From: a virus
Reading direction: 5' to 3' (one strand)
Length of the DNA stretch: 64,000 nucleotides
Virus record (IMG/VR): IMGVR_UViG_3300020172_001405
Location: 1 to 64,000 of that record
In this document: positions 1 through 64,000 of the stretch, in pieces
Layout of the letters: each line of letters opens with the position of its first letter
Position numbering within the stretch: the first letter of the stretch is position 1
Position numbers and translations under genes: made by a program
The notes under the pieces: model-generated
Told to the model about the DNA's origin: nothing
What the model saw: the letters and a program-made list of their open reading frames with translations, nothing else
Database searches by the model: none

Positions 1-871
1 CAGCAAGAACTGTCCAAGTACCGTTTACGCCATCTCCACCAGAAACGTCAGAAATCGTTACCTTGTTACCTGCAACAAAGCCGTGGCTTGCTGCTGTAAT
101 TGAGATAACTGCTGAACCTGCTGTACGAGCTGCTGCTGTAACAGACTTACCTACGTTCGATGCTGCTGAAGCTGTAGTAATGTTAGCTGCTTCGTAACCA
201 GCATCCTTAAGTGTGTCAAGGGCTACTGCTGTTGTGTTACCAATTACGTTAGGTACTACGATGTAACCAATTCCAGCACCATCTGCTGCAGAAAGGGCAG
301 TTGTTGATTCTACCTTACCGTACCACTGGCCTGTAATTTCACCTGCGTTAGCTGCGTTAGTTACTGTGAACTGTAGCTTGTTAGCTGTAGCAACAGTTGC
401 TGCTGAAAGGTTGTAAGCTGAAGCTGTAAGACCTGTAATGTTTACAACGTCTCCTGGTTGAAGTTGGTTTAGTGAGGTATATGTAACTGTTGTGCCGTTA
501 CCTGAAGCTGCTGTAACCTTGTAGTTACCTGCGCTAGGAATAAATCCTGGGAAACCTGACCACTCAGCTTCAATAGCGTCGTGATTAGCTAAAGCTGGGT
601 TTAGACGTGCAGAAGCAATTGTGCTCTTGTTTGTCCATTGAACGTTCTGGTCTCCACCGACTGTAAGTGTTGCAGTAGGAGTTCCATCGGCACGCTCATC
701 ATTTGGTAGAGGTGGGCGAGATCCCCATACAAAGTCAATCTGTAGGTTTCCTGCTGAGTCGGTAAGATTACCATTGTTGTTAAGTGTAGCTGCAGTTGCT
801 GCAATAGCTACGGATTCTGCTCCGGTAGCGTTATCAGACCCAACTGCTGCGGGTGAATTATAACTTGACAT
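1..871 (-). CDS. Phage structural protein with PASTA-like segment (C-terminus cut by window edge)
   Basis: Open from an ATG at 871, preceded by an AAAGGA ribosome site, and running off the left edge, so about 290 residues are visible and the C-terminus is missing. The protein is rich in Ala, Thr, Gly, Ser and Val with almost no Cys, typical of a virion surface or tail protein. It starts MSSYNSPAAVGSDNATG. It contains two beta-rich modules of the VTAAS...VNITGL and ITAASHGF...VTISDVSGG type, which are common in phage fibre or decoration proteins. Between them is a segment resembling a PASTA repeat (VPNVIGNTTAVALDTLKDAG). PASTA domains bind cell-wall muropeptides in bacterial kinases, so a role in wall contact is possible but inferred. 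It is the last visible gene of the leftward operon that starts near 6.7 kb. Confidence 0.7.
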   Translation of the reverse strand, partial: MSSYNSPAAVGSDNATGAESVAIAATAATLNNNGNLTDSAGNLQIDFVWGSRPPLPNDERADGTPTATLTVGGDQNVQWTNKSTIASARLNPALANHDAIEAEWSGFPGFIPSAGNYKVTAASGNGTTVTYTSLNQLQPGDVVNITGLTASAYNLSAATVATANKLQFTVTNAANAGEITGQWYGKVESTTALSAADGAGIGYIVVPNVIGNTTAVALDTLKDAGYEAANITTASAASNVGKSVTAAARTAGSAVISITAASHGFVAGNKVTISDVSGGDGVNGTWTVLA

Positions 872-933
872 TATGTCCTTTTTCTCTAGAGGGATTTACA
901 GTGCCTGATCGGGGCACCTAGATTAAGTATCTC

Positions 934-1200
934 TTAGCAATCCCAGGCTCGTCTGGCTTTATTCAGACGACTATTTGGATCTTTAGCTGCCTTAGGAAAC
1001 ATCTTTGCTTGACCTGCTGATCTGGCACAGTATGACTTACGACGTGCAGCAGACTTCTTTGATTTAGCAGCTTCCGCTTTCTTTACAGGGGGCTTTAATG
1101 TTCCGCCTGTTTCACGCTTGTATGAAGCCCTACCGGCAGCATTTAAACCACCTTTTTCATTTTGCCCCTCTTTGCGAGTCCAGGCTGCTGATTTAGGCAT
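934..1200 (-). CDS. DUF6321 family protein
   Basis: A protein of 88 residues, strongly basic (Lys/Arg-rich). The opening (MPKSAAWTRKEGQNEKGGLN) and ending (DPNSRLNKARRAWDC) match my memory of the DUF6321 family. These are small proteins widespread in marine and freshwater phages, including cyanophages, with a conserved C-A-R motif (here SYCARSAG) and a terminal W-x-C. Function is unknown; the charge suggests nucleic-acid or virion association. The start codon overlaps the end of the upstream 51-residue gene (TATGCCTAA), which implies translational coupling. Confidence 0.75.
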   Translation of the reverse strand: MPKSAAWTRKEGQNEKGGLNAAGRASYKRETGGTLKPPVKKAEAAKSKKSAARRKSYCARSAGQAKMFPKAAKDPNSRLNKARRAWDC

Positions 1201-1348
1201 ATGGGTCTATGTCCTCTTGTTTTTCTATCTTTCGTTTACTCTTTTTTATTTCTTTTCTTGAGTACGCCTCAAAAGAAGACCAGTCTATTTTACCGTCTTT
1301 TTTAGGTAGGTTATCTAGGTCGTCAAACATTCCTGGTTCTGGTTTCAT
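1193..1348 (-). CDS. Small hypothetical protein, 51 aa
   Basis: ATG at 1348 overlaps the stop of the upstream gene in an ATGA arrangement, and its own TAA overlaps the ATG of the DUF6321 gene. It begins MKPEPGMFDDLDNLPKKDG and ends in a Lys/Glu-rich helix followed by DPYA. Perfect four-base coupling at the upstream end and overlap at the downstream end make it a likely real gene despite its size. I do not recognise a family. Confidence 0.6.
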   Translation of the reverse strand: MKPEPGMFDDLDNLPKKDGKIDWSSFEAYSRKEIKKSKRKIEKQEDIDPYA

Positions 1349-1647
1349 CCTAAACCTACTTTCAATTCTTTAGCTCTACTTGCTAATCCTGCAACAGCTG
1401 CTCTGCCTCTACTAGCAGCTTTAGAACCAGCGCGTTTAACTCGTGCCTGTACTTCTGGGTCTTTAGCTGTTGCTATACCTTTGTTTACAACTTTTTCTAC
1501 GCCTTTTTTAATTAAAGGGGAAGCGGCGGTACCTATGATCGGATGGGCAGCAATTGCGGCTCCAGCAGCAATCGCACCAGCTTTTGCTCCAGGGTTATCA
1601 GCGCTAGCAACATCGCTTACTGTTTTTATTAATCTAGCTGCCTTCAT
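1345..1647 (-). CDS. Ala-rich basic hypothetical protein
   Basis: A protein of 100 residues, roughly one quarter alanine, with a central hydrophobic stretch (GAIAAGAAIAAHPIIGTAA, residues about 24-42) flanked by Lys/Arg-rich ends. It could be membrane-associated or an internal virion protein; no family is recognised. The start overlaps the end of the HNH gene by 4 bases (ATGA), so it belongs to the same tightly packed leftward operon. Confidence 0.6.
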   Translation of the reverse strand: MKAARLIKTVSDVASADNPGAKAGAIAAGAAIAAHPIIGTAASPLIKKGVEKVVNKGIATAKDPEVQARVKRAGSKAASRGRAAVAGLASRAKELKVGLG

Positions 1648-1934
1648 TTTTTTGTCGCCTTTTTTCCAGCTCTACGCTTGTTCTCTTTGCCTACGTTCTT
1701 GCTGTGAGACATCGCACGCAGGTTACCTTTTGAGTCATTCTTCTTATTGTTATCTTTGTGGTCAACGTCAGTATCTCTAGGTAGCTTTCCGTTTTTTGAT
1801 TCATAATCAGCACGGGCTTTATTCTTAGAGGTAGTAACCCACTTACCGCCTACCTTTTTCTTATAGACGTAGATAGGGCGACCGCCATTAGCGTCAGAGC
1901 CCTTGTAAGGACCAAACTTTTTTGTCTCAGCCAT
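1644..1934 (-). CDS. HNH-type nuclease-like protein
   Basis: A protein of 96 residues, very basic. The C-terminal half carries an HNH-like signature: DVDHKDNNKKNDSKGNLR (residues about 56-73) followed by MSHSKNVGKENKRR. This is the D-H...N...N-L arrangement of small phage HNH endonucleases. The N-terminal half (GRPIYVYKKKVGGKWVTT) could be a DNA-contacting beta hairpin. The length is short for a complete homing endonuclease, so it may be a minimal nicking enzyme or an inactive relative. Its start is directly coupled to the end of the preceding gene at 1934. Confidence 0.7.
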   Translation of the reverse strand: MAETKKFGPYKGSDANGGRPIYVYKKKVGGKWVTTSKNKARADYESKNGKLPRDTDVDHKDNNKKNDSKGNLRAMSHSKNVGKENKRRAGKKATKK

Positions 1935-2191
1935 TAAAAGAGTAGCCCCTGTTCACCGTGGTTATGCGTACCATCTTTACGAGCTACGTTACAGCCAGGC
2001 CCATCGCACGATAGGCGATCGTCTGGATGCAGTATCTTTTTGGAAATAAGTGCATTTTCGTACTTTTGTACATCAGCCATGCTTTTAAACCCACGAATTC
2101 CATAAGTCTGCCCAGCAACAAGCACGGTGTGCTCATTCCATGGGCGAGCCTCTTTAGAGCCCCTAGGTATATTAGCTGGATCTGGAAGCAT
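1934..2191 (-). CDS. Hypothetical protein with C-terminal Cys/His cluster
   Basis: I place the start at the ATG at 2191 (MLPDPANIPRG), two bases after the stop of the upstream gene. An upstream ATG at 2266 would overlap that gene by more than 70 bases. The protein of about 85 residues ends in CDGPGCNVARKDGTHNH, a possible Cys2His2 metal site. No family is recognised. The ribosome site is weak for both candidate starts, so the start is uncertain. Confidence 0.55.
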   Translation of the reverse strand: MLPDPANIPRGSKEARPWNEHTVLVAGQTYGIRGFKSMADVQKYENALISKKILHPDDRLSCDGPGCNVARKDGTHNHGEQGLLF

Positions 2192-2192
2192 C

Positions 2193-4025
2193 TTATGAAG
2201 GCCTACGTGGGGACCTAACAGAAGTAAAGCCTGCTTTTTTGTATACAACAGGTGTTGCATCTGCATTTTCAGCTACTGCAACAGATCCGCCACTTCCCTT
2301 AGGAGGAACAAAGCCTTTAGTCTTTGGTGCTTTTGAAACTTTTTTAACTCCCCTACCAACTTTTTTGTAATCAAAAGTTTCTCCTTGAGCGGTATTAACT
2401 GTAAGAGCCCCATACTTCATTACATCGCTAATGTGTGAGTCTGTAAGTGGGTGACTACCGCGTTTACGGGAAGTACTCTTTTGAGTTGGGCTTTCCTCAG
2501 AGTAGTTAGCAATTTGTATCTTTTCGTACTCGTGATGGGCAAGACTTCCCTCAGGGCCTCCTGTAGGAGTTGTTACATCAACTGTTCTATTTTCAAGACG
2601 CTTACGACGACGTGCACGAACAGATCCACTTTTACGTGAGGTTGAGGGTGCATACGGACGCTTAGGATCTCCAGTAGGTGTCCAGTGAGTAAGTTTACCC
2701 TCACCACGAATATTAGAGATAATTTTATCTCTGTACTCTTTCATGCCACCAGGTACTTTATCTTTTACATATCTTTGAATTAATGATGCTGGATGACCTA
2801 AGTGATTAGATAATTCATGCGCCATAGCTGCATCGCTGCCTACGTACTTATCAGTAGTAGGCACTAAACGATCTGCAGCGTAATCAGCACTAATGTGCAT
2901 AGCATCAGTCTCTGTAATATGGCCAGCTTTTAATGCCGCTTCTGTATCTGCCTTAGAACCTTGTATACCAAGATTTATAGGATTTTGAACTTTAATTGTA
3001 GGCTCTGTTCGCAAATCTTCAGCTTGCGCTTTTGTTATTTTTCTAGACTTTAGTGCTGCTGCAATATCGTCTGGCTTAGCAGCTTTACTAGTACTAGTTC
3101 CCGCTCTCTTCATTGCTTCAGCAATTTGTCGTGTTTGTATGTTAGAAGACACATTTTGCACGTCAGACTCACGAGCTTTCATTGCATAATAGATATGACG
3201 TTCAGATGCAGTTGTTGGAATTGTTGAGTCAGGATTAGCAGTCTTACCATCGCCCTGGTATGCGCCGTCAGCTCTTTCTTGAGAAGTAGGTATTTGAGCA
3301 GAAGTTAATTTATCAAACTTAGCTGCTCCCCGTTTACGAGCACTTCTTGTGGTAGGTGTTGTGGTTGTAAGTGCTGAAGAAGGCAAAGCACGACGATTAG
3401 ATCTTGATCTTCCTGCGGTTACTGCACCACGTCGGCCTTTAGCAGCTCTACGATCTGCTGAAATTTCATTACGGTCACGGAGCTCAATTAAATCTCCAGA
3501 TCCTGCTGAATCTGGTGCGCCTACTGAACCCCGGCCCTTACGTGTCTTACGTACCGTTACTAGTCGTCCAGGTGCGGTAGAAACTACAGGCGCTGGTGCG
3601 GAACCTGCCCCTGTTCCCGAAACAGGAACACTTGCTTCAGCAACTCCGGCAGCTAATGCTCCAGGATTGGAAGGTTGGCGCATAACAACAGTCTGTGCTC
3701 CAGGTAGTTCTTTAATTTGAGAAGCTCTGCGTTTACGTCCTGCTTGACGTGCCCTAGTTTGATCCGCAGTTTCTTCAGTAACAACTGTCTTTTTTCCACG
3801 AGTAGTTTTAGTTACGCGGGGAACTGGACCAATCTCATCTATTTGCTGTGCGGCAAAAGTATCTTGTGCGTTAGCACGTGCCTCATCCACAGCTTTAGTC
3901 GAAGAAGGTTTAGATACTCCACCTTCATTAACCATACGCACTCCGCCCTTGTGAGCTTTGCGGTCAGCTTTTACAGCTACGCGATTAGGTCTAGGAGCAA
4001 CTTTACGACTTTTATTCTTTGCCAT
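2193..4025 (-). CDS. Large basic hypothetical (possibly virion-associated) protein, 610 aa
   Basis: A very basic, low-complexity protein with Lys/Arg-rich N-terminal third, Ala/Pro/Thr-rich linkers and no transmembrane segments. Near residues 320-395 there are two copies of a short helical motif of the form ALKxxxIT-x-x-x-A (ALKSRKITKAQAEDL and ALKAGHITETDAMHI). A related motif occurs in the 154-residue protein at 28059-28523. The composition is what one expects of a DNA-binding internal virion or scaffold-type protein, but that is inference from charge and position only. It ends two bases before the next gene. Confidence 0.55.
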   Translation of the reverse strand: MAKNKSRKVAPRPNRVAVKADRKAHKGGVRMVNEGGVSKPSSTKAVDEARANAQDTFAAQQIDEIGPVPRVTKTTRGKKTVVTEETADQTRARQAGRKRRASQIKELPGAQTVVMRQPSNPGALAAGVAEASVPVSGTGAGSAPAPVVSTAPGRLVTVRKTRKGRGSVGAPDSAGSGDLIELRDRNEISADRRAAKGRRGAVTAGRSRSNRRALPSSALTTTTPTTRSARKRGAAKFDKLTSAQIPTSQERADGAYQGDGKTANPDSTIPTTASERHIYYAMKARESDVQNVSSNIQTRQIAEAMKRAGTSTSKAAKPDDIAAALKSRKITKAQAEDLRTEPTIKVQNPINLGIQGSKADTEAALKAGHITETDAMHISADYAADRLVPTTDKYVGSDAAMAHELSNHLGHPASLIQRYVKDKVPGGMKEYRDKIISNIRGEGKLTHWTPTGDPKRPYAPSTSRKSGSVRARRRKRLENRTVDVTTPTGGPEGSLAHHEYEKIQIANYSEESPTQKSTSRKRGSHPLTDSHISDVMKYGALTVNTAQGETFDYKKVGRGVKKVSKAPKTKGFVPPKGSGGSVAVAENADATPVVYKKAGFTSVRSPRRPS

Positions 4026-4798
4026 TATTTCGTATTTCCGTTCCCTTTGGGGGCAGTAAAAAATGTTTGCCGAGCTTCGTTTGCTAGATCTGGATCTTCT
4101 TTATACGGATCTGCTTTTTTGCGTCTCTTTGCAGTTGGTGTTGCAGTTGGTGTTGCGGTTTGTGTTGCGCCACCACCGCCACCTGGAGGTGGAGGAGTAG
4201 GAGGCTTAGGTGGTTTTGGAGTTCGCTTGCGTCTACCGCTTGGAGTAAATTGAGCTAAATAACTTTCTTGATTTCCACCCGCAGTTACGTGTGCACCAAA
4301 GTCTGCACTTAGTTTAGGACTAACACCTGCTTCGTCACCAAACTCGCCACCGGTTGCTTGTTCAAAATCAATGTTTCCAGATTTAACTGCGCCAACAGTT
4401 GCAGCAATTGTGCCACCTTTACCTTTAGAGCGCGTGCTTGTTCCTCTTGGTTTTGGAGGCGTACCTGGAGTATCTTTGTTAGGGTCTGGTTTTTTTGGGT
4501 CATAGCCAGATTTGTAACGAAGACCGAATCCTTGTTCAAAACCACTTCCAGCTTCACGACGGCGATCTATATCATTTAACAAATCTGTTTGGTACTCACG
4601 TGTATTATCTTTACGAGTCTTGTCCCCAGCAGTACGAATAATCTCTCGATGATATTCCATTGCAAGTTGATTTTGATTTCTTAAAGTTTGAGTGAAAGCA
4701 CCAGTAACCATAGCACCAAGTTTTGACATAAATCCGCCACCACCGCTTGTAGATTGCGGTACAATGCGACCTTGTCCTTGTGGTTGATCAAGATTCAT
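4025..4798 (-). CDS. Pro/Gly-rich hypothetical protein
   Basis: A protein of 257 residues beginning MNLDQPQGQGRIVPQ. The N-terminal 70 residues contain a plausible amphipathic helix (FMSKLGAMVTGAFTQTLRNQ). The rest is proline- and glycine-rich, including a PPKPPTPPPPGGGGG run and a TATPTATPTA mini-repeat. The DNA under that mini-repeat holds tandem copies of GCAACACC-like units, one of which gives the CAACACAAAC 10-mer (minus strand, 4158-4167). It is probably a structural or linker-type protein; no family is recognised. The stop directly abuts the start of the 610-residue gene. Confidence 0.5.
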   Translation of the reverse strand: MNLDQPQGQGRIVPQSTSGGGGFMSKLGAMVTGAFTQTLRNQNQLAMEYHREIIRTAGDKTRKDNTREYQTDLLNDIDRRREAGSGFEQGFGLRYKSGYDPKKPDPNKDTPGTPPKPRGTSTRSKGKGGTIAATVGAVKSGNIDFEQATGGEFGDEAGVSPKLSADFGAHVTAGGNQESYLAQFTPSGRRKRTPKPPKPPTPPPPGGGGGATQTATPTATPTAKRRKKADPYKEDPDLANEARQTFFTAPKGNGNTK

Positions 4799-4802
4799 AA
4801 TA

Positions 4803-5012
4803 TTATATTCCTGTCTCGACTAGGGGAGTTGATACTGCGCCCTTATCGTCTAGTGCCTTAGAAAGTTTATTGTAGTGATGTAAGCAGAAATATAAAGTGC
4901 CAAAGCCAAAAGAAGATTGGACTAGGGCCCTTACTCCGCAAGAATCACACTGTTGCCCCTGCTGAGGCGTCTCCTCCAGCTGCTGCTTCTCCGGTGCCTG
5001 TACCTGCGTCAT
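4803..5012 (-). CDS. DUF7455-like zinc-binding protein
   Basis: The recommended start is MTQVQAPEKQ at 5012 (a longer form from 5033 is possible), giving 69 residues. The core CDSCGVRALVQSSFGFG...LYFCLHHYNKL has the C-x2-C...C-x2-H pattern of the DUF7455 family. That family is common in actinobacteria and their phages, where it usually reads CDRCGA.A...GGELLFC.HH. It is probably a small zinc-ribbon fold of unknown role. Its 5' end overlaps the 3' end of the neighbouring 84-residue gene by about 68 bases in another frame. Confidence 0.65.
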   Translation of the reverse strand: MTQVQAPEKQQLEETPQQGQQCDSCGVRALVQSSFGFGTLYFCLHHYNKLSKALDDKGAVSTPLVETGI

Positions 5013-5199
5013 CCGTATCCTTTCCAAAATCATTCTGGGCAGTTTGGTTTTGTCCGCCCGGGGTTCCGTAAGGGGCCATCATGCTACCTCCGCCGTACCA
5101 TAAATAATAATAGGGTAAAACATATGAGGGTAGGTTAACTCCGCTTGCCGTATAGTTGCGCGGTCCTGGAGCAGCCAACTGATGTTTCTTTTTATGCAT
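4945..5199 (-). CDS. Small hypothetical protein, Gly/Ala-rich tail
   Basis: A protein of 84 residues with a basic start (MHKKKHQLAAPGPRNY), a Tyr-rich centre (LPSYVLPYYYLWYGGGSMM) and a low-complexity Gly/Ala/Asp/Thr tail. The 3' end overlaps the DUF7455-like gene in a different frame. The Tyr-rich segment could be a short membrane or capsid-contact element. No family is recognised, and the large overlap lowers confidence. Confidence 0.45.
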   Translation of the reverse strand: MHKKKHQLAAPGPRNYTASGVNLPSYVLPYYYLWYGGGSMMAPYGTPGGQNQTAQNDFGKDTDDAGTGTGEAAAGGDASAGATV

Positions 5200-5259
5200 G
5201 ACTAATACTCTCAGAATATGAAATATTAATACTAGTCAAAACCGGCGGGAATTGTGTAT

Positions 5260-5826
5260 CTACGCCTCTTGTATATATGTGTGGATCTCTCCGCCTGAAT
5301 AGATGTCGTGCTTTATAGAGATTTCAATTGCACGTTGCAAAGCCTTTTCGGCGGCCTGGGGTGTACTGATCTTTGAGTAGTTAAGGGCCTCGAGGGCTCC
5401 GAGTGCAATGTCTCCACCACTACCAGCGTAGTAGACTCGACGGGCTTCTCTATCCCAAGAGTAATCATTAAAGATCGGGTAGATAGTTCCTCTTACAGAT
5501 ACAATGAGGTTAGAGTCTTGGAATGCTGCATCGCCATCTTCTTTACCTTCATAACCTGCTTCTTGAAAAGCTTTACGCATGCTAGGTATAAACTTCTTAG
5601 TCATGAATGTATCTAGATCTTCTCCTAAACGTGGCTTAGGAGGTTTCCAACCAAACTGTGTAATGTTTCCACCGCGGGATGCTCCGGAGACTGCAATGAG
5701 TACTCCGTTGTTGTTGACAACCTTAGATGTAGCAAGTTCCATGTAACGTCCGTCTTCATCGGATGCACGAGAGTCGCAACCAATTACTGACCAACCGTCT
5801 CCTTGTATTGCTACAAGTGTTGTCAT
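5260..5826 (-). CDS. Proteasome beta / HslV-type Ntn-hydrolase (peptidase)
   Basis: A 188-residue protein that keeps the catalytic layout of the proteasome/HslV family. It reads M-TTLVAIQ, so removal of Met exposes Thr as the N-terminal nucleophile. With that Thr as residue 1, Asp17 lies in GCDSRAS, and Lys34 in TSKV sits one residue beyond the usual Lys33. The family-specific GSGGDIALGALEAL is at residues 135-148 of the precursor. DIYSGGE near residues 174-180 matches the Asp166/Ser169/Gly170 support residues. There is no long propeptide, unlike cellular actinobacterial PrcB. Subunits of this type assemble into rings that degrade unfolded or tagged proteins, usually with an ATPase partner; none is next to it here. 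It sits between a small His-rich gene (ATGA overlap) and small virion-type genes, two genes from the Hsp20 gene. Confidence 0.85.
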   Translation of the reverse strand: MTTLVAIQGDGWSVIGCDSRASDEDGRYMELATSKVVNNNGVLIAVSGASRGGNITQFGWKPPKPRLGEDLDTFMTKKFIPSMRKAFQEAGYEGKEDGDAAFQDSNLIVSVRGTIYPIFNDYSWDREARRVYYAGSGGDIALGALEALNYSKISTPQAAEKALQRAIEISIKHDIYSGGEIHTYIQEA

Positions 5827-6008
5827 TGAGATCCTTTCTTAGATCTATATTTTAGCAGAATAGCTCTAAGCGCTTTACGAAATGGTCCTATCTCAAACAT
5901 GTACGGATGAGTGTGAGAGTCATCATGTTTATGATGTTCTTTATGTGCACTAATACCGTTATTAATAAAGTAAGGGCCACCATGTCTTGAGAAGTGATTT
6001 CTTCCCAT
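5823..6008 (-). CDS. Small His-rich hypothetical protein
   Basis: A protein of 61 residues with a histidine cluster (AHKEHHKHDDSHTHP, residues about 21-35) and a basic C-terminal helix (FRKALRAILLKYRSKKG). The His/Asp run could bind metal. Its stop overlaps the ATG of the proteasome-type gene by four bases (ATGA), so the two are translationally coupled and may be functionally linked. No family is recognised. Confidence 0.55.
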   Translation of the reverse strand: MGRNHFSRHGGPYFINNGISAHKEHHKHDDSHTHPYMFEIGPFRKALRAILLKYRSKKGSQ

Positions 6009-6097
6009 TTAAGAAACTCCCTTAAAGTTGTAGATGCCCGTCGCGTACTGCTGCCCAAGAGACTAACAGAAGGACTTATTAGCAAGTACCACGGGCT

Positions 6098-6118
6098 TTC
6101 AGCATATCCCATGCTGAA
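6098..6118 (-). other. Intergenic hairpin downstream of the Hsp20 gene
   Basis: TTCAGCAT and ATGCTGAA form an eight-base-pair perfect stem with a five-base loop, 13 bases past the Hsp20 stop codon in the direction of transcription. There is no T-run after it, so it may be an mRNA-processing or attenuating hairpin rather than a full terminator. The rest of 6009-6130 holds no convincing gene. Confidence 0.4.
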
Positions 6119-6130
6119 GGTAAGCTTAGT

Positions 6131-6691
6131 CTACCGTAGATCGTCCTTTAATTTAGTACGTGTGATGCTTGATCCCTCGTCCCACTGGTGAGGGCGTTTC
6201 CAGTCTTTATCCTCAGGAAACTTCTTTATAGGCTTCTTGACCGTTATTGTAGGTGTATCGCCCTTAATGGTGATCTTCTTGACTCTTTGCTCCTCAGGAA
6301 GCTCCCTGGAGAGTGATACCATCAAGATACCATTCTTGAACTCTGCCCCATCTACAACCACATACTCTGCCAATGCGAAGGTCTGCTTGAATGCCCGTCC
6401 ACCGATTCCTCGATGTAGGAACTCACGATCAGTCTCTTCCCCACGATTACCCTCGATTACTAGAGTTGATGGTGGTTGGACCTCGACTGTTATGTCTTTT
6501 AGTGTAAATCCAGCTAGAGCGACCTCAATTTTAAAATTATCTTCATTTACCTTGATAATGTTATATGGAGGATAGCTAGTAGTTCTTCCGCTCATATTTT
6601 CTAACATATCCATTTGTCGATCAAAACCGACCATCCATGCCCTAAATGGGAATAGATCCTTGTTACTACCTGTATTTCCGGCAGCCATCAT
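6131..6691 (-). CDS. Small heat-shock protein, Hsp20/alpha-crystallin family
   Basis: ATG at 6691 is preceded by AAGGAG at good spacing, giving 186 residues. The alpha-crystallin domain runs from about residue 40 (YNIIKVNEDNFKIEVAL) to the hallmark A-x3-N-G-x-L (AEFKNGILMVSL, residues about 116-127). C-terminal I-x-I-type anchors (KITIKG, TITVKK) follow. Such proteins are ATP-independent holdases that keep client proteins soluble. Hsp20 homologues are known in T4-like phages and cyanophages. Here the gene is the first of the leftward operon that also carries the proteasome-type peptidase, suggesting a small protein-quality module for assembly or host shut-off (inference). Confidence 0.9.
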   Translation of the reverse strand: MMAAGNTGSNKDLFPFRAWMVGFDRQMDMLENMSGRTTSYPPYNIIKVNEDNFKIEVALAGFTLKDITVEVQPPSTLVIEGNRGEETDREFLHRGIGGRAFKQTFALAEYVVVDGAEFKNGILMVSLSRELPEEQRVKKITIKGDTPTITVKKPIKKFPEDKDWKRPHQWDEGSSITRTKLKDDLR

Positions 6692-7158
6692 TGTATTTCT
6701 CCTTAGTTTCAGCGAGTTAAAAGCACTCCCAATCGGCAAGTGCCCTCAAAGTGTAGCAGCCACTGCCAAAGATTTTGTAATCTAAGTATTCCCCGATTTT
6801 TCCTCCCCAAATAACGAATTGTGACATGCGTGACACTTACCAGGCCACTGCCTAGCTCAATGTGGTCTTGGTAGTCAATCTCATCTGGCGGCCAACTGAG
6901 GCGAAAAGGCTTAAAGGTGCGGGGGGGTCAAAAGAAGCACTGAACTGAAATTAGTTAAAATTATGGTGAGAGCGAGTGCTCGTGGCACTCGTAAGAAATG
7001 AGTAGGGCGGTAGCCTGTCTGTTAGACAGTCTATCGCCTTTTTTCGTGCCTTCTTCGTGATGTGGATAGGGCAGGGTCAAACCTGCCCTATTCGCCATTG
7101 CCTATAACAATGGGCAAGTCGGGAGATAACTGTCTCCCGTGTAACGAAAGGAAACCAA
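6692..7158. promoter_or_regulatory. Divergent intergenic region with several hairpins
   Basis: This 467-base stretch separates the leftward Hsp20 operon from the rightward operon starting at 7159, so promoters for both must lie here or nearby. I could not fix convincing -35/-10 pairs. Visible structure on the plus strand: a GAGTGC/GCACTC hairpin at about 6973-6990, a strong terminator at 7006-7044, an AGGGCAGG/CCTGCCCT hairpin near 7067-7091, and a GGGAGA/TCTCCC hairpin near 7120-7138 just before the AAAGGA ribosome site of the next gene. A 12-codon frame starting at about 6963 (MVRASARGTRKK) precedes the terminator. Confidence 0.5.
7006..7044 (+). terminator. Rho-independent terminator of a short transcript
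   Basis: GGCGGTAG pairs with CTATCGCC (one G-T), then a one-base mismatch, then CTGTCT pairs with AGACAG around a three-base loop. Six T residues follow directly (7039-7044). There is no gene on the plus strand upstream except a possible 12-codon peptide. It therefore most likely ends a small RNA, or attenuates the rightward transcript before 7159. Confidence 0.75.
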
Positions 7159-7707
7159 ATGACTACTCAGTCATTGTTCGACCAGTCCGTAGTGGCTGCT
7201 GCTAATGTCCGTGGTGCTCGTGGCGAGGAGCGTGAAATTGAGCGCCTTGCTAATGAGGCTATTGCCAATGGGTGGGGTGCTCCTATCCCTGCCAGTATCT
7301 ACAGCGACCTCGCTGTAGTTGCCAAGAAGGATGGAACCGAAGTGGTGGAAGTATCACCCCTTCAGTTTGCCCACGCCTTCTACTTGGTTCGTACCTACGG
7401 GTACAAGCCTCGTGACGCCCGCCGTATCGCCAAGCGATTCGGTATGGAGTTGGATGGTGTGTATACATCCGACACAGCACAGGTGGTTCGTGCCATCACC
7501 GCTATGGAAGAGCAATTCGTTGACGATAAGGAATCAGTCCTTATCCCAACCAGCATTGCTGCTATCAAGTCCCGTGTCGCTACGCTTAAGAAGCGTATGA
7601 AAGACGGGGCTGTATCGGATGCCGACCTTCAACAGTTGGCATCTATAAGCGAAGAGATCCGTGATCTCTCCGTTGCCACCACCCCATCACTGGTGGTAAG
7701 CGCGTAA
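7159..7707 (+). CDS. Hypothetical protein, first gene of rightward operon
   Basis: A protein of 182 residues, soluble and mostly helical, starting MTTQSLFDQSVVAAANVRG with AAAGGA upstream. It has a basic stretch (YGYKPRDARRIAKRFGMEL, about residues 75-93) that could be a helix-turn-helix-like DNA contact, and a C-terminal coiled region (AAIKSRVATLKKRMKDG). I do not recognise the family. Position behind a hairpin-rich leader and in front of the accessory region suggests an early gene. Confidence 0.6.
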   Translation: MTTQSLFDQSVVAAANVRGARGEEREIERLANEAIANGWGAPIPASIYSDLAVVAKKDGTEVVEVSPLQFAHAFYLVRTYGYKPRDARRIAKRFGMELDGVYTSDTAQVVRAITAMEEQFVDDKESVLIPTSIAAIKSRVATLKKRMKDGAVSDADLQQLASISEEIRDLSVATTPSLVVSA

Positions 7708-8080
7708 TACTCTAGGCTACTGCCCCCCTAGCCGTACAGCCTGCGTCAGTCCGACCAGGTTATCGGCTAGGGGGTGTGGCTGTTATCAGGGTATTAGGGG
7801 AAGTCAAGGGCTTAGCCAATAGTCCTTGGCCTCTCAACTCTACACGGTACAACCTTCCCCGTACCGTGTGGGGCTGAGGGGTTCATACCCCTACATCTGA
7901 AGATACGGCGATACCTGTGGGAATCAGGAGACTGTTAGGCAATCCCGAAGTACACCCTAACCGCTAATGGCACGAAGATAACTACTCTGTTCTGCCTTCC
8001 ACAATGGGGGGTGGGTATGCCTATGTGTACCAACACAAACCGTATGCCTGCCCCCCATTTCTCCACCCAGTTAGTCCGTG
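7708..8080 (+). ncRNA. Candidate structured non-coding RNA block
   Basis: No gene is present. Structural signals are strong: CCCCCTAGCCG (7724-7734) and CGGCTAGGGGG (7765-7775) are a perfect 11-bp inverted repeat; ACACGGTAC (7842-7850) and GTACCGTGT (7861-7869) form a 9-bp hairpin; the hairpin loop CTTCCCC (7854-7860) is complementary to GGGGAAG (7798-7804), allowing a pseudoknot; AATGGGGGG (8003-8011) pairs with CCCCCCATT (8051-8059). The last hairpin encloses a copy of the 10-base motif CAACACAAAC. Function unknown. Confidence 0.5.
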
Positions 8081-8082
8081 AA

Positions 8083-8185
8083 AGGCGCATCTGTTCGTCT
8101 ATAGGGAGGGTCCTTATAGGTATTGAGTGCTTTCAGCAGGTGCGCCTCTCACTCTCTACCTGAGAGTATTAACTAGGAGGTTGCT
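8083..8185 (+). promoter_or_regulatory. Two-stem leader RNA element, copy 1
   Basis: Stem 1 pairs AGGCGCATCTG (8083-8093) with CAGGTGCGCCT (8137-8147), with one G-T pair. After a CTC spacer, stem 2 pairs ACTCTC (8151-8156) with GAGAGT (8162-8167). It ends in AACTAGGAGG and the ATG at 8186. The same layout recurs at 8824-8910 with base changes that preserve pairing in both stems. It could be a translational control or RNA-processing element. Confidence 0.65.
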
Positions 8186-8413
8186 ATGTCAGCAAAAACA
8201 AACGCCATCACAACAGACCTCACAATAGAGGTTATCAAGAAGTTACTGTCGTTAGAGGCTGCTGGACTCGCATCCAGTATCCTCTGGCAAGGCGAGAAGC
8301 CTTGCTCTCAATGCGGTAGCAAGTTGCACAGCAAGTATGAGCGTAATGCTGCTGCTTGGGTATGCGCGGGCTGTTACAACGAGTTCGCCTTAGAGATGGG
8401 ATGGGAAAAGTAA
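8186..8413 (+). CDS. Small zinc-ribbon protein
   Basis: A protein of 75 residues with two Cys pairs (PCSQCGSK at about residues 39-46 and VCAGCYNE at about 59-66), forming a likely zinc ribbon after an N-terminal helix. AGGAGG lies upstream in the two-stem leader. It is the first of three consecutive small Cys-pair proteins joined by TAATG and ATGA overlaps. Function unknown. Confidence 0.65.
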   Translation: MSAKTNAITTDLTIEVIKKLLSLEAAGLASSILWQGEKPCSQCGSKLHSKYERNAAAWVCAGCYNEFALEMGWEK

Positions 8414-8622
8414 TGGGAGCACCAGCTTGGTTCAAATTCAGGTGCGGTAACTGTAGCGCACCGAATGTAATGACCTACGCAACTACACCTCGTATCAACG
8501 AGGATCGCGTAGAGAAGGTATCTGATAACGGAGGCATCCGTGTATGGCGTTGCCGTTGTACAGAGTGCGGACATTCCACTATGTTCAATGAGCACATAGA
8601 TGGGAGAAAGGAAGCAGTATGA
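8413..8622 (+). CDS. Small zinc-ribbon protein
   Basis: The start is the ATG at 8413, overlapping the previous stop as TAATG; an upstream in-frame ATG at 8356 would overlap heavily. The 69-residue protein begins MGAPAWFKFRCGNCSAP and has C-x2-C pairs RCGNCS and CTECGHS, a classic zinc-ribbon arrangement. Translationally coupled to both neighbours. Function unknown. Confidence 0.65.
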   Translation: MGAPAWFKFRCGNCSAPNVMTYATTPRINEDRVEKVSDNGGIRVWRCRCTECGHSTMFNEHIDGRKEAV

Positions 8623-8822
8623 ACTGTGTCCTCTGTGGTGCGCCAGTAGCACCAGACAGATGGGAGATAGGTAGAGATAAATGCCCACCGTGTGGCAGTA
8701 ACCTAGCCAACGAAGAAGTTGCCCAAGACTTTAGGCTTGTTCTTAATCCCAAGCAAGGCTTTGGCATTGTATACAAAGATTCCCCCGATCTTCTTAACGG
8801 GAAGTCATCAGGCAGACAGTGA
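8619..8822 (+). CDS. Small zinc-ribbon protein
   Basis: A protein of 67 residues, ATGA-coupled to the gene before it. Two C-x2-C motifs (NCVLCGAP at residues 2-9 and KCPPCGSN near 21-28) lie in the N-terminal half, and the C-terminal half is polar. Probably a zinc-binding regulator or RNA-binding peptide; no family is recognised. Confidence 0.6.
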   Translation: MNCVLCGAPVAPDRWEIGRDKCPPCGSNLANEEVAQDFRLVLNPKQGFGIVYKDSPDLLNGKSSGRQ

Positions 8823-8823
8823 A

Positions 8824-8910
8824 AGATACATAGGTTGCGGAGTGCCCGCGTAAAGATAGTCCTGTGTATCTCTCACCCTCTATCTGAGGGTAATAACTAG
8901 GAGGAATAAA
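8824..8910 (+). promoter_or_regulatory. Two-stem leader RNA element, copy 2
   Basis: Stem 1 pairs AGATACATAGG (8824-8834) with CCTGTGTATCT (8861-8871), again with a single G-T pair at the same position as copy 1. Stem 2 pairs ACCCTC (8875-8880) with GAGGGT (8886-8891), followed by AACTAGGAGG and the ATG at 8911. Compared with copy 1, five base pairs in stem 1 and one in stem 2 differ on both sides, keeping pairing intact. Confidence 0.65.
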
Positions 8911-9114
8911 ATGGAAAAAGAATGCGCAGTAATTCACTGCACCAATACCAATCTCGTGTACTCAGGTACTGATGCTCTTCAATTAGGCGGTATCCCCACC
9001 GAAAAGTATTGCCGTCCCTGTGCAATCGCTTACACAGTGATCAAAGAAGCAATGAAACCCCAATTGCCCCCTACCGCAGTGTCCCCTAATAGCACAGCGT
9101 CTACCTTTGCCTAA
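8911..9114 (+). CDS. Small Cys-containing hypothetical protein
   Basis: A protein of 67 residues with Cys residues in KECAVIHCTN and KYCRPCAIAY, consistent with one zinc site. The C-terminus is a Pro/Ser/Thr-rich tail. It is expressed from the second two-stem leader and overlaps the regulator gene that follows (TAATG). Function unknown. Confidence 0.55.
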   Translation: MEKECAVIHCTNTNLVYSGTDALQLGGIPTEKYCRPCAIAYTVIKEAMKPQLPPTAVSPNSTASTFA

Positions 9115-9413
9115 TGGGCACCAACACAAACACGCCCACCTACGCCAACATCTGCGCCCGATTGCGCTATGTGCGACAACTCAAAGGGTGGACGCTTGAT
9201 GAAGCAGCAGCTAAGTCTAATGGCAAGCACAAAGCCAATGTAATCGGTTCCTATGAACGCGGACAGCGGTCAATCTCAGTCAGGAAACTGATTGAGTTGG
9301 CACGCCTGTACGATGTGCCTATTACCGAATTCTTTGGCATCCCCGACCAAAATGATAAGTCACAGGCTCTCATTGACCTGTTGATTGACCGACTACACGC
9401 ACAGAAGGGATAA
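9114..9413 (+). CDS. BldD-like XRE-family transcriptional regulator
   Basis: A protein of 99 residues. Residues about 9-75 match the N-terminal DNA-binding domain of actinobacterial BldD. The segments ARLRYVRQLKGWTLDEAAA, VIGSYERGQRSISV and LARLYDVPITEFFG align with the Streptomyces BldD pattern AKLRAIR..GLSL, VVGSYERGDRAVTV, LADFYGVPVQELL. The large C-terminal c-di-GMP-binding domain of BldD is absent. It could repress or redirect host developmental genes or control the phage's own early region. The 10-base repeat motif overlaps its first codons. Confidence 0.8.
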   Translation: MGTNTNTPTYANICARLRYVRQLKGWTLDEAAAKSNGKHKANVIGSYERGQRSISVRKLIELARLYDVPITEFFGIPDQNDKSQALIDLLIDRLHAQKG

Positions 9414-9415
9414 CA

Positions 9416-9646
9416 ATGGACAGACCAATACAGATTGGCAGAGATCAAGTCAATCATTACAACATCTCCACCATCTTTCTAGGTGAAGACTATCAACCAC
9501 GCCCATACGAGACTATGGTCTTTGAGAACGAGGTGTCTATTTACGAAGCACGCTATGAATCAGAGTGGGAAGCAAAGATTGGACATCTACACGCCATTTA
9601 TCTAGCGCGTAATGACAAGTTCCTTCCCCGCGAGTCGCGCTGCTAA
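9416..9646 (+). CDS. Hypothetical protein
   Basis: A protein of 76 residues, soluble, starting MDRPIQIGRDQVNHYNIST and containing ETMVFENEVSIYEARYESEWEA, which recalls a small conserved phage/plasmid family whose function I do not know. It begins three bases after the regulator's stop and is probably co-translated. Confidence 0.5.
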   Translation: MDRPIQIGRDQVNHYNISTIFLGEDYQPRPYETMVFENEVSIYEARYESEWEAKIGHLHAIYLARNDKFLPRESRC

Positions 9647-9929
9647 TAGCGCGACAGTTTTAAATGGATAGAGGAAGGCAGAGATAGGGTCTGAGCATCT
9701 CTACCTGATTCTGCAAGCTGCGTTTCAGGTTCTCCGCCACGTATGTATACAAATGGAAAGTGAGTCCTGTGGGTAAATGTTAAGAGAGAATGTGCCTGCT
9801 TGTGCGTGTTAGTCCATGAGAAGGTTACGCAATGCATTGCGTCTACTTCTTTGATACGTGAAACCGATTCGTTACAGCCTATCTCTGTCTTCCCCTGCCC
9901 ATTTGGACAGGACAACAAGGGAGGGTAAA
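9647..9929 (+). ncRNA. Non-coding stretch with long-range stem
   Basis: I see no gene in this 283-base gap. CAGAGATAGG (9679-9688) and CCTATCTCTG (9878-9887) form a perfect 10-bp long-range inverted repeat. It is followed by a CCTG/CAGG hairpin and the AGGGAGGG ribosome site of the next gene. The architecture resembles, more loosely, the two-stem leaders at 8.1 and 8.85 kb. Function unknown. Confidence 0.4.
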
Positions 9930-10157
9930 ATGACAAAAGAAACCTTAACGATTACTATCGCTAAGACTGTTCTCTATAAGCATGAGGATACTCATGTTAA
10001 AACAGATGGTGAGTATAGTTGGATTCGATTCAGCAATACATCTAGCTGTCCATTCTGTATCGCAAAGGCAATCCCAATGATTGAGGATAAGAACGACACT
10101 CTTTCATTGGCCCACTACATCAGTGCTAATGCAAAAGCATTAGTCGCTGCTAACTAA
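9930..10157 (+). CDS. Hypothetical protein
   Basis: The start is chosen at MTKETLTITIAK, directly after AGGGAGGG; an in-frame ATG further upstream at 9858 would run through the long-range stem. The protein has 75 residues with a C-x2-C pair (CPFCIAKAIP). It ends 11 bases before the next gene. No family is recognised. Confidence 0.6.
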   Translation: MTKETLTITIAKTVLYKHEDTHVKTDGEYSWIRFSNTSSCPFCIAKAIPMIEDKNDTLSLAHYISANAKALVAAN

Positions 10158-10168
10158 GGAGGCAAATC

Positions 10169-10429
10169 ATGGAAGGTGAGATCATCTTTTACAATGGGTT
10201 CAACCTATTGGTTGACCTAATCATTGCGGGTGCTGTGTTCTACTTCACCCGTCGCTTTATGTACCGAGCAGGGTGGCACGATGGGTACACAGATGGTCTG
10301 TCTGATGTTCAAGACGGACTTGTATACCTTGAGGAACGAGATGGTGTGCTTGAATGGATACCAAACATCGCCCCAACACAAACAACCCCCGACCGCCCCG
10401 CTTTATTCATCGTACCTGAGGCTAACTAA
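10169..10429 (+). CDS. Small single-pass membrane protein
   Basis: A protein of 86 residues with one predicted membrane helix near the N-terminus (GFNLLVDLIIAGAVFYF, residues about 10-26), then a basic patch (TRRFMYRAGW) and a polar tail. AAGGAGG is upstream. The positive-inside rule suggests N-out, C-in. Could be an inner-membrane toxin, anchor or exclusion protein; no family is recognised. It contains a copy of the 10-base motif near its 3' end. Confidence 0.55.
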   Translation: MEGEIIFYNGFNLLVDLIIAGAVFYFTRRFMYRAGWHDGYTDGLSDVQDGLVYLEERDGVLEWIPNIAPTQTTPDRPALFIVPEAN

Positions 10430-10671
10430 TGATTAGCAAGAATGGCATACCAGATGACGAACTCTATGTCATCAAAGTATATGAAGACGGTACACACGGC
10501 AAGGCAAACTATTTCGAATACAACAATGCCCTAGACGCAGTTAATGCGTTTAATAAATTCGTTGATCTTGGCGATGCCAAAGATACACGAGCTGTCTATC
10601 TAATTGAACCCAACGAGAAAATACACACGCGTATGTTCATGCGTGGTGAGAAAGGAGTTCTTAAATGTTAA
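10429..10671 (+). CDS. Hypothetical protein
   Basis: A protein of 80 residues, coupled to the preceding stop (TAATG). It starts MISKNGIPDDELYVIKVYEDG and is acidic-to-neutral without motifs. The 3' end overlaps the next gene by 7 bases. Function unknown. Confidence 0.5.
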   Translation: MISKNGIPDDELYVIKVYEDGTHGKANYFEYNNALDAVNAFNKFVDLGDAKDTRAVYLIEPNEKIHTRMFMRGEKGVLKC

Positions 10672-10904
10672 AGCGTAAAACTATACTCGTATCAATCTAT
10701 TACTACAATGACGAACCAAAGTTAGAACTAGAAGACGATTGGCATCCCGATTGGTTATTCCTCAATGATGGCATTGAAAGCCTACTCAAAGAGCACAACC
10801 CAGATACAGAAATCTTTGATGTCTGTATTGATCAAACAAAGCCTTGGCTATTCCGTCATAGCAGATGGTGGACCAAGTACCTATTCAAAGCATTAAGGAA
10901 GTAA
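10665..10904 (+). CDS. Hypothetical protein
   Basis: A protein of 79 residues beginning MLKRKTILVSIYYYNDEPK; Trp-rich and aromatic in the second half (WHPDWLF, PWLFRHSRWWTKYLF). A GAAAGGAG ribosome site overlaps the previous gene. Function unknown. Confidence 0.5.
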   Translation: MLKRKTILVSIYYYNDEPKLELEDDWHPDWLFLNDGIESLLKEHNPDTEIFDVCIDQTKPWLFRHSRWWTKYLFKALRK

Positions 10905-10905
10905 G

Positions 10906-11028
10906 ATGACTAAATTACTATGCAAGATGTATAACCATTACAAATGGTGGTCAATTTGGTGGATAATTCCTGGTATTAACAAGATGTTTTATAAGTTACA
11001 CGACAAGAGGTGTCCAGATGGAAAATGA
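10906..11028 (+). CDS. Small hypothetical protein, 40 aa
   Basis: ATG at 10906 follows a good AAGGAA ribosome site and starts two bases after the previous gene's stop. The peptide is aromatic and basic (MTKLLCKMYNHYKWWSIWWI...), with a short hydrophobic stretch that could sit in the membrane. The 3' end overlaps the next gene by 11 bases. Confidence 0.5.
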   Translation: MTKLLCKMYNHYKWWSIWWIIPGINKMFYKLHDKRCPDGK

Positions 11029-11335
11029 AGAAACCCAAACCATAGGTAAATATATTCCTGATGATAAAGGTGGCTTTGTATGGACCGAGTTTGATATAGA
11101 GCCGTGCAAAGTGTGTCATCGCAATGCATTCTCTTGTGAGTGTCCGTGCACTTGCACTGACAAAACGTGTGACGAATACCATAAGCACGAATACGAAATA
11201 CAAGGCAGTTATGGCTATGGTTGGGAGCGCCTCACAACAGAGGAGACCTTAGCCGATGCAAATGCTCAATTGGCTACCTATCGAGCCAATGAAAGCATCC
11301 CTCTACGAATTAAGCGAGTAAGAATCACAATCTAA
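11018..11335 (+). CDS. Cys-rich hypothetical with MoxR-derived N-terminus
   Basis: A protein of 105 residues. The N-terminal segment IGKYIPDDKGGFVW is almost identical, in protein (13 of 14) and DNA (39 of 43 bases), to part of the MoxR-like ATPase encoded 3.8 kb downstream. This is followed by a dense Cys cluster (CKVCHRNAFSCECPCTCTDKTC, with a further Cys-free tail), likely binding one or more metals. Looks like a chimeric small gene created by partial duplication. It could bind the same partner as the ATPase segment; this is inference. Confidence 0.55.
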   Translation: MENEETQTIGKYIPDDKGGFVWTEFDIEPCKVCHRNAFSCECPCTCTDKTCDEYHKHEYEIQGSYGYGWERLTTEETLADANAQLATYRANESIPLRIKRVRITI

Positions 11336-11345
11336 TTGGATTCTC

Positions 11346-11419
11346 GCGCTGTTAGCTCAGTTGGTTAGAGCCCCGAACTCATAATTCGGTCGTCGTAGGT
11401 TCAAGTCCTACACAGCGCA
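11346..11419 (+). tRNA. tRNA-Met (anticodon CAT)
   Basis: A full cloverleaf can be drawn: acceptor GCGCTGT / ACAGCGC, D-arm GCTC...GAGC, anticodon arm CCGAA-CTCATAA-TTCGG with CAT, T-arm GTAGG-TTCAAGT-CCTAC, discriminator A. Length 74; CCA is not encoded. Position 1 pairs with 72 and the anticodon stem lacks three G-C pairs, so it is not an initiator. It is elongator Met, or possibly Ile with a lysidine-modified CAT. Confidence 0.93.
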
Positions 11420-11572
11420 CGACACACTTCAAGAGGAGGGAGTGTCTTTGGTCTGACAAGACCTAAGGTAAAACATGGCCCGCGAGCATCGGGGTATACC
11501 TGCTACCTGTCCTGAGCATGACAAGGATAAACGGCTCAACACAAACAAACCCGACACACAGAAAGGCAAACT

Positions 11573-12076
11573 ATGTCAAAAACAAATACGCTAAAAGTTC
11601 GGCGTGTTGATCTTCTTGAACAACTTGAAGAACGATTTGCCTCTATGACTATGGAGAAAGAAAAATATGACAAGCTCAAAGTTCTATACAAAGATGCCTG
11701 TGATAAATACTTCAAAGAAGTAGAGAAATGGGAGGCGCGTATACCCGACTTCTTAGAAGGTGCGGTGCGTGGCTCAGCAATAGAGTTTAATAGGCGTTCA
11801 AACAGGTATTCGCGCTACTCGTATTCTTTAGGCGAGACGTGGGAAGCAAGTGTTAACGTGTGCTTCACTCGTGAAGATTTAGAGAAGCATCTTGGTCCTA
11901 TGCCTGAGAAGCCTGAACAACCCGACACGCCTTCGTTCTTGTGTGAACGAGGCGGCTACAAATACAATCAACCATCGCTATATCAATCAGTTTATCAAGC
12001 AATTCAGTTGTTAAATATATCAGATGATGAGACTGTCTCAGCATCTACTTATCAATCAGCATTGGAGGTGTTGTAA
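11573..12076 (+). CDS. Hypothetical protein with N-terminal coiled coil
   Basis: A protein of 167 residues. The first 60 residues are strongly helical and charged (LLEQLEERFASMTMEKEKYDKL...), suggesting a coiled coil; the centre is Arg/Ser/Tyr-rich (NRRSNRYSRYSYSLGE). An AAAGG ribosome site lies upstream, with a copy of the 10-base motif 27 bases before the start. It overlaps the next start (TAATG). No family is recognised. Confidence 0.55.
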   Translation: MSKTNTLKVRRVDLLEQLEERFASMTMEKEKYDKLKVLYKDACDKYFKEVEKWEARIPDFLEGAVRGSAIEFNRRSNRYSRYSYSLGETWEASVNVCFTREDLEKHLGPMPEKPEQPDTPSFLCERGGYKYNQPSLYQSVYQAIQLLNISDDETVSASTYQSALEVL

Positions 12077-12618
12077 TGGAAATAGAACTAGATGGTGTTC
12101 GTTGCTACTCTAGCCTCAGCCTAACCTTAACGTTTAAGAAGTGGGTAATAGTAGGCAAGCATAAGAATGAAGACAGACCATTCCGTGTAGATAGACTGGA
12201 TGTTCATTGGGAACCCAGTGTAGATCTAGCATACATCCCACCACACATTAGCATTAACGGGGTGTGGGCCCAAAAAGGTGGTTACAAATGGGGAACACGA
12301 GGTAGTAGTTTCCCAGGTTGGTACGGTGGCGGTGGCCAAGAGTCAATGTCATTTGAGACATTGCCCTCAAGCATTAAAGTATTCATTTATAACACCGTTA
12401 TAAAAGAGACACTAGCATTTGCTGGTGCCTTAGCCCAACAGCTATCATTACTAACTAAAAACAAAGAGTTTATAGTTAATCCAGACCACGTAACAGCTGC
12501 ATTAAATGGTAGCGGAGCATTCCTCCCATCTATAAAACCATCATCATTGTATGCGCCATCTAAATGGGAGAACATGGATGTATCTAAATGGTCAGTAGCA
12601 CGAAAAGAAATAAAATAA
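12076..12618 (+). CDS. Hypothetical protein
   Basis: A protein of 180 residues, coupled to the preceding gene. The first half looks like a beta-rich domain (LTLTFKKWVIVGKHK...RLDVHWEPS), followed by a Gly-rich turn (GWYGGGGQES) and helices. I do not recognise it. It may act with the coiled-coil protein before it, given the overlap. Confidence 0.5.
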   Translation: MEIELDGVRCYSSLSLTLTFKKWVIVGKHKNEDRPFRVDRLDVHWEPSVDLAYIPPHISINGVWAQKGGYKWGTRGSSFPGWYGGGGQESMSFETLPSSIKVFIYNTVIKETLAFAGALAQQLSLLTKNKEFIVNPDHVTAALNGSGAFLPSIKPSSLYAPSKWENMDVSKWSVARKEIK

Positions 12619-13117
12619 TTCCCCCTCCGTTAAATACGACGGGGATACCCAAAGTTCATATGTGATTGGCCGGTGGGGCCTCCATGGTCGAGGTCCGGTA
12701 ACGGAGCATGCTGTACGAGTGTGCCTTGAGAAACGTAGCACATATGAACCTGCCTGTGGAAGGACCAAGAGTTACACGATAGGTATACCGTTCGACGAAC
12801 TATGCAACTTATCCTCGTAATTCCGGAGGGTGCAAATCCCTTCACAGGCGCGTTGGGGCAGAGGCATAATGATTAGCCAATCTGCGTAGGTATCCCATGG
12901 GGAGACTATTCCTACTGAGTAACTAATCAAAACTATTGAGCCAGATCCAACTTCATGAATCGGTACTGCTGGTGTTGCAGCGCTCTGCAAGGAGCTAAGT
13001 CTGAGACGGATTCGTACAGCGTGACTGTGCATCCAATGTCAAAGCGAGATTCTATCTCAGGTGCGGTGATGTAGGCGCCTCTGTCCCAACACAAACAAAC
13101 TCAACATAGGAGGTTAT
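12619..13117 (+). ncRNA. Large structured non-coding block with tRNA-like 3' part
   Basis: This 499-base stretch holds no gene. GTTCATATGTG (about 12655-12665) and CACATATGAAC (about 12739-12749) are a perfect 11-bp inverted repeat. Immediately after it, GCCTGTG (12752-12758) pairs with CACAGGC (12843-12849), and the latter is directly preceded by a T-arm-like hairpin GAGGG-TGCAAAT-CCCTT (12826-12842), giving a tRNA-like end without canonical D and anticodon arms. Further on there are GATTAG/CTAATC and GTAGG/CCTAC nested repeats (about 12870-12930) and TTGCAG/CTGCAA (about 12974-12989). Ends with a copy of the 10-base motif at 13087-13096 and the leader of the WhiB gene. Confidence 0.5.
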
Positions 13118-13411
13118 ATGCCAGTACCAGCAGCTTTACCTAAACCAATCATGGATAACTGGAAATGGCAAGAGGAAGGCCTGTGTCGCTTCGAAAGCCC
13201 CGACCTTTTCTTTTACGATGACAATGAACGCGGTGAAACAAGAGCCGCGAGAGACGAATTAGCCATATCTATATGTAATAGATGTCCAGTATTAAATACC
13301 TGTCTTGAACACGCCCTCACAGTGCCAGAAAGACACGGCATATGGGGCGGCAAGACACAGAACGAACTAGAGATATTGATTCGTAAGCGGAAACGTTCAG
13401 CGAATCGATAG
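13118..13411 (+). CDS. WhiB-family Fe-S transcription regulator
   Basis: A protein of 97 residues with the four cysteines of WhiB proteins: C23, C53, C56 and C62 (CNRCPVLNTC), followed by the turn GIWGG and a basic C-terminal tail (LIRKRKRSANR) for DNA contact. WhiB proteins carry a 4Fe-4S cluster and bind the principal sigma factor. Phage versions, such as WhiBTM4, block host WhiB functions. AGGAGG lies upstream. One of three WhiB-like genes in the window, and the only one in the rightward arm. Confidence 0.9.
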   Translation: MPVPAALPKPIMDNWKWQEEGLCRFESPDLFFYDDNERGETRAARDELAISICNRCPVLNTCLEHALTVPERHGIWGGKTQNELEILIRKRKRSANR

Positions 13412-13813
13412 TAAACACGGGAGTGGGAGTTACTAGGTAACGAAAAGTCCCCTCGTTTGCTTGAGGCACGGCAGAACGCAGTAGGTTTATTATTTAACCG
13501 CTATATTGCTGTAACCCAATAGAATTAGTATTATCACTGTGCGTTATGTGATCTTCTTGTTCAGCGACATACGAATAAAACGAAAGTGCACGCTAGCTAT
13601 AGCCAAAAAACGTTTTAATTTGTATAGGTACTGTCCGAAGATGGACGACAATACCACATAAGAAAATGTGAGGGTCCTAGATGTATATCGATGTGCATCG
13701 ACGCGTATATGTTCTATTCGATAAATAACTGTGTTCTGTTCTCAAACCCTCAAGCCATAGCATGTCAGACTAACGGTGCTATGGCTTGAGGGCTCATAAC
13801 TATAGGAGGAAGC
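13412..13813 (+). promoter_or_regulatory. Intergenic region with possible promoter and hairpins
   Basis: No gene in 402 bases. A possible sigma70-type promoter is TTGCTG (13506-13511), 17 bases, TATTAT (13529-13534). There are small dyads (GTTAC/GTAAC near 13432; TCGATG/CATCGA near 13687-13700). It ends with the strong hairpin described separately. The region is more AT-rich than its surroundings and could hold an early promoter or a replication-related site; both are inference. Confidence 0.3.
13747..13792 (+). promoter_or_regulatory. Perfect 15-bp hairpin before a ribosome site
   Basis: CCCTCAAGCCATAGC (13747-13761) and GCTATGGCTTGAGGG (13778-13792) pair perfectly around a 16-base loop. 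It is followed by TCATAACTATAGGAGG and the ATG at 13814. The GAGGG...AACTA...GGAGG ending is like the two-stem leaders near 8.17 and 8.89 kb. There is no T-run, so a terminator is unlikely; mRNA stabilisation or processing is more plausible. Confidence 0.6.
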
Positions 13814-14005
13814 ATGGATCCATTTGAAGAAGCAGAAAAGATAAGGTACATTGAAGAACAATGTGACTCAGCAAAACAGATCATAGAAGCAGCATCAGAA
13901 GACACAGTGCTATTAGAACTAATATCCGAATGGACTAAAGCAAAGATAACTTCATACGAGATGACAGTCATAGCACGTAACAACTACTTAAAAGACGAAG
14001 ACTAA
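13814..14005 (+). CDS. Small hypothetical protein
   Basis: A protein of 63 residues, acidic and fully helical in appearance (MDPFEEAEKIRYIEEQCDSAKQ...). TAGGAGG is upstream behind the 15-bp hairpin. Function unknown. Confidence 0.5.
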   Translation: MDPFEEAEKIRYIEEQCDSAKQIIEAASEDTVLLELISEWTKAKITSYEMTVIARNNYLKDED

Positions 14006-14012
14006 CTTCCCG

Positions 14013-14053
14013 GCGTGAGTGGCACACTTTGAGGTTCGAGTCCTCTGCACGCA
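14013..14053 (+). other. Truncated tRNA-like element (acceptor + T-arm)
   Basis: GAGG-TTCGAGT-CCTC (14031-14045) is a T-arm with a canonical seven-base loop and a full B-box match (GGTTCGAGTCC). It is flanked by GCGTG (14013-14017) and CACGC (14048-14052), which pair like an acceptor stem. D and anticodon arms are missing. Could be a degraded tRNA, an attachment-site remnant or a functional tRNA mimic. Confidence 0.45.
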
Positions 14054-14111
14054 CGGCGGGTGACTACATTGGGTAGTTGCCTTAGCTATAAAGAAAGTGG
14101 AAGGACAGATT

Positions 14112-15521
14112 ATGAAAATAGCTGTTTTCGTAGAAACGTATACGCCGACTATGGGAGCTGATCATCGTCAAGTGATGATGATTCCTCATAACGATACAGT
14201 ACGAGTCTTTTCTCGTTTAAGCGATGGCAATAAAGGTTATGGCAATCGCTGGGACGAATCAGACATCGAAACTGTTGTGAACGCTATGGACCCAAGTGAA
14301 ACCATCACTTGTATTCCATCAGGTGTTCGACTCACTGCTAAAGATATTGAGGCGCTTGACCTTAAAGGTTACGCACCAGTCCTCATGACTAAAGCGGTCA
14401 ACGCACACCTTAAAGCGCAACCGTTTGATGAAGAGACAGACGCTGCAGAGCGTATCTGTGCCCTTTATCAAGACGTATCTGTTCAGAGTTCTAGCCTTGA
14501 AGATCTAATTATTGATCTTCGTAGCCAGACTCCGGCATCACCGTTCCTTCCGCAGTCTGCTCCAACACAAACATCCACGGCCAATAACCTTGATGAACTA
14601 CCTCGCGTAGCTCTCGCAAGTATCCCCCCAATGGATCGCGCTAAAGCCTATATCAGTCGTGACATCGTAGGTATTCAAGACCTCGAAGTTTACGACAAGG
14701 CTCGCGCTAACAAGTTTGATGTGCTTATCTACGGGCCAACCGGTCCAGGTAAGACATCATCCGTAGTTGCATGGGCTGCATCACGGAAGCTACGTATGGC
14801 AACTGTATCTGGTAACGCTGCACTCGAACCAAGCCAACTCATCGGTAAGTATATTCCTGATGGCAAAGGTGGCTTTGTATGGATTGACGGCCCAGTAACA
14901 GACGTTGTACGTAATGGCGGTGTTCTATGTCTTGATGAGGTTAACTTCATCAGTCCTAAGATCTATACCGTTCTGTATTCGTTGCTTGATGACCGCCGTT
15001 GTTTAATTCTTCTCGACCATATGGGCGAGACTGTAGAGGCTCATCCAGACCTCACAATCTTTGCGACTATGAATCCAAACTACATTGGTACTACACCTCT
15101 GAACTTTGCATTCCGTAATCGCTATGTCGTACAAATCCCTTGGGACTATGACGACAAGGTCGAAGACAAGCTTGTGAAGTCACAAGCACTCAAGATTCTA
15201 AAGAATCAGTTGCGTGCTGAGGCTAACAAGGGTGAGTTCGAGACACCAATCTCAACTAACATGCTGATGGAGTTTGAAAAGCTCGTTAAGGTGTTCAGCT
15301 TTGAGTTTGCAGTTGAGAACTTCATTGCTCACTTCGAACTAGAAGAACAAGACAAGGTACGACTTGTATTTACTACACATGAATACAATCTGAAGTCTGA
15401 CTTTGATTTAGTGGAAACATCAGATCAAGACAAGGGTGATGACAGTACTGGCCTCGGAGAGAATATTGTCACCGAGGTTGAGAACTGGTTGACATCAAAC
15501 AACACTCCAACTAATCCATAA
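14112..15521 (+). CDS. MoxR-like AAA+ ATPase
   Basis: The start is ATG at 14112 (MKIAVFVETY) with AAGGAC upstream; a GTG at 14097 is less likely. Of 469 residues, the first ~190 are a phage-specific region. The AAA+ domain then has Walker A GPTGPGKTS (about 208-216), the insertion LIGKYIPDGKGGFVW (about 242-256), Walker B VLCLDEVN (about 271-278) and sensor 1 FATMNP (about 316-321). MoxR/CobS-type ATPases work with VWA-domain partners as chaperones or metal-insertion motors. The VWA gene follows nine bases after its stop, making the classical pair. Confidence 0.85.
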   Translation: MKIAVFVETYTPTMGADHRQVMMIPHNDTVRVFSRLSDGNKGYGNRWDESDIETVVNAMDPSETITCIPSGVRLTAKDIEALDLKGYAPVLMTKAVNAHLKAQPFDEETDAAERICALYQDVSVQSSSLEDLIIDLRSQTPASPFLPQSAPTQTSTANNLDELPRVALASIPPMDRAKAYISRDIVGIQDLEVYDKARANKFDVLIYGPTGPGKTSSVVAWAASRKLRMATVSGNAALEPSQLIGKYIPDGKGGFVWIDGPVTDVVRNGGVLCLDEVNFISPKIYTVLYSLLDDRRCLILLDHMGETVEAHPDLTIFATMNPNYIGTTPLNFAFRNRYVVQIPWDYDDKVEDKLVKSQALKILKNQLRAEANKGEFETPISTNMLMEFEKLVKVFSFEFAVENFIAHFELEEQDKVRLVFTTHEYNLKSDFDLVETSDQDKGDDSTGLGENIVTEVENWLTSNNTPTNP

Positions 15522-15530
15522 GGAGTAATC

Positions 15531-17483
15531 ATGGGATACCACGATGAGATAGACACTGGGTATCACAGTGAGGCTCGAACAGAAGAGAAACAAAAGCGGG
15601 CTCTACGTCTAGGCACACTTGCAAGAGTGTATCAAGGCGCAGACCGAATTCTTACTGGCGACCCACTAGTGGTAAACATAGTTGACAGCGGACCAGCACC
15701 TGCTTGGTCTGATGGCGCATCCATAACTCTCAATGCTGAATACATCAATGAGATGGACTTGGAAACGCTAGTACAAATTAACGGCCTCAATTACCATGAG
15801 CTAGCCCATCATTTGTACACACCACGTAAAGGTACTCCGCTAGTACAGTGGGTTATCGAGAATGATCTATTCCAATCGTTCAATATATTGGAAGATCAAC
15901 GTATCGATACCTTGCTGTGTGCACGTTACCCATCAATCATGCCATTCTTGGAAGCTACAGTCTTACGGTATCTAGCCGATAAGCCTGAAGAAGCCATTGG
16001 TAATTACTTGGTGGTACGTGGTCGTAAGTATCTACCAGTTGAGGTACGGCAAGGCTTTAGAGATATCTTTATAAGGCCTGATCTAATACCAGCCATCTGC
16101 AGAATAGTTGATGAGTATCGAGTGCTCGCATTCCCTAGGGATTATGCGAGAGCGCAAGAACTTATCAAAGAACTCTATGATGAAGTATTAATTCACTTGC
16201 CTATACCTTGTTCAGGCGGCATATCACAATGCGGCCATAGGTCTCCTATACAAAAAGGCAGACCAGAACCTGGCAAGATGCAGGAGTATGACTCAAAAAG
16301 AGCTAAAGGAATGGGCGTCAGTGAAGACGAGTACATTCCTAGAACCTCTGAAGAGAAGCAACAGCTTGATGAATTGTTAGATGAAGTTGACAGAATGTCA
16401 ACTGCCCCTGGCAATGTTAATGGAGAGGAAGATCCTTTAGGTGAAGACCCTCTTGCTGATCTAAACAATCAGATTAAAACATCTCAAGATGCGTTAGCCA
16501 AGCGTGAAGCTTCAGTATACTCAACACCATCTGTTGGTCAAGGACATGTAGATAGTGTGGGAGGAATCCCAGATGACCTACAAATTACGCTGAACAATGC
16601 CCTGAACAAGGTGCATGAGCGTAAGGATGTTCTAGCCGATGTTAAGCGCAAGCAAAGCATAGTAATCGGTGGTGATGATAAAGGCGGAGAAACTGGTAGG
16701 CCTGGCAAGTTTGATAAGGCAGACGTACCAAGTGCCGCAATGGTTGCCTATCGAAAGTTCGCACACGAACTACAAAAGCTCCGTGATGATGCGGAGCCAT
16801 TCTGGGTCAAGGAGATGTCCTCTGGCAAACTCAATGTACCTAGACTAATGCGTGGCGAGGTAGAGATAGACAAAGCCTTTGACCGTTGGACTGAACAAGA
16901 CGACAGCACAGATATCGAAGCGATTATCTGCGTGGATCGTTCAGGTTCAATGGGCAGTGGCAATAACGATCAGATGGCATCTATTGCATGCTGGACTATT
17001 AAGCGTGCTCTCGAGCACATTAACTGTCCGGTTACAGTGTATGCCTTTGACGACAAGACTGAGGTTGCCTACTCTCGAACAGAGAAAGCAGACAAGACTC
17101 AGTTCAAATTCATCTATGGTAACGGTGGTACTGAGCCGTACGAGTCATTGATCCTAGCGGAGAAGACTCTTATGGCGTCCACACGTAACAACAAGATGCT
17201 ATTCATCATTACTGACGGTGTGTTCAACACAAACAAAAATGATGAAGTCATAGCACGTATGGCAAAACGAGGAATCCTAACCTCTCTTGTACTAATCATG
17301 AGAACCAAGGATTATCTAGACGCTAAACAATCTAACGAGCAGGCAATTGCCGAAGGCAGGCCTGGACGTTGGGAGCTAAGACATGGGGCAGAAATATTCG
17401 GCAATGTTAATAGTGCTGCCGACTTAGTTCCATTTGCCCGAGCAATAGTCACCGGAGCAATCCGCAAGAAATCAAGGAGGTAG
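15531..17483 (+). CDS. VWA-domain protein with zincin-like HExxH motif (CobT-like)
   Basis: A protein of 650 residues. Near residues 89-94 it has HELAHH within NGLNYHELAHHLYTP, a HExxH metalloprotease-type zinc site, with FNILEDQRID downstream as a possible third-ligand region. The C-terminal third is a von Willebrand A domain: MIDAS motif CVDRSGSMGSG (about 468-478) and ITDGVFN (about 560). The middle is acidic and linker-like, as in CobT. It pairs with the MoxR ATPase before it. VWA partners recruit substrates; the intact HExxH suggests it could cleave them. The 10-base repeat motif lies in its coding region at 17225. Confidence 0.82.
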   Translation: MGYHDEIDTGYHSEARTEEKQKRALRLGTLARVYQGADRILTGDPLVVNIVDSGPAPAWSDGASITLNAEYINEMDLETLVQINGLNYHELAHHLYTPRKGTPLVQWVIENDLFQSFNILEDQRIDTLLCARYPSIMPFLEATVLRYLADKPEEAIGNYLVVRGRKYLPVEVRQGFRDIFIRPDLIPAICRIVDEYRVLAFPRDYARAQELIKELYDEVLIHLPIPCSGGISQCGHRSPIQKGRPEPGKMQEYDSKRAKGMGVSEDEYIPRTSEEKQQLDELLDEVDRMSTAPGNVNGEEDPLGEDPLADLNNQIKTSQDALAKREASVYSTPSVGQGHVDSVGGIPDDLQITLNNALNKVHERKDVLADVKRKQSIVIGGDDKGGETGRPGKFDKADVPSAAMVAYRKFAHELQKLRDDAEPFWVKEMSSGKLNVPRLMRGEVEIDKAFDRWTEQDDSTDIEAIICVDRSGSMGSGNNDQMASIACWTIKRALEHINCPVTVYAFDDKTEVAYSRTEKADKTQFKFIYGNGGTEPYESLILAEKTLMASTRNNKMLFIITDGVFNTNKNDEVIARMAKRGILTSLVLIMRTKDYLDAKQSNEQAIAEGRPGRWELRHGAEIFGNVNSAADLVPFARAIVTGAIRKKSRR

Positions 17484-17487
17484 AATC

Positions 17488-17946
17488 ATGGCATACTCTA
17501 AACTCATACTGGATGCGCTAGTACAGAATCCAGATGATAAAGATATATCCCGCATGGTAGTGATTATAAATGAAAGCGCTGTTTATCAAGACTTCGCTGA
17601 CTTTCATAAGCATGACCCAGAATGGTGGGAAGCCCTAGCTAACAAAGTGTATGAGACTTCTGCATACCCAAAGATGGCGTTAGCCCCACTAACAATAGCC
17701 GCAAGTCAATACCTCTGTGATCCAGAGCAAAGTCTTGAGGATAAAGTAGTTCCACTAATCGGAAAAGCAATGGCAATAAACGATGACCACCAACCAACTC
17801 AACGTCTTGCCAAAATAACTCTGGCACTTAAAATGGGTGGGCTGGAAAGACCGGATGTAAATGATATCCGAGACAGCGTTCTGCCTAAAGTACTCATCTT
17901 AGTTAAGCAACTAGACGAAAAGTTAGCGTTAGCTCAGGAGGAATAA
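17488..17946 (+). CDS. Hypothetical protein
   Basis: A protein of 152 residues, helical and acidic at the C-terminus, beginning MAYSKLILDALVQNPDDK. An AGGAGG site overlaps the VWA gene's stop, so it is part of the MoxR-VWA operon. The helical content could be a HEAT-like or four-helix adaptor; no family is recognised. Confidence 0.5.
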   Translation: MAYSKLILDALVQNPDDKDISRMVVIINESAVYQDFADFHKHDPEWWEALANKVYETSAYPKMALAPLTIAASQYLCDPEQSLEDKVVPLIGKAMAINDDHQPTQRLAKITLALKMGGLERPDVNDIRDSVLPKVLILVKQLDEKLALAQEE

Positions 17947-18674
17947 TGCAAGAGTACAAAGAAACACCTGTGTTTTATCGTAGGTGGGCTCGTGTACGTA
18001 ACTGGCAAGAAGCAGCGAAGTGGATAGAGGGCGGAAGAAGTTCCGAACACCGCCCTTTATATCACCACAGTCTGGGAGTAGCCTATGAAAACCCATACGA
18101 TAAAACTTCAGACATAGTAATAAACTATCGCTGGAGACATATAAACCCCGCATACATAAAACCTGGCGAGTATATAGTCAAGTTTACAAAAAGCGGCAAA
18201 ACATTCATAAGCGCGTCTGTTGGCTGGAATAGAGCACAAAGACGCGTTATGGAAGAGTACGCCAATTTAGTTGGCCTTAGATGGGATTACTACAGTAAGT
18301 CCCTGATCATACGCCAACCAGATGACCCAATAAATACTGGCAAGGGATTACGAAAATGCCGTAGATGTGATGGGGCCAAGAAAGAGATCTACACCTGTTC
18401 AATGGGTTTTTGGAGTAGGCCTGCGTATATACGGGCTAGCTACAATCAATCGTTTGAATGCACCCATTACGAAGTAGACGACCTACGACGTGATGCTCCA
18501 CACCTTACTACAGCAGATTGTCAACGCTGTGAAGGTAAGGGAAAAACAATACCTCTCTCAAGAATACAAAGCTTCAAGTGGCGTCCAGATGAGAACGGTG
18601 AATTCATACCGTTAGAGGTAAATCCATTAACAAGCAAACTAATACTACCGGAGGAACTATGTACGTCGTACTAG
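17946..18674 (+). CDS. Hypothetical protein with DnaJ-type zinc motifs
   Basis: A protein of 242 residues, started by TAATG overlap. Two C-x2-C-x-G-like motifs, RKCRRCDGAKK (about 137-147) and DCQRCEGKGKT (about 194-204), resemble the Cys-rich half-repeats of DnaJ. The N-terminal 130 residues look like a beta-rich domain. Neighbourhood with an AAA+ ATPase suggests an adaptor or co-chaperone role, but this is inference. Confidence 0.6.
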   Translation: MQEYKETPVFYRRWARVRNWQEAAKWIEGGRSSEHRPLYHHSLGVAYENPYDKTSDIVINYRWRHINPAYIKPGEYIVKFTKSGKTFISASVGWNRAQRRVMEEYANLVGLRWDYYSKSLIIRQPDDPINTGKGLRKCRRCDGAKKEIYTCSMGFWSRPAYIRASYNQSFECTHYEVDDLRRDAPHLTTADCQRCEGKGKTIPLSRIQSFKWRPDENGEFIPLEVNPLTSKLILPEELCTSY

Positions 18675-18865
18675 ATGTAATAACGTCTACATTAATTGGT
18701 CCATTTAATGAAGAGCAAGAAGCTGTTGACTTTCAACTGCATGCCTCTGACTTATTGGCTGATGTAGATGCAGGCTCAGAGTTAGAAATCCACGAGCTAT
18801 TTACTCCACAAGACTGGGCATTCCAGAACCTTGATGAAGAAATAGCATCAACCGCAGCAATCTAG
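18659..18865 (+). CDS. Small acidic hypothetical protein
   Basis: A protein of 68 residues, strongly acidic, starting MYVVLDVITSTLIGPFNEEQ. A GGAGG ribosome site lies inside the previous gene, with a 16-base overlap. No family is recognised. Confidence 0.5.
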   Translation: MYVVLDVITSTLIGPFNEEQEAVDFQLHASDLLADVDAGSELEIHELFTPQDWAFQNLDEEIASTAAI

Positions 18866-18873
18866 GAGAGATC

Positions 18874-19419
18874 ATGGGCTTAGATAACATACCCAAAGTA
18901 TTACCGTGCCTAAAAGCAGGTACGGCCGTACTAACAATATCAGCAAATCAAGCAAAATCAGAAAGAGTCGACTGCGATGCTACGCAAGCAGTAGACCGAT
19001 GCCCCTATGTAACAGAGCGTAGAAAAGCTATTGTTAACGAAGGGGTTACAGGCATAATGGGTACAGACTGTTGGTACAGAGGTAAGTACGGAAACTATCT
19101 TCTAGAACAACTCGGTCTCGACACAAACACCTGGAGCTTCTACGGTGACCTAGCTGATGATGGCGGATTAAGCGAAGAGTACTGTACGACGCTAGCAATA
19201 AAAATCCGTCAAGAGCTAAACAAAATGGATAAAATCAAAACATACAAAGAAAATGCCCCAAAGACTCTTGCGGAACCTTTCTCTGGTGCTGTAGGGTGGC
19301 CAGGGGCATACGAGCCAGATGAGGAGCAGAAGAAAGAGTTCAAGGATGACCTTGAATATGCTGCTTGGTGGCTTGACTTTGTAGCAGAACACGCAGATGG
19401 ATCGTCCATCTGGTATTAA
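18874..19419 (+). CDS. Conserved phage hypothetical protein
   Basis: A protein of 181 residues beginning MGLDNIPKVLPCL, a start I associate with a conserved phage family of unknown function. Several Cys residues (PCL, VDCDA, DRCPYV, TDCWY) could bind metal. The C-terminal 60 residues are acidic and Trp-rich. AGGAGAG is upstream. Confidence 0.5.
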   Translation: MGLDNIPKVLPCLKAGTAVLTISANQAKSERVDCDATQAVDRCPYVTERRKAIVNEGVTGIMGTDCWYRGKYGNYLLEQLGLDTNTWSFYGDLADDGGLSEEYCTTLAIKIRQELNKMDKIKTYKENAPKTLAEPFSGAVGWPGAYEPDEEQKKEFKDDLEYAAWWLDFVAEHADGSSIWY

Positions 19420-19429
19420 GGAGGCAATC

Positions 19430-20056
19430 ATGGAAAAAGTATGTAGAAATATAGTGACTATGTACTCTTCTGTTGAACGAATCAACGAAATTGTAGACTC
19501 ACTTAAAACTGAGGATAGAGTTGTTTCTTTTAACAAGCTTTTACCTACTCCACCAGAGTTAGTAGAGGCAGCTAAAACTCAAACCCTTACGCCGTCGTTA
19601 GTTGAACGCTTTGGTGCAATGGACGTAGGTACATGGCGCCTAAAGAATTGGGGATGTCCCAAGGACACACTTACTTCAGCAATCGTCGATGAGGCAGAGC
19701 TTGACTTTGCCTCTAAAATGGGTCAAGAAGTAGTCGATAAGTTAACCCCAGAACAATTAGCAGAAGCACTGACGTTTGAGAAAGCAGTAGCTATTGCTTT
19801 TGATACGACAGAAACCCCAAATGCCTTTGTTATGAAGTTGTCAGAAAAGTTTCCGGACATGCGTATGCACTACTCGTACGATAGTGATTCGGAAGATGTC
19901 TCGGGATGGCTCGTCGCCTCAAACGGCGAAGTGCATAGTCACGAGCATTACAACAATTGCCTAACGGCAATTAAGCTACACATCGAACCGTTCAAGAATG
20001 ATCACAGCAGCCTGCTGTCAGCATTGTTGAGCGAGGGAGATGAAGACTCAAACTAG
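19430..20056 (+). CDS. YubB-like (DUF1281 / API92) ferredoxin-like fold protein
   Basis: The start is ATG at 19430 with AAGGAGG at ideal spacing, preferred over an earlier in-frame ATG inside the previous gene. Of 208 residues, FNKLLPTPPEL (about 34-44), TWRLKNWGCPKD (about 75-86) and the later MHYSYDSDSEDVSGWL match the pattern of YubB/API92 proteins found on plasmids and phages, which have a ferredoxin-like fold and unknown function. Confidence 0.65.
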   Translation: MEKVCRNIVTMYSSVERINEIVDSLKTEDRVVSFNKLLPTPPELVEAAKTQTLTPSLVERFGAMDVGTWRLKNWGCPKDTLTSAIVDEAELDFASKMGQEVVDKLTPEQLAEALTFEKAVAIAFDTTETPNAFVMKLSEKFPDMRMHYSYDSDSEDVSGWLVASNGEVHSHEHYNNCLTAIKLHIEPFKNDHSSLLSALLSEGDEDSN

Positions 20057-20076
20057 TAGAAGGGGAAATACAGCCA

Positions 20077-20280
20077 ATGTCACAGCAAGACCCTTTCATC
20101 TCAATCCAGGTAACGTTCGAATGTCGCCTGTATCACGGCAGATTAAAAACTCCACTAAGCCTGGAGAATAACTTCCTGCTATACATACGCGATCAATTCA
20201 CTACAGGCTGGCTTGATAGAAACCAATTGCGACCCGGGGAAGATATTTGTATCATTGATGCAAAGATTATTTCCGAATAG
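20077..20280 (+). CDS. Small hypothetical protein
   Basis: A protein of 67 residues starting MSQQDPFISIQVTFECRL; a mixed alpha/beta pattern without motifs. It sits between the YubB-like gene and the hairpin leader of the glycosylase gene. Function unknown. Confidence 0.45.
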   Translation: MSQQDPFISIQVTFECRLYHGRLKTPLSLENNFLLYIRDQFTTGWLDRNQLRPGEDICIIDAKIISE

Positions 20281-20297
20281 TTTGACAAATTGACGGG

Positions 20298-20334
20298 CCC
20301 CTAGGCAATGCAGCCGTGCCGTATTGCCTAGGGG
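20298..20334 (+). promoter_or_regulatory. Perfect 12-bp hairpin in leader of glycosylase gene
   Basis: CCCCTAGGCAAT (20298-20309) and ATTGCCTAGGGG (20323-20334) pair perfectly around a 13-base loop. No T-run follows. An in-frame ATG at 20316 lies inside the loop; the more likely start at 20379 lies downstream. Confidence 0.55.
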
Positions 20335-20378
20335 ACTTAAGAACCCTAGTAGAGGAAGGAGTTCGAGAAAAGTATATC

Positions 20379-20900
20379 ATGGTGAATACATTCCTGCCCT
20401 ACGCCGATGAAGTAAAGACGGCTAGAGCATTAGACGATAAACGCTTAGGTAAGCAACGTGTAGAAAGTCTACAAATCTTAAAAGCTAATCTAGGTATGAC
20501 GCTAGGATGGAGAAACCATCCAGCTGCAATCATGTGGAGAGGTCATGAAGGACTTCTCTGTGTGTACAATCTACGCATATGTGAAGAGTGGGTAGACCGT
20601 GGCTTCCAAGACACAGTCTCAACACAAACACAAGACATCATGAACACCCTAGATCCACGATCATTTAGGCGACCGTGGTGGTGGGGTAATGAAGACTTCC
20701 ATCGAAGTCATCAATCTAATCTGGTAAGAAAAGCCCCGCACCTTTACGGGTTTGATGTGCCAGACGATCTGCCATATCTATGGCCAAAAGAAAAAGGAAT
20801 ACTACTAACAAAGGAAGAATCACATGCGATCAAAGCTCAATTACTCATTCAAGCTCGCAAAAAATCAAGAGAAGAGCGGAGCTTGGCTGGCAACAGTTGA
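20379..20900 (+). CDS. Pyrimidine-dimer DNA glycosylase (MSMEG_6728 / Pyr_excise family)
   Basis: A protein of 173 residues from MVNTFLPYADEVKTARALDD. The conserved block LDDKRLGKQRVESLQIL, then LGWRNHPAAIMWRGHE and DFHRSHQSNLVRKAPHLYG, matches the actinobacterial MSMEG_6728 family related to T4 endonuclease V. That enzyme cleaves the glycosidic bond of UV-induced pyrimidine dimers through an N-terminal amine, so the exact start matters. The ribosome site near 20379 is weak; AAGGAG lies about 20 bases upstream. A 3' overlap of 77 bases with the next gene is notable. Confidence 0.75.
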   Translation: MVNTFLPYADEVKTARALDDKRLGKQRVESLQILKANLGMTLGWRNHPAAIMWRGHEGLLCVYNLRICEEWVDRGFQDTVSTQTQDIMNTLDPRSFRRPWWWGNEDFHRSHQSNLVRKAPHLYGFDVPDDLPYLWPKEKGILLTKEESHAIKAQLLIQARKKSREERSLAGNS

Positions 20901-21072
20901 GATAACTGGGGACTCAGATGCAGTACCTGAGGAATCAGTTATTCAATCTGCTTGGACGAGTGTTGCTCCAGCTAAACGCTGGTGTGCTCAAATGGTAAAC
21001 CGTAAATCTATTCGTTGGACAGCTGACGAAGAGAGTAAAGTGTTTACAGCTACAGTAGAGGTGAAGCTATGA
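20824..21072 (+). CDS. Hypothetical protein
   Basis: A protein of 82 residues with a basic start (MRSKLNYSFKLAKNQ) and beta-strand pattern after that (WLATVEITGD...VFTATVEVKL). AAAGGAAG is upstream. The 5' 77 bases overlap the glycosylase gene in another frame, so one of the two ends may be mis-set. Confidence 0.5.
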   Translation: MRSKLNYSFKLAKNQEKSGAWLATVEITGDSDAVPEESVIQSAWTSVAPAKRWCAQMVNRKSIRWTADEESKVFTATVEVKL

Positions 21073-21203
21073 GCACAATCTGGCAGTCATCTATAACCTC
21101 AGAGATGGTCAAAGACCTTAGCGGTGACGAAATAGAAATCCTTATAGCTGATCTCGATGATGCTGTAATGCTTGTATGCCAGGATTTCAATATAGAGGGC
21201 TAA
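21069..21203 (+). CDS. Small acidic hypothetical protein, 44 aa
   Basis: ATG at 21069 overlaps the previous stop (ATGA) and the TAA at 21201-21203 abuts the next ATG. The sequence begins MSTIWQSSITSEMVKDLSGD and is acidic. The four-base coupling supports it. Function unknown. Confidence 0.5.
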   Translation: MSTIWQSSITSEMVKDLSGDEIEILIADLDDAVMLVCQDFNIEG

Positions 21204-21371
21204 ATGTCAACTAACAAAAACAACATACAAAAGCAAGCCGAAGAAGCTATGTCTCGAATACGAAACATAGTACAAATAGAGAAGGAGTACATGCATGAGT
21301 TCTATCGAGAGGGAGATCTTGATCCAGAGTCAAATCCTGGAACACATGAACTTGACTATCTCAAGGATTAA
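21204..21371 (+). CDS. Small hypothetical protein, 55 aa
   Basis: Starts directly after the previous stop with only a weak GAGGG site, begins MSTNKNNIQKQAEEAMSRIR and is helical. The last 77 bases overlap the next gene, whose own ribosome site (AAGGAG) is stronger. A real short gene is plausible but not certain. Confidence 0.4.
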   Translation: MSTNKNNIQKQAEEAMSRIRNIVQIEKEYMHEFYREGDLDPESNPGTHELDYLKD

Positions 21372-21525
21372 TGAACGTTTTACTGATTACCTTGAGCGCC
21401 AAACAAAAATAACCGAATGCAGCTTATGTTACGGGCAAGGAGTTATTTACTACGGCAATGAAGAGGACTATACATTTGAGTCCTGCCCCGACTGCGGTAA
21501 CTGCACTTGCGGTGATAAAGAATGA
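21295..21525 (+). CDS. Small zinc-binding hypothetical protein
   Basis: AAGGAG at about 21283 precedes the ATG at good spacing. The 76-residue protein has an N-terminal coiled region and a C-terminal Cys cluster (ECSLCYGQG ... SCPDCGNCTCG), like a DnaJ-type or zinc-ribbon motif. Coupled to the next gene by a four-base overlap. Function unknown. Confidence 0.55.
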   Translation: MSSIEREILIQSQILEHMNLTISRINERFTDYLERQTKITECSLCYGQGVIYYGNEEDYTFESCPDCGNCTCGDKE

Positions 21526-21773
21526 GTACAGTAACCGTTAATTACGAAATACCTGACAGTATAGATGCCAAAGAGTTTGTAAATGTAGTTACAGGCGCTG
21601 AGTCATTTAATACCAACTATGTTGCGTTTCTTCTTGAGCTTAAAGATGACGCACACCTGTCTATACCAGTGTCATACAGCTGGGGGGATGAAAATGCCAC
21701 CCACGGTATTGGTCAAGCAAGTTTGGAGCTATGTGAAATAGGCCCAGACGAATGCGAGCACTGGGAAGAATAA
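21522..21773 (+). CDS. Hypothetical protein, last gene of rightward operon
   Basis: A protein of 83 residues, acidic, starting MSTVTVNYEIPDSIDAKEF; beta-rich pattern. Its stop is ten bases before the terminator at 21783. No family is recognised. Confidence 0.5.
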   Translation: MSTVTVNYEIPDSIDAKEFVNVVTGAESFNTNYVAFLLELKDDAHLSIPVSYSWGDENATHGIGQASLELCEIGPDECEHWEE

Positions 21774-21782
21774 TAAAAAACT

Positions 21783-21826
21783 AATCCCAGGTTAGAGACC
21801 AATTGGCTGGTTTCTAACCTGGGATT
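21783..21826. terminator. Bidirectional terminator between convergent operons
   Basis: AATCCCAGGTTAGA and TCTAACCTGGGATT pair perfectly, with an inner ACCA/TGGT extension and a short loop. The left flank is A-rich (AATAAAAAACT) and the right flank starts TTGTTTG, so the hairpin can end transcripts from both sides. It lies exactly where the rightward operon (last gene ends 21773) meets the leftward one (last gene ends 21860). Confidence 0.85.
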
Positions 21827-21859
21827 GTTTGTGTTGGGACCGGGACCGGTGACGTGTGA

Positions 21860-22036
21860 TTAGACGCAGGTGCAGTCGTTATCGCAGTCGCAGGGGGTAT
21901 CCCCCATACCATCATCTATGTCTTCGTCTTCTAACACATAGTCTTCCAATTCCTCAAAATCTTCGTCGTCTAACTCTTCCAATATAGCGTCATCTATATC
22001 GTCTATATCTTCTTCTACGAACTTTTCTTCTGTCAT
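21860..22036 (-). CDS. Small acidic protein with Cys-rich tail
   Basis: A protein of 58 residues read from the ATG at 22036, behind GAGAGGAATA. About 45 percent of residues are Asp or Glu (MTEEKFVEEDIDDIDD...), and the C-terminus is PCDCDNDCTCV, four cysteines in ten residues. It lies 30 bases after the class II reductase gene. The charge suggests a DNA mimic or an inhibitor, while the Cys tail suggests metal binding or a redox role with the reductase. No family is recognised. Confidence 0.6.
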   Translation of the reverse strand: MTEEKFVEEDIDDIDDAILEELDDEDFEELEDYVLEDEDIDDGMGDTPCDCDNDCTCV

Positions 22037-22065
22037 GTGGGGTATTCCTCTCTTTAGGTTATTTT

Positions 22066-24084
22066 TTAAGCAAACTTAATTTCACATATATCGGTTGTAC
22101 AGTATTCCTCTCCAACAGCATCCAACGCATTTCCATTGTAGATAGGCGATAGGTCTATTGGCTTAAGTTTACCGACGTAATTATTATACTCTTCTTCGCT
22201 AATTTCAGTATATGGCTGCTGAGGATATACGTCGTTACCCTTTGGTAAGAATGAGACGGTCTTCAGACGTCCTTCGTACATGTGTAAGATCGTACCTATA
22301 TGCTGTGACTCCGTATCGGTATTAAACGAGAGAGTAACTGAGACTGAATTGTCCGCCCAGTATGCCTGGGCTAAAGCTGCCAGGTTAGCCTTCTCAAAGA
22401 TAGATACGGATTGCTCTGGGCGTACCGGAACCGACTTGATTGGGAAGTATACGACTGCCGTATTGTTTGGATCCGTTACAGAGTCCTCCACTAGGTACTT
22501 AGCCTTTGTAAAGAGTTTTAACATTGGGTCAGACTTAGCGAATCTAATTGAGCGAAGGATGTATTGTCCTCCGATAGGCCAGTGAACTCCCGGAGTTTCT
22601 CCCGCCAGGATTGACACAGTGCCTGAAGGCTTGATACTTGTAGTCTTGATTGACTCTCTGATACATAGCCATTCTGAGTACATCTTGTCCCACTTCTGTA
22701 CTTCAGCGTAGCCGGTATCTAGCCACTCACGTAACTTAGGGAGTCCCTGAGTATCGGCAAATGCCGCCAATCCAGAGGCAGAGCAACCGATGCGGCGGTT
22801 ACGCTGCATGATGGCGTTAGTGCTTGGCCAGTGAGTTGGGATGAGAGTTACTGTCTTTGCGTAGAGATATGCAAACTTGAGTGTACGCATATAGTCTTTA
22901 ATATCTGTATGGCGGTTGATGTAGGTCTCAACGAGAGTACAACATTCGTAAGACTCCAAAGTTTGCTCTGCACATGGGTTATACCCGGCAGCTCTGTAAT
23001 CTTTATTATTCTCAGGATCGACCAGACGGCCGTACTTCCTTGAAACATCCAACCAGATAAATCCAGGCTCACCGTTTAGGGCAATAGCCTCAGTAAATGG
23101 AGAATAGTCCATACCCACAGTTGCCTCTAAAGAGTTATTAGACATCCAACCCCAGCCCGGCTTCTCTGGGTCATAGGAGTTTCTTTCAGGGAATACTGAT
23201 GGATTCTTTAAGTCAACAAAGTCTTTATCATTAGGCTGACCCAAGGCAAGCTCTGCTGAACGACGGACGTTTCCAGATACTACACATACCCCGATAAGGT
23301 TTGCGATATCTACGATGTCCTTTGTAGTTATTTTCTCTCCGGCTCGTCCCTTAAAGAGATTTGTAAGGGACGTGTGGAGTCTTTCAAGTGGCTCTGATCC
23401 AGCTGCTGTACCGCCGAACGTTTTGATTGGTGTGCCTGCTGGACGGATCTCTTTGTAATCAAATACTGGAGTCTTCGAATCTGGTCGTAGGTAGGCATTG
23501 ATGACGAGTGAGACCGACTCAACCCACCCTTCTCTGGTATCTGGGACGACATATGTTTGCTCACCTTCTGGCTTGTAAATTGTAAATTCTTTGTTTACCC
23601 CTTTGGTATCGAACCCGACACCCACGCCCAACATGGACGCTTCCATTAAGAATGTGAATGGGGTTGAGGGGTCGTTCTTGTTCATATCAGATGTGCTAAC
23701 GAAAGCACAGTTCTGTAGAGCGGCTGAGTTCTTGCCCTCCATTACGAATGGGGTACCCATCATCCAAAGACCTCGACCAGGCGGAGTCCACTTTAGGTTG
23801 AACATCCGGTCAAATGCTTCCTGGGCAGAAGCCTGAGCCTGCTGGCCATTCCAGGGAAGTCGATTGTTCTTGCAGTGATCTTTTTGGATGGAGTACATCC
23901 CCTCAATAACTCGTTGGCAGACATCTACCCAAGTTTCTTTAGTTCCATCTTCCTTTAACCGAGAGTAAGTTCTCATAAAAGTGATCTCGCCTACAGAGTT
24001 TCCTCCGGCATCTGTGTAACCCCAAGGGACCTTCTTATCTCTATACGATGCGACAAAATCTTCACTTAAATGAAACGAGAACAC
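22066..24084 (-). CDS. nrdJ: Adenosylcobalamin-dependent ribonucleoside-triphosphate reductase (class II)
   Basis: A monomeric class II reductase of about 672 residues, reducing ribonucleotides to deoxyribonucleotides for phage DNA synthesis with B12. Landmarks: the catalytic Cys pair partner in LQNCAFVST, the radical/active-site segment NPCAEQTLESYECCTLVE, and the C-terminal redox Cys pair EYCTTDICEIKFA. It resembles the Lactobacillus leichmannii type enzyme. The only start-like codons near the beginning are TTG (24099) and GTG (24084); I prefer GTG with GGAG five bases upstream, reading MFSFHLSEDFVASY. A palindrome lies just upstream. Reduction probably uses the thioredoxin encoded at 31.5 kb. 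Confidence 0.92.
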   Translation of the reverse strand: MFSFHLSEDFVASYRDKKVPWGYTDAGGNSVGEITFMRTYSRLKEDGTKETWVDVCQRVIEGMYSIQKDHCKNNRLPWNGQQAQASAQEAFDRMFNLKWTPPGRGLWMMGTPFVMEGKNSAALQNCAFVSTSDMNKNDPSTPFTFLMEASMLGVGVGFDTKGVNKEFTIYKPEGEQTYVVPDTREGWVESVSLVINAYLRPDSKTPVFDYKEIRPAGTPIKTFGGTAAGSEPLERLHTSLTNLFKGRAGEKITTKDIVDIANLIGVCVVSGNVRRSAELALGQPNDKDFVDLKNPSVFPERNSYDPEKPGWGWMSNNSLEATVGMDYSPFTEAIALNGEPGFIWLDVSRKYGRLVDPENNKDYRAAGYNPCAEQTLESYECCTLVETYINRHTDIKDYMRTLKFAYLYAKTVTLIPTHWPSTNAIMQRNRRIGCSASGLAAFADTQGLPKLREWLDTGYAEVQKWDKMYSEWLCIRESIKTTSIKPSGTVSILAGETPGVHWPIGGQYILRSIRFAKSDPMLKLFTKAKYLVEDSVTDPNNTAVVYFPIKSVPVRPEQSVSIFEKANLAALAQAYWADNSVSVTLSFNTDTESQHIGTILHMYEGRLKTVSFLPKGNDVYPQQPYTEISEEEYNNYVGKLKPIDLSPIYNGNALDAVGEEYCTTDICEIKFA

Positions 24085-24109
24085 ACAGACTCCAATCAAA
24101 GGGTAATAG

Positions 24110-24130
24110 CACTGTTATCAGATAACAGCG
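24110..24130. promoter_or_regulatory. Palindrome upstream of nrdJ (operator-like)
   Basis: CTGTTATC-A-GATAACAG is a perfect 8-bp dyad (24112-24128) between the end of the TIM-barrel gene's stop region and the reductase start. A 21-base copy with two differences occurs at 24779-24799 inside the upstream gene. Could be an operator or an RNA hairpin controlling the reductase. Confidence 0.4.
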
Positions 24131-24134
24131 CAGG

Positions 24135-25619
24135 TTAGTTTTCTAGATTATCAGAGAGTATTCTAGTGGTATCTTCCTCAGAAAGCCCATCATTTGGTAG
24201 CTGTTTTAAGGTACTAGCACGGTCTCCGAACAAAGCTGACATTACACCACCAGAGGTTTGACGCTCTACAGTCATTCGAACAAACTCTTTATTTTCTTCA
24301 AGTTCTTTTAATTGCTTGATGATTTTAAACAATCTGTCGATCTCCTGTCCGGTATTTGGGTCAGGGTAACCACCATTTAACTCTTCTGCAAATCGAGCAA
24401 AGGCGACTCTAGAGCCCTGCATTTCAATAATTGCGTTTAAAAGAGCCTTTAATTGTTCTTTAGTCTTAACCTCAAGTGGAAGGTTAAAAGCACATGCTGC
24501 ATCAGGTTTCATTGCCGGACAATTTGCTGCAACGAAGCAAGTATTGCATTGACGTAAAGAAACCCCGCTTGTAGATAAAACTGGAGCCTCTTGTATAACG
24601 TCTCTTCCCGAAGAATCTCTTTCAATTATTGATTTTGTACTTACAGAAAATACTGGTAAAGTACGCATTTCTTCAGGTGTTCTTCCCCTAATTACAGCAG
24701 AATCTTTCCGCACTTCTAGGGGTCTATTATCAGGTTCCGTACCACCTGTTTCCGCAGAACCTGGGTCATCCTTGTACGCACTGTTATCAGATAATAGTGG
24801 GACCATATTCTTATTTAAAGATGCTTCGAGCTGTAGGTATGACCAAATGGCTAACTTAGTAACTTCCTTACTATCGTCCTCCATGATCAAATCAAAATCT
24901 AATCCGGCCTTTTCAATGATAGCTTTGTATCTTGGTCGGGCTTGGTCTTTCATCTTCTTTTGATACCTAACCAAACGAGAGCCGTCCCATACAATCGTCT
25001 CTCCACGCATCATAGGGGATAACCACGATAGGGTGCTAGCCGTGCTCAGAGGCACCTGTCGCAGGTTTGCGGGGTTAGCACAAGCTAATCCGTGGAACGA
25101 AGTGTCAAACTGTGACTTCAACGCTCGTGTGCGTGCTGAAAGGGTTAAATCGGTATCTAGTGTTTCTCCAAGGATAGCTACGTGTTCGTACCCTTGAGAC
25201 AGGCTCATCAAAGCTGGATGTCCTAGGGCACTATTCCAAACTGCCATAAATCGGTCAGTTCCGAAGTCTTCCCAGAAAGATTTTCGTTGTTCATTGATCC
25301 AAGCTGGTCCTAGAGCTCTGGCATCAATTTCTGTGGCCATAAAGATTTTATCTTCATTCGTAACTACCCAATCTTGATACTCTCCCGCGTATTCTTCAAG
25401 TTCTCCCACAGATAGAGACTCTTTATTAACCTGATAGCCGCCCCCATCTACGTAGATGCGGACATCATCTGGGTACTTTTCGGACAAAAGGTATTCTTTG
25501 GTCTTGGGTAGGCCGCGCTTTACCAGGCGCCAGTAATTAATGCCAATATGCTTCACTCCGGCATCAATCAGAAGTTTACGGTGTGATGGGACCTCCCCAC
25601 CTAGAAATACTAGATCCAT
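24135..25619 (-). CDS. TIM-barrel (TGT/DpdA-like, tentative) protein with Cys-rich C-terminal domain
   Basis: The start is ATG at 25619 (MDLVFLGGEVPSHRK), overlapping the previous stop as TAATG. Of 494 residues, the N-terminal ~250 have a TIM-barrel look with YVDGGGYQVN near residue 58 and TEIDAR near residue 98. These recall the D-S-G-G-F-Q and following Asp motifs of tRNA-guanine transglycosylases and phage DpdA, which insert 7-deazaguanines. The C-terminal part has CNTCFVAANCPA...AAC (about 350-370), a four-Cys metal site, then a conserved helical stretch (EMQGSRVAFARFAEELNGGY) known to me from other actinophages without a function. The enzyme assignment is tentative. No preQ0 biosynthesis genes are in the window. 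Confidence 0.45.
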   Translation of the reverse strand: MDLVFLGGEVPSHRKLLIDAGVKHIGINYWRLVKRGLPKTKEYLLSEKYPDDVRIYVDGGGYQVNKESLSVGELEEYAGEYQDWVVTNEDKIFMATEIDARALGPAWINEQRKSFWEDFGTDRFMAVWNSALGHPALMSLSQGYEHVAILGETLDTDLTLSARTRALKSQFDTSFHGLACANPANLRQVPLSTASTLSWLSPMMRGETIVWDGSRLVRYQKKMKDQARPRYKAIIEKAGLDFDLIMEDDSKEVTKLAIWSYLQLEASLNKNMVPLLSDNSAYKDDPGSAETGGTEPDNRPLEVRKDSAVIRGRTPEEMRTLPVFSVSTKSIIERDSSGRDVIQEAPVLSTSGVSLRQCNTCFVAANCPAMKPDAACAFNLPLEVKTKEQLKALLNAIIEMQGSRVAFARFAEELNGGYPDPNTGQEIDRLFKIIKQLKELEENKEFVRMTVERQTSGGVMSALFGDRASTLKQLPNDGLSEEDTTRILSDNLEN

Positions 25620-26083
25620 TATTCCCACCTTCTTAAAGCGCTGTCGGTCATCATTTGAATATTCAATTCTCTTTGAGCTTTTACTTCTTCTTTAAGCTCT
25701 TCCCAAGGGCGAACAGGGCGCTTTCTACGAACAAACGTAGGGGATAAGAATAACATAGTAGGTACCCCAGCATTCATAGCCGCGGCAGACCTGTCTACAT
25801 CACAGTCTACAAATAGCTCAACTTCACCTTGAGATCTAGCATAAGCTAAATGACGCATACGTAAATCTTGCCCCTCAAAAGCTATTCTATTATCATACAA
25901 ATCTGCGTAACCTAAGATTAGGTTAGCTCTACACCAATGCTCAGCTTCTTCAATTGTTCCATCAGTAGCTAACACAACGCGATAGTGCTCGTTCATTACC
26001 CGAAATAGCTTTATACCCGCATGTATAGGATCGCCAGTTTCTGTTCTAAGTACGCCGTCTAGTGAGATAAGTGCTGTTGCCAT
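25619..26083 (-). CDS. HAD-like protein lacking the nucleophile Asp
   Basis: A protein of 154 residues with a HAD-type pattern: motif I region ALISLDGVL (residues 4-12), VVLATDGT (about 36-43) and the late FVDCDVDRSAAAMNAGVPTMLFL. In HAD phosphatases motif I is D-x-D-G; here the first Asp is Ser7 while Asp9 remains. A phosphatase mechanism through an aspartyl intermediate is thus unlikely. It lies between the nucleotidyltransferase and the TIM-barrel gene, abutting or overlapping both. Confidence 0.6.
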   Translation of the reverse strand: MATALISLDGVLRTETGDPIHAGIKLFRVMNEHYRVVLATDGTIEEAEHWCRANLILGYADLYDNRIAFEGQDLRMRHLAYARSQGEVELFVDCDVDRSAAAMNAGVPTMLFLSPTFVRRKRPVRPWEELKEEVKAQRELNIQMMTDSALRRWE

Positions 26084-27001
26084 TTATGGTCTCCGATGTG
26101 TAGCGGCTCTCCTAATCAAGGTTTCAGTGTCGGGCAAAACCATCCCGTATGTTTCTAATTCTTTTTCTTCTTTTGAGCCGTCTTTATAATCTTTTATGGC
26201 TTTCAACGCATGTATTGCTCCAGACTGTTTTCCAGCCTGCCAACGATAATTATTAAAGTCTTCATAGCCGGCACCGATACTGCTGAATGCAACTTTTCTG
26301 CCTTCGTGTATGCTGTCATAGAAAGCAACGGCTTGATCTACTACATCTTCTAGGCGTCGTTGGGCATTGAGCCTGTACGCTGGGTTAGTTGTTACCTGTA
26401 CTTCGTTTAGTGCTTGAGAGTACCTATTGACTAACTCAAGAGCAGTTTCATAATCTTTTTCAGCCTTGTTTTCCCAAGCTCTTGGGTCTGGCTTAGATCT
26501 TGGATTACGGTTTGGCTCTACTGTCCAGGTGTCTGAGGTTAGGTTGTAGGCCGCATACGGATTGATGTCACGTATATCAGACTGAGGATTTACGTAATAA
26601 GTAAGCTCGTAGCCTTCCCAATTCTTAGTCTTTGGCATAAGATCTAGGTTAAAGTCTTTATTAAACATATGGGCAAGCTCATCGTTAGATAGTCCAAGGT
26701 AATCATTGTTGTACTTTCTAAAAGTTACGTAGTCAACACCCACCAAACAATCTAAGTCTGCAGGGTCTCGTGTTGCTGACCACTGATAAGACACCCCAGA
26801 TCCAGCTAACCAAACCGTTGTCCAAGATTCTGGGTTAATATAACGAACCTTTAGGTGCTCATAAAGAAGTCTTTGGATTCCATTACGAACCCAAGGGCGA
26901 AGATGAGTACCTATAAATAATCTAGGGTCAAGCTCTGTTTCAGGCTTGCTGAAGTAGGAGGTATCGCTAGGGGATACGCTTACTTCTGAAAATCTCTCCA
27001 T
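26084..27001 (-). CDS. Nucleotidyltransferase-fold protein
   Basis: A protein of 305 residues. WLAGSGVSYQW...DPADLDCLV (about 64-88) fits the GS-x(n)-D-x-D signature of the pol-beta-like nucleotidyltransferase superfamily, and LDLMPK further on may hold the third acidic residue. Many actinophages carry such a gene, of unknown substrate (tRNA, protein or antibiotic-like small molecule). The C-terminal half is helical. Its stop is immediately before the HAD-like start, suggesting a common pathway. Confidence 0.65.
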   Translation of the reverse strand: MERFSEVSVSPSDTSYFSKPETELDPRLFIGTHLRPWVRNGIQRLLYEHLKVRYINPESWTTVWLAGSGVSYQWSATRDPADLDCLVGVDYVTFRKYNNDYLGLSNDELAHMFNKDFNLDLMPKTKNWEGYELTYYVNPQSDIRDINPYAAYNLTSDTWTVEPNRNPRSKPDPRAWENKAEKDYETALELVNRYSQALNEVQVTTNPAYRLNAQRRLEDVVDQAVAFYDSIHEGRKVAFSSIGAGYEDFNNYRWQAGKQSGAIHALKAIKDYKDGSKEEKELETYGMVLPDTETLIRRAATHRRP

Positions 27002-27022
27002 AGGTACTATTCTTCATCCTCG

Positions 27023-27169
27023 TTAGGTGTATGTCTCAGTTAACCCTTTAACAATGAACTTACAGAACCCAGAAATGTTAAAAATCGGGGTTCCCTGCTC
27101 ATTAAGTACAAACCAAATTTGTTTGCTTTCTAGGAATTGTTTTAAGGCGCCCTTTATAAAGGCATCCAT
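27023..27169 (-). CDS. Small hypothetical protein, 48 aa
   Basis: ATG at 27169 has GGAG upstream and starts four bases after the previous stop. It begins MDAFIKGALKQFLESKQIWF and ends in a hydrophobic/aromatic half. Compact spacing and the ribosome site support it. Function unknown. Confidence 0.5.
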   Translation of the reverse strand: MDAFIKGALKQFLESKQIWFVLNEQGTPIFNISGFCKFIVKGLTETYT

Positions 27170-27172
27170 AAG

Positions 27173-27433
27173 TTACTCCGTTTCGGCAGATTTTTCAAAA
27201 GCTTCAGAAGCTTTTTGATTTGCGGAAGCTAGTTTTACAAGGGTGTACTCAGCTGCGGACTGTGCGTTAAGATCCATTAGCAATTCAGACGTGTAACGTC
27301 GTACTTCTCGCAAAGTTGCAGGTCGCTCTATTTCTACAGAAAATGCCTCTGGATTAGTTTCCAAATATACGTTTCCTTCTGAGTCTATAAGTACTGCAAA
27401 CCCAATAACAAAAGTCTTTTTTTCTTCAACCAT
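27173..27433 (-). CDS. Hypothetical protein
   Basis: A protein of 86 residues, acidic, starting MVEEKKTFVIGFAVLIDSEG; a beta hairpin followed by a long helix. No family is recognised. Confidence 0.5.
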   Translation of the reverse strand: MVEEKKTFVIGFAVLIDSEGNVYLETNPEAFSVEIERPATLREVRRYTSELLMDLNAQSAAEYTLVKLASANQKASEAFEKSAETE

Positions 27434-27441
27434 TTTTATTC

Positions 27442-28026
27442 CTATTCGTTGTACATTCCGGTTTTTTTACGCTGTTGCGTAACTACATGAGTTTTTACTG
27501 GACAAAAATCGCAAAGAAATACATCAGTACCTGCGGACTGTGCTGGCATAGGAAGTCCCGCTTCCTTACGTTCAGCGTGTGTTTTAGGTATAAGGCGCTT
27601 CTTTGAATCTCTCCAGTCAGGGCAGCCGCCTTTAGGGCGGAGATGATCAGAATAACACTTCATAGCATCTTCATAAAAAGTAGCTTTAGTAGTGTAGTAA
27701 TCTGGATCAATATCAGCTAATCCTCCGCCTACGCGGTTTCGGATATTTTTTATAATTTCTTTTCTAAACTTTTCTTGTGCCCAGAGTTTTACGCCAATTC
27801 TAGAAAGAAACCCTGTGTGAGGTATTCCAGCGCTGTTGTGCTTTTCAACAGCTAACTCTAAGAAAATATCATCGTCTGAGTTACCCTCAAAATCAGGCAA
27901 CTCCTCAATTGATTTACAGTTGTAGCAGTAAAGTAATCTAATTTTAGGGCCTTCATCACGAACCTCTACATACTCACCACTTTGATCAGCAGGCATACCG
28001 CCTTGACCTAAAATTGGTACTCCCAT
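27442..28026 (-). CDS. Hypothetical zinc-binding protein
   Basis: A protein of 194 residues. Cys motifs LLYCYNCKS (about 32-40) and FLCDFCPVKTH (about 170-180) with further Cys at KCYSDH and GCPDW suggest two zinc sites bringing the ends together. The middle is helical. A conserved-type actinophage protein of unknown function, located downstream of the small basic proteins. Confidence 0.5.
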   Translation of the reverse strand: MGVPILGQGGMPADQSGEYVEVRDEGPKIRLLYCYNCKSIEELPDFEGNSDDDIFLELAVEKHNSAGIPHTGFLSRIGVKLWAQEKFRKEIIKNIRNRVGGGLADIDPDYYTTKATFYEDAMKCYSDHLRPKGGCPDWRDSKKRLIPKTHAERKEAGLPMPAQSAGTDVFLCDFCPVKTHVVTQQRKKTGMYNE

Positions 28027-28058
28027 AATATTCCTCTCTATAGGAGGAACATCTTACC

Positions 28059-28523
28059 CTATCTTCCGACTTTTCCCTCTTTCCGATTACGGAAAGTGCC
28101 GCGTACATCGGCTTTTTTGCGGGCTGCCTCTAATTGAGCGGGAGTGTAATCAGGCAATCTAGTGACCTTATAGGTACGGCCATTTCTAACCTCTTCAGTA
28201 ACCTCACCTGAAGGTTTGGGAGGAGATTTCTTTCTAACTCTTTTTACTGGAGGCTCAGAGTGCTTAGGGTTTAATTCATCTGCTTCTTGCTCAGTTATAT
28301 GGCCACCCTTTAGTGCAACTCTAACGCTAGAAGCTGTAGGAGTTATTCCAGTAGATTTGTCTCTTGGTGCACGCTTAATTTTTTCTTTTTTAGGGCGGTC
28401 CGCTAACTTTGGATACCTTTTTACCCACCCGGGATCTCCTGGTTTAAGGTTGACATTATCCATGCGCTCTTGTCGTTTTGGACCAGCGCCGAAAAAATAA
28501 TAGATTTTTTGACGCTCAGTCAC
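28059..28523 (-). CDS. Basic hypothetical protein with short helical motif
   Basis: A protein of 154 residues, Lys/Arg/Pro-rich. VALKGGHITEQEADELNP (about 69-86) resembles the motif repeated in the 610-residue protein at 2193-4025 and, loosely, the SHOCT short helical domain. ATGA-coupled to the upstream gene. Probably virion- or nucleic-acid-associated; function unknown. Confidence 0.5.
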   Translation of the reverse strand: MTERQKIYYFFGAGPKRQERMDNVNLKPGDPGWVKRYPKLADRPKKEKIKRAPRDKSTGITPTASSVRVALKGGHITEQEADELNPKHSEPPVKRVRKKSPPKPSGEVTEEVRNGRTYKVTRLPDYTPAQLEAARKKADVRGTFRNRKEGKVGR

Positions 28524-29317
28524 TTGCCTATCCCAATGTCTAGCTCTCCTCTACGACCCTTTGCTTCAAATAGTGCGCGATTTTTATACGCAGGAGATTC
28601 GCTAATTGATAGTGGGTGTGGGGGAACTGCGTCTAGTTGTGCTGTAGTAACTTTGTCCTCGCCAGGTATGCTTCTAATTCTATGTGACATTACTGGAGTA
28701 CTTGCTGCAACTCTTTCCGGATCCATAGCATCTACTATTGCGTTAACAATACTGACTCCAGGTTTTCCTGTGCCAGAGCTGCTCTTAAAACGAGACGGCG
28801 TCTTTTCAACTCTATCGCTTCTAGGGGCAAGGCGTACTGACCTATCTCCAGGCTTTAAAGATCCAGGAATGTTTTCTTCTATGTTAAATTCTGCAGAAGT
28901 TTCTTCATGAGCATCAAAAATATCCGCAACATCTTTTGTCATAGGGGAGCTAGTTGGGATTGGAAGTCCGCGCTTTTTAGCGTTCTTAATTGCAGTCTCT
29001 TTACAGTCGTAGCACATTGGGGCAAAGTGTGTGCCCTTGTCATGAGGAATAGAAACTAAATTTGTACCCTTTTGCTCGCAACTAGTTCCAAAGCAAGCGT
29101 AACGGTCTCTTTGAGCTCCGCCCGTAGCTAACCCAGTACCCTTTGCGGTTTTGTTTCCTTTGTTGCCACGTTTTCCACGTGGTTTACGGGCATAACTTCC
29201 GACCTCAAAGCCAATGCCACCTACAGTGGCTATAGTTTCTCTTACTGAATCTAGGACTGGTCGCCCACCACCAGGTGTTTCGGTCATTAACTCCGAAAAC
29301 TTAGTATCGTCTGCCAT
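28520..29317 (-). CDS. Hypothetical protein with Cys cluster
   Basis: A protein of 265 residues. RYACFGTSCEQKG and PMCYDCKETAI form a C-x5-C...C-x2-C set, likely zinc-binding (about residues 71-102). The remainder is basic and low complexity. Coupled to both neighbours. Function unknown. Confidence 0.5.
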   Translation of the reverse strand: MADDTKFSELMTETPGGGRPVLDSVRETIATVGGIGFEVGSYARKPRGKRGNKGNKTAKGTGLATGGAQRDRYACFGTSCEQKGTNLVSIPHDKGTHFAPMCYDCKETAIKNAKKRGLPIPTSSPMTKDVADIFDAHEETSAEFNIEENIPGSLKPGDRSVRLAPRSDRVEKTPSRFKSSSGTGKPGVSIVNAIVDAMDPERVAASTPVMSHRIRSIPGEDKVTTAQLDAVPPHPLSISESPAYKNRALFEAKGRRGELDIGIGK

Positions 29318-29643
29318 TACAAATTTAACCCGTCAATACTAGGGTAATTTTTAAAATCTTTTGTTACACAAGTAGCGCAGTCTGTCCCAAAATGAGTAAG
29401 TCGAGACCCGCCAGCTGTCGTACCAGGCCCGTGTTGCTTAGAGCCTATGTCTCTTGTAGCGTCTTTTGCCATTAACGATTTTAAGTGCGTGTCAAACCGC
29501 GCTGAAACATCTGCGGGCATTTTCTTTTTACTTCCGCGGTTTACTACCGCATTTTTAACTTTATTTTTTGCAGCACGAAGATCTCTCGCAGCTGGAGAGT
29601 TCTTTATACGTTTAAGGTCACCCTTCAGCGTTCTTTTTGCCAT
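29317..29643 (-). CDS. Small basic hypothetical protein
   Basis: A protein of 108 residues with a Lys/Arg/Ala-rich N-terminal half (MAKRTLKGDLKRIKNSPAAR) and a single C-x2-C (DCATCVTK) near the C-terminus. One of a run of small basic proteins. Function unknown. Confidence 0.5.
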   Translation of the reverse strand: MAKRTLKGDLKRIKNSPAARDLRAAKNKVKNAVVNRGSKKKMPADVSARFDTHLKSLMAKDATRDIGSKQHGPGTTAGGSRLTHFGTDCATCVTKDFKNYPSIDGLNL

Positions 29644-29645
29644 TA

Positions 29646-29918
29646 CTAGTCCGTAGGAAGAGTTTGGTTATAAGTCTTATCTATCATAGGACGACGACCT
29701 AAAGCAGCTTCTGCTTTAAGAGGGTTTACTTTTGTTGGTGACTCAGAGTCAATGAAGTCATAGTTCCAATAAGGATTTAAGCCGCGACGGTTTGCAAGCA
29801 TGATCTCGTCCCCTGTGCCAGGAGCAACAGTTGTGTTAGGACGAACCTTGCGGTACTTGCCGTCTGTTGCGCCTTCGTCCATAGACTTATTAAGTGAGCG
29901 TGATTCATTAGTAGCCAT
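29646..29918 (-). CDS. Small hypothetical protein
   Basis: The start is ATG at 29918 (MATNESRSLNKSMDEG), overlapping the upstream stop as TAATG, with GGGAG eight bases upstream. A longer form from 29933 is less likely. A 90-residue polar protein; function unknown. Confidence 0.5.
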   Translation of the reverse strand: MATNESRSLNKSMDEGATDGKYRKVRPNTTVAPGTGDEIMLANRRGLNPYWNYDFIDSESPTKVNPLKAEAALGRRPMIDKTYNQTLPTD

Positions 29919-30271
29919 TAACGTTTCTCCCAAGTAGTTGCTGAGCGTATACCACTATTATAGTTAGGGTCTGTCTTTTGTTTTTCAATGGTCTTATCTA
30001 ATTTCTTTGCTGCGGTGCGTATAGCCGTCCCTCTATCCACAGGCTGTCCACTAGCAGAGCGCCCTGAATAGCCGTAGTCAGCCTCATATTTAACGTCTTC
30101 ACGGTCATAGTGGTTTTGACGTCTTTCATCATCAGTAGGCGCTGGGCCCGCATCACGAAGTGCGCCTGATTTTGCCATGGCTTGTATTGCGGCAATAGTG
30201 CTTGCACTTCCTCCCTTATCTTTACCAAACTTAAATGGTTTTCTTTTACCTTCACGACGTGGTGGTCTCAT
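29918..30271 (-). CDS. Small basic hypothetical protein
   Basis: A protein of 117 residues, Arg/Lys-rich start (MRPPRREGKRKPFKFGKDKG), otherwise polar with many Asp/Arg/Tyr. Function unknown; part of the basic-protein run. Confidence 0.5.
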   Translation of the reverse strand: MRPPRREGKRKPFKFGKDKGGSASTIAAIQAMAKSGALRDAGPAPTDDERRQNHYDREDVKYEADYGYSGRSASGQPVDRGTAIRTAAKKLDKTIEKQKTDPNYNSGIRSATTWEKR

Positions 30272-30273
30272 TT

Positions 30274-30645
30274 TTATTCGTCCATCTTTCTCTTCTTAAT
30301 AGGTGCGTTTTTACCCCAACCTTTGGACTTTTCAACACGAGGCTTTATTTTTTGGCCCGCTTTTCTTTTTGTATCAACATAGTGGTCACGAGTTTTAGGT
30401 CCGCCACCCATACCACGTTGGCGCTCAACGAACTCTTTGGCATCTTCAACAACTACTTTTCTAGGAAGAACTTTTCGTGCCTCATTAATGGTTCCTTTAA
30501 CCTTGTCTTTAACTTTTTCTAACTTTGGGTGTGCTTCACGCTTTTTTGCGTCTTTTGCCGCAGCTGCCTTCTTACGAGCAGCTTGCTCGCGCTTTGGTAC
30601 GCCAGAAAGATAATCAGTACCTTTATATTTGTCGTTTTTTGGCAT
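30274..30645 (-). CDS. Small very basic hypothetical protein
   Basis: A protein of 123 residues, over a third Lys/Arg with Ala-rich helices (KREQAARKKAAAAKDAKK). No family is recognised. Histone-like or packaging-type charge, but without any diagnostic motif. Confidence 0.5.
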   Translation of the reverse strand: MPKNDKYKGTDYLSGVPKREQAARKKAAAAKDAKKREAHPKLEKVKDKVKGTINEARKVLPRKVVVEDAKEFVERQRGMGGGPKTRDHYVDTKRKAGQKIKPRVEKSKGWGKNAPIKKRKMDE

Positions 30646-30646
30646 T

Positions 30647-31006
30647 TTATTTTTTTCCTTTTCCTTTTGGCTTCGTATTTGCGGAGCTCTTTTTCTTAAG
30701 CGCTTCTTTTGCTTTAGCTTTTTGCATTTCTTGATCTTTTAAAGTTTTTTCCTTTAAAGGGACAACCTTCATCTTGTTATTGACTTTAGGGCCTTTGGGA
30801 TCATCAGGATTAGCCCCCGCACCAGCGTAAGCTTTTTTACCTTTTTTCTTAGTTTCAACGTACATTGGTTTATGACGCTCAGGTAATCCTATTCCCCGGT
30901 CACTATCACTTAACCCAAAAGTCCCTTTGCTAGGTTTTTTAGACAGGCCAATATCAAACTTCTTCTTTGGACCCTCGTCATCTGCTGAGGCTACTGCTGT
31001 TCTCAT
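30647..31006 (-). CDS. Small very basic hypothetical protein
   Basis: A protein of 119 residues, Lys-rich throughout with Gly/Pro turns; ends in KPKGKGKK. Abuts the next gene. Function unknown. Confidence 0.5.
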   Translation of the reverse strand: MRTAVASADDEGPKKKFDIGLSKKPSKGTFGLSDSDRGIGLPERHKPMYVETKKKGKKAYAGAGANPDDPKGPKVNNKMKVVPLKEKTLKDQEMQKAKAKEALKKKSSANTKPKGKGKK

Positions 31007-31026
31007 AGTCTTATTTTTCCCTATTC

Positions 31027-31347
31027 TTACTGTTCTGGCGCCTTAAACTTTTTGCGAACTTTGGCAATTCTGGGTCTTATGACCTTTTTGCTCCTAGCTA
31101 CAAATTTCTCACTATGTCGGTATTTAGATATAGCTGCAGGAGATCCAGGGTTAATACCCATAGATTGTTTGGCTACCCAAGGAGCCCGACGTGCTTGCTT
31201 TGACCAGCCGCTGCTCATAGACCCAGTGGTTGCACCGCCGGGAGCTAATATAGCCTTTGCTTTTGAAGTTTGAGAAGACCTACTACCGCCTATTGCTTTA
31301 GGTGGTGCTTTAGGTTTAGGGGGTTTAGGAGCACTACCTTTCGCCAC
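31027..31347 (-). CDS. Small basic hypothetical protein (GTG start)
   Basis: I prefer GTG at 31347 (MAKGSAPKPPKPKAPP) because GGGAGG lies nine bases upstream. The ATG at 31377 would overlap the previous gene by 44 bases without a clear site. The protein of 106 residues is Pro/Lys-rich at its start and Arg/Lys-rich at its end. Function unknown. Confidence 0.5.
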   Translation of the reverse strand: MAKGSAPKPPKPKAPPKAIGGSRSSQTSKAKAILAPGGATTGSMSSGWSKQARRAPWVAKQSMGINPGSPAAISKYRHSEKFVARSKKVIRPRIAKVRKKFKAPEQ

Positions 31348-31516
31348 GAGATCCGCCTCCCATCGCAGACTTAGCATGCTTTTTATACATAAGGTTTCGG
31401 CACTCTACACATAGCCCGGTATCCCCCGAGTAAAGAACCTCGAGGGGAGTCATTAACTCATCGCATTTTGGGCAAAACTTTGACCCAGAATATACAGATT
31501 TAGTAGCGTATTCCAT
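31334..31516 (-). CDS. Small zinc-ribbon protein
   Basis: A protein of 60 residues with FCPKCDELMTP and LCVECRNLMY, a clear C-x2-C / C-x2-C zinc ribbon. The C-terminus is basic. It starts right after the thioredoxin stop, so the two are co-translated. Function unknown. Confidence 0.6.
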   Translation of the reverse strand: MEYATKSVYSGSKFCPKCDELMTPLEVLYSGDTGLCVECRNLMYKKHAKSAMGGGSRGER

Positions 31517-31780
31517 TTATGCCTTCTGTCCAGCAAAGATCTCATCAATCTTTTCTAAGTCAAAGGCGCCGTCTATGCGGTTAACCATGTTCCCCTTGTT
31601 AAAAAATACAAAGGTAGGTACGGCATTAACTTGATTTATTTCTGCCGCGTCTTTGTCCTCATCAAAGTCAATCTTTACATACTCAACTGTCGGGTTAGCT
31701 GCTAGATATTCCTCTATAAGCGGCTTCATCTGCTTGCAATATGTGCACCACTCAGCTGTAAAATGCCATAACTCTCTCAT
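31517..31780 (-). CDS. Thioredoxin-like protein
   Basis: A protein of 87 residues from the ATG at 31780 (TGATG overlap with the upstream stop). It has the thioredoxin fold pattern: FTAEWCTYCKQMKP with active site C-T-Y-C, DFDEDKDAAEINQVNAVPTFVFF with the cis-Pro, and GAFDLEKIDEIF. It is shorter than cellular thioredoxin but complete in motifs. Likely electron donor for the class II reductase at 22-24 kb. Confidence 0.88.
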   Translation of the reverse strand: MRELWHFTAEWCTYCKQMKPLIEEYLAANPTVEYVKIDFDEDKDAAEINQVNAVPTFVFFNKGNMVNRIDGAFDLEKIDEIFAGQKA

Positions 31781-32148
31781 CACCAGAATCCTTGATCTTG
31801 TGCGTTACGCATGGTTCCTTGATAACCTGCTTGGGATGCAGTAAAGTCTACCCTAGTTGGTTGGAATGTTTCATCCACGTTCATAACGTCGCGTATACCC
31901 AGAGCTCGGGTACGATACCCAAATCTAGGTGGAAGCATCTGTATAGTAGGTATAGTTGGCCGGACCAGCTGCTGTAGAGCATGGCCAGGCATAGTTACAG
32001 AGTTTAGTGCCTGCGAAATAAGCTGCTCTTGCTTATTAGCAAAAGGGCCCATATAGTCATAGCGAATACCAAGATCTTCTTCTTCATTACGAGTTCCTAC
32101 AATTTGTCGGGGTTTAGTATGGTCATATATAGAGTCTTGTGAGTTCAC
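31780..32148 (-). CDS. Hypothetical protein
   Basis: A protein of 122 residues starting MNSQDSIYDHTKPRQIVGTR; polar with Gln/Met/Pro. It overlaps both the thioredoxin gene and the helix-turn-helix gene by a few bases. May be a minor virion protein; not recognised. Confidence 0.5.
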   Translation of the reverse strand: MNSQDSIYDHTKPRQIVGTRNEEEDLGIRYDYMGPFANKQEQLISQALNSVTMPGHALQQLVRPTIPTIQMLPPRFGYRTRALGIRDVMNVDETFQPTRVDFTASQAGYQGTMRNAQDQGFW

Positions 32149-32405
32149 TTAACTTGACCACCTTTAAAGTTATCGGTGTCATCTTTTCGTGAACGAGGCG
32201 CTCTTCTAGGTGCAAGAGGTATCCCCTGACTTAACTTGCCAAGCACGCTTTCAATTTCCGATTGAGAATATCTTTTGTGGCCTCCTGGGCTTACGCCTAC
32301 ACCCTTTAAATTTACAGCATGACGGCGTACAGTCTTTGGACTAACACGCCATTTTTTTGCAACTTCTCGTGTAGTGTAAAAAGGCTCGTCGTTTTCTAAT
32401 GCCAT
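32145..32405 (-). CDS. MerR/excisionase-type helix-turn-helix protein
   Basis: The start is ATG at 32405 (MALENDEPFYTTREVAKKW), overlapping the previous stop region. The 86-residue protein reads YTTREVAKKWRVSPKTVRRHA...GVSPGGHKRYSQSEIESVL, the winged HTH pattern of MerR/HTH_17 proteins. Probably a transcriptional regulator or DNA-binding accessory factor; no integrase is in the window to go with an excisionase role. Confidence 0.75.
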   Translation of the reverse strand: MALENDEPFYTTREVAKKWRVSPKTVRRHAVNLKGVGVSPGGHKRYSQSEIESVLGKLSQGIPLAPRRAPRSRKDDTDNFKGGQVK

Positions 32406-32406
32406 A

Positions 32407-32952
32407 TCAATTCCAATGTGGTCGTAGGTGAGAGAACTGCTGAGCAAGTCTAGGATTAAACTCTGCAGGCACGTTTGCTGAGATATTAGCTTTACCATCG
32501 TTTACCAATTTAGGTGCTGGAGCTAAATTTTGATTTGGGGTGTACCGAGGGATGGTCATAGTAATTGCACCCTCATTTTCGGCTATAGAGTAAAGATTTT
32601 GCTTTACTCTACGATCTGGGCGTAAGCTTTCTGGCCACATATACTGGCCAGGATCAATCCGCTCACCTTTGTGAACTCCACGTTGGTAAGCGCGTTGATT
32701 TGTTCTGTTCTTTAAAGAATCTAATACTGTATCTGATACAGCGTAAGGCTTCCCCTTATCATCACGGCGTGAACGTATAGTGCCTAGGTATCCGTCTGGA
32801 TACTCAGCTTGTGGAACACGCCCAATACCTAAGCGCTGGTAGTCAAGGTCGCTTCGTGGTACCACTGGGGTACCATTTCCACCTGTGGTGGTGTAAGCGC
32901 CTTGGTAGCCGTTAGCGCCAAGGTATTGCCAGTTTTGATGTGATTGAGGCAT
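32407..32952 (-). CDS. Hypothetical protein
   Basis: The start is ATG at 32952 (MPQSHQNWQYLGANG), overlapping the upstream stop as TAATG. A polar 181-residue protein rich in Arg, Gln, Tyr and Pro; ends FSHLRPHWN. Function unknown. Confidence 0.5.
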   Translation of the reverse strand: MPQSHQNWQYLGANGYQGAYTTTGGNGTPVVPRSDLDYQRLGIGRVPQAEYPDGYLGTIRSRRDDKGKPYAVSDTVLDSLKNRTNQRAYQRGVHKGERIDPGQYMWPESLRPDRRVKQNLYSIAENEGAITMTIPRYTPNQNLAPAPKLVNDGKANISANVPAEFNPRLAQQFSHLRPHWN

Positions 32953-33164
32953 TAGAACATATCTCCACAATGTGCACAAATAGGGGTGTCAGTTTTATTT
33001 GCGTAGATTACGGGAGATTTTCCAGTAACCTCTTCATATCTAGCTCTAGCCGCATGATGTGCCTGAGCATACTTATGAAAGTCTTCACTATTAGAATATT
33101 GGTCAGCCAGCCATGAGGTGTCGTGCATATCCTTATGGATTTTTTCTGGGTGATCCTCAAACAT
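32952..33164 (-). CDS. Small hypothetical protein
   Basis: A protein of 70 residues, His-rich (EKIHKDMHDTSW, QAHHAARARY), ending in a single C-x2-C (ICAHCGDMF). It could bind zinc. Coupled to the downstream gene. Confidence 0.5.
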   Translation of the reverse strand: MFEDHPEKIHKDMHDTSWLADQYSNSEDFHKYAQAHHAARARYEEVTGKSPVIYANKTDTPICAHCGDMF

Positions 33165-33182
33165 AAAGACAGTTTACTTCTT

Positions 33183-33461
33183 CTACTTAGCTTTGGCTTT
33201 CTTAGCTGCCTTCTTATTTGAGCTTTCCAAAACAGCGGCCAATTGCTTCTCAACTTCAGGCAAAGCGAGCTTTATGAGACCAAATGCTGGGTCCTTTGGG
33301 TTTACGGCGCGAATTGCGACTGGCAAGATTGCTGCTAGTCCAGCTGCGATGAGTCCCTTTGGGTCAGTGTTTCCAGTACTCCATAGAGCTACAGCTGCTG
33401 CAAGAAATGAGCGTCCGTATGATGCAAGCATTGCGGTGATCTTTGGGTCTATCTTCTTCAT
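33183..33461 (-). CDS. Holin-like small membrane protein
   Basis: A protein of 92 residues with two hydrophobic segments (SFLAAAVALWSTG, about 18-30, and LIAAGLAAILPVAIRAV, about 37-53) separated by a short polar turn, and a very basic C-terminal tail (KKAAKKAKAK). This is the layout of a class II holin and resembles small membrane proteins annotated as holins in related phages. The next upstream gene also encodes a membrane protein, suggesting a lysis pair. Confidence 0.6.
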   Translation of the reverse strand: MKKIDPKITAMLASYGRSFLAAAVALWSTGNTDPKGLIAAGLAAILPVAIRAVNPKDPAFGLIKLALPEVEKQLAAVLESSNKKAAKKAKAK

Positions 33462-33463
33462 GA

Positions 33464-33706
33464 TTATTCCTTATCTGTTTTCTTTACTAGTATAGTAAAG
33501 AGATCGTCTAATCTTTTTGATTGAGCTTCTTGACTTTTTTCTAAACGATTAACTGCATCCTTAACTGAGCTGCCCCCGTTTGGTTTTAATTCTGAAAAAT
33601 AATCGACAACAAGTTTTTTTACCATTCTACTGACTCGTAGCTCGAGTATGCCCAGAATTGTAAATGTTCCGATGACAGCGGTAAAAGCGAACTCAATATT
33701 AGACAT
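33464..33706 (-). CDS. DUF2746-like membrane protein (holin partner candidate)
   Basis: A protein of 80 residues with one N-terminal membrane helix (FAFTAVIGTFTILGILEL, about 6-23) followed by a charged coiled coil (VNRLEKSQEAQSKRLDDLF). The pattern recalls DUF2746 membrane proteins found beside holins in actinophages. Two bases separate it from the holin-like gene. Confidence 0.6.
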   Translation of the reverse strand: MSNIEFAFTAVIGTFTILGILELRVSRMVKKLVVDYFSELKPNGGSSVKDAVNRLEKSQEAQSKRLDDLFTILVKKTDKE

Positions 33707-33734
33707 TAAGTTATCCTAAAAGTAAGGGACAGAT

Positions 33735-33768
33735 GTACTGGCCTATCATGCAGTACACCGGTCAGTAC
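33735..33768 (-). terminator. Intergenic hairpin after metallophosphoesterase gene
   Basis: GTACTGGCC (33735-33743) and GGTCAGTAC (33760-33768) form a 9-bp stem with one G-T pair, 12 bases past the gene end in the leftward direction. The downstream side has only a weak T-run (CTTACTTTT), so termination would be partial. Confidence 0.4.
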
Positions 33769-33779
33769 GTCACACTAAA

Positions 33780-34943
33780 CTATGTAAGAACTACTAATTC
33801 TCTTCTAGGATCTACGCCGTCTCCGACAACCATAGACACGATTCCTGGAGCACTTTCTAGGCCAGACTTGTCTCTAAACCAGGCGGATCCGTTATCCATT
33901 GCGGGGTTTTGTACAAATAATCTAGGTCCAACGCTTTGTGCGTGGTAGTGGTGGTAGTGCCCAACATTTAAGATGTCAGCTTGCGCTACAGCGCATCGAC
34001 CCATAGCTTGGCCGCCCCACCATTTAATCATGTCACGAGCTTGATGGCCATGGGCCATGCCGTACATAATGCCACTTAGGTTTACAGCTATAGTCATGTC
34101 ATCTGCTGCGGGGTAACGGAACTCTACTCGATCTCGTAAGAAATCATTTTCTTTACAGATATCCTCAACTTGAGAAACTACTTCAATCTGCCAAGAGTCT
34201 TCTGGCCTGCCTAATAAAAATCTTTGTACTTCATCGTGGTTTCCAGGAACCACTGGAATTATAAGTTTTGGTGCTAAAGGCGCGAGCGCTTTAACTTGAG
34301 CTAATAACATTCTACGACCAACACGTACCTGCTCTGATACGCCGATATCGTGTCGTCCCATTACTTTACCTTTTTGACTTGTCATACCTTCTATACAGTC
34401 ACCTAATTGAGGTAAAGCTATCTGTCCTATTGAATACTTCTTTGCTAAGTATTTATGATGATCTACTGCAGAGTCAAACGACTTTAATACTCTATCTATA
34501 ATTGCTGGGGTATCGTCTTTTCCATATTGCGTATCACCTATGCTGTATACAGCTGTTAAATCTCCTGAAGCAGATACAACTTTACTTGGAGACCACTTAG
34601 TTATTCCTGTCAACAGCTGCTCTAAATCATAATCAGGTTTGGTGTTTACTCCTGAAGGAACTACATTAACTCTAAATGATTCTAACCAATCACCGTTAAA
34701 CGTTTGCCAACGTGATCTACGGTGAGAAACTACTACCCATTCTGCTGGATTTAATTTTGCCTCTATTAATATTTCTTCTGCGCCAGGAGTATTACCATCT
34801 GGTCTTGGTGTTGAGATAACAAAGCCGCCCTCTGTACCTATCTCAGAACGTGGTCTCCACGCCTCTGGAATATTTTTGTTGGCTTTATCTGAACCTTGAT
34901 TACCTGCTTGAATTATTGAATCATAATCATCTGCTAAAGACAT
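33780..34943 (-). CDS. Calcineurin-like metallophosphoesterase
   Basis: The start is ATG at 34943 with GGAG seven bases upstream (TTG at 34949 also in frame). Of 387 residues, the phosphoesterase motifs follow the expected order: SIGDTQYG (D-x-Q variant of D-x-H), QLGDCIEG (G-D), VPGNHDE (G-N-H-D), MAHGHQ and VGHYHHYH (G-H-x-H). These bind two metals. Similar proteins in actinophages are thought to be nucleases or phosphatases related to SbcD. The N-terminal 130 residues are an extra domain without recognised motif. Confidence 0.8.
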   Translation of the reverse strand: MSLADDYDSIIQAGNQGSDKANKNIPEAWRPRSEIGTEGGFVISTPRPDGNTPGAEEILIEAKLNPAEWVVVSHRRSRWQTFNGDWLESFRVNVVPSGVNTKPDYDLEQLLTGITKWSPSKVVSASGDLTAVYSIGDTQYGKDDTPAIIDRVLKSFDSAVDHHKYLAKKYSIGQIALPQLGDCIEGMTSQKGKVMGRHDIGVSEQVRVGRRMLLAQVKALAPLAPKLIIPVVPGNHDEVQRFLLGRPEDSWQIEVVSQVEDICKENDFLRDRVEFRYPAADDMTIAVNLSGIMYGMAHGHQARDMIKWWGGQAMGRCAVAQADILNVGHYHHYHAQSVGPRLFVQNPAMDNGSAWFRDKSGLESAPGIVSMVVGDGVDPRRELVVLT

Positions 34944-35167
34944 ACACAATCTCCTTGTCGGTGGTCACGAACAGCAGTCTTACCGAATGTTCCACCGGCA
35001 CGACGGAGTAACATAAATAAATCCTTAGTGCTTAGCTCATCATCTTCAATAGCTAAGTCTAGTGCCTTTTTATCTTCTTCAGAAAGGGATGAGGCCCATT
35101 GCCCAACGATGCATAGTTTTAATGCATTTAATGATTTAACTTCTGTATATAAATCTTGCAACGACAT
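34934..35167 (-). CDS. Small helix-turn-helix DNA-binding protein
   Basis: ATG at 35167 with GGAGG six bases upstream; 77 residues. LSEEDKKALDLAIEDDELSTKDLFMLLRRAGGTFGKTAVRDHRQGDCVCL follows a pattern seen in many actinophage HTH proteins (helices, then G-x-x-x-x-x-x-x-x-x-H-R-x-G-x-C). Probably binds DNA in transcription or packaging. Overlaps the phosphoesterase gene by ten bases. Confidence 0.6.
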   Translation of the reverse strand: MSLQDLYTEVKSLNALKLCIVGQWASSLSEEDKKALDLAIEDDELSTKDLFMLLRRAGGTFGKTAVRDHRQGDCVCL

Positions 35168-35195
35168 ATCTTCCTCCAAATTTAGTCCAATTGCA

Positions 35196-35232
35196 GTACT
35201 AGGCCCTAGAGGAGTCCTCTAAGACCTAGTAC
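35196..35232 (-). other. Intergenic double hairpin
   Basis: GTACTAGG (35196-35203) and CCTAGTAC (35225-35232) pair and enclose TAGAGGA/TCCTCTA. Sits between the end of the gene at 35247 and the ribosome site of the HTH gene. No T-run, so more likely an RNA-processing or control element. Confidence 0.5.
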
Positions 35233-35246
35233 TAGCATACAACGAA

Positions 35247-35615
35247 TTAGTAAGAAGTGCTAGCTCCATCGCTGAAGTTAGGGTTAGTGCGCATTGTTGC
35301 AGACTTGAAGATCCGACCATTAGCTTGAGTAAAACCAGCTTCAGGAGAGGTTTGCTTCATATAGTTAGAGCTAATCCGGTACTGAGCTCCATTACGGTTT
35401 GAATGAGACGCTGGGACGTTACTACGAGTACCCATAGGTTGTGCGTATGGATCTCCCGCCTGTGCGCCCTTTTTCTTAATAAGTGTGCCAGCCTGTGGTG
35501 ACGCAGAAGGAGAAGTAAACTTAACTCCATCTTTGTTCATAGGCTTACGTGGTGCGCCAGTCTTTGCCATTCCGGCTAAAGATTCCTCTGGGCTAGGATT
35601 TGATGATTTGGCCAT
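35247..35615 (-). CDS. Hypothetical protein
   Basis: A protein of 122 residues, Ser/Pro/Ala/Gly-rich, starting MAKSSNPSPEESLAGMAKTG; low complexity, Lys-rich. Might be a small virion or DNA-binding protein; not recognised. Confidence 0.5.
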   Translation of the reverse strand: MAKSSNPSPEESLAGMAKTGAPRKPMNKDGVKFTSPSASPQAGTLIKKKGAQAGDPYAQPMGTRSNVPASHSNRNGAQYRISSNYMKQTSPEAGFTQANGRIFKSATMRTNPNFSDGASTSY

Positions 35616-35652
35616 ATCTACTTCCTTTAAGGTTGAGTTGAGATCTCAGAAA

Positions 35653-35934
35653 CTAGTTTACGCTAATTGTAAAAACTATGGCGCTAATCTGCCCGTCTCT
35701 TGAATCTACGGTAGTAAATCCTGGGCGGCAAGTTAGGTCAAGTCCTCTAGGAGCAACGTAACCCCTGGCAATAGCCATTGCTTTAACAGCTTGATTTACT
35801 GCAGAAGCCCCAACAGCGCGTAGTTTTACGGTTGGATTTTCATACAGGGCGTGGGCTATAGCTGACCCCACAGATTGAGCATTAGACCCTGCGCTTACAC
35901 GCAGGAACTTTTCTTCTTCGTTTTGATCTGTCAC
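35653..35934 (-). CDS. SpoVS-domain protein
   Basis: A protein of 93 residues that matches stage V sporulation protein S closely in pattern: LRVSAGSNAQSVGSAIAHAL, then LRAVGASAVNQAVKAMAIARGYVAP and LDLTCRPGF. SpoVS is a small nucleic-acid-binding-type (Alba-like) protein affecting sporulation and septation in Firmicutes; phage copies are rarely noted. Here it lies next to the RuvC-like and recombination genes, so a DNA- or RNA-binding role in replication is plausible. Confidence 0.85.
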   Translation of the reverse strand: MTDQNEEEKFLRVSAGSNAQSVGSAIAHALYENPTVKLRAVGASAVNQAVKAMAIARGYVAPRGLDLTCRPGFTTVDSRDGQISAIVFTISVN

Positions 35935-35983
35935 AAGTAGTGTTCCTTTGGTATCGATTAATAATCGCCCTCAAGAACAAGTA

Positions 35984-36583
35984 TTAAGGCTTTTCTCTAT
36001 ATTTGGGGTCTAAAACGTTATTTATTATCTGCTTTTCATAGGCTAAATCTGCCTCTCCGGCAGCTAACCTAGCTAGAGCATAAGAGTCTGCAGCGTTGTC
36101 ATCCATGAACTCTACCCCCCATTTCTTGTATACATTTAAGAGAATCTGGTTTTTTTGAACCCCAGTACCTTTACCGGTAACATACTTTTTAAGAACTGAT
36201 GGAGGGATAATTAATGGGTATTTAGCGTTATCTACATCATAAAACCAACACTTTAGCTCCAACTTAACCATACCGCCTAGTTCACCCGCCATATGAGCCA
36301 TTTGAGCTCCGTAGGAGTACCCCTCCATAGCAGCGCCCTTTACATTTATAACTCGATCTCCCAAAAAATTACCAACAAAAGCCTGTATAGAAGATAAACG
36401 CTCTACTCCACGTCCCTGTCCTTGAAACACCTCGGTGTAATAAGCTCCGTCTTTTGAATAAGCGGTTATAGCAAATCCACTATAAGACTGATCTATCCCA
36501 ATGTATTTATCGCACGGGTGGTCTAAAGGCAACCCACCGTCGATTACTTTAGGATTCTGTTTTGGCACGACGCTCGCGTTCAT
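35984..36583 (-). CDS. RuvC-like Holliday-junction resolvase
   Basis: A protein of 199 residues. The RNase-H-type acidic residues are in place: IGIDQSYSGFAI (D, residues about 28-39), GAAMEGYSYG (E, about 83-92) and DDNAADSYALARL (two Asp, about 160-172). These cleave four-way junctions to resolve replication or packaging intermediates. The start overlaps the upstream gene by 35 bases. Confidence 0.78.
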   Translation of the reverse strand: MNASVVPKQNPKVIDGGLPLDHPCDKYIGIDQSYSGFAITAYSKDGAYYTEVFQGQGRGVERLSSIQAFVGNFLGDRVINVKGAAMEGYSYGAQMAHMAGELGGMVKLELKCWFYDVDNAKYPLIIPPSVLKKYVTGKGTGVQKNQILLNVYKKWGVEFMDDNAADSYALARLAAGEADLAYEKQIINNVLDPKYREKP

Positions 36584-36923
36584 CTATAACCATCTGCACT
36601 GTACCAAAGTATCCGGCACCGTCTACCAAGTTATCTCGCTTAGGTAGATAAGACTCTCGTGCTAACTTTACTCCGACCATACAGAGTCCGACTTGTTCAG
36701 GGGTGACTTCTCGCCCCAGTACAACAGACCAGATAGCAGCAATGCGGCTGAAATTGTCCAAAGGGTGGTCGTAACTAGAGTTACGGTCACCAGTGATAAG
36801 GCGCTGGGCTTCTTCAAGCACAGTCTCATGTCGTAAATTTTCTAGCACGGGATCTGAAGCCTCCTCCATCTGAAGTGCGTCGTGTAAGTTCTCGTGATAC
36901 AACTTGCGAATCTCTTTCAACAT
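36549..36923 (-). CDS. DUF6378 family protein
   Basis: A protein of 124 residues; VLEEAQRLITGDRNSSYDHPLDNFSRIAAIW and VTPEQVGLCMVGVKLARE match the DUF6378 family of phage proteins, which have an all-helical core of unknown function, possibly nucleotide-related. The start at 36923 has AAGGG upstream but overlaps the next gene by 98 bases; a shorter start at 36869 is possible. Confidence 0.7.
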   Translation of the reverse strand: MLKEIRKLYHENLHDALQMEEASDPVLENLRHETVLEEAQRLITGDRNSSYDHPLDNFSRIAAIWSVVLGREVTPEQVGLCMVGVKLARESYLPKRDNLVDGAGYFGTVQMVIDERERRAKTES

Positions 36924-37305
36924 TTTCGGCCCTTGTCTCTAGTAGTTTACGAAATGCATACTTAATATCTAAATCATGCTTAAGCTTTTCAACTTCTGGG
37001 CTAATAGTAATGGTTGCTTTAGCAACAGCAACCCTGTCATTTTTTCCGCCCTGCCAATTATCAATCATGCACCTAGCTTCAATAGAGTCTACAGACCGTT
37101 CGGCCTCTCGCTCATTTATTATCGCTATTGCTCTAGCTCCAGATAGATGATCATTCCATTGAGTAAATTGAACAAAAAGATCCATAAGACCTTCGTCATC
37201 TAGCTCTGTTATATCTCTGGGCAAATTTGGTATTTCAAAATCTGGCTTTGCTGAAAGCGTTATCCCTAATTCAGACAACGATTCTAGGACTTTTCTACTA
37301 ATGCT
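36826..37305 (-). CDS. Hypothetical protein in recombination cluster
   Basis: The start is ATG at 37305 (MSISRKVLESLSELG), eight bases inside the nuclease gene's end. Of 159 residues, mainly helical and charged. Lies directly after the Cas4-like nuclease and before DUF6378, RuvC. It may be a partner of the nuclease; no family is recognised. Confidence 0.5.
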   Translation of the reverse strand, partial: SISRKVLESLSELGITLSAKPDFEIPNLPRDITELDDEGLMDLFVQFTQWNDHLSGARAIAIINEREAERSVDSIEARCMIDNWQGGKNDRVAVAKATITISPEVEKLKHDLDIKYAFRKLLETRAENVERDSQVVSRELTRRTSDGGGFRSRARKFTT

Positions 37306-38179
37306 CATTTGTCCCCCTAAATGGCTCACAACGTTTGCAGCCTTTTGTTGCGTCAATACTACACACTGGTGGCCTATTATTCTCTACGGCCCAGACTACG
37401 TCAAGTGCGTTGTCAAATATCTCTTTTACGAACTCAGGGTTATAGGTGACTGAAAACTCTTTATAGTCTTGATTTGACTTTAGCTCGTAAAGAAAAACTA
37501 TTTCATTTGGTGCGGACTCTAGTGTGCCCTCTTCAACCATAAGATGAGTTAAGTGTAGGTATACCTGTCCCTGTAGAATGTGGGATCTAAAAGGCTGCCT
37601 AATGTTTTTCCAAGCAGCGTCTAGATCAGCGCCGCCATTAAATAGCGCTGGCATCTCCATACGAATTGTTCCCGGGCCTACTGACTTAATCTCTATGAGA
37701 AAGTCTTCCCCGAGTCCCTTTACCCAACCATCAGAATGGCCTGAGATTCTGTGCTTTGGACTAGATAAAGGGACTTCTCGATACTCATAAATACCTGTGC
37801 CAAGGTTAACCTCGTTAGAGACACCCCACACATAATCATTATCAGTCTCGCAATACCATTTGCCATAAAGGACACCCATATCGTTTAGCCAACCCTGCCA
37901 CTTAGCGTGAACAGAATGGCCAACACTGAATATAGAACTAAGTCTAAGAGTAGGCTTCTCTCTAACCTCAACATAATTCCCATTTAATGCGTGATAGGCC
38001 GCAAGAGCGCACCACTCAGGCTTAATTATGTCAGAAGGGTGGAGCACATCCTGCGAACGCTCATCAAAAGGTTGAGCGAGCATATGACGCTCCATATAAC
38101 CCAATAAACGAGTCTCTCGCTTATTAGCATCTAAGAAAGCTTTGAGCTTCTTACTAGAGACTGTTTGAGATTTTGCCAC
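37298..38179 (-). CDS. Cas4/RecB-like PD-(D/E)XK exonuclease
   Basis: A protein of 293 residues. Nuclease motifs: RISGHSDGWV (Asp) and FLIEIKSVG (E-x-K), near residues 145-175. Cys residues at PEWCALAAYHAL (N-terminal) and CSIDATKGCKRCEPF (C-terminal) fit the iron-sulfur cluster of Cas4/AddB-type nucleases. It probably acts in DNA end-processing for recombination next to RecA. Confidence 0.82.
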   Translation of the reverse strand: MAKSQTVSSKKLKAFLDANKRETRLLGYMERHMLAQPFDERSQDVLHPSDIIKPEWCALAAYHALNGNYVEVREKPTLRLSSIFSVGHSVHAKWQGWLNDMGVLYGKWYCETDNDYVWGVSNEVNLGTGIYEYREVPLSSPKHRISGHSDGWVKGLGEDFLIEIKSVGPGTIRMEMPALFNGGADLDAAWKNIRQPFRSHILQGQVYLHLTHLMVEEGTLESAPNEIVFLYELKSNQDYKEFSVTYNPEFVKEIFDNALDVVWAVENNRPPVCSIDATKGCKRCEPFRGTNEH

Positions 38180-38494
38180 TTATTTTTCCTTTTCTAACCA
38201 TTCATCCAGGGTAAGGCCTTGTTTTTCATACTTACGTTTCATAGCATTACGTTCTCTGTGGGACATGCCCCCAAAGATTCCATGAAGTTCGTCGTTGTTT
38301 ACAGCTTCACGTAAACATTGCTTGCGAACAGGGCAGGCAGACTTACCGTCTTTGCCCCAACATATCGCCTTAGCTTTGTCTGCAATTGGCTTGTATAGTG
38401 CTTTGTCTCTTGGTGGAAAAAAGATTTCAGTGTCTTCGCCACGACACTTTGCATCATATCTCCAAGCCCAGGGAGGGTTTTCCCTGTTGTCCAA
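38180..38494 (-). CDS. WhiB-family regulator with expanded Cys spacing
   Basis: A protein of 104 residues with the WhiB pattern: C17 (AKCRGED), C45, C54 and C60 (CPVRKQC), then GIFGG and a basic tail (RNAMKRKYEKQG). Normal WhiB proteins have C-x2-C for the second and third Cys; here it is C-x8-C because of an extra WGKDGKSA stretch. The cluster should still form but the loop may alter partner choice. It follows the PD-(D/E)XK gene. Confidence 0.85.
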   Translation of the reverse strand: MDNRENPPWAWRYDAKCRGEDTEIFFPPRDKALYKPIADKAKAICWGKDGKSACPVRKQCLREAVNNDELHGIFGGMSHRERNAMKRKYEKQGLTLDEWLEKEK

Positions 38495-38812
38495 TTATTC
38501 TCCTTGTAGTGAGTTTCGAAGTTCAAAAAAATCCTCCTCTCCAAGTATTACGTAGTTCTCCCCGTCAAGGTGTATACCAAGAATAGGTATACGTCCATCA
38601 AGAATAGCCTCCATAGTAATCTTTTTAAGAACATCTGATTTAACTGTGACCTGTTTTTTACCAGTCCACTTGTGCTCAATCAATAGCTCTTTGTTTCTTA
38701 CGTCACCTTTTCTAGACCAAAAAGCTCCAGAAGCAGCAGACACAGACCCACCAATTACTTTTGCAAGCCTATTCTCATGCTTGCGCGATTGTTTTTGACC
38801 CTCAGTCCTCAT
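38495..38812 (-). CDS. PD-(D/E)XK endonuclease, Holliday-junction-resolvase-like
   Basis: A protein of 105 residues. GDVRNKELLIEHKWTG contains the D...E-x-K catalytic triad (about residues 36-51), and the following beta strands (IPILGIHLDG, YVILGEEDF) fit archaeal-type Hjc/HJR small resolvases. Overlaps RecA's 3' end by ten bases. Together with the RuvC-like gene the phage has two potential junction or debranching nucleases. Confidence 0.7.
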   Translation of the reverse strand: MRTEGQKQSRKHENRLAKVIGGSVSAASGAFWSRKGDVRNKELLIEHKWTGKKQVTVKSDVLKKITMEAILDGRIPILGIHLDGENYVILGEEDFFELRNSLQGE

Positions 38813-39854
38813 TGCCCACCATTAAAACCGGTTGAGACTTTAAAGTATCAAGAACAGCCTTGCTTAGTTCTTCACTAAGATCAATCTCTTCACGAAGAGA
38901 ATCAATCAAAGCTTGGGCTCCTTGCCACTTTCGATCACCGTAGTACATCCACCCTCCACGGCGTTCGATAATCCCGTTAAGGATTCCTAAAGCAACAATT
39001 TCCTTGCCCCTATCATACTCCCCTCCGGAGATAGCTCCCCCACCTGAGAAGTAGAAGTCCATATATGCGGTCTGTTGAGGAGGAAATGTCTTGTTCTTAA
39101 TAGTTCTTACTCGAATTGTCTGACCCACACGCTTCTTATCCTGGCCTGTGCCTACCTCTAGCCAGTCATCGCGCTTTACTTCGCAACGAATACTGTAGGC
39201 GTAGTCCTTGCCTAGACCACCAGGAGTCGTACGAGGATCGCCATGCATAACGCCAATCTTCATACGATACTGATTAATCATTAGTCCGAGTACTGGTCGT
39301 TCTTCTTCAACGAGGTCTCTCTTGGTAGCTGACGCCACTTTTCTAAAGAACTTATTGGTAATAAGTGCGCCACGACCCACAGTAAATTCTTCCATGTGTT
39401 TTTCATCTTCTGCGCTAGGGACAAGGGCAGGAAGAGAATCGACAACGACCATGTCCACAGCCTTGCTTTCCATAAACTGAATAACCGAATCAAATGCATC
39501 CTCCATACTATTAGTTTCTACTAAAAGAACTCTCTGTGTATCAACCCCACACATCTCTGCGTAGCCGGTATCAAACTGTTCTGCTGCAATCCATACAACG
39601 GTGAAGTCTGGGTTTAGCTTTTGGTTTGCCGCTATAGTCTTTAGAGCTATCGCGGTCTTACCGTGTGAAGCCTCACCAACAACCTCTACCCAGTGATTCA
39701 TTGGCCAACCCCCACCAAGAACAACATCTAGGGTTAAAGACCCGGTAGTAATTCTTTTAGGCACATGAACCTTGTCAGCAGTTACAACTGTGTGGTCCCC
39801 AAGCTTCTTATTAATTAAAGCTGCAATCTTTAGTACGTCCGAATTTAGAGCCAT
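38802..39854 (-). CDS. recA: RecA/UvsX-like recombinase
   Basis: A protein of 350 residues. Walker A is GEASHGKTAIALK (about 60-72), Walker B VDMVVVDSLPAL (about 133-144), followed by the L2-type PGGLGKDYAYSIR. It lacks the full C-terminal domain of bacterial RecA, as usual for phage copies. It would catalyse strand exchange in recombination-dependent replication. Confidence 0.9.
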   Translation of the reverse strand: MALNSDVLKIAALINKKLGDHTVVTADKVHVPKRITTGSLTLDVVLGGGWPMNHWVEVVGEASHGKTAIALKTIAANQKLNPDFTVVWIAAEQFDTGYAEMCGVDTQRVLLVETNSMEDAFDSVIQFMESKAVDMVVVDSLPALVPSAEDEKHMEEFTVGRGALITNKFFRKVASATKRDLVEEERPVLGLMINQYRMKIGVMHGDPRTTPGGLGKDYAYSIRCEVKRDDWLEVGTGQDKKRVGQTIRVRTIKNKTFPPQQTAYMDFYFSGGGAISGGEYDRGKEIVALGILNGIIERRGGWMYYGDRKWQGAQALIDSLREEIDLSEELSKAVLDTLKSQPVLMVGNED

Positions 39855-40243
39855 TATTGAATCCTATCTACTATGACGTTTGGTTTAAAGCCTGATCCTT
39901 GATTAGGTTGTTTAGCTGGTATTGCTGCACCGCCGCTGGAACTAGTAGAGATTACTCCACTTCCGGCTTGTACCAAAGGATACCCACAATCATAGCAGCG
40001 CATCAAGTTGGTTCCTGGAGGCGACATATAGTTTCCTGAGTTACATCCTGGACAACGGGTACTTTGACGAGAACTTTGAGCTTTACTCATAGTTTGGTCG
40101 CTAGCTTGATCGTAAGTAACCTGTACGTTTGGACTTCCCGGCTGATGCGCGTACGGCAAGTTAACAGGAGGACTAGTTCGTGGAGTAGAACTAGTATTAG
40201 GTTGGGTGCTTAATTTCTTAGCCCACCAGTCATTATTCGTCAT
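39854..40243 (-). CDS. Zinc-ribbon hypothetical protein
   Basis: A protein of 129 residues. A disordered N-terminal half (Ser/Thr/Pro/Gln) leads to RCPGCNSGNYM...MRCYDCGYPLV, a zinc ribbon (about 63-90), and a Gly/Ser-rich tail. It ends at RecA's start, so co-expression is likely. Possibly a recombination mediator or a single-strand DNA partner (inference). Confidence 0.6.
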   Translation of the reverse strand: MTNNDWWAKKLSTQPNTSSTPRTSPPVNLPYAHQPGSPNVQVTYDQASDQTMSKAQSSRQSTRCPGCNSGNYMSPPGTNLMRCYDCGYPLVQAGSGVISTSSSGGAAIPAKQPNQGSGFKPNVIVDRIQ

Positions 40244-40694
40244 CGTTTGATACCACCTTTGTTTCTAGTAAACCGAGATTCATTAAAGTTGAGATACAGG
40301 ATACTGAAGACGACATAGATACTAATTTAAATAACCTAGTTAATTCTTCTAAAGCTTCTTCACTACCCGGAACAGCGCTATTAACAAGATCTGCTTCTAT
40401 AGAGTATGCTGCACAGGCAATTTGCGCTGCTATCTCAGCATGAGAATCTATAAAAGGAAGTAATGCGGAAAACTGTGAGATTCGCTCTTCACTCGCACGT
40501 ATTTCCATTTCTGATACCTCATCAGATATTGGTTCTAACCCCATCATTGTTGAGATCTTATCTGCAGAGTCAAAAATTGAATCATAAATTACTTGGCGAA
40601 TAAGTATAGGCATAGATACATTAACTACGTGATCTACAATGTCATACTTGTCTTTACGCTTTCTAAATGGCCACATTACTTTGCCTCTCCCCAA
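40233..40694 (-). CDS. Hypothetical protein
   Basis: A protein of 153 residues, acidic and helical, with a basic start (MGRGKVMWPFRKRKDKYD). Overlaps the polymerase gene end by 19 bases. No family is recognised. Confidence 0.5.
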   Translation of the reverse strand: MGRGKVMWPFRKRKDKYDIVDHVVNVSMPILIRQVIYDSIFDSADKISTMMGLEPISDEVSEMEIRASEERISQFSALLPFIDSHAEIAAQIACAAYSIEADLVNSAVPGSEEALEELTRLFKLVSMSSSVSCISTLMNLGLLETKVVSNDDE

Positions 40695-42655
40695 CGAGAC
40701 ACTATCTTAACATCTGCCAGCATAGGTATGCTGAGGGCGCGTATCTCCTCCATAGCTAGGCGGATCTGCTCTGCAGTCTCCTCAGCTAGGTAGTCTGGAG
40801 TAACAGTAACAAGCTCATCGTGAACGGTCAAAATTAGGCTTGCCTCATCCGGAATCATGGCGCTAGCTCGTACCATAGCTACCTTAATTAGATCTGCTGC
40901 AGAACCCTGAATCACGGTATTAAAAGCCTGTCGTTCAGCCCTAGACCGCTTCCACTGTTCTTTTGCACGAAGATCTGGCAAATAACGTCTACGCTTAAGC
41001 AGAGTGTTTACAAATGGGATAGGTGCTCTACGTCTGCTATCTGCAATCACCTGTCTTTTGTATCGATTAACTGCAGGAAACTTTGCAGAGAATGAGTCTA
41101 ACAACTCACGTGCTTCGGTAAGGCTACACCCAATTTCGGTAGCAATCTTATCTGGACCAACACCATACGCTAAAGAAAGAACTAATACCTTTCCTGCTTT
41201 ACGATCTACGCCCATTGTATTTCCAATAGTAGTGTAAATATCTTCTTTGTTTTGATACGCCTGTATCATGGTACGGTCGTGACTAAAAGACGCTATGATT
41301 CTAGGTTCTATTTGACTGTAATCAGCTACAACTAATTTATGTCCCTCTGGAGCAACAAAAAGATTGCGAATTGCTTTACCATTAGCAGTATGCGGAGCCG
41401 GCACATTCTGCAAATTCGGATTGCGACTCGAGAATCGGCCGGTCTCCGCACCATATTGAACAAAGTCTGTGTGAATACGCCCACGGTATAGAAGGCTTTC
41501 TTTTGCTACAAGCTTCTCTTTTCCTAACAAAGTTCTTGCTACGTCACCGCCAAGGTACGGCACTACATACGTCGTAAGAAGCTTATTCAATTCTGAGTAC
41601 TTAAGCAGGTTACCTACAAGAGCATCTTTTTCTCTAAACATATCTATGGCAGGCTCGGCTACTGAGTAGTCGTTTACTGTAGGGGTTAAGCCGCTGTCTA
41701 TTCTCTTTTGTCCCGCTGGAGTTGTTACCTTAGGCTTTAGTCCTCTACCCCCATCTTTTTTAGATGTAAATAGTAGTTGCTGTCGTTCTGGTACAGAGTT
41801 AATATTAAAAGCTCTGCCAGCTAAACCAAAGATAGTTGCTTTTGTTTTTTCTAATTGCTCGTCTAAATCATCTTTTAAGAGCGCTAGTTGCTCTACATCT
41901 ACATCTGCTCCGTGTAGTTCCATGTCGCAGATAACCTTTAGAACATCCATCTCTAGGCTAAATATTCCCCATAGACCGTCTTCTTTTAGGCGCTCCTCAT
42001 ACCGCTTGTAGAGTTTCCAAGTCCATTCAGCATCTAATCCAGCATAGGTAGCTACCTCATCAAAGGAGTGGTCTTCGATCTTTTTACCCACTCCCTTGAC
42101 CATATCAAAATCAAATTCTCTTTTTAAACAGTCATCTAATCCAAGATCAGTTCTGTCTTGACTGTTGATTACAAAAGCCGCATTCAAGGTGCAGAAAAAA
42201 GTAGGCTCTGGTCTTCCGCCCATGTACTTAGCCACGCTCTGTAGATCAAACTTTAGGTTATGGCCAACCTTTACCTTATCTCCCTTAAGTAAAGGCTTAA
42301 GTGCTTTAAATACTTCTCCACGAGTTAGCTGCTCAGGAGGCTCAGAAAATATCTTTGTTGCTTTTCGACCATCTTTACTGTAGTCATAGTCTGGTCGTAA
42401 TTCTAATCCCTGCTCCATACGAGCTAAGGCAGAAGGCAGTAATGGGTAGTCAGTTCGTATGTATTGGCCATTTGGGTGGCCCATAGGAATAACATCTACG
42501 CGATCGTGTGTTGCGAGAGCGATCCAAACTACGTCGTTCTGTCTTGGATCTCCTCTGTGAGGGCCCATTGTTTCTACGTCATATACGAACGCGTCAACTT
42601 TTTCATACGCGCTTACAACTTCATCTAACTGTTCTTTAGTTAATACGATCCTCAT
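40676..42655 (-). CDS. polA: Family A DNA polymerase with 3'-5' exonuclease domain
   Basis: A protein of 659 residues behind an AAGGAG site. The exonuclease domain has FVYDVETMG (Exo I), VGHNLKFDLQ (Exo II) and YAGLDAEWTW (Exo III). The polymerase domain has motif A ADYSQIEPRII, motif B RKAGKVLVLSLAYG and motif C TVHDELVTV. There is no 5'-3' exonuclease domain. This is the replicative polymerase of the phage. A strong hairpin lies just before its ribosome site. Confidence 0.95.
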   Translation of the reverse strand: MRIVLTKEQLDEVVSAYEKVDAFVYDVETMGPHRGDPRQNDVVWIALATHDRVDVIPMGHPNGQYIRTDYPLLPSALARMEQGLELRPDYDYSKDGRKATKIFSEPPEQLTRGEVFKALKPLLKGDKVKVGHNLKFDLQSVAKYMGGRPEPTFFCTLNAAFVINSQDRTDLGLDDCLKREFDFDMVKGVGKKIEDHSFDEVATYAGLDAEWTWKLYKRYEERLKEDGLWGIFSLEMDVLKVICDMELHGADVDVEQLALLKDDLDEQLEKTKATIFGLAGRAFNINSVPERQQLLFTSKKDGGRGLKPKVTTPAGQKRIDSGLTPTVNDYSVAEPAIDMFREKDALVGNLLKYSELNKLLTTYVVPYLGGDVARTLLGKEKLVAKESLLYRGRIHTDFVQYGAETGRFSSRNPNLQNVPAPHTANGKAIRNLFVAPEGHKLVVADYSQIEPRIIASFSHDRTMIQAYQNKEDIYTTIGNTMGVDRKAGKVLVLSLAYGVGPDKIATEIGCSLTEARELLDSFSAKFPAVNRYKRQVIADSRRRAPIPFVNTLLKRRRYLPDLRAKEQWKRSRAERQAFNTVIQGSAADLIKVAMVRASAMIPDEASLILTVHDELVTVTPDYLAEETAEQIRLAMEEIRALSIPMLADVKIVSRWGEAK

Positions 42656-42672
42656 TATTGCTCCTTGTTAAA

Positions 42673-42741
42673 GCTAAGGGGCCTAGTAGAAGGGAGGGTT
42701 TGCTCGGAAAGGCATTAACGAGCAAATCTAGGCCCCTTAGC
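42673..42741 (-). promoter_or_regulatory. Bipartite long hairpin before polA
   Basis: GCTAAGGGGCCTAG (42673-42686) and CTAGGCCCCTTAGC (42728-42741) are a perfect 14-bp stem. They enclose a second perfect stem TTTGCTCG / CGAGCAAA (42699-42706 / 42719-42726). It lies between the SSB-like stop and the polA ribosome site. On the transcribed strand it is followed by TTTAACAAGGAGC, so it could be a weak terminator or an mRNA-processing/stabilising element separating SSB-like from polymerase expression. Confidence 0.65.
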
Positions 42742-42753
42742 ATGGTTGAGAGA

Positions 42754-43503
42754 TTACTGACCTTGGATGATTTCTTTAGCGATTTCATCAAGTTCCGCTG
42801 TCGTAGACATGCGGAGTGCTTCAGGTCCAAGTGGCTTCATTTTTGAAGTCAACTCAGATGCAACTGCAGGATCAATCTCCCAATCTTCAACAAGATCACG
42901 CTCTTTTACTGGCATGATTGAATATGAAGTTTTGGTTCCTTGACCAGACTTACTTACCGCCCAGTAAATATCTGGGCGATCTAGTGGACCGGTTTTCTTG
43001 TCAGAGTTTAGTTTCTCTAACTGACCGCACAAACGAATTCCACAAGTCATCATTTGGATCTGTGGTTCTTCATCTGAAAGGTTTACGACTGTGAAAGCAA
43101 ACTTGCGTTCGGGCTTGTTGCCAACACGGGATAGTGGATCATTTTCCCAGCCAATGAAAGACTTCTTGCCTGGACGTTGAACCCAATGCTGCAAAAAGCT
43201 CATGGGCTCAGCAGATAGGAACTTGATTAGTTGTACATCTTCATCAAACTTGAAATCAGCAGTATAGGATTTATTTGCTTCAGACGCTGCACGTTTTGCA
43301 GCAGCCCATCCAGTTTGAATTACAGAAGAGCGATCAGGTACTTCATTCTCTGAGTCTTCTTCGAAGAGTTCTACAGAAGTATCTACTTCTGCAGTTGGGA
43401 TATCGCTGACATAAGAGTCAACATTTGGAGCATCTTTTTTGATGCGTAGTGCATTTGCTTGAACTGACATTTGAGTGTTAGTTCCTTTCTTAGCCATAGC
43501 CAT
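42754..43503 (-). CDS. Putative single-stranded DNA-binding protein
   Basis: I place the start at the ATG at 43503 (MAMAKKGTNTQMSVQ), nine bases after the previous stop; the ribosome site is not clear. Of 249 residues, an acidic middle (VELFEEDSENEVPD) is followed by a core (QLIKFLSAEPMSFLQHWVQRPGKKSF) like the gp32-type SSB proteins annotated in actinophages, with Cys residues (MTCGIRLCGQL) that could hold a zinc. Location between MerR-like and polA genes fits. The assignment is by pattern and context. Confidence 0.6.
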   Translation of the reverse strand: MAMAKKGTNTQMSVQANALRIKKDAPNVDSYVSDIPTAEVDTSVELFEEDSENEVPDRSSVIQTGWAAAKRAASEANKSYTADFKFDEDVQLIKFLSAEPMSFLQHWVQRPGKKSFIGWENDPLSRVGNKPERKFAFTVVNLSDEEPQIQMMTCGIRLCGQLEKLNSDKKTGPLDRPDIYWAVSKSGQGTKTSYSIMPVKERDLVEDWEIDPAVASELTSKMKPLGPEALRMSTTAELDEIAKEIIQGQ

Positions 43504-43511
43504 AGGTAAAG

Positions 43512-43982
43512 TCAAGAAACGGTTGCTTCTTGAGTGTGAATCATAGTCCAATTCTCCAATAATTCAATTGAGAGATCTGGCCAACGATTCCAATCAATCC
43601 GTGGAGAATCTAAAAGATTCCTGGATTGAAAACTGTGAATTGCAGACTCTATCATAGCACGGCTGTACATACGAGAGCCGGGCAGTTTCTTTCCATCTAC
43701 AATTATTGATTTAAGTCTATAGGGCGCTCTAGGTATATATCCTTTTCTTTCCCACAACCGAACAGTAACCACTGGTCGGCCTAAGGCAAGACATAAAGAT
43801 CCTACACTAAATAGCTCAACGGTTTTTCCTCCTGGTAAAGCTTTTACTTTACCTTGAGATTCCCACCCTTCTTTTACTTCCTTCTTTTTTGGTTCAGGAA
43901 AGGCTACAGATTTACGTTTGCGTTTAGACCCCGGATAATACTGGTCCATATCTTTAAACATTGAATCAATAGCATCAGACAT
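43512..43982 (-). CDS. MerR-like helix-turn-helix protein
   Basis: A protein of 156 residues. LFSVGSLCLALGRPVVTVRLWERKGYIPRAPYR followed by GSRMYSRAMIESAI (about residues 56-118) is a MerR-type winged HTH. The N-terminal 50 residues are basic and disordered. Probably a DNA-binding factor in replication or late control. Confidence 0.75.
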   Translation of the reverse strand: MSDAIDSMFKDMDQYYPGSKRKRKSVAFPEPKKKEVKEGWESQGKVKALPGGKTVELFSVGSLCLALGRPVVTVRLWERKGYIPRAPYRLKSIIVDGKKLPGSRMYSRAMIESAIHSFQSRNLLDSPRIDWNRWPDLSIELLENWTMIHTQEATVS

Positions 43983-43984
43983 AA

Positions 43985-44428
43985 TTAACCCTTAGAAGGA
44001 ATAAAAGCCCAAGTGATCTTCTTTGGAAACATTGCATCTACTTCTTCTTCGGTTAACTTACCTTCGTAAAGACAAGACATAATCTCATCTTCATCAACCG
44101 TAGGAACAGAACGAATGCAACGCTCTGCAAGACCGCGCTTTGTTAAAGTTAAGATTGCTGTGTCCATATCTAAAGACTGAGACACTCTACGTTGACGCTG
44201 CATAGAAACATAGCCATCAACTTCTTCTGGAAGAGATACCCAAACGTGACCTTTATCGTCAACTTCGCCGTGCTCTTCTACATACTGGTTTAACTCAGCT
44301 TTTATTTCATTTTGCTTTTTAGTAAACTCGTCTACTCTTGTTTTGTAAGAGATAAACTCCCGAAACTTTGCGACTAAAGGATTTCCTTTAGCCTCAGGTT
44401 TGCGTGCTGGTTCAGCAATTTTTGCCAT
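43985..44428 (-). CDS. Hypothetical protein with coiled coil
   Basis: A protein of 147 residues. A coiled region (FISYKTRVDEFTKKQNEIKAEL) is followed by a beta segment (HVWVSLPEEVDGYVSMQRQRR) and a C-terminal EGKLTEEEVDAMFPKKITWAF. I recall a similar ending in other phage replication clusters but not a function. Confidence 0.5.
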   Translation of the reverse strand: MAKIAEPARKPEAKGNPLVAKFREFISYKTRVDEFTKKQNEIKAELNQYVEEHGEVDDKGHVWVSLPEEVDGYVSMQRQRRVSQSLDMDTAILTLTKRGLAERCIRSVPTVDEDEIMSCLYEGKLTEEEVDAMFPKKITWAFIPSKG

Positions 44429-44464
44429 TTATTTACCCTCCTTGATAGGTGTTTGTACCCTACA

Positions 44465-44626
44465 TTAGATTTTTTCTTCTTGCAACTCTTTGATGTACAC
44501 CTCTAGTGCACGGATTATGACATCGGTCACAGTCCTGTTTTCGTAAGCTGCCTTAGCCTTTACCGCTGCCCATAGGTCATCTGGGACTCTTATGGTACGG
44601 GTAGGCGTCTTTGGTGCATTTGGCAC
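44465..44626 (-). CDS. Ribbon-helix-helix (Arc/CopG-like) protein, GTG start
   Basis: Reads from GTG at 44626, with GGAG seven bases upstream, to TAA at 44465; 53 residues. TRTIRVPDDLWAAVKAKA and RTVTDVIIRALEVYIKEL match the beta strand and two helices of ribbon-helix-helix repressors. It starts ten bases after the helicase gene. Probably a small transcriptional repressor or anti-repressor. Confidence 0.8.
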   Translation of the reverse strand: MPNAPKTPTRTIRVPDDLWAAVKAKAAYENRTVTDVIIRALEVYIKELQEEKI

Positions 44627-44635
44627 GGTCTTCTC

Positions 44636-46222
44636 CTAAACTATAGCGGACTGTAAGAATGCCCTCAAACTGCCCGCGGTAAGGTTTACGCCCCCACGGT
44701 CGTTTATGCCCTCACCATCTACAACAGCATTAGCTACAGCGCTCTTTTGCTCTAGAAGGGCGTGTTGCCGTTCTTCGATAGAACCCTGCATCAGGATATC
44801 CTGAATAACTATGCTCTTCCAGGTGCTTGAGGCACGCATTATTCTACCGTTTCTTTGTACGGCTAACCCTGCATTCCAAGGTAAATCGTAATTTATTAAA
44901 AGATTAGCCTGAGGTAGGTCTACCCCATATCCTCCGGCATCAGAGCTGACCAGCACTCTAACATTTGGGTCTGTTTGAAAACTAATCTTTGACTCTTCTT
45001 TTTCTTTAGCGTTCATTTGCCCTGTGTATGGAGTACTTCCCCACTCAATCAAAGAATCCCTAATTATGTCTACCATTTTTACATAGCTAGTAAAGATAAC
45101 AACTTTATTGCCAGGATAGGCAGACAAAAAGTTATCTACATACTCTTTTAAAACAGCAAGCTTTGGTGCTTTTTTAATTGAATCTAGTAACCCTGAATCT
45201 TTTAACTCTGCTGCGTATTTAGATCCTTCTCCACGCATAGGGTTGTATATATCAGCAGAGTGGCGAATTAAATCTGGGTGATCGCACAACATGCGTAGTG
45301 AAGTTAACTTTGACATTATTTTTCCCCGTAGTTCGTCCATAGGACCACCTTGATCGCTCTGATGACCGTAGTGGGCAAAGATGTCAAAGGATCCGCCAAA
45401 AGAGTTTAGGGCGTCATCTAGGTCAGTTAAAAGCTCAGTAACTATAGAGTTGTACAGGTTTCTAGTGGCTGCATCAAAGAGTACAAATATTGGCTCAGCC
45501 ATAAGTGACTCAGGTAAATACGGAGCTACATCAGGATCTGACTGGCGCTTTCGTACGCATGCCTTGCTTAAAGTTTTGTGTAGTACCGGTAAATTACGGT
45601 ATCTGTCTACCCCACCAAATTGATTACGAACAATAAAGGTTGAGTCAAATAAATCAAATCTTCCTAAAACTTTAGGGTCTACGAACTGCATTATTGAGTA
45701 TAGCTCTTCAGGCTTACCGTTCTCAATTGGAGTACCGGTTAAAGCAAATTTATAGGGGCTCTCTAGTTTCTTTACATACTTAGATCTTTTGGATCTAAAA
45801 CTTTTGATTGCGGTGGCTTCGTCAATGACGATAAATCCTGTTGGGAGCTTTTCGATGTACTCCCAGTCGTTAACAACTTGCTCATAGTTAACAATGACAT
45901 AATTAATGAGCGAATGCCCCCAGTCGAAGGCTTGAGCATACTGCGCTGCTCGTTGTTTCGGCGTTCCATCCACGACCAGAGTTGTAGAAGATCCATCAGT
46001 AAATTTCTCAATCTGTGAGGCCCATTGATATTTAAGGGAAGAGAGACAAATTATAAGGCCTGGTTCAGTAATCTTACCCTCATCCATCAAGTTTTCTAAC
46101 GCCGCTATAGTCAAAACGGTTTTACCTAATCCAAGGTCGTAGGCAACAAGCATCTTTTTTCTAACCATCATTCGCTCTACAGCTTCAGGTTGGTATGGCA
46201 AAAGAGTACCTGTAAAGGTCAT
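44636..46222 (-). CDS. SNF2-family superfamily 2 helicase
   Basis: A protein of 528 residues. Motif I is AYDLGLGKTVLT, motif II is FIVIDEATAIKS (D-E-A-T), motif III ALTGTPIEN, motif V-VI VSSDAGGYGVDLPQANLLINYDLPWN and QRNGRIMR. Phage SNF2-type proteins are thought to remodel branched DNA or displace proteins. The start overlaps the primase end (ATGA). Confidence 0.88.
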   Translation of the reverse strand: MTFTGTLLPYQPEAVERMMVRKKMLVAYDLGLGKTVLTIAALENLMDEGKITEPGLIICLSSLKYQWASQIEKFTDGSSTTLVVDGTPKQRAAQYAQAFDWGHSLINYVIVNYEQVVNDWEYIEKLPTGFIVIDEATAIKSFRSKRSKYVKKLESPYKFALTGTPIENGKPEELYSIMQFVDPKVLGRFDLFDSTFIVRNQFGGVDRYRNLPVLHKTLSKACVRKRQSDPDVAPYLPESLMAEPIFVLFDAATRNLYNSIVTELLTDLDDALNSFGGSFDIFAHYGHQSDQGGPMDELRGKIMSKLTSLRMLCDHPDLIRHSADIYNPMRGEGSKYAAELKDSGLLDSIKKAPKLAVLKEYVDNFLSAYPGNKVVIFTSYVKMVDIIRDSLIEWGSTPYTGQMNAKEKEESKISFQTDPNVRVLVSSDAGGYGVDLPQANLLINYDLPWNAGLAVQRNGRIMRASSTWKSIVIQDILMQGSIEERQHALLEQKSAVANAVVDGEGINDRGGVNLTAGSLRAFLQSAIV

Positions 46223-47160
46223 ATTGCTAACGCCCCCATCACACAGTGCTTGGCTTGCTCGAGGCCTAAGTCTATCTGATCAGCAGACATATCCCCTATA
46301 TCCTTTACGTCACTGGAAGTGTAATTAAAGAACCAGCACTCTATCCCAACCTTTCTAAAGGTAGATAGTAGGGTTTGACTTGACTTCTTGCCCGCCACAT
46401 CGTTGTCCATGGCAATAACTAAAGTCTTTGCTCTACGCATTATCTCTATCTGATCGCTGCTTACGGTAGCCCCAAAGGTTGCTACGCCTCCTGGTATGCC
46501 CACAGAGGCTAATTTGACGGCATCTAGAGGAGACTCAACAACAATCATCTGATCCCCATCCCAACAGTCCAGGCCAAATAAAGTCTTTGACTTTGGGACG
46601 CCTGGAGGACGGTTAAAGAATCTTCTTGAAAGCTGACCCTTTTCTTGCCAGCCAAGCAGTTTGTTGTGGTCAACTGTTCGTATCGGTAGGATCCAAGAAG
46701 AATCGTTTGCTTGCCAGCGGACCCCATACCTATTGCAAGCATCAATAGTTATACCCCGCTCATTAGCTGCCCATATCGGCACGTCTCCAAAGACAGCTAG
46801 TCGAGCTTCGCTCATTGGTACAAGCCTAGGCAAATGGATGTAGGTTTTTTTAGCTTCATCCAACTGCCGGGATATAAAATCAATGTCTAACTCAACATCT
46901 GTTCTAAGCCATGATTTAGCTTTTTCTAGATCTCCGTACTCAAGAAGATCTGAGATGAGGGTTAGTAGGTTACCTTTGTAACCACAGGAGAAACAATTAT
47001 GTGCGCCAGTAATAGCATTTATAGACCAAGAAGGATTATTATCTTTCTTACCGGTTCTGTACTCGTGCATAGGGCACATAGCCCCAAGTTCACGGCTGCG
47101 AGGAATCGATACTATGCTTAGGCGCAGTAAAGTACGCTCTACTTCTCCTTCACGAAACAT
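46219..47160 (-). CDS. DnaG-type DNA primase
   Basis: A protein of 313 residues. The CHC2-type zinc finger is CPMHEYRTGKKDNNPSW...CFSCGYKGN (about 24-61). The Toprim domain has MIVVESPLDAVKLA and LVIAMDNDVAGKK. It makes RNA primers for the PolA replisome with the DnaB-like helicase nearby. Shorter than cellular DnaG, lacking its helicase-binding domain. Confidence 0.9.
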   Translation of the reverse strand: MFREGEVERTLLRLSIVSIPRSRELGAMCPMHEYRTGKKDNNPSWSINAITGAHNCFSCGYKGNLLTLISDLLEYGDLEKAKSWLRTDVELDIDFISRQLDEAKKTYIHLPRLVPMSEARLAVFGDVPIWAANERGITIDACNRYGVRWQANDSSWILPIRTVDHNKLLGWQEKGQLSRRFFNRPPGVPKSKTLFGLDCWDGDQMIVVESPLDAVKLASVGIPGGVATFGATVSSDQIEIMRRAKTLVIAMDNDVAGKKSSQTLLSTFRKVGIECWFFNYTSSDVKDIGDMSADQIDLGLEQAKHCVMGALAI

Positions 47161-47440
47161 AGGGCTTATCCACTAAGGTTGGCGCTAGGGCATAAGTACC
47201 GCATAAAGCGCATTCCATTTGAAGAAGATAGGTAGAAATTTCGTAGTCATCAAACGAAACTTTTACATTCCATAAGTTTGATTCGCAATGTGGGCAATCA
47301 TGGTGAATTTCTTCTGCATGATCCATAGTGCCCGTGTAATCAGGTTTCAGCTCACGAATTGACTTAGGAGACGCGTGCACGTCGTCTTCTATTAATGCGG
47401 ACTCTACTTCTATCTCGTGGCGTTGTGGCGCCCCATATCC
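47150..47440 (-). CDS. Small zinc-binding protein with uncertain start
   Basis: The part from 47326 (MDHAEEIHHDCPHCESNLW) to the stop is well supported: DCPHC and ECALCGTYAL form a zinc ribbon. Upstream, the frame is open through the WhiB gene in another frame. The ATG at 47440 (MGYGAPQRHEIEVES) overlaps the WhiB gene by 77 bases, while 47326 avoids overlap. Its end overlaps the primase start by 11 bases. Function unknown. Confidence 0.5.
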   Translation of the reverse strand, partial: GYGAPQRHEIEVESALIEDDVHASPKSIRELKPDYTGTMDHAEEIHHDCPHCESNLWNVKVSFDDYEISTYLLQMECALCGTYALAPTLVDKPYVS

Positions 47441-47618
47441 CATCAAGATCCGGTTGAGATATCGCGTAATCGGCGCAAGGAACGACAAGAGGGCACTTGT
47501 TACAGATATCTTTAGCCAGTCTAATCTGAGTGTGGCTATTGTAGTCCTGCGGAAAAAAAAGTTCCGGATCTTCCTTAGCGCATAGTTGACGGCCATCATA
47601 CGGATACTCCTGAGCCAT
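47364..47618 (-). CDS. WhiB-family Fe-S regulator
   Basis: The ATG at 47618 (MAQEYPYDGRQLC) has AAGG upstream; a TTG at 47627 is also in frame. Of 84 residues, C13, C39, C42, C48 (CNKCPLVVPC) fit the WhiB cluster, followed by DGIWGATTPRDRSR and a polyarginine tail (RINRRRRARVS). Its 5' end overlaps the DnaB-like gene. Being inside the replication cluster, it may couple gene expression with replication. Confidence 0.88.
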   Translation of the reverse strand: MAQEYPYDGRQLCAKEDPELFFPQDYNSHTQIRLAKDICNKCPLVVPCADYAISQPDLDGIWGATTPRDRSRVRINRRRRARVS

Positions 47619-48849
47619 ATTCTTCAAACCTTCCCTCTTCCCAGTCCCAAAGTAGCTCTACTTCTGCAGGGCCACAGTTACGGCTTGCAACAATCCGCAA
47701 CAATCTTGAACTATCATCGTTTTCATCTTGTCTTTGTAAAGCAAAGATCACATCCGAATCTTGGTAAAAAGATGAGGAGTAACCAATAGCATCTGCGGTA
47801 ACTTGACCTCTACGCATTTTATGGGTCAATACCTGGGTAGTCATAACAATAGGTTTTTTGTGCTTTTGAGCTAGTCTTTTCATAGACCTCGTTATATTAG
47901 TTAAAGCCATAGGTGTGTTTGCCTCTCCAGTAACCTCATCAATCATTAAGTAAACGCCATCAACAAAAATAATATCTGGCTGAAGCTTCTCTATCTTTAA
48001 AGATAACCCAGTTATAGTTGAGGCTGTCACGGAGTCGGTCAAATAAAAATTATGCATGCCGTCCATATGATCTAAAGTTTTTTGGTACCTAGCTTCTTCT
48101 AAAGGAGTTAAAGCACCTCGTATTAATCTGCCGTGAGATATGTGGGCACGCATAGAGTCGTGCCTACGTTGTTGTTCCATGTTGCTCATTTCAAAAGATT
48201 GATAGAGGGGTACAAAACCATCCTCGTGAGTATTGACTGCCATCTGTAAAGAAAGAACTGACTTACCAGTCTTAGGTGGAGCAATTACAGTAACTAGCTG
48301 TCCAGGCTGTAACCCAGCAGTTGCTACGTCCATTACCTGGAACCCTGTAGCAATTCCCAATAGGCCATTTGGTCGAGTCTTAATATTTAAGTACTCGTCG
48401 TATCGTGTGTGAGTGTTCTTAGTTAAATCTATATCGCTAGTTTGAGAAGCACCCTCATCAGAAAGCTTGGCTACTCCTGAGCCCATTAAAGTTATTGCTG
48501 CATCATGGTCTCCAGCAGATACCGCGTCAGCGGCAAGTTGAACAACCTCAATAGTCTTTTGACGTTTACGGTACTCAACTAGTTGATCTAACAAGTATGA
48601 AATTGAATCGTCAACCGCCAAAAGGCGATAGGTAGGAAAATTATCTTTTACAGTTGTAGCTGTAGGAACTTCGCTGTACTTAGTCCAGTGCTGCCGTATA
48701 AATTTCCATACGGCACGGTTCTCATCAACGTAAAACCACTCGTCTTGTAGTCCGCGCTCTAGTAGTTCAGAGATGTCTCTATCGCGTACAGCTTTAGAGA
48801 TTAATCTAATCTCGTTGTCAGCTGCCACTATTAATCCTCCCAATGTCAA
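47596..48849 (-). CDS. DnaB-like replicative helicase
   Basis: A protein of 417 residues. RecA-type ATPase core: Walker A APPKTGKSVLSLQ, Walker B PDIIFVDGVYLM, followed by QVLTHKMRRGQ and SSSFYQDSDVIFALQ. The N-terminal domain is short (MTLGGLIVAADNEIRL). Unwinds DNA ahead of the polymerase and works with the loader and the primase encoded on either side. Confidence 0.9.
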   Translation of the reverse strand: MTLGGLIVAADNEIRLISKAVRDRDISELLERGLQDEWFYVDENRAVWKFIRQHWTKYSEVPTATTVKDNFPTYRLLAVDDSISYLLDQLVEYRKRQKTIEVVQLAADAVSAGDHDAAITLMGSGVAKLSDEGASQTSDIDLTKNTHTRYDEYLNIKTRPNGLLGIATGFQVMDVATAGLQPGQLVTVIAPPKTGKSVLSLQMAVNTHEDGFVPLYQSFEMSNMEQQRRHDSMRAHISHGRLIRGALTPLEEARYQKTLDHMDGMHNFYLTDSVTASTITGLSLKIEKLQPDIIFVDGVYLMIDEVTGEANTPMALTNITRSMKRLAQKHKKPIVMTTQVLTHKMRRGQVTADAIGYSSSFYQDSDVIFALQRQDENDDSSRLLRIVASRNCGPAEVELLWDWEEGRFEEYGSGVSV

Positions 48850-49234
48850 TGAACTTTCCGCCGTATCTTAGGCCACGTTCAGGTATATCTACAACTCCTA
48901 CCAACTCTGGTCGGTAGGGCAACTCACTTACTAGATCTGAGATTGTTTGATAGGCAGTGTAGTAGTTAAACGGATTTGTGCCCAAATTATCTAGATCTTC
49001 TAATATGTCCTTCATTTCTTTTTTTGTGTATCCAAATCCAGCTATTTCCATAGAGTACCCAAATTTCTGTGCAAAGTTCCAAAACAAAGATAGGGCACGT
49101 CGGTTGTAAGTAACCTCTTCTTTAAAAACAGGAATACCCAAAACTTTTTTCATCGCTGGTTTGCGATCTAGTATGCAATCAAGAGTCACTACAACTCTCA
49201 TTGGAACTTCGTTTGAGATATCCCCCCCTTTCAT
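48818..49234 (-). CDS. Hypothetical protein
   Basis: A protein of 138 residues starting MKGGDISNEVPMRVVVTLDCIL (an internal ATG at 49201 is also possible). The LVGVVDIPERGLRYGGKFIDIG end is beta-alpha-like, faintly HAD-like, but without catalytic motif. Overlaps the DnaB-like start by 32 bases. Not recognised. Confidence 0.5.
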   Translation of the reverse strand: MKGGDISNEVPMRVVVTLDCILDRKPAMKKVLGIPVFKEEVTYNRRALSLFWNFAQKFGYSMEIAGFGYTKKEMKDILEDLDNLGTNPFNYYTAYQTISDLVSELPYRPELVGVVDIPERGLRYGGKFIDIGRINSGS

Positions 49235-49236
49235 CC

Positions 49237-49497
49237 TTAGCCTACTTTTACTTGGCCATAGCGAAGTACCAAATCACGGAACTTATCCGGAGATTTAGAA
49301 GAGTCGGCTACCTCAGATTTAGAAGCAGATCTTTTTATTTCTTTTTCTACAAGTGGTTCAACTTGCGTGGTGTGCTTGCATTTAGATCGTAAACTAAATC
49401 CGTTACAACTACATCGCATTTTTCCTTCTTCGTTTAGTTGAACTTCACTAACACCTGTTGATAGTGATATAAAAAATTGAACTGTTCTCCAAGTCAT
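49237..49497 (-). CDS. SWIM zinc-finger protein
   Basis: A protein of 86 residues; RCSCNGFSLRSKCKHT gives the C-x-C-x(n)-C-x-H SWIM finger (about residues 28-43), a DNA- or protein-binding fold. The C-terminal half is charged. It lies between the helicase loader and the 138-residue gene and may bind ssDNA or assist the loader. Confidence 0.65.
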   Translation of the reverse strand: MTWRTVQFFISLSTGVSEVQLNEEGKMRCSCNGFSLRSKCKHTTQVEPLVEKEIKRSASKSEVADSSKSPDKFRDLVLRYGQVKVG

Positions 49498-50201
49498 ATT
49501 GCTCTCCTATCTCCTTCTGTTGACTCTACAACAATTGGCATAAATGCTTCTTTGACAAAACTACCCATAGGTTGACCGTAGGTATCTCCCCAGTCTTTTA
49601 TAGGAACGTTAGTTGTTACTATAGTTGGGAGGCCAGCGTTAAAGCGAGCCCGCAGTAAAGCATCAAAAGTATTCTCTGCCCAACCAGACGCGGTTCGATA
49701 TTCTTTACCAATATCATCTAAAACTAAAACCTTAATGTTTAAATGCTCGGGAGCATCTGCATAGATACCGTCCATAAGATTTTGAATTTCACTTTCCCCG
49801 TCATCTTCCCAGTTTCGCTTTTGAAGCCGTAGAAGCTTGGGATAATCCGTAAAATACGCCGGACGGAGGGGAAGCCTTTCCGGTGTACCTATAACGTCTC
49901 GTGGAATAGTCCTTAAAAGCTCCTGGAGGACCGTAGAGGCGAGAGTAGTCTTTCCGTGACCAGGTTTACCCACCAGCAATAATCCGAGGCCGCAGGTAGA
50001 CGTTCCAGGAGCTTTTATAACATTTCCTAACCTGACTGAATTAAGCCAAGCCTCTACAGAGTCTAATACTGGTCCCTGACCTTGGATATGGGCGTATGGG
50101 CGAAGATCAGATAGTTCTAGCCCAATACTTTTAATTGGAAGGCCAGCAGCGTTTATCTGAGCCCGCACACTTGGCGCAAGATCTTTTAGGTTATAGCTCA
50201 T
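49494..50201 (-). CDS. DnaC-like helicase loader ATPase
   Basis: A protein of 235 residues. Walker A is GLLLVGKPGHGKTTLA (about 67-82), Walker B VLVLDDIGKEYRT (about 155-167), sensor 1 PTIVTTNVPI. This is the AAA+ pattern of DnaC/IstB loaders. Overlaps the upstream initiator gene by four bases and precedes the SWIM and DnaB-like genes, a typical loader position. Confidence 0.85.
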   Translation of the reverse strand: MSYNLKDLAPSVRAQINAAGLPIKSIGLELSDLRPYAHIQGQGPVLDSVEAWLNSVRLGNVIKAPGTSTCGLGLLLVGKPGHGKTTLASTVLQELLRTIPRDVIGTPERLPLRPAYFTDYPKLLRLQKRNWEDDGESEIQNLMDGIYADAPEHLNIKVLVLDDIGKEYRTASGWAENTFDALLRARFNAGLPTIVTTNVPIKDWGDTYGQPMGSFVKEAFMPIVVESTEGDRRAI

Positions 50202-51085
50202 TTGCCCTCCAGCAGTTTTAACATACGTTCTTGATTAGCAAGAGCATCTTCGTCCACAAAGTCAGTTTCTGCAACTCGAGAAGTAATGCCGTGGATAGTT
50301 GGGTAAAACGCAATAAACCTGCGCCATATCGGCTGACCTATGCCGGCATCATTCAAAAGTCTAGGGTCAGCAAAGAACACGCGGATTGCTTTTAGGATTG
50401 AAAGGTTTGTGGCGTCAGACTCCGAGATAGTTTTATTGATCCACTTGGCTAACTGCTCGCCGTTAATCTGACCTGGGATACCAGAAGCCTTTTCACGGAC
50501 TAGGTCGTAAAACTCTGAGACAAGATCTTTTGAGTTCCAGGTTTCCTCTGGTCGCTCGTACCTACGCATACTTGCTGGTACCGCCTCAAACTTAGTTTTC
50601 TTGTACTTGGCATTACGCATTGCCTTTTTGTCTTCAATTTTGCCGACAGCCCCAGGAGCCTCGTCAATATCAGATCTCTTCTTTGGTAAATTCTCATCTA
50701 GGTTTGGCCAACCCATTTCGATTCCTTCCTTCGGTTTCAGCGCAGCTGAAGTATTAGAAGTACGTAGTACTTCTAATACATTTAGACTAGTAGTTATATC
50801 ATTAGTATTAAGTAAGCTATATAGAGCGCCTGGATTACCGACGCCTGATAATCCGTCGTCGGTGAACTTCAAAGTAGTGCGCCATTGACCTCCAACTTGT
50901 GCTTTTACGGCCTTTATGTAGCCAGCATCTTTGAGTTCTTTCATGGCAGAACGAATCGCGTCCCGACCTTCCGGGACTGCTGTGGATATTTCATCGGCAG
51001 ATAGAACTCTGCCTGTTTCTATATAAAACGCATATAGCCCGCGGGCGCGTAGCGATAAGTATGGATTAGAATACGGTGATTGCAT
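50198..51085 (-). CDS. Winged-helix replication initiator / replisome organiser-like
   Basis: A protein of 295 residues. The N-terminal LSLRARGLYAFYIETGRVLSADEI...AMKELKDAGYI is a winged-helix pattern as in phage replication initiators (about 10-65). The C-terminal part is helical, with AVRE-like SRVAETDFVDEDAL. ATGA-coupled to the loader. Probably binds the phage origin and recruits the loader-helicase complex. Confidence 0.7.
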   Translation of the reverse strand: MQSPYSNPYLSLRARGLYAFYIETGRVLSADEISTAVPEGRDAIRSAMKELKDAGYIKAVKAQVGGQWRTTLKFTDDGLSGVGNPGALYSLLNTNDITTSLNVLEVLRTSNTSAALKPKEGIEMGWPNLDENLPKKRSDIDEAPGAVGKIEDKKAMRNAKYKKTKFEAVPASMRRYERPEETWNSKDLVSEFYDLVREKASGIPGQINGEQLAKWINKTISESDATNLSILKAIRVFFADPRLLNDAGIGQPIWRRFIAFYPTIHGITSRVAETDFVDEDALANQERMLKLLEGK

Positions 51086-51108
51086 GTAGACCCCCCTCTA
51101 CAAAAATC

Positions 51109-51384
51109 TTACAACCTATCTACCCTCTTTGGCAAACCACGCATTTCACGGACTGATGGTCCCGTAAAAACTTGTTCTACCAACAAGGACATAGTCAGTC
51201 CTAAGAACGTTGAGGCAAGACAATAAATCAAAAGGGGTAGCCCCGAAATCCCTAAGATTATGGAAGAAGGAATTGCTATGGCTGCGGCAAGTAAACCGCG
51301 CCACTTTCCAATAGATACTATAAGTCCTTCAACTGCTGTTAAAACACAGGCAGTTGCGAGTGCGGCTATAACAACATTTGTCAT
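51109..51384 (-). CDS. Small membrane protein
   Basis: The ATG at 51384 (MTNVVIAALATACVL) is preferred; a TTG at 51420 overlaps the tail gene by 26 bases. Of 91 residues, three hydrophobic segments (MTNVVIAALATACVLTAVEGL, GLLAAAIAIPSSIILGI, LPLLIYCLASTFLGLTM) suggest three membrane helices with a basic C-terminal tail. It could be an additional holin or an accessory inner-membrane protein. Confidence 0.6.
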   Translation of the reverse strand: MTNVVIAALATACVLTAVEGLIVSIGKWRGLLAAAIAIPSSIILGISGLPLLIYCLASTFLGLTMSLLVEQVFTGPSVREMRGLPKRVDRL

Positions 51385-51394
51385 AGGCCAGAGG

Positions 51395-54300
51395 CTACTC
51401 TCTAAAAACAACCCTGTCAATATGGAAGGTTTGACCTATAGCAGCTGTGGCGGTAGTGGCGCAAGTTACCCTTAGTACGGCATAAGAAGCTCCAGCAGTG
51501 TCTTCTGCGGCAACATTGGTTGCTATATAGGCCCAACGAGTTGTATCAGTTACTGTGGCTACGGCAGTTTTAGTAATTATTAGGACGTCAAATTCATCAT
51601 AAAATTTTACGCTTAGGGTGTAGACGCCGGCGGAGTTAGAGTTTTCTGGTTTTACGGCAATTGATGCGTAGTAGCCACGTAAACCTAATAAAGGAACCTG
51701 TGCCGTAGTAATACCAAACGTACTTGCGGCAGTTGATGTTACTTTACAGAACGCTGTTCCGTGTGTGCAGTTTCCCTCAAATAAAATGCCGCGAGTTACT
51801 GTTCTTGATAGGTTAGCTGAGACTCCAGACCAAGACCCTAAATTTTTTTCAAATGATGCTGAAGGAATCAAGGAAGTTTCAAGATCTGGGTATGGAATAG
51901 TTGTTTTTCCTGCTTCTATACACCAGCTACTTCCTTGTGGAAGAACTTTTGGCAATGTATAATACAGCCTAGTATATTTTTCGTAGTAGTTAGACCAATA
52001 GTTACTCTTGCCCCCATGTTGACTTTCTTCTCTAGAAAGATACATGTTTTTAGTTATGTCCCCAGTATTTGGACGAGTTACTACTCCAGAACCTGCAGGG
52101 TCTGCAAACTTTGAAGGTACCCTCCCTAGTTCTGCTTGAACTCCATCTATATAAAATACGGCAGCGGAGCCAGATCCTGTAGATAAAGACACAGTTAATG
52201 TGAAGGTAGTTTCCCCAACAGCAGCAATTCTGTTAACGTGTATTCTTGTCCAATAATCTTTATTAGTTTCTTCTACGTCAAATACATTTGCTGCCTGCCC
52301 ATTTGTAGAAATAGAATATGCGCCCGCTTTATTCCTCACATAAGCTGAAATAACTATGTCTTCACCACCAACAGCTGCGTTTGGAAGAGTAACTACTGTA
52401 GATATAGATCCTCCGCCAGCTTTACTTACTTTTCCTTGTTTACTTCCGTATAAAGCTGGAGATATTTCACTTACAGACGTAAAGGTAGTCCCTGCCTCAG
52501 CAGTCCAACCTGTAGTATCTTCTAAAGAAGGATTAGATACAAAATTAACGACATTTTTAATTTCCCAGTGACAATCTGCTGGCACGTAAAAAGTAGAGGT
52601 ATTTGGGTTTGTTGGGGTAGGTGCCCCATTTCCTTGAAAAAATGAATCAACTGAAGGTATTTGCTGCAGCAAAGCCGCATCAAAATAAAACACATCATTA
52701 GCTGTTGCGGCTTCTGTATACACAGATACTTTTGCTAAAGGTGTCCCGGAGTCCTTAGTTTGTACTGGTGCTACTGACGTAACTGACAGTCTTTGGGCGG
52801 TAGAAGTAAGCGTTACCGTTTCAGAATCAACATAATAGGGGGCTATAGGATAATACTGACCATTTACATCACTAAGAATAGTAACTTGATCATAATCTGA
52901 TTGTTGTGAGGAGTACTCAATTCTTGCTTTTACTGCGCGGGTAGCGCCACTAGCATAAATACTAAAAGTATAATTTGCTCCAGGAACAACAGGTACCCAA
53001 TCAGAAACAAAAGCTGCCGTGCCAGTAGAGGTAGCCTTTACTTTTGCAACCGCAGAACCAAAAATTTTTGATGTAGATGGGGGATTAAAGTCTTGGGATA
53101 TTGTAGCGTTTAGCGCTAACCAGTTAGCAGTACTATTATCAAATCCAGGGTTAGGAAGAATATTTTCTTTTTCTCCAGAAATTGTTACTATGACTTTTCT
53201 AGCGTCTTGATATTCAAGACTATACTCAGTTTCAGCAACCTGAAACATATCAAATAAAAGATCGGTGCTGGCAGGAACGCCCTGTAAAAGTATTTCTACG
53301 CCCGCGTATACCGCATTTTCTGGCGGAAGTTCGTTTGAAGGGGTTTTACAAGAAAAATAAGCCCAAGAGTTAGTTATTTCTGTAACCTGTCCTGAAAGAG
53401 TAGTCGCACTAATTCTAACCCCATCTTTATCAAAATAAACAAACTGTCCTAATAAATTTGGGTACGTAGCAGTAGCAGACGTTCTTGCAGCTTTAGACCT
53501 AACCCAACCAGTAAAGGTATATGTTTTTCCTGCTTTAATAGGTATTCCATAAGATTTTGCAGATATGGCGGTGTTCCACCCTACTAAAGCAATTGCTTGT
53601 TTATCAGACGTTCCTGTAGAACCCCTGCTTAATTTCATAAATCCAACAGTTCTTGGCGGATAAATATTGTCATAAAAATTTCCGGTAGGCGGAGTTATCT
53701 CTACCCCTATATCAGCTAAAGATGTGGAGTATTTTTGCTGCGTTAATGTCCACCCAACGTGAAACGTAGAAGAGCTATACCCGGACCCAGTTGATGGCTG
53801 AATAACATTTGTCCAACGACCGATAGACTCTTCAAAGGAAGAGTCGTTGTAATCTAACATTAAATTGTGGCCAGTTCGGATACTAGTATCCCAATGAGTT
53901 AAGGCTGTTGTGTATGTAGATATTCCTTTAGAAGTTCCCTTAGAAGCATTAATTATATTTCCAGCTTTGTAGAGAGATCTATGGTAGGTATCTCCTAAAG
54001 TAGGCTCATATTCAAACCCTAAATCTTGAATTTTATTGCGCAATAGGGCTGTAGATATTTTTTTAAAGTTTGAGCTTTTTTCTAAAATCTGCGCTTCAGC
54101 ACGAAGTCGATCGTAGGCAAAAGAATAAGCAGATAGAGTTTTGTATAGCTCATTAGTTGGCTCTGTTTCTCCAACTGAGTCTCCTTCACCATAAATATTG
54201 TTAAGCCATACTCTAGGTATCCACTTACTGACTTTATTTATAGTGTCTGTACTAATTACAGCTAAAGCTTTTGTGTTTCCACAGTTTATCCACTTAATTC

Positions 54301-54625
54301 CGTTAAATACCCAAAATGAATACGTAATTTCAGAGTTTTGCTCTAAAGTTTGCACGTCTATTTTAGATAGACGATAAGAGCTTATTACATCTTCATCCAC
54401 AGAAATTCCGTCATACGGAGTTAGTGGTGCCCCAGAAAAAGATTTAATTAGTTTCCAGTGCGTTGGGGAAGGGTCCTGGGGATCGGTAATTACAGATCCC
54501 CAAGTTAAGGATATAGCCTGATACTCATACGACCAGGCAGTAAGGCCAACGTTATAAAAAACACGGTTGTTTTCTATTTCGCCGTATTTAGGGGACCCAT
54601 ATTGCGTAAACGAATATTTAGCCAT
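51395..54625 (-). CDS. Tail/receptor-type protein with carbohydrate-binding-like modules
   Basis: A protein of 1076 residues. The N-terminal ~250 residues (with LSAYSFAYDRLRAEAQILEKS near 165-190) resemble the baseplate-anchoring part of tail protein I-type wedges. The rest is made of beta-sandwich modules of carbohydrate-binding type: NPGFDNSTANW, SNPSLEDTTGWTAEAG, ASFEKNLGSWSG and others, each beginning N/S-x-S/F-x-x-x-x-x-x-W. Such modules typically bind host polysaccharides. Placed at the end of the tail gene cluster as expected of a host-range determinant. Confidence 0.75.
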   Translation of the reverse strand: MAKYSFTQYGSPKYGEIENNRVFYNVGLTAWSYEYQAISLTWGSVITDPQDPSPTHWKLIKSFSGAPLTPYDGISVDEDVISSYRLSKIDVQTLEQNSEITYSFWVFNGIKWINCGNTKALAVISTDTINKVSKWIPRVWLNNIYGEGDSVGETEPTNELYKTLSAYSFAYDRLRAEAQILEKSSNFKKISTALLRNKIQDLGFEYEPTLGDTYHRSLYKAGNIINASKGTSKGISTYTTALTHWDTSIRTGHNLMLDYNDSSFEESIGRWTNVIQPSTGSGYSSSTFHVGWTLTQQKYSTSLADIGVEITPPTGNFYDNIYPPRTVGFMKLSRGSTGTSDKQAIALVGWNTAISAKSYGIPIKAGKTYTFTGWVRSKAARTSATATYPNLLGQFVYFDKDGVRISATTLSGQVTEITNSWAYFSCKTPSNELPPENAVYAGVEILLQGVPASTDLLFDMFQVAETEYSLEYQDARKVIVTISGEKENILPNPGFDNSTANWLALNATISQDFNPPSTSKIFGSAVAKVKATSTGTAAFVSDWVPVVPGANYTFSIYASGATRAVKARIEYSSQQSDYDQVTILSDVNGQYYPIAPYYVDSETVTLTSTAQRLSVTSVAPVQTKDSGTPLAKVSVYTEAATANDVFYFDAALLQQIPSVDSFFQGNGAPTPTNPNTSTFYVPADCHWEIKNVVNFVSNPSLEDTTGWTAEAGTTFTSVSEISPALYGSKQGKVSKAGGGSISTVVTLPNAAVGGEDIVISAYVRNKAGAYSISTNGQAANVFDVEETNKDYWTRIHVNRIAAVGETTFTLTVSLSTGSGSAAVFYIDGVQAELGRVPSKFADPAGSGVVTRPNTGDITKNMYLSREESQHGGKSNYWSNYYEKYTRLYYTLPKVLPQGSSWCIEAGKTTIPYPDLETSLIPSASFEKNLGSWSGVSANLSRTVTRGILFEGNCTHGTAFCKVTSTAASTFGITTAQVPLLGLRGYYASIAVKPENSNSAGVYTLSVKFYDEFDVLIITKTAVATVTDTTRWAYIATNVAAEDTAGASYAVLRVTCATTATAAIGQTFHIDRVVFRE

Positions 54626-54633
54626 CTATTAGG

Positions 54634-55173
54634 TTACATCCCAGCTAGTAGAAAAGGGTCAAATCTAACTGCCTGTGCTTGCTCAAGAGCCGATGTAGCT
54701 GTAGTATTTAGGTCTGTGTATTCTGAGCTTCCTACATATAGCACGTTTGCAGTACCAACTTTAGGAATTCCTAAGCTGTTTAAATTAAATCCTAGAGCGT
54801 CGTTAGATGCCCTGCTTTCAAATAAATTAGCAGTTCCCGCAGTAGTTTTTACAACTAAAGCTACAGTTCCAGAAGGAGGTTGAATAGAGTCTCCAACTTT
54901 TTTTACGTAGGGGCTTGATGCACCGGTGCCGCTAACTAACCCCGCCTCAATATTATTTAAACGCTCGTCTATAGAGACCCAAGATGTAGTAGCTGAAGTA
55001 AATGTGCCGCCAAAAGAAGAAGTAAGAATATTAGTGCTTGGATTTCCGGTAAGAGCTATTGACATAGCTCTAATTTCATTTTGAAGCGAATTTACGTGGT
55101 CCGCAAGGACAGTGTCAACTAAGTCAACCTTGTTTGTAAAAGGCCTAATATTTACTGGAAAAAATTGAGACAC
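54634..55173 (-). CDS. Tail fibre-type protein
   Basis: A protein of 179 residues. VLADHVNSLQNEIRAMSIALTG (about 24-45) is a typical short phage-fibre coiled coil, followed by beta-rich, low-complexity Ser/Thr/Gly sequence (FESRASNDALGFNLN). Adjoins the large modular tail protein; probably a partner in the fibre or baseplate. Confidence 0.6.
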   Translation of the reverse strand: MSQFFPVNIRPFTNKVDLVDTVLADHVNSLQNEIRAMSIALTGNPSTNILTSSFGGTFTSATTSWVSIDERLNNIEAGLVSGTGASSPYVKKVGDSIQPPSGTVALVVKTTAGTANLFESRASNDALGFNLNSLGIPKVGTANVLYVGSSEYTDLNTTATSALEQAQAVRFDPFLLAGM

Positions 55174-55191
55174 TATTTTACCTACCTATCC

Positions 55192-56757
55192 TTAGAGCAA
55201 TCCGCCGTCTGGCGTAATTATTAATGCTACTGGCAACAAATAAGGGATCTGATTTGCTGCAAGGGTTATTGTAGCTACACCAGACCCATTATCTGTGTTT
55301 AACTTAGTTAAAGTTATTGATTCTACGCCCGCAATTCCAGCTGCTTTTGATATAACAGAGGATAGGGCGATAGTTCTTCCAAAGGTATTACTTTCGTAAG
55401 AAAATAGGCCGCCGGCGTTTAAAAAAGCCTTGGCAATATCTAGTTTTACAGTGTTTCGTTTAAAAGCAGCCCCAACAACTACGTTCATAGATACGTATAT
55501 GGGCACATATGTAGGTTGAACAATAGTTAATGTTGTTCCTACAGGAATTTTATCGGCTAAGTACTTTTTAACATTGCTTTCAAGAGTAGTCCAAGTAGAG
55601 GTTGGTGATCCTCCCGCAATTCCGGGAGTATTAGTTCCATCATTTTGAGTCTGTATGTACAAAGTTACTGAACTGTAAATAGACGATATTGCTTTAGCTC
55701 TACCAATTTGTGGGGTTTGATTTGCTAAAAATTCGTAGTCTTCTAGGGTCACTGCACGTCTGCGGGCAGAAATTGCTGATTTAATCTTTGTGCGTAGTTG
55801 ATCTGAAGTATCAGCATCTGCTCCGCCAATAGCTGAAGCATCATTTGTTACAGACAGATAAGAGACTGCTTCGGGGTCTATATTTCCGGGAATAAAAGTA
55901 ACTTCAGTGATAGCACTAGATACCACATTTCCTGCGGCACCAAGGCTTGTTTTATACGAGGCACTTATAAGTTGTCCTGTAGGAGGAACTGCACCATTAA
56001 CCCCATCTCCAAATATAACTGTTAAACTTCCATCTGCATTTTGAGAAGTTGTAAATACTAGGGCTGTTGGGCCATACTCAGAAAGAGTGTCAACATAAGA
56101 CCACGCAGAAAATGCAGCTCCTTGCCCTACATACACAATAAGTGAGCTATCTACAAGGCCAAAGTCAGGAATTACTATTTCTTGGCTTGACTCGCCTGTA
56201 GATGACCCAAGACTTGCTGGTAATGGCTTGTTATTAACTGGGTTAATTAAGTCGGGACGATCAGTATTTACTGTCTTACCTTCTTTTGCGGTAAGAGTAA
56301 TTGTTGCTGCGGCCGCTAGCTGTGTAGCAGACTGAGTAGTTTCAAAGTAAACTTCTGTATACGGCCCATATGTTAATGGGGCCATTATTTGAGTTCCAAT
56401 AGGAATGTCTATTGGGGCAGCGCTAGTATTTGTAAAAAGCACGTTTACTGTAGCTGGAGTAGGTCCAGAAGGTTTGTATCCGTACAAAGCTGCAAAATTT
56501 AAAAGAGTTTCCCGTTTTACGGCAGTTTCTACTGATGACTCATTAGCTACTCGGTCTAGATAGTAAGACATTACGTCTCCCATATAGGCAAAGGCTTCTA
56601 CAAGAACGGAGCCTAAATCGGAAGGGTCTGCGGTATCCCAAGCTTTACCTGTTCTTGAACTAATTAAGTTTATAAGATCAGTCTTAAGGGCCGCAAAATC
56701 TCTAGAAGTGTAGTCAATCTGGGCCATATTATTTAAATTTGAACTGTCGTATGCCAT
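55192..56757 (-). CDS. Baseplate J-like protein
   Basis: A protein of 521 residues with the baseplate J family pattern: DYTSRDFAALKTDLINLI at the N-terminus, SDLGSVLVEAFAYMGDVMSYYLDRVANE, and the late ADTSDQLRTKIKSAISARRRAVTLEDYEFLA. This is a wedge component (like T4 gp6 or P2 J) of contractile-tail phages. It is the strongest single evidence for a myovirus. Confidence 0.92.
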   Translation of the reverse strand: MAYDSSNLNNMAQIDYTSRDFAALKTDLINLISSRTGKAWDTADPSDLGSVLVEAFAYMGDVMSYYLDRVANESSVETAVKRETLLNFAALYGYKPSGPTPATVNVLFTNTSAAPIDIPIGTQIMAPLTYGPYTEVYFETTQSATQLAAAATITLTAKEGKTVNTDRPDLINPVNNKPLPASLGSSTGESSQEIVIPDFGLVDSSLIVYVGQGAAFSAWSYVDTLSEYGPTALVFTTSQNADGSLTVIFGDGVNGAVPPTGQLISASYKTSLGAAGNVVSSAITEVTFIPGNIDPEAVSYLSVTNDASAIGGADADTSDQLRTKIKSAISARRRAVTLEDYEFLANQTPQIGRAKAISSIYSSVTLYIQTQNDGTNTPGIAGGSPTSTWTTLESNVKKYLADKIPVGTTLTIVQPTYVPIYVSMNVVVGAAFKRNTVKLDIAKAFLNAGGLFSYESNTFGRTIALSSVISKAAGIAGVESITLTKLNTDNGSGVATITLAANQIPYLLPVALIITPDGGLL

Positions 56758-56758
56758 A

Positions 56759-57154
56759 TTACCTAACCGCCGTTACTGTTCCATCAGAACTGAATAGTGC
56801 ACTACTTACATCTAAGGTCTTTATTGTACTGTCTGGAAGCATTACAGTAATAGTTACCTGAGCTTGCCCGCCATATTCTGGAAGTAGAGTTGAGATGCTC
56901 TGTATCTTAATCTCTGGCAACCAGACTCTTACCGCGGTGCTTACCGCCTGCTTTATAGAGGTGTCTAAAACATTTTCGTTTTCAAATAATGCTTGCATAA
57001 GGTCTGTGCCATAGGATGTAAGCATTGGTCGTTGTCCTACATTTGTCGATAGTAGAGTTAATAGGCGATCTAACCAAATTTTACTAGCCCGTTCTGTAAT
57101 TTCTACAGCCCCATCTGGGGATAAAGTATAGGGGTAGTTTATAGCGCGGCTCAT
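56759..57154 (-). CDS. gp25/GPW-like baseplate wedge protein
   Basis: Starts at ATG 57154 (MSRAINYPYTLSPDG), overlapping the upstream stop (ATGA). Of 131 residues; TLLSTNVGQRPMLTSYGTDL and IKQAVSTAVRVWLPEIKI match the gp25/GPW wedge family. It bridges the spike/hub and the J-like wedge. Confidence 0.88.
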   Translation of the reverse strand: MSRAINYPYTLSPDGAVEITERASKIWLDRLLTLLSTNVGQRPMLTSYGTDLMQALFENENVLDTSIKQAVSTAVRVWLPEIKIQSISTLLPEYGGQAQVTITVMLPDSTIKTLDVSSALFSSDGTVTAVR

Positions 57155-57774
57155 TGCACTCCTATCCATACTGGGTACTCAGGGTCTCCCGCAACAAACA
57201 TAACCCATACTAGTTGTCCAACTTTAGGGATAAGTCGATGCGGGGTGTGTTCCGCCACTCTAACTGGGGCTGAAGATCTATTAGTGCCAAAACCAGCCTC
57301 TATAGGGTCTATATCTAATCCCTTAGGCGTTAAGTCTTGTTCTTGAGCATCATTCCATCGTTGAGTAGTATTTTCTATTGTATCGTGCTTATGGGTCAAT
57401 TGATGGGTTGTATCAGGAGTTTTTCCAGCATGATTGTTTGTATGGGAAAAAGTAACGGTCACGCTGTGAGCATGGGCCGGGTCTCCTTCAGTAGAGGTAG
57501 TAAATGTAGCGCTATGGTTTCCGTGGCCTAACAACAGAGCCGCCACTTCAGAAGCTAAATGAGGAAGGTGGTCGGGGTGATTTGCCATATTTGTTATAGG
57601 CTGGCAAGACCGAGCCCAGCCAGAAATTTCTTGACCAGTAGACTGCTGTACCTTTACTTTAATTCTATTCTTTCTTAAAGGATCTTCTATATCTACTACT
57701 TTAGCCTCATATATACCAAAAAACCTAAATCGACCTGTAGGATCCATTCCATAGTCTTGATCATTTATAATCAT
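57151..57774 (-). CDS. Baseplate spike/assembly protein (gp5/V-like OB fold)
   Basis: A protein of 207 residues. GIYEAKVVDIEDPLRKNRIKVKV is the OB-fold start of gp5/gpV-type proteins. The second half of the OB pattern (VRVAEHTPHRLIPKVGQLVWVMFVAGDPEYPVW) is separated from it by an insertion rich in His, Thr and Asp (GHGNHSATFTTS...HAHSVTVTFSHTNNH...THQLTHKHD). It probably forms the spike tip or the connection to the hub, with possible metal binding by the insertion. Confidence 0.8.
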   Translation of the reverse strand: MIINDQDYGMDPTGRFRFFGIYEAKVVDIEDPLRKNRIKVKVQQSTGQEISGWARSCQPITNMANHPDHLPHLASEVAALLLGHGNHSATFTTSTEGDPAHAHSVTVTFSHTNNHAGKTPDTTHQLTHKHDTIENTTQRWNDAQEQDLTPKGLDIDPIEAGFGTNRSSAPVRVAEHTPHRLIPKVGQLVWVMFVAGDPEYPVWIGVQ

Positions 57775-58373
57775 TAACTAACCCTCTCATTCGCAGCCCA
57801 AGTAACTGGGCGTTTAATAATAGAAAAATCTGGAACAACATCTTGACCCAGATCATTATAGGGCTTAACGACTACAGAGCTTGGAGGCGTGACTCCGTAG
57901 TTAGGCTCTAAAGTAGAGTTATTTATTGAAAAAGAATAGTCTTGGAGCGTAGATAAAGCCGGTGTTATAGCTTGTCCCGAAAGTTCTCCAGATATGTCTC
58001 TTTTTGAGAAGGCTTTATAAGCGTCTGGATTAGTTTGACCTAAAATATCTGTGCCAACCTCCAGTTTCATCATATATCTTGCTGGGATTCCACCAAATAT
58101 GTGTTTAACTGAAAGAACTGTCCAATACCCATCCATCCCGTCTGGCAATCCGTCTAAGTAAATAGGCTCATACGGTTTAACTAGGCAGTCTCCAATTAAA
58201 TTTACTTTTGCCCTATAAGCATATCTTTGAGCGTCAGCAAAGTCATTAGCAATATATTTACTTTCAGTAAGAGTAGTGGCTACCTCAAAAACATTATGCT
58301 TAGTAAAAGCTGCTTTAGAAGATCCGCTATTACTTTTGTTTACCTTAGAAAATCTAGAGTTTTTAGAAGTCAT
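57774..58373 (-). CDS. Hub protein C-terminal half (gpD-like)
   Basis: ATG at 58373 has GGAGG eight bases upstream and overlaps the previous stop (ATGA). Of 199 residues, NVFEVATTLTESKYIANDFADAQRYAYRAKVNLIGDCLVKPYEPIYLDGLPDG and YWTVLSVKHIF correspond to the last domain of gpD/gp27-type hub proteins, which is normally fused to the first half. Here it is a separate gene. Confidence 0.7.
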   Translation of the reverse strand: MTSKNSRFSKVNKSNSGSSKAAFTKHNVFEVATTLTESKYIANDFADAQRYAYRAKVNLIGDCLVKPYEPIYLDGLPDGMDGYWTVLSVKHIFGGIPARYMMKLEVGTDILGQTNPDAYKAFSKRDISGELSGQAITPALSTLQDYSFSINNSTLEPNYGVTPPSSVVVKPYNDLGQDVVPDFSIIKRPVTWAANERVS

Positions 58374-59236
58374 TGAAGGGCCTCCCAAGCTTTAAAGTCT
58401 GCAGAAGTTTCTTCTACTACAACAATTCCTTTATCTTCAAATTGAAAGTCTTTAAGCGCATGCTTTGTTTCAATAATTGTGCCTGTTTTTTCATTATACC
58501 CAGTTATAATTCTGTCTACTCTTGAACCCAGTTCTGGAGACTCATCTGAAACTATTGGATCAAAAGAAATAATGCTACCCATTGCTCTTTCAAGACGAGT
58601 AACAGACCCGCCAAGCTCTTTGTCTACATAGTTAAAGTAAGGTGCTTGATCTTTTTTATTAGCATAAATTTTATTTTTAGAAACAAATATAATTGTTGTG
58701 CCCTCAACTCTTAGCGCAAATCCAGTCTGCTTAGCTAAGCGGCGTAATAGTTGCCAGTCACTTTGTCCAGCTTGAACTATAGTTTTTCTTACTCGAGGGT
58801 GCCTTTGAGTAACAGCTTTCATACCATATTTAGAGGCAACTTTTTTAACAACCTGGTCTGCGGTAACATTTTTATAGATTTTTTGGTCTGTATTTTTTAA
58901 TAGGTATGACGCAGATACGCATAAAATATTTGTATTTTGAGCGTCTGATTCATTTATAGGCTCAACAGAGTACACATACCCATAAAAGTTTTGTTTTATA
59001 TTATTTGTACTATAAGTAAATTGAATTGGGTCACCTGAAGACACAACTGTGCCGTCAGAATAAGGCTTACCTTTAAAGTGCAGCATAAGACGATCATGTT
59101 GATCCCTGTCTTGATACAGCTCTGCGCCTATTAGTATAAGTTTAAACTCGGGAGCTTTAGGAAAAGAAACCTTATACGAATTGTACTCAGCGCTAGATTC
59201 CCAAGGGAAAAATTTTCCAGGACCATTACTTAGCAT
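58370..59236 (-). CDS. Hub protein N-terminal half (gpD/gp27-like)
   Basis: A protein of 288 residues. LMLHFKGKPYSDGTVVSSGDPIQFTYSTNN and YVYSVEPINESDA, then the ASYLLKNTDQKIYKNVTADQVVKKVASKYGMK and WQLLRRLAKQTGFALRVEG segments, match the first domains of gpD-type hub proteins. The stop overlaps the next gene's ATG, so the two hub halves are made in equal amounts from coupled genes. Confidence 0.8.
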   Translation of the reverse strand: MLSNGPGKFFPWESSAEYNSYKVSFPKAPEFKLILIGAELYQDRDQHDRLMLHFKGKPYSDGTVVSSGDPIQFTYSTNNIKQNFYGYVYSVEPINESDAQNTNILCVSASYLLKNTDQKIYKNVTADQVVKKVASKYGMKAVTQRHPRVRKTIVQAGQSDWQLLRRLAKQTGFALRVEGTTIIFVSKNKIYANKKDQAPYFNYVDKELGGSVTRLERAMGSIISFDPIVSDESPELGSRVDRIITGYNEKTGTIIETKHALKDFQFEDKGIVVVEETSADFKAWEALQ

Positions 59237-59507
59237 ACGGCATCCTTATTGTTGTGCCGGGTTCTATAGAAAAAGGGTCAGAAATTAATTGGTTAATTTC
59301 TAAAATTTGCCACCAATATTTAGAGTGGCCTATAAAATTTTTAGCAAGCTCCCCTAAAGAGTCCCCATCTTTCCACACGTAATCAATATATTTATAGATA
59401 ACGTCATCTGGAAAGTATCTAAACACAGCAATAGTGTACTCGTTTGTGTATTTGTGCTTAACTTGGGCAAGAGGCCCATCATAATACCTAGATACTCTAT
59501 CAATCAT
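59226..59507 (-). CDS. LysM-type baseplate/tail protein (gp53-like)
   Basis: A protein of 93 residues. VWKDGDSLGELAKNFIGHSKYWWQILEINQLISDPFSIEPGTTIRMP (about 44-90) is a LysM fold, as in T4 gp53 and similar small baseplate parts. Overlaps the hub and the upstream gene. Confidence 0.8.
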   Translation of the reverse strand: MIDRVSRYYDGPLAQVKHKYTNEYTIAVFRYFPDDVIYKYIDYVWKDGDSLGELAKNFIGHSKYWWQILEINQLISDPFSIEPGTTIRMPYAK

Positions 59508-61312
59508 GGTGTTGTCGTTCCTGTACTTGCAGTTTTACTTGCATTTGGGTCAACTTCAGGTATTGTAGAGTCTTCTTTGTTTTTCTTCTTTAAGTAATCG
59601 TCAACAGTTGATCCTGATGGATACCTTAAGAAGCTAATGCTGACTATTGAAAGCATTGGAACCATTTTGTCAGTAAAAACTACGTGGTCTACGCTTATGT
59701 TTTGTAGGGATCCATAATACCGCATATTGTCGTGAAGCACGAACCATAGGGGTACTCCAGTTATGTATCCCTTATCCGCAGACTCTCCATCATAGGTTAA
59801 TAGCGAGTTGCCTTTCATATCTCTATTTCCGTTAACAGCTCTATATAGAAATTCAAGGTCGTACTCAGTACCTCGCAATAAAATTCCCTCAACTTCTTCT
59901 TTAGATAGCTGTCTAGGGTAGTTTTTTGAATGTAGTGTTGGCGCTGCTTTTAGTGGCATTAACTCAGTCATATCGGCAATTCTATTTAAGTAAAGAGTAA
60001 AATTAACGGCAATATTTCCAGCAATGAGGTTTGCGGGATCTTGAGTAGATAAGGTCCAGTCAATAGACGTATTCATAGGAATGCTATAATTCATACTTTG
60101 GGGGTTGTACATAAATTTAAATCCAAAAATAGGTACTTTACCCTTTGTTTGAGTAGCTACGTTTAAAGATTCTGCAGCTCCTTGGCTTTGAAAAATACGG
60201 CCAAGGTTATTTCTACTATCTACAAATTGACTAAATACCGAGTTTGCCTTAAAGGTATCAATAACAATGCTTTTATTTTCACGCATGGCGGTTTCGTAGT
60301 CAGCAACACGTACTCCGTGAGATATGCCCCTAGACACATAATGTGCAGGTGGGTTGTACGTAATACTGTCCGTGCTAGGTATAGTTAATCCACCCTCTGG
60401 TGGTTCAGGGGTCGGGGCTACTGGCTCCTCACAGTTTGCAGAATTAGCTTTAAGGAGCAATTGTTTAGCGTATTTCTCGCTAGGTTGTTTTACAGGTGAG
60501 CCAACTAATATTCCGGCCGTGTCAAATCTGTATAAAATCCAACTAGTAGCTATCGCCGCTGGGAAACGAATGTCTGGCTGCGTAAATAGTATTTTTAAAG
60601 CTAACCATTGTTTTTTACACGCATCGTAAACTATGTTATATTGATAATCTGGCACATTAGGTTTTTCAGAGTAGTCATACCACGAAGTTCTAGTTCCTGC
60701 TAGAGGTGGGCTTGGGACTGCCCATGTAGTTCCAGGAAACATAGCATCAATAATTAATTTAAAAGGTCTAGTTGGCGTTGTTGCTGCAGCAGTAAAGTTA
60801 ACAGCTGGTACCTTTCCTTTACGGTCATAATTAACGGCATCAAAGGGCAGCGGCGTAGATGACCCAACTTTAACACTTATTATTGGCCTAGCAGTAGTCT
60901 GTACGTCAGAAGTAACATTAAACCAAAATACTGTGCCAGAACCTCCACCTACGTTTGATTCTGGCTCTTGTTTTATTCCAGTTATTGTTCCCTTAAAAGT
61001 TGTGTTAGCAGTTACAGTTACGTTAACGCCACCCTCTTCGTTATCGCCAAGGAAATTAATAGCCAATTGGTTGCTTTGTTGGGGGGTTCTTTTATAGACT
61101 CTAATTCTATATTGAACAGTATTTCGTGTGTTTACCTGTTTTCCATCAGAAGGTATTAAAACCCACTCATTACTATAATAAAAGTCAACTGTTTCTCGGC
61201 CACCACGCGCCGATGAACTTGAGCCTGCTGCAGAAACAGAGTAAGTTATAGGACTTATATCTGAGTACTCATACGCTTGAACTGTGTAATAAAAGTCAGC
61301 TGCTGAAGTCAT
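59504..61312 (-). CDS. Large baseplate/tail protein
   Basis: A protein of 602 residues between LysM and tape measure genes. The first ~320 residues are beta-rich with Thr/Val-rich stretches, and the last part contains GFKFMYNPQSMNYSIPMNT and NIAVNFTLYLNR, patterns seen in tail-associated hub proteins that interact with the LysM-type protein. Probably a baseplate hub or tail-completion protein; details unknown. Confidence 0.65.
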   Translation of the reverse strand: MTSAADFYYTVQAYEYSDISPITYSVSAAGSSSSARGGRETVDFYYSNEWVLIPSDGKQVNTRNTVQYRIRVYKRTPQQSNQLAINFLGDNEEGGVNVTVTANTTFKGTITGIKQEPESNVGGGSGTVFWFNVTSDVQTTARPIISVKVGSSTPLPFDAVNYDRKGKVPAVNFTAAATTPTRPFKLIIDAMFPGTTWAVPSPPLAGTRTSWYDYSEKPNVPDYQYNIVYDACKKQWLALKILFTQPDIRFPAAIATSWILYRFDTAGILVGSPVKQPSEKYAKQLLLKANSANCEEPVAPTPEPPEGGLTIPSTDSITYNPPAHYVSRGISHGVRVADYETAMRENKSIVIDTFKANSVFSQFVDSRNNLGRIFQSQGAAESLNVATQTKGKVPIFGFKFMYNPQSMNYSIPMNTSIDWTLSTQDPANLIAGNIAVNFTLYLNRIADMTELMPLKAAPTLHSKNYPRQLSKEEVEGILLRGTEYDLEFLYRAVNGNRDMKGNSLLTYDGESADKGYITGVPLWFVLHDNMRYYGSLQNISVDHVVFTDKMVPMLSIVSISFLRYPSGSTVDDYLKKKNKEDSTIPEVDPNASKTASTGTTTP

Positions 61313-64000
61313 TAGTATGTCCCTATTCCATTTAAGCGTAGTTCGTCTTCTAAGACTTTTTTAAATTTTCTAACCATAGCTTCAGCTTCAGCATTACTTG
61401 CTTGAGCTATTTGAACGTGCATGGTCACATTTATGTCTTGTTTTGAAGCTGTAGAAAAACTAGACGTACTACGTGAGCTATTAACAGCTTGTGCACCAGT
61501 AGTGGCCCCAAGAGACATAGACTGCGCAGATCCAATATTTTCTGACCCGCCAATACCGTCTGCCCCACCAATACCTGCGGCTTTTTGTGCTGTTGCTGCA
61601 TCATCTAAAAATTTAGTAAATTTGCCGCTAGTAAAGGTTGTCCAACCTTTCCAATGCTTTCCTTGGTTACTTTTTTCGTAAGCAGCTGCAATATTATACT
61701 CTGCATTCTTTAATCTACTGCCGTCACGATAGGGGTCACTATACGCTTTCCAATCTTTTAAGGATCTAATTTGGAACGCGCCATAGCTAGGGCCCCATTT
61801 TTCAGACACTAAATGTTTATCACCAACTGCGTCTGCCCGACCGCCGGACTCAGCTAAAGCAACAGCAAAAGCAGTTTGAAGTGACTTTCCTCGAAAACCT
61901 TTTGCATATAGCATCTGCATTAACCCTTTGCGGCTTCCTCCGGTCATGCCAGAGCTGTCTCCTGAAACTGGGTTTTCTTCTGAGTTAATGATTGCTGTTC
62001 CTCGTTTTTTACCTAAACCTACTTTACCGCCGCCGTAATTACTAACGTCTTCCCAACCTACGGGGCTTCCAGAGCTTATTCTGCTGCTTATTAAAGATCC
62101 TAGGTCAGCGGAGCTTATGTCAGATAGTGAAGTAGACCCCGCTGAACCGCTTCCCGAAATTGAGTGAGTAGAGTCTTGTTTATTTCTATTAAATAATCTA
62201 TTAATTACTTTTCTACCTACGCTAATTCCGGTAGTAACCATGTTTTTAATAAATTGAAACGCTTTGCCAAAGAATGATTTAGGATCTTTTCTTCCCTGAG
62301 CACCTACGCCACCATGGTCTCTAACCTCAAAGTGAAGGTGGGGACCAGTAGATGTTCCGGCGCCTGAAGAGCCCTTAGCTCCACCAGACTTTGCAACTTC
62401 TTGCCCGCTAACAACTTTGTCGCCCTTTTTAACAAGAAGTTTACTAAGGTGAGCATACATAGTTGATTTACCACCAGCATGCTTAATAATTAAATATCGT
62501 CCATATTGACGGTGCATTCCTGTTTCAGAAACTGTTCCATCTCCTGCAGCCGAAACAGAACTTCCTACAGCTACGCCGTAGTCAATACCTGAGTGGTTTG
62601 AACTAATGCCTGGGTTTCTTGCAGCAGCGCCTGGACGTGGACCATAAGGAGAGGTTACCTTTGTTCCAGGAGGAACTGGCATTTGTAAGATATTTCCGTT
62701 TGCTTTTGCAACAGTTGATGCAACGTTTCCACTTGTTGGCATTTCTGGGCCACCCATTCCATGGGAACAGCCCATTGATCCGTGGGAACATCCTCCGTCC
62801 CCACCTCCCATGCCGCCGTCTTTAACTCCACCAGTTGCTAAGTTTCCAACTCCACCTGCAGCAATACCTGCAAAAGCTCCAGGTACACCGCCAGCAGCTA
62901 ATCCAGTAAGTCCGCCTTGACCTAAATCAAATGCAAAGTTTCCTAGCCATTTAGCCCAACCAGGTAACTTACTACCTTTTTTATTTAACCACTGCTGCGC
63001 TTTTTCCATTCCCGTGTAGATACCCGCAGCTAATCCAAGACGGCCAAATTTTGCTAACTTAGACCCCTTAGCAAGAATTCCAGTAGCTTTAAATTTACCT
63101 TTACCGGTAAGCATACTCATTAAACCTGCTCCAAGCCCTGTTGCCCCAGCAGCACCCGCAGCACCCGCACCACCACCACCAGCTGCAGCTGCAGCAGCGC
63201 CTGGCCCAATAATTCCAACACGTTTTGCTAAATTAGCAGCCAGTAACATTTGGCCTATGTTCATTGCGCCGCCAGCTGCCATACCACCAAGATTAGAGAG
63301 TGTAGCGCCAGTATTACCTGCTCCAGGAAATGTTTGAAGAGCACCTTTAAAAGTCATAAGTGCTTGAGTTACCGAAGGAAGGGCTTCAGCAAGAGAGCTA
63401 AACCCATCATTTACAGATGCAGTAGTTCTAAGAGCTACGTTATAGCCCCCTACTAATCCAGACTCTGTAGCCTGTAACTTTCTAGCTTCGCTAGTATTGT
63501 ATCTAAATTGTGATCTAATAGGGCTGTCTTTAGCTACGCCCATTAAATCTAATGCTTTATTTGAATTGTTTAGGTCGCTTTTTTTTAATCCCCCGCCTTT
63601 TGACGCACGAGCAACAATTCCTGCTTGCAAAACTCCTAGAAGATTAGGGTCTCCGCCAGCAACAGCCATAAGAGATGCATAACCCTTACTGTTTGGGTTA
63701 TATACCATCTGCGCTTGTTCTGCGGTTATTTTTTTGCCGCCATATAAAAAGTTATATGTATCATTAATAATCTGATTCATTGGTCTTTGGTTACCCTGAG
63801 CGTCGCGAGTTTTTACGCCCATACGTAAAAAGCTCATGCCGTTCATACCAGCAATTGCGCCAGCTACTTGCTCATTTGAACCTCCGCTTATTGCGCTAAG
63901 CCCACCAATTTGGCCCATAACGTTTTTAGAGCTTCTAGTATTAGCTAAGTATCCACCTTGATAGGCAAGAGCTGAAGCAGCCATAGTAGGGCCCATAGCG
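61312..64000 (-). CDS. Tape-measure protein with M23 peptidase and lysozyme-like domains (5' end cut by window edge)
   Basis: The frame is open to the right edge, so the N-terminus is beyond the window; at least 895 residues are visible. It has Gly/Ala-rich hydrophobic stretches typical of tape measures. After about residue 420 comes a peptidase M23 domain with HSGIDYGV, then GPHLHFEV (HxxxD and HxH zinc ligands). A lysozyme/transglycosylase-like domain follows: FAVALAESGGRADAVGD (E catalytic) and WGPSYGAFQIR. The end is a coiled region. During infection these would open the wall as the tail penetrates. No separate endolysin gene was seen in the window. Confidence 0.85.
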   Translation of the reverse strand, partial: AMGPTMAASALAYQGGYLANTRSSKNVMGQIGGLSAISGGSNEQVAGAIAGMNGMSFLRMGVKTRDAQGNQRPMNQIINDTYNFLYGGKKITAEQAQMVYNPNSKGYASLMAVAGGDPNLLGVLQAGIVARASKGGGLKKSDLNNSNKALDLMGVAKDSPIRSQFRYNTSEARKLQATESGLVGGYNVALRTTASVNDGFSSLAEALPSVTQALMTFKGALQTFPGAGNTGATLSNLGGMAAGGAMNIGQMLLAANLAKRVGIIGPGAAAAAAGGGGAGAAGAAGATGLGAGLMSMLTGKGKFKATGILAKGSKLAKFGRLGLAAGIYTGMEKAQQWLNKKGSKLPGWAKWLGNFAFDLGQGGLTGLAAGGVPGAFAGIAAGGVGNLATGGVKDGGMGGGDGGCSHGSMGCSHGMGGPEMPTSGNVASTVAKANGNILQMPVPPGTKVTSPYGPRPGAAARNPGISSNHSGIDYGVAVGSSVSAAGDGTVSETGMHRQYGRYLIIKHAGGKSTMYAHLSKLLVKKGDKVVSGQEVAKSGGAKGSSGAGTSTGPHLHFEVRDHGGVGAQGRKDPKSFFGKAFQFIKNMVTTGISVGRKVINRLFNRNKQDSTHSISGSGSAGSTSLSDISSADLGSLISSRISSGSPVGWEDVSNYGGGKVGLGKKRGTAIINSEENPVSGDSSGMTGGSRKGLMQMLYAKGFRGKSLQTAFAVALAESGGRADAVGDKHLVSEKWGPSYGAFQIRSLKDWKAYSDPYRDGSRLKNAEYNIAAAYEKSNQGKHWKGWTTFTSGKFTKFLDDAATAQKAAGIGGADGIGGSENIGSAQSMSLGATTGAQAVNSSRSTSSFSTASKQDINVTMHVQIAQASNAEAEAMVRKFKKVLEDELRLNGIGTY

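Follow-up and report, generated by a model that had tools for sequence, protein, structure and literature searches.

Predicted bistable leader RNAs with an exchangeable hairpin in a lineage of uncultured phages

Two small genes of an uncultured virus, starting at positions 8186 and 8911 of the analysed stretch of 64,000 nucleotides (the window, part of a 101,464-base IMG/VR virus record), are each preceded by two stems and by the same ribosome-binding site, AACTAGGAGG. A preliminary description took the base changes between the two copies as direct evidence for selection on RNA structure. The locus thus raises the question whether these leaders belong to a conserved structured RNA, and how such an RNA might act on the genes behind it.

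Two leaders in the window and a third helix

Base by base, the description holds for both stems, the wobble pair, the size of either loop and the AACTAGGAGG site; all window coordinates refer to the plus strand, unless marked (-). In copy 1, stem P1 joins 8083-8093 (AGGCGCATCTG) with 8137-8147 (CAGGTGCGCCT) around a loop of 43 nt (8094-8136); in copy 2, it joins 8824-8834 (AGATACATAGG) with 8861-8871 (CCTGTGTATCT) around a loop of 26 nt (8835-8860). Both stems measure 11 bp and carry a T-G wobble at the identical position, and five of their pairs are changed on both sides between the copies. The second hairpin, P2, reads ACTCTC-TACCT-GAGAGT in copy 1 (8151-8167) and ACCCTC-TATCT-GAGGGT in copy 2 (8875-8891), with one double change. 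The AACTAGGAGG site, found exactly twice in the window, follows at 8171-8180 and 8895-8904, and serves the genes at 8186-8413 and 8911-9114, which code for a 75-aa small protein with a CxxC motif and a 67-aa small protein containing Cys, respectively, both without a family match. From the end of P2 to the start codon, copy 1 counts 18 nt.

The folding of each copy was better than that of 200 out of 200 dinucleotide shuffles, with z-scores of -4.3 (copy 1) and -4.0 (copy 2). A structure-only scan of either strand of the 64 kb window produced matches solely at these two places, and none in about 175 kb of shuffled sequence used as a control.

The proposed two-stem architecture is real as far as both stems go, but incomplete, as a third helix, P0, which competes with P2, had been missed. 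Likewise, the three bases CTC following P1 are present, but they are not the plain spacer they had been taken for: they consist of a C facing an A and of the start of a 4-bp extension, GTGA/TCAC, here called P1b. In copy 1, GTGA at 8078-8081 pairs with TCAC at 8149-8152, A8082 standing opposite C8148, and the P0 strand CAGTTAG at 8068-8074 pairs with 8156-8162, so that P0 and P1b are mutually exclusive with P2. In copy 2, the 5' strand of P1b is GTGA at 8819-8822, and the P0 strand CAGGCAG (8809-8815), located within the 3' end of an ORF (8619-8822), pairs with 8880-8886, with one mismatch.

A single gapless mirror register, common to the 30 tabulated copies described below, accommodates P1 (11 bp), the A.C mismatch, P1b (GTGR/YCAC), a 3x3 internal loop and the 7 positions of P0. 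Together P0, P1b and P1 make up a long hairpin, A, with a 26-position helix of about 22 bp (7 + 4 + 11 pairs). P0 is mostly CAGRTAG with CTAYCTG, and some copies are very different yet matching, such as L145, where TGTGGG faces CCCACA. The 3' strand of P0 is, at the same time, the loop and inner stem of P2, whose own stem is fully paired in each of the 30 copies and always begins at the same A. P2 loops, mostly TAYCT or ATCT, measure 4-5 nt, P1 loops 26-158 nt. The two folds, A with the long hairpin and B with P2, are predicted to be near-isoenergetic in context, the energy of A minus that of B being on average -2.0 kcal/mol, with a standard deviation of 3.9.

P0 and P2 are best read as alternatives, since a classical pseudoknot containing both would leave zero nucleotides for the crossing loop. 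Such a pseudoknot, with P0 paired to the loop of a closed P2, was rejected as the main fold: P0 takes up the whole loop, and it runs into the P2 stem in the type II copies G012, L145 and L152. A partial kissing state of P0 with the P2 loop is conceivable.

Copies in related phages and covariation

A first search, with a pattern derived from P2, led to five related contigs, and two P1 patterns, leaving P0 and P2 free, led to further ones. At least 30 distinct copies were tabulated, distributed over about 20 other phage contigs, in addition to several diverged copies, from IMG/VR and structure-only scans. Since most copies were collected with a P1-based pattern, P1 sequence conservation and the A.C mismatch are partly forced. 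The structure-only scan, which uses the pairing pattern and no sequence, added diverged copies at L003:13916, L119(-):1958, L143(-):3398, L156(-):8134 and L156(-):7599, and in two of them the A.C mismatch is replaced by a normal pair. The same scan of more distant complete genomes gave mostly chance-level matches and one possible homologue in G015 (L161:6448). A covariance model was applied to 82 records, which comprised pol A relatives and the first contigs; 11 of the 49 larger records contained copies, and none of the 33 smaller ones did.

Homologues lacking the stems, or breaking their pairing, had been named at the outset as the observation that would speak against a conserved RNA. The members of the family keep their pairing through sequence changes, but many other pol A relatives have no detectable copy; the element is therefore lineage-restricted.

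Covariation was evaluated against a null model in which columns evolve independently along a FastTree tree, keeping branch and column rates, over 900 simulations. None of them reached the summed covariation, the two-sided changes or the paired cells observed for P0, for P1 or for P2. P1b, which is nearly invariant, showed weak covariation (12-19 of 900 simulations). Ranked singly, the 7 best of 1653 column pairs are without exception pairs of P1 or P2 (E 0 to 0.57); P0 pairs are found among the top 25, and are significant as a group, none of them individually. Support for P0 also comes from its register, as 88% of its cells are paired in register, versus 33-51% when the strands are slid, and from its partners: 186 of 210 cells pair with their own partner, versus 164.6 +/- 3.6 with shuffled ones, a value reached in 0 of 10,000 trials. 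Wobble pairs at several P0 and P1 positions (for example G-T at helix A 3-48 and 13-38) can pair solely if the plus strand is read as RNA.

A conserved structured RNA under selection is therefore borne out by about 30 copies and a phylogeny-aware test. Judging from this comparison of sequences, the element would be a bistable leader, in which P0 and P2 share a strand and exclude each other, each exceeding all 900 null simulations. The sequence of P1 is kept to a greater degree than pairing by itself would require.

Tandem elements were observed at L156(-) 7599-7850, L003 13200-13420 and L150(-) 9027-9300. In the L003 and L150 tandems, the 3' strand of the first P2 is also the 5' strand of the second P0, which makes a chain of mutually exclusive hairpins.

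With Rfam 15 at gathering score, the window and 13 relative loci matched tRNA only, and no meaningful weak match fell on either window element; megablast and blastn against named phages revealed tRNA similarity alone. The 75-aa downstream protein, used as a query, found no relatives, and literature searches found no paper describing this RNA. A pattern match to GTDB genomes gave one chance match, rejected because its arms are not complementary. Among named phages, the DNA polymerase of the virus record is closest to those of Streptomyces phages (about 40% identity), which makes an actinobacterial host likely. Bistable leader RNAs are a known kind; this family and its exchangeable hairpin are, as far as tested, new. 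They would form a putative cis-regulatory RNA family not described before, in uncultured environmental phages of a widespread group, and both competing folds are supported by comparison.

Exchangeable P1-loop cassettes

Among relatives, P1 is exchanged jointly with its loop while the flanks hardly change: flanks are 91-96% identical, loops about 46-49%, the level of random sequences. The L004 and L005 copies share flanks of 93% and 96% identity and have unrelated P1-loop hairpins, and the same holds for the second copy of L004 and window copy 2 (flanks 91% and 91%). Conversely, G012 and L154 share a loop at 93% identity between unrelated flanks. The comparison indicates that P1 with its loop is an exchangeable unit inside a constant frame of P0, P1b and P2.

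Because P1 and loop move as a unit, the five pairs that differ on both sides in the window, presented in the preliminary description as compensatory, are better explained by two different hairpin cassettes than by step-by-step compensation. Selection on structure holds, but the two-copy argument for it was weaker than claimed; arguments of this type call for caution in general, since hairpin swaps can mimic compensation. True compensation is seen inside loop family A, where GGCGC/GCGCC corresponds to GGCAC/GTGCC.

Loops fall into structured families, and the two copies of one genome differ in theirs. Family A (in window copy 1, an inner hairpin with a GGG triloop, then TTGAGTGCT) comprises window copy 1, the second copy of L004, the first copy of L005 and L115. 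The loop of window copy 2 (TTGC..GCGTAAAGATAGT) has a relative in L143 (family B). Family D includes L007, L144 and L149; family E, L142, L148 and L150; family F, L151, L154, G012 and the second copy of L142. Family F shows inner structure: around an internal loop that stays constant, it has GAC/GTC, and GCT/AGC that changes to ACT/AGT. A stand-alone hairpin resembling the loop of window copy 2, GGGTTGC..GCGTAAAGATAATCCC, occurs at L007:5590-5650 (-), 3' of an element and before the next Shine-Dalgarno sequence.

Loops of this kind could be different sensor domains, exchanged on a common P0/P2 expression platform as in a riboswitch. The structured families, family F in particular, the passage of cassettes between leaders and the confinement of loops A and F to this element, among the IMG/VR matches listed, are in line with that idea. 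It is nevertheless improbable: the 11-bp P1, present in either fold, separates the loop from the switch, so that transmission of binding is hard to see, one loop family precedes unrelated genes, and no Rfam aptamer matched the loops. Riboswitches have a conserved aptamer that binds a ligand; the loops here form structured families and differ between copies. In riboswitch expression platforms and trp/his-type attenuators, mutually exclusive helices share one strand, as here; unlike them, the present element has no U-run terminator, Shine-Dalgarno sequestration or conserved leader peptide, and its variable domain is a swapped hairpin.

The swapping of P1-loop cassettes between near-identical flanks might also point to an element at the DNA level: P1 would be the inverted repeat at the ends of a small cassette, mobile or recombining, and the RNA folds would be incidental. 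We consider this highly improbable, as P0 and P2 covary outside the repeat, wobble pairs favour plus-strand RNA, P2 keeps a fixed distance to the start codon, and neither a target duplication nor a transposase was seen.

A switch frame that stays constant around an exchangeable hairpin cassette is unusual, and it opens the modular evolution of RNA switches to direct testing. It is doubtful, though conceivable, that this phage lineage uses one RNA switch frame (P0/P1b/P2) into which recombination-swapped hairpins are plugged as interchangeable sensors or address tags. If so, genes behind the leaders would be rewired by exchanging a cassette of 50-180 nt.

Gene context and possible mode of action

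The spacing between P2 and the downstream gene is fixed: 17.2 +/- 2.7 nt separate the end of P2 from the start codon in 29 of the 30 copies. In six copies (L007, L115, L143, L147, L151 and L152), a promoter-like site, TTGGCT-N17-TATGAG, lies exactly 46 nt before P0. Other copies are internal and follow the end of an ORF; P1b of window copy 2 includes the stop codon, TGA, of ORF 8619-8822. Downstream genes mostly code for small Cys-rich proteins without family matches, and one gene may occur with or without the element, as MFTLSIKIG.. is preceded by it in G012 and not in L007. A conserved uORF through the leader was rejected, since the frame is open in some copies, such as L007, and closed early in L143 and L151.

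The element most likely controls the following gene post-transcriptionally. The reading we favour, tentatively, is that of one conserved bistable 5' leader, acting in cis on the next gene, in which the opening or cutting of hairpin A leads to a P2 clamp. Hairpin A would form first during transcription, keeping P2 open. It would then be opened or cut, the leading candidate being a host RNase III-type double-strand RNase, so that RNase III-like processing is our leading guess for the trigger; alternatively, a protein, or a ribosome stopping at an upstream ORF, may open it. The freed strand would fold into P2 beside the ribosome-binding site, and P2 may serve as a 5' clamp on the mRNA, changing stability or translation of the downstream gene while leaving the Shine-Dalgarno sequence unhidden. 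A 22-bp helix first, and then a hairpin closing beside the ribosome site, would fit processing and stabilisation best. Several observations count against this leader model: tandem copies (L156, L003, L150) are unexpected for a plain processing site, the predicted accessibility of the Shine-Dalgarno sequence is much the same in the two folds, P1 keeps more of its sequence than its structure demands, P0 pairs reach significance as a group and not singly, and the P1 double changes come partly from cassette swapping.

Masking of the Shine-Dalgarno sequence was not supported, its predicted mean unpaired fraction being 0.49 in fold A and 0.55 in fold B. An intrinsic terminator or attenuator was rejected, as the Shine-Dalgarno region follows P2, without a U-run in the listed copies. 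Since neither fold hides the Shine-Dalgarno sequence and P2 lacks a U-run, both masking and intrinsic termination appear unlikely.

Long imperfect hairpins stand 5' of phage genes at the RNase III sites of T7 and T3 early mRNAs and of lambda cIII. The leaders described here resemble them in this respect, and differ in that both predicted folds leave the Shine-Dalgarno sequence unmasked, the hairpin can be exchanged as a cassette, a second, covarying hairpin keeps a fixed distance to the start codon, and cleavage is putative. Cutting at an RNase III site leaves a 2-nt 3' overhang. A length of about 22 bp is required of RNase III targets (PMC5371410), and hairpin A reaches this size of about 22 bp or more of double strand. 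RNase III stimulates the translation of lambda cIII through a change in RNA structure (PMC5371410). The proposed clamp also recalls selective RNA processing and stabilisation, where the abundance of a transcript is set by stem-loops at its processed ends; those stem-loops are mostly 3'-terminal and not bistable (PMC4423207).

The small Cys-rich proteins encoded downstream, together with the P1 sequence consensus, leave room for another reading, in which a phage or host RNA-binding protein, for instance one of the small CxxC proteins of this gene cluster, captures one fold and regulates its own gene, as in ANTAR and BglG-type antiterminators or autogenous phage repressors. Protein-bound RNAs with two folds are a known kind, and ANTAR antiterminators consist of two hairpins, one of which is mutually exclusive with another structure (PMC3369931), as P2 is here. 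We regard protein capture as possible, though somewhat unlikely, because unrelated genes also follow the element (MTEEELDETLKS.., MFTVSIKIGF..), copies diverge strongly in their loops and in the sequence of P1, and the ANTAR loop features are missing. The ANTAR dual hairpin itself, with short stems and hexanucleotide loops carrying A at position 1 and G at position 4, was rejected in view of P2 loops of 4-5 nt and P1 loops of 26-158 nt; the long P1 and the lack of a terminator are further differences.

The six copies behind the promoter-like site, the two-hairpin layout and the G-rich site after P2 could suggest a transcription element, that is, a signal in the nascent RNA for antitermination or pausing close to the start of operons, with P2 as the pause hairpin. 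The put RNAs of phage HK022 are antitermination leaders with two hairpins, which occur more than once in a phage genome and promote read-through of terminators by RNA polymerase. The present leaders share the two-hairpin layout and the multiple copies; here a third helix competes, loops vary, and copies precede individual genes. A put-like role is quite improbable, as many copies are internal, directly before the ribosome site of a single gene, the distance constraint is to the start codon and not to a terminator, and no terminator dependence was found.

Several minor features were recorded around the leaders. In several of the contigs with the promoter-like site, the latter is preceded by a terminator-like hairpin, CTAGCCG..CGGCTAGGGCTTTCTC. 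An intergenic motif, TCCCCCGCGAAATTTT, recurs with variants shortly after the stop codon before internal copies in L152, L145, L148 and G012. Elsewhere in the window, genes resemble a proteasome subunit (5260-5826 (-), Pfam E 7.8e-7), a small heat-shock protein (6131-6739 (-), by eye only), a class II ribonucleotide reductase (22066-24099 (-)) and a queuine tRNA-ribosyltransferase (24135-25628 (-)). Just 5' of copy 1, an intergenic stretch of 359 nt (7708-8066) folds at -162 kcal/mol, with a z-score of -7.0 versus shuffles, into several long hairpins, and could represent a structured RNA of its own or else a diverged module. Within it, GGGGAAG near 7797 is complementary to the CTTCCCC loop of the ACACGGTAC hairpin.
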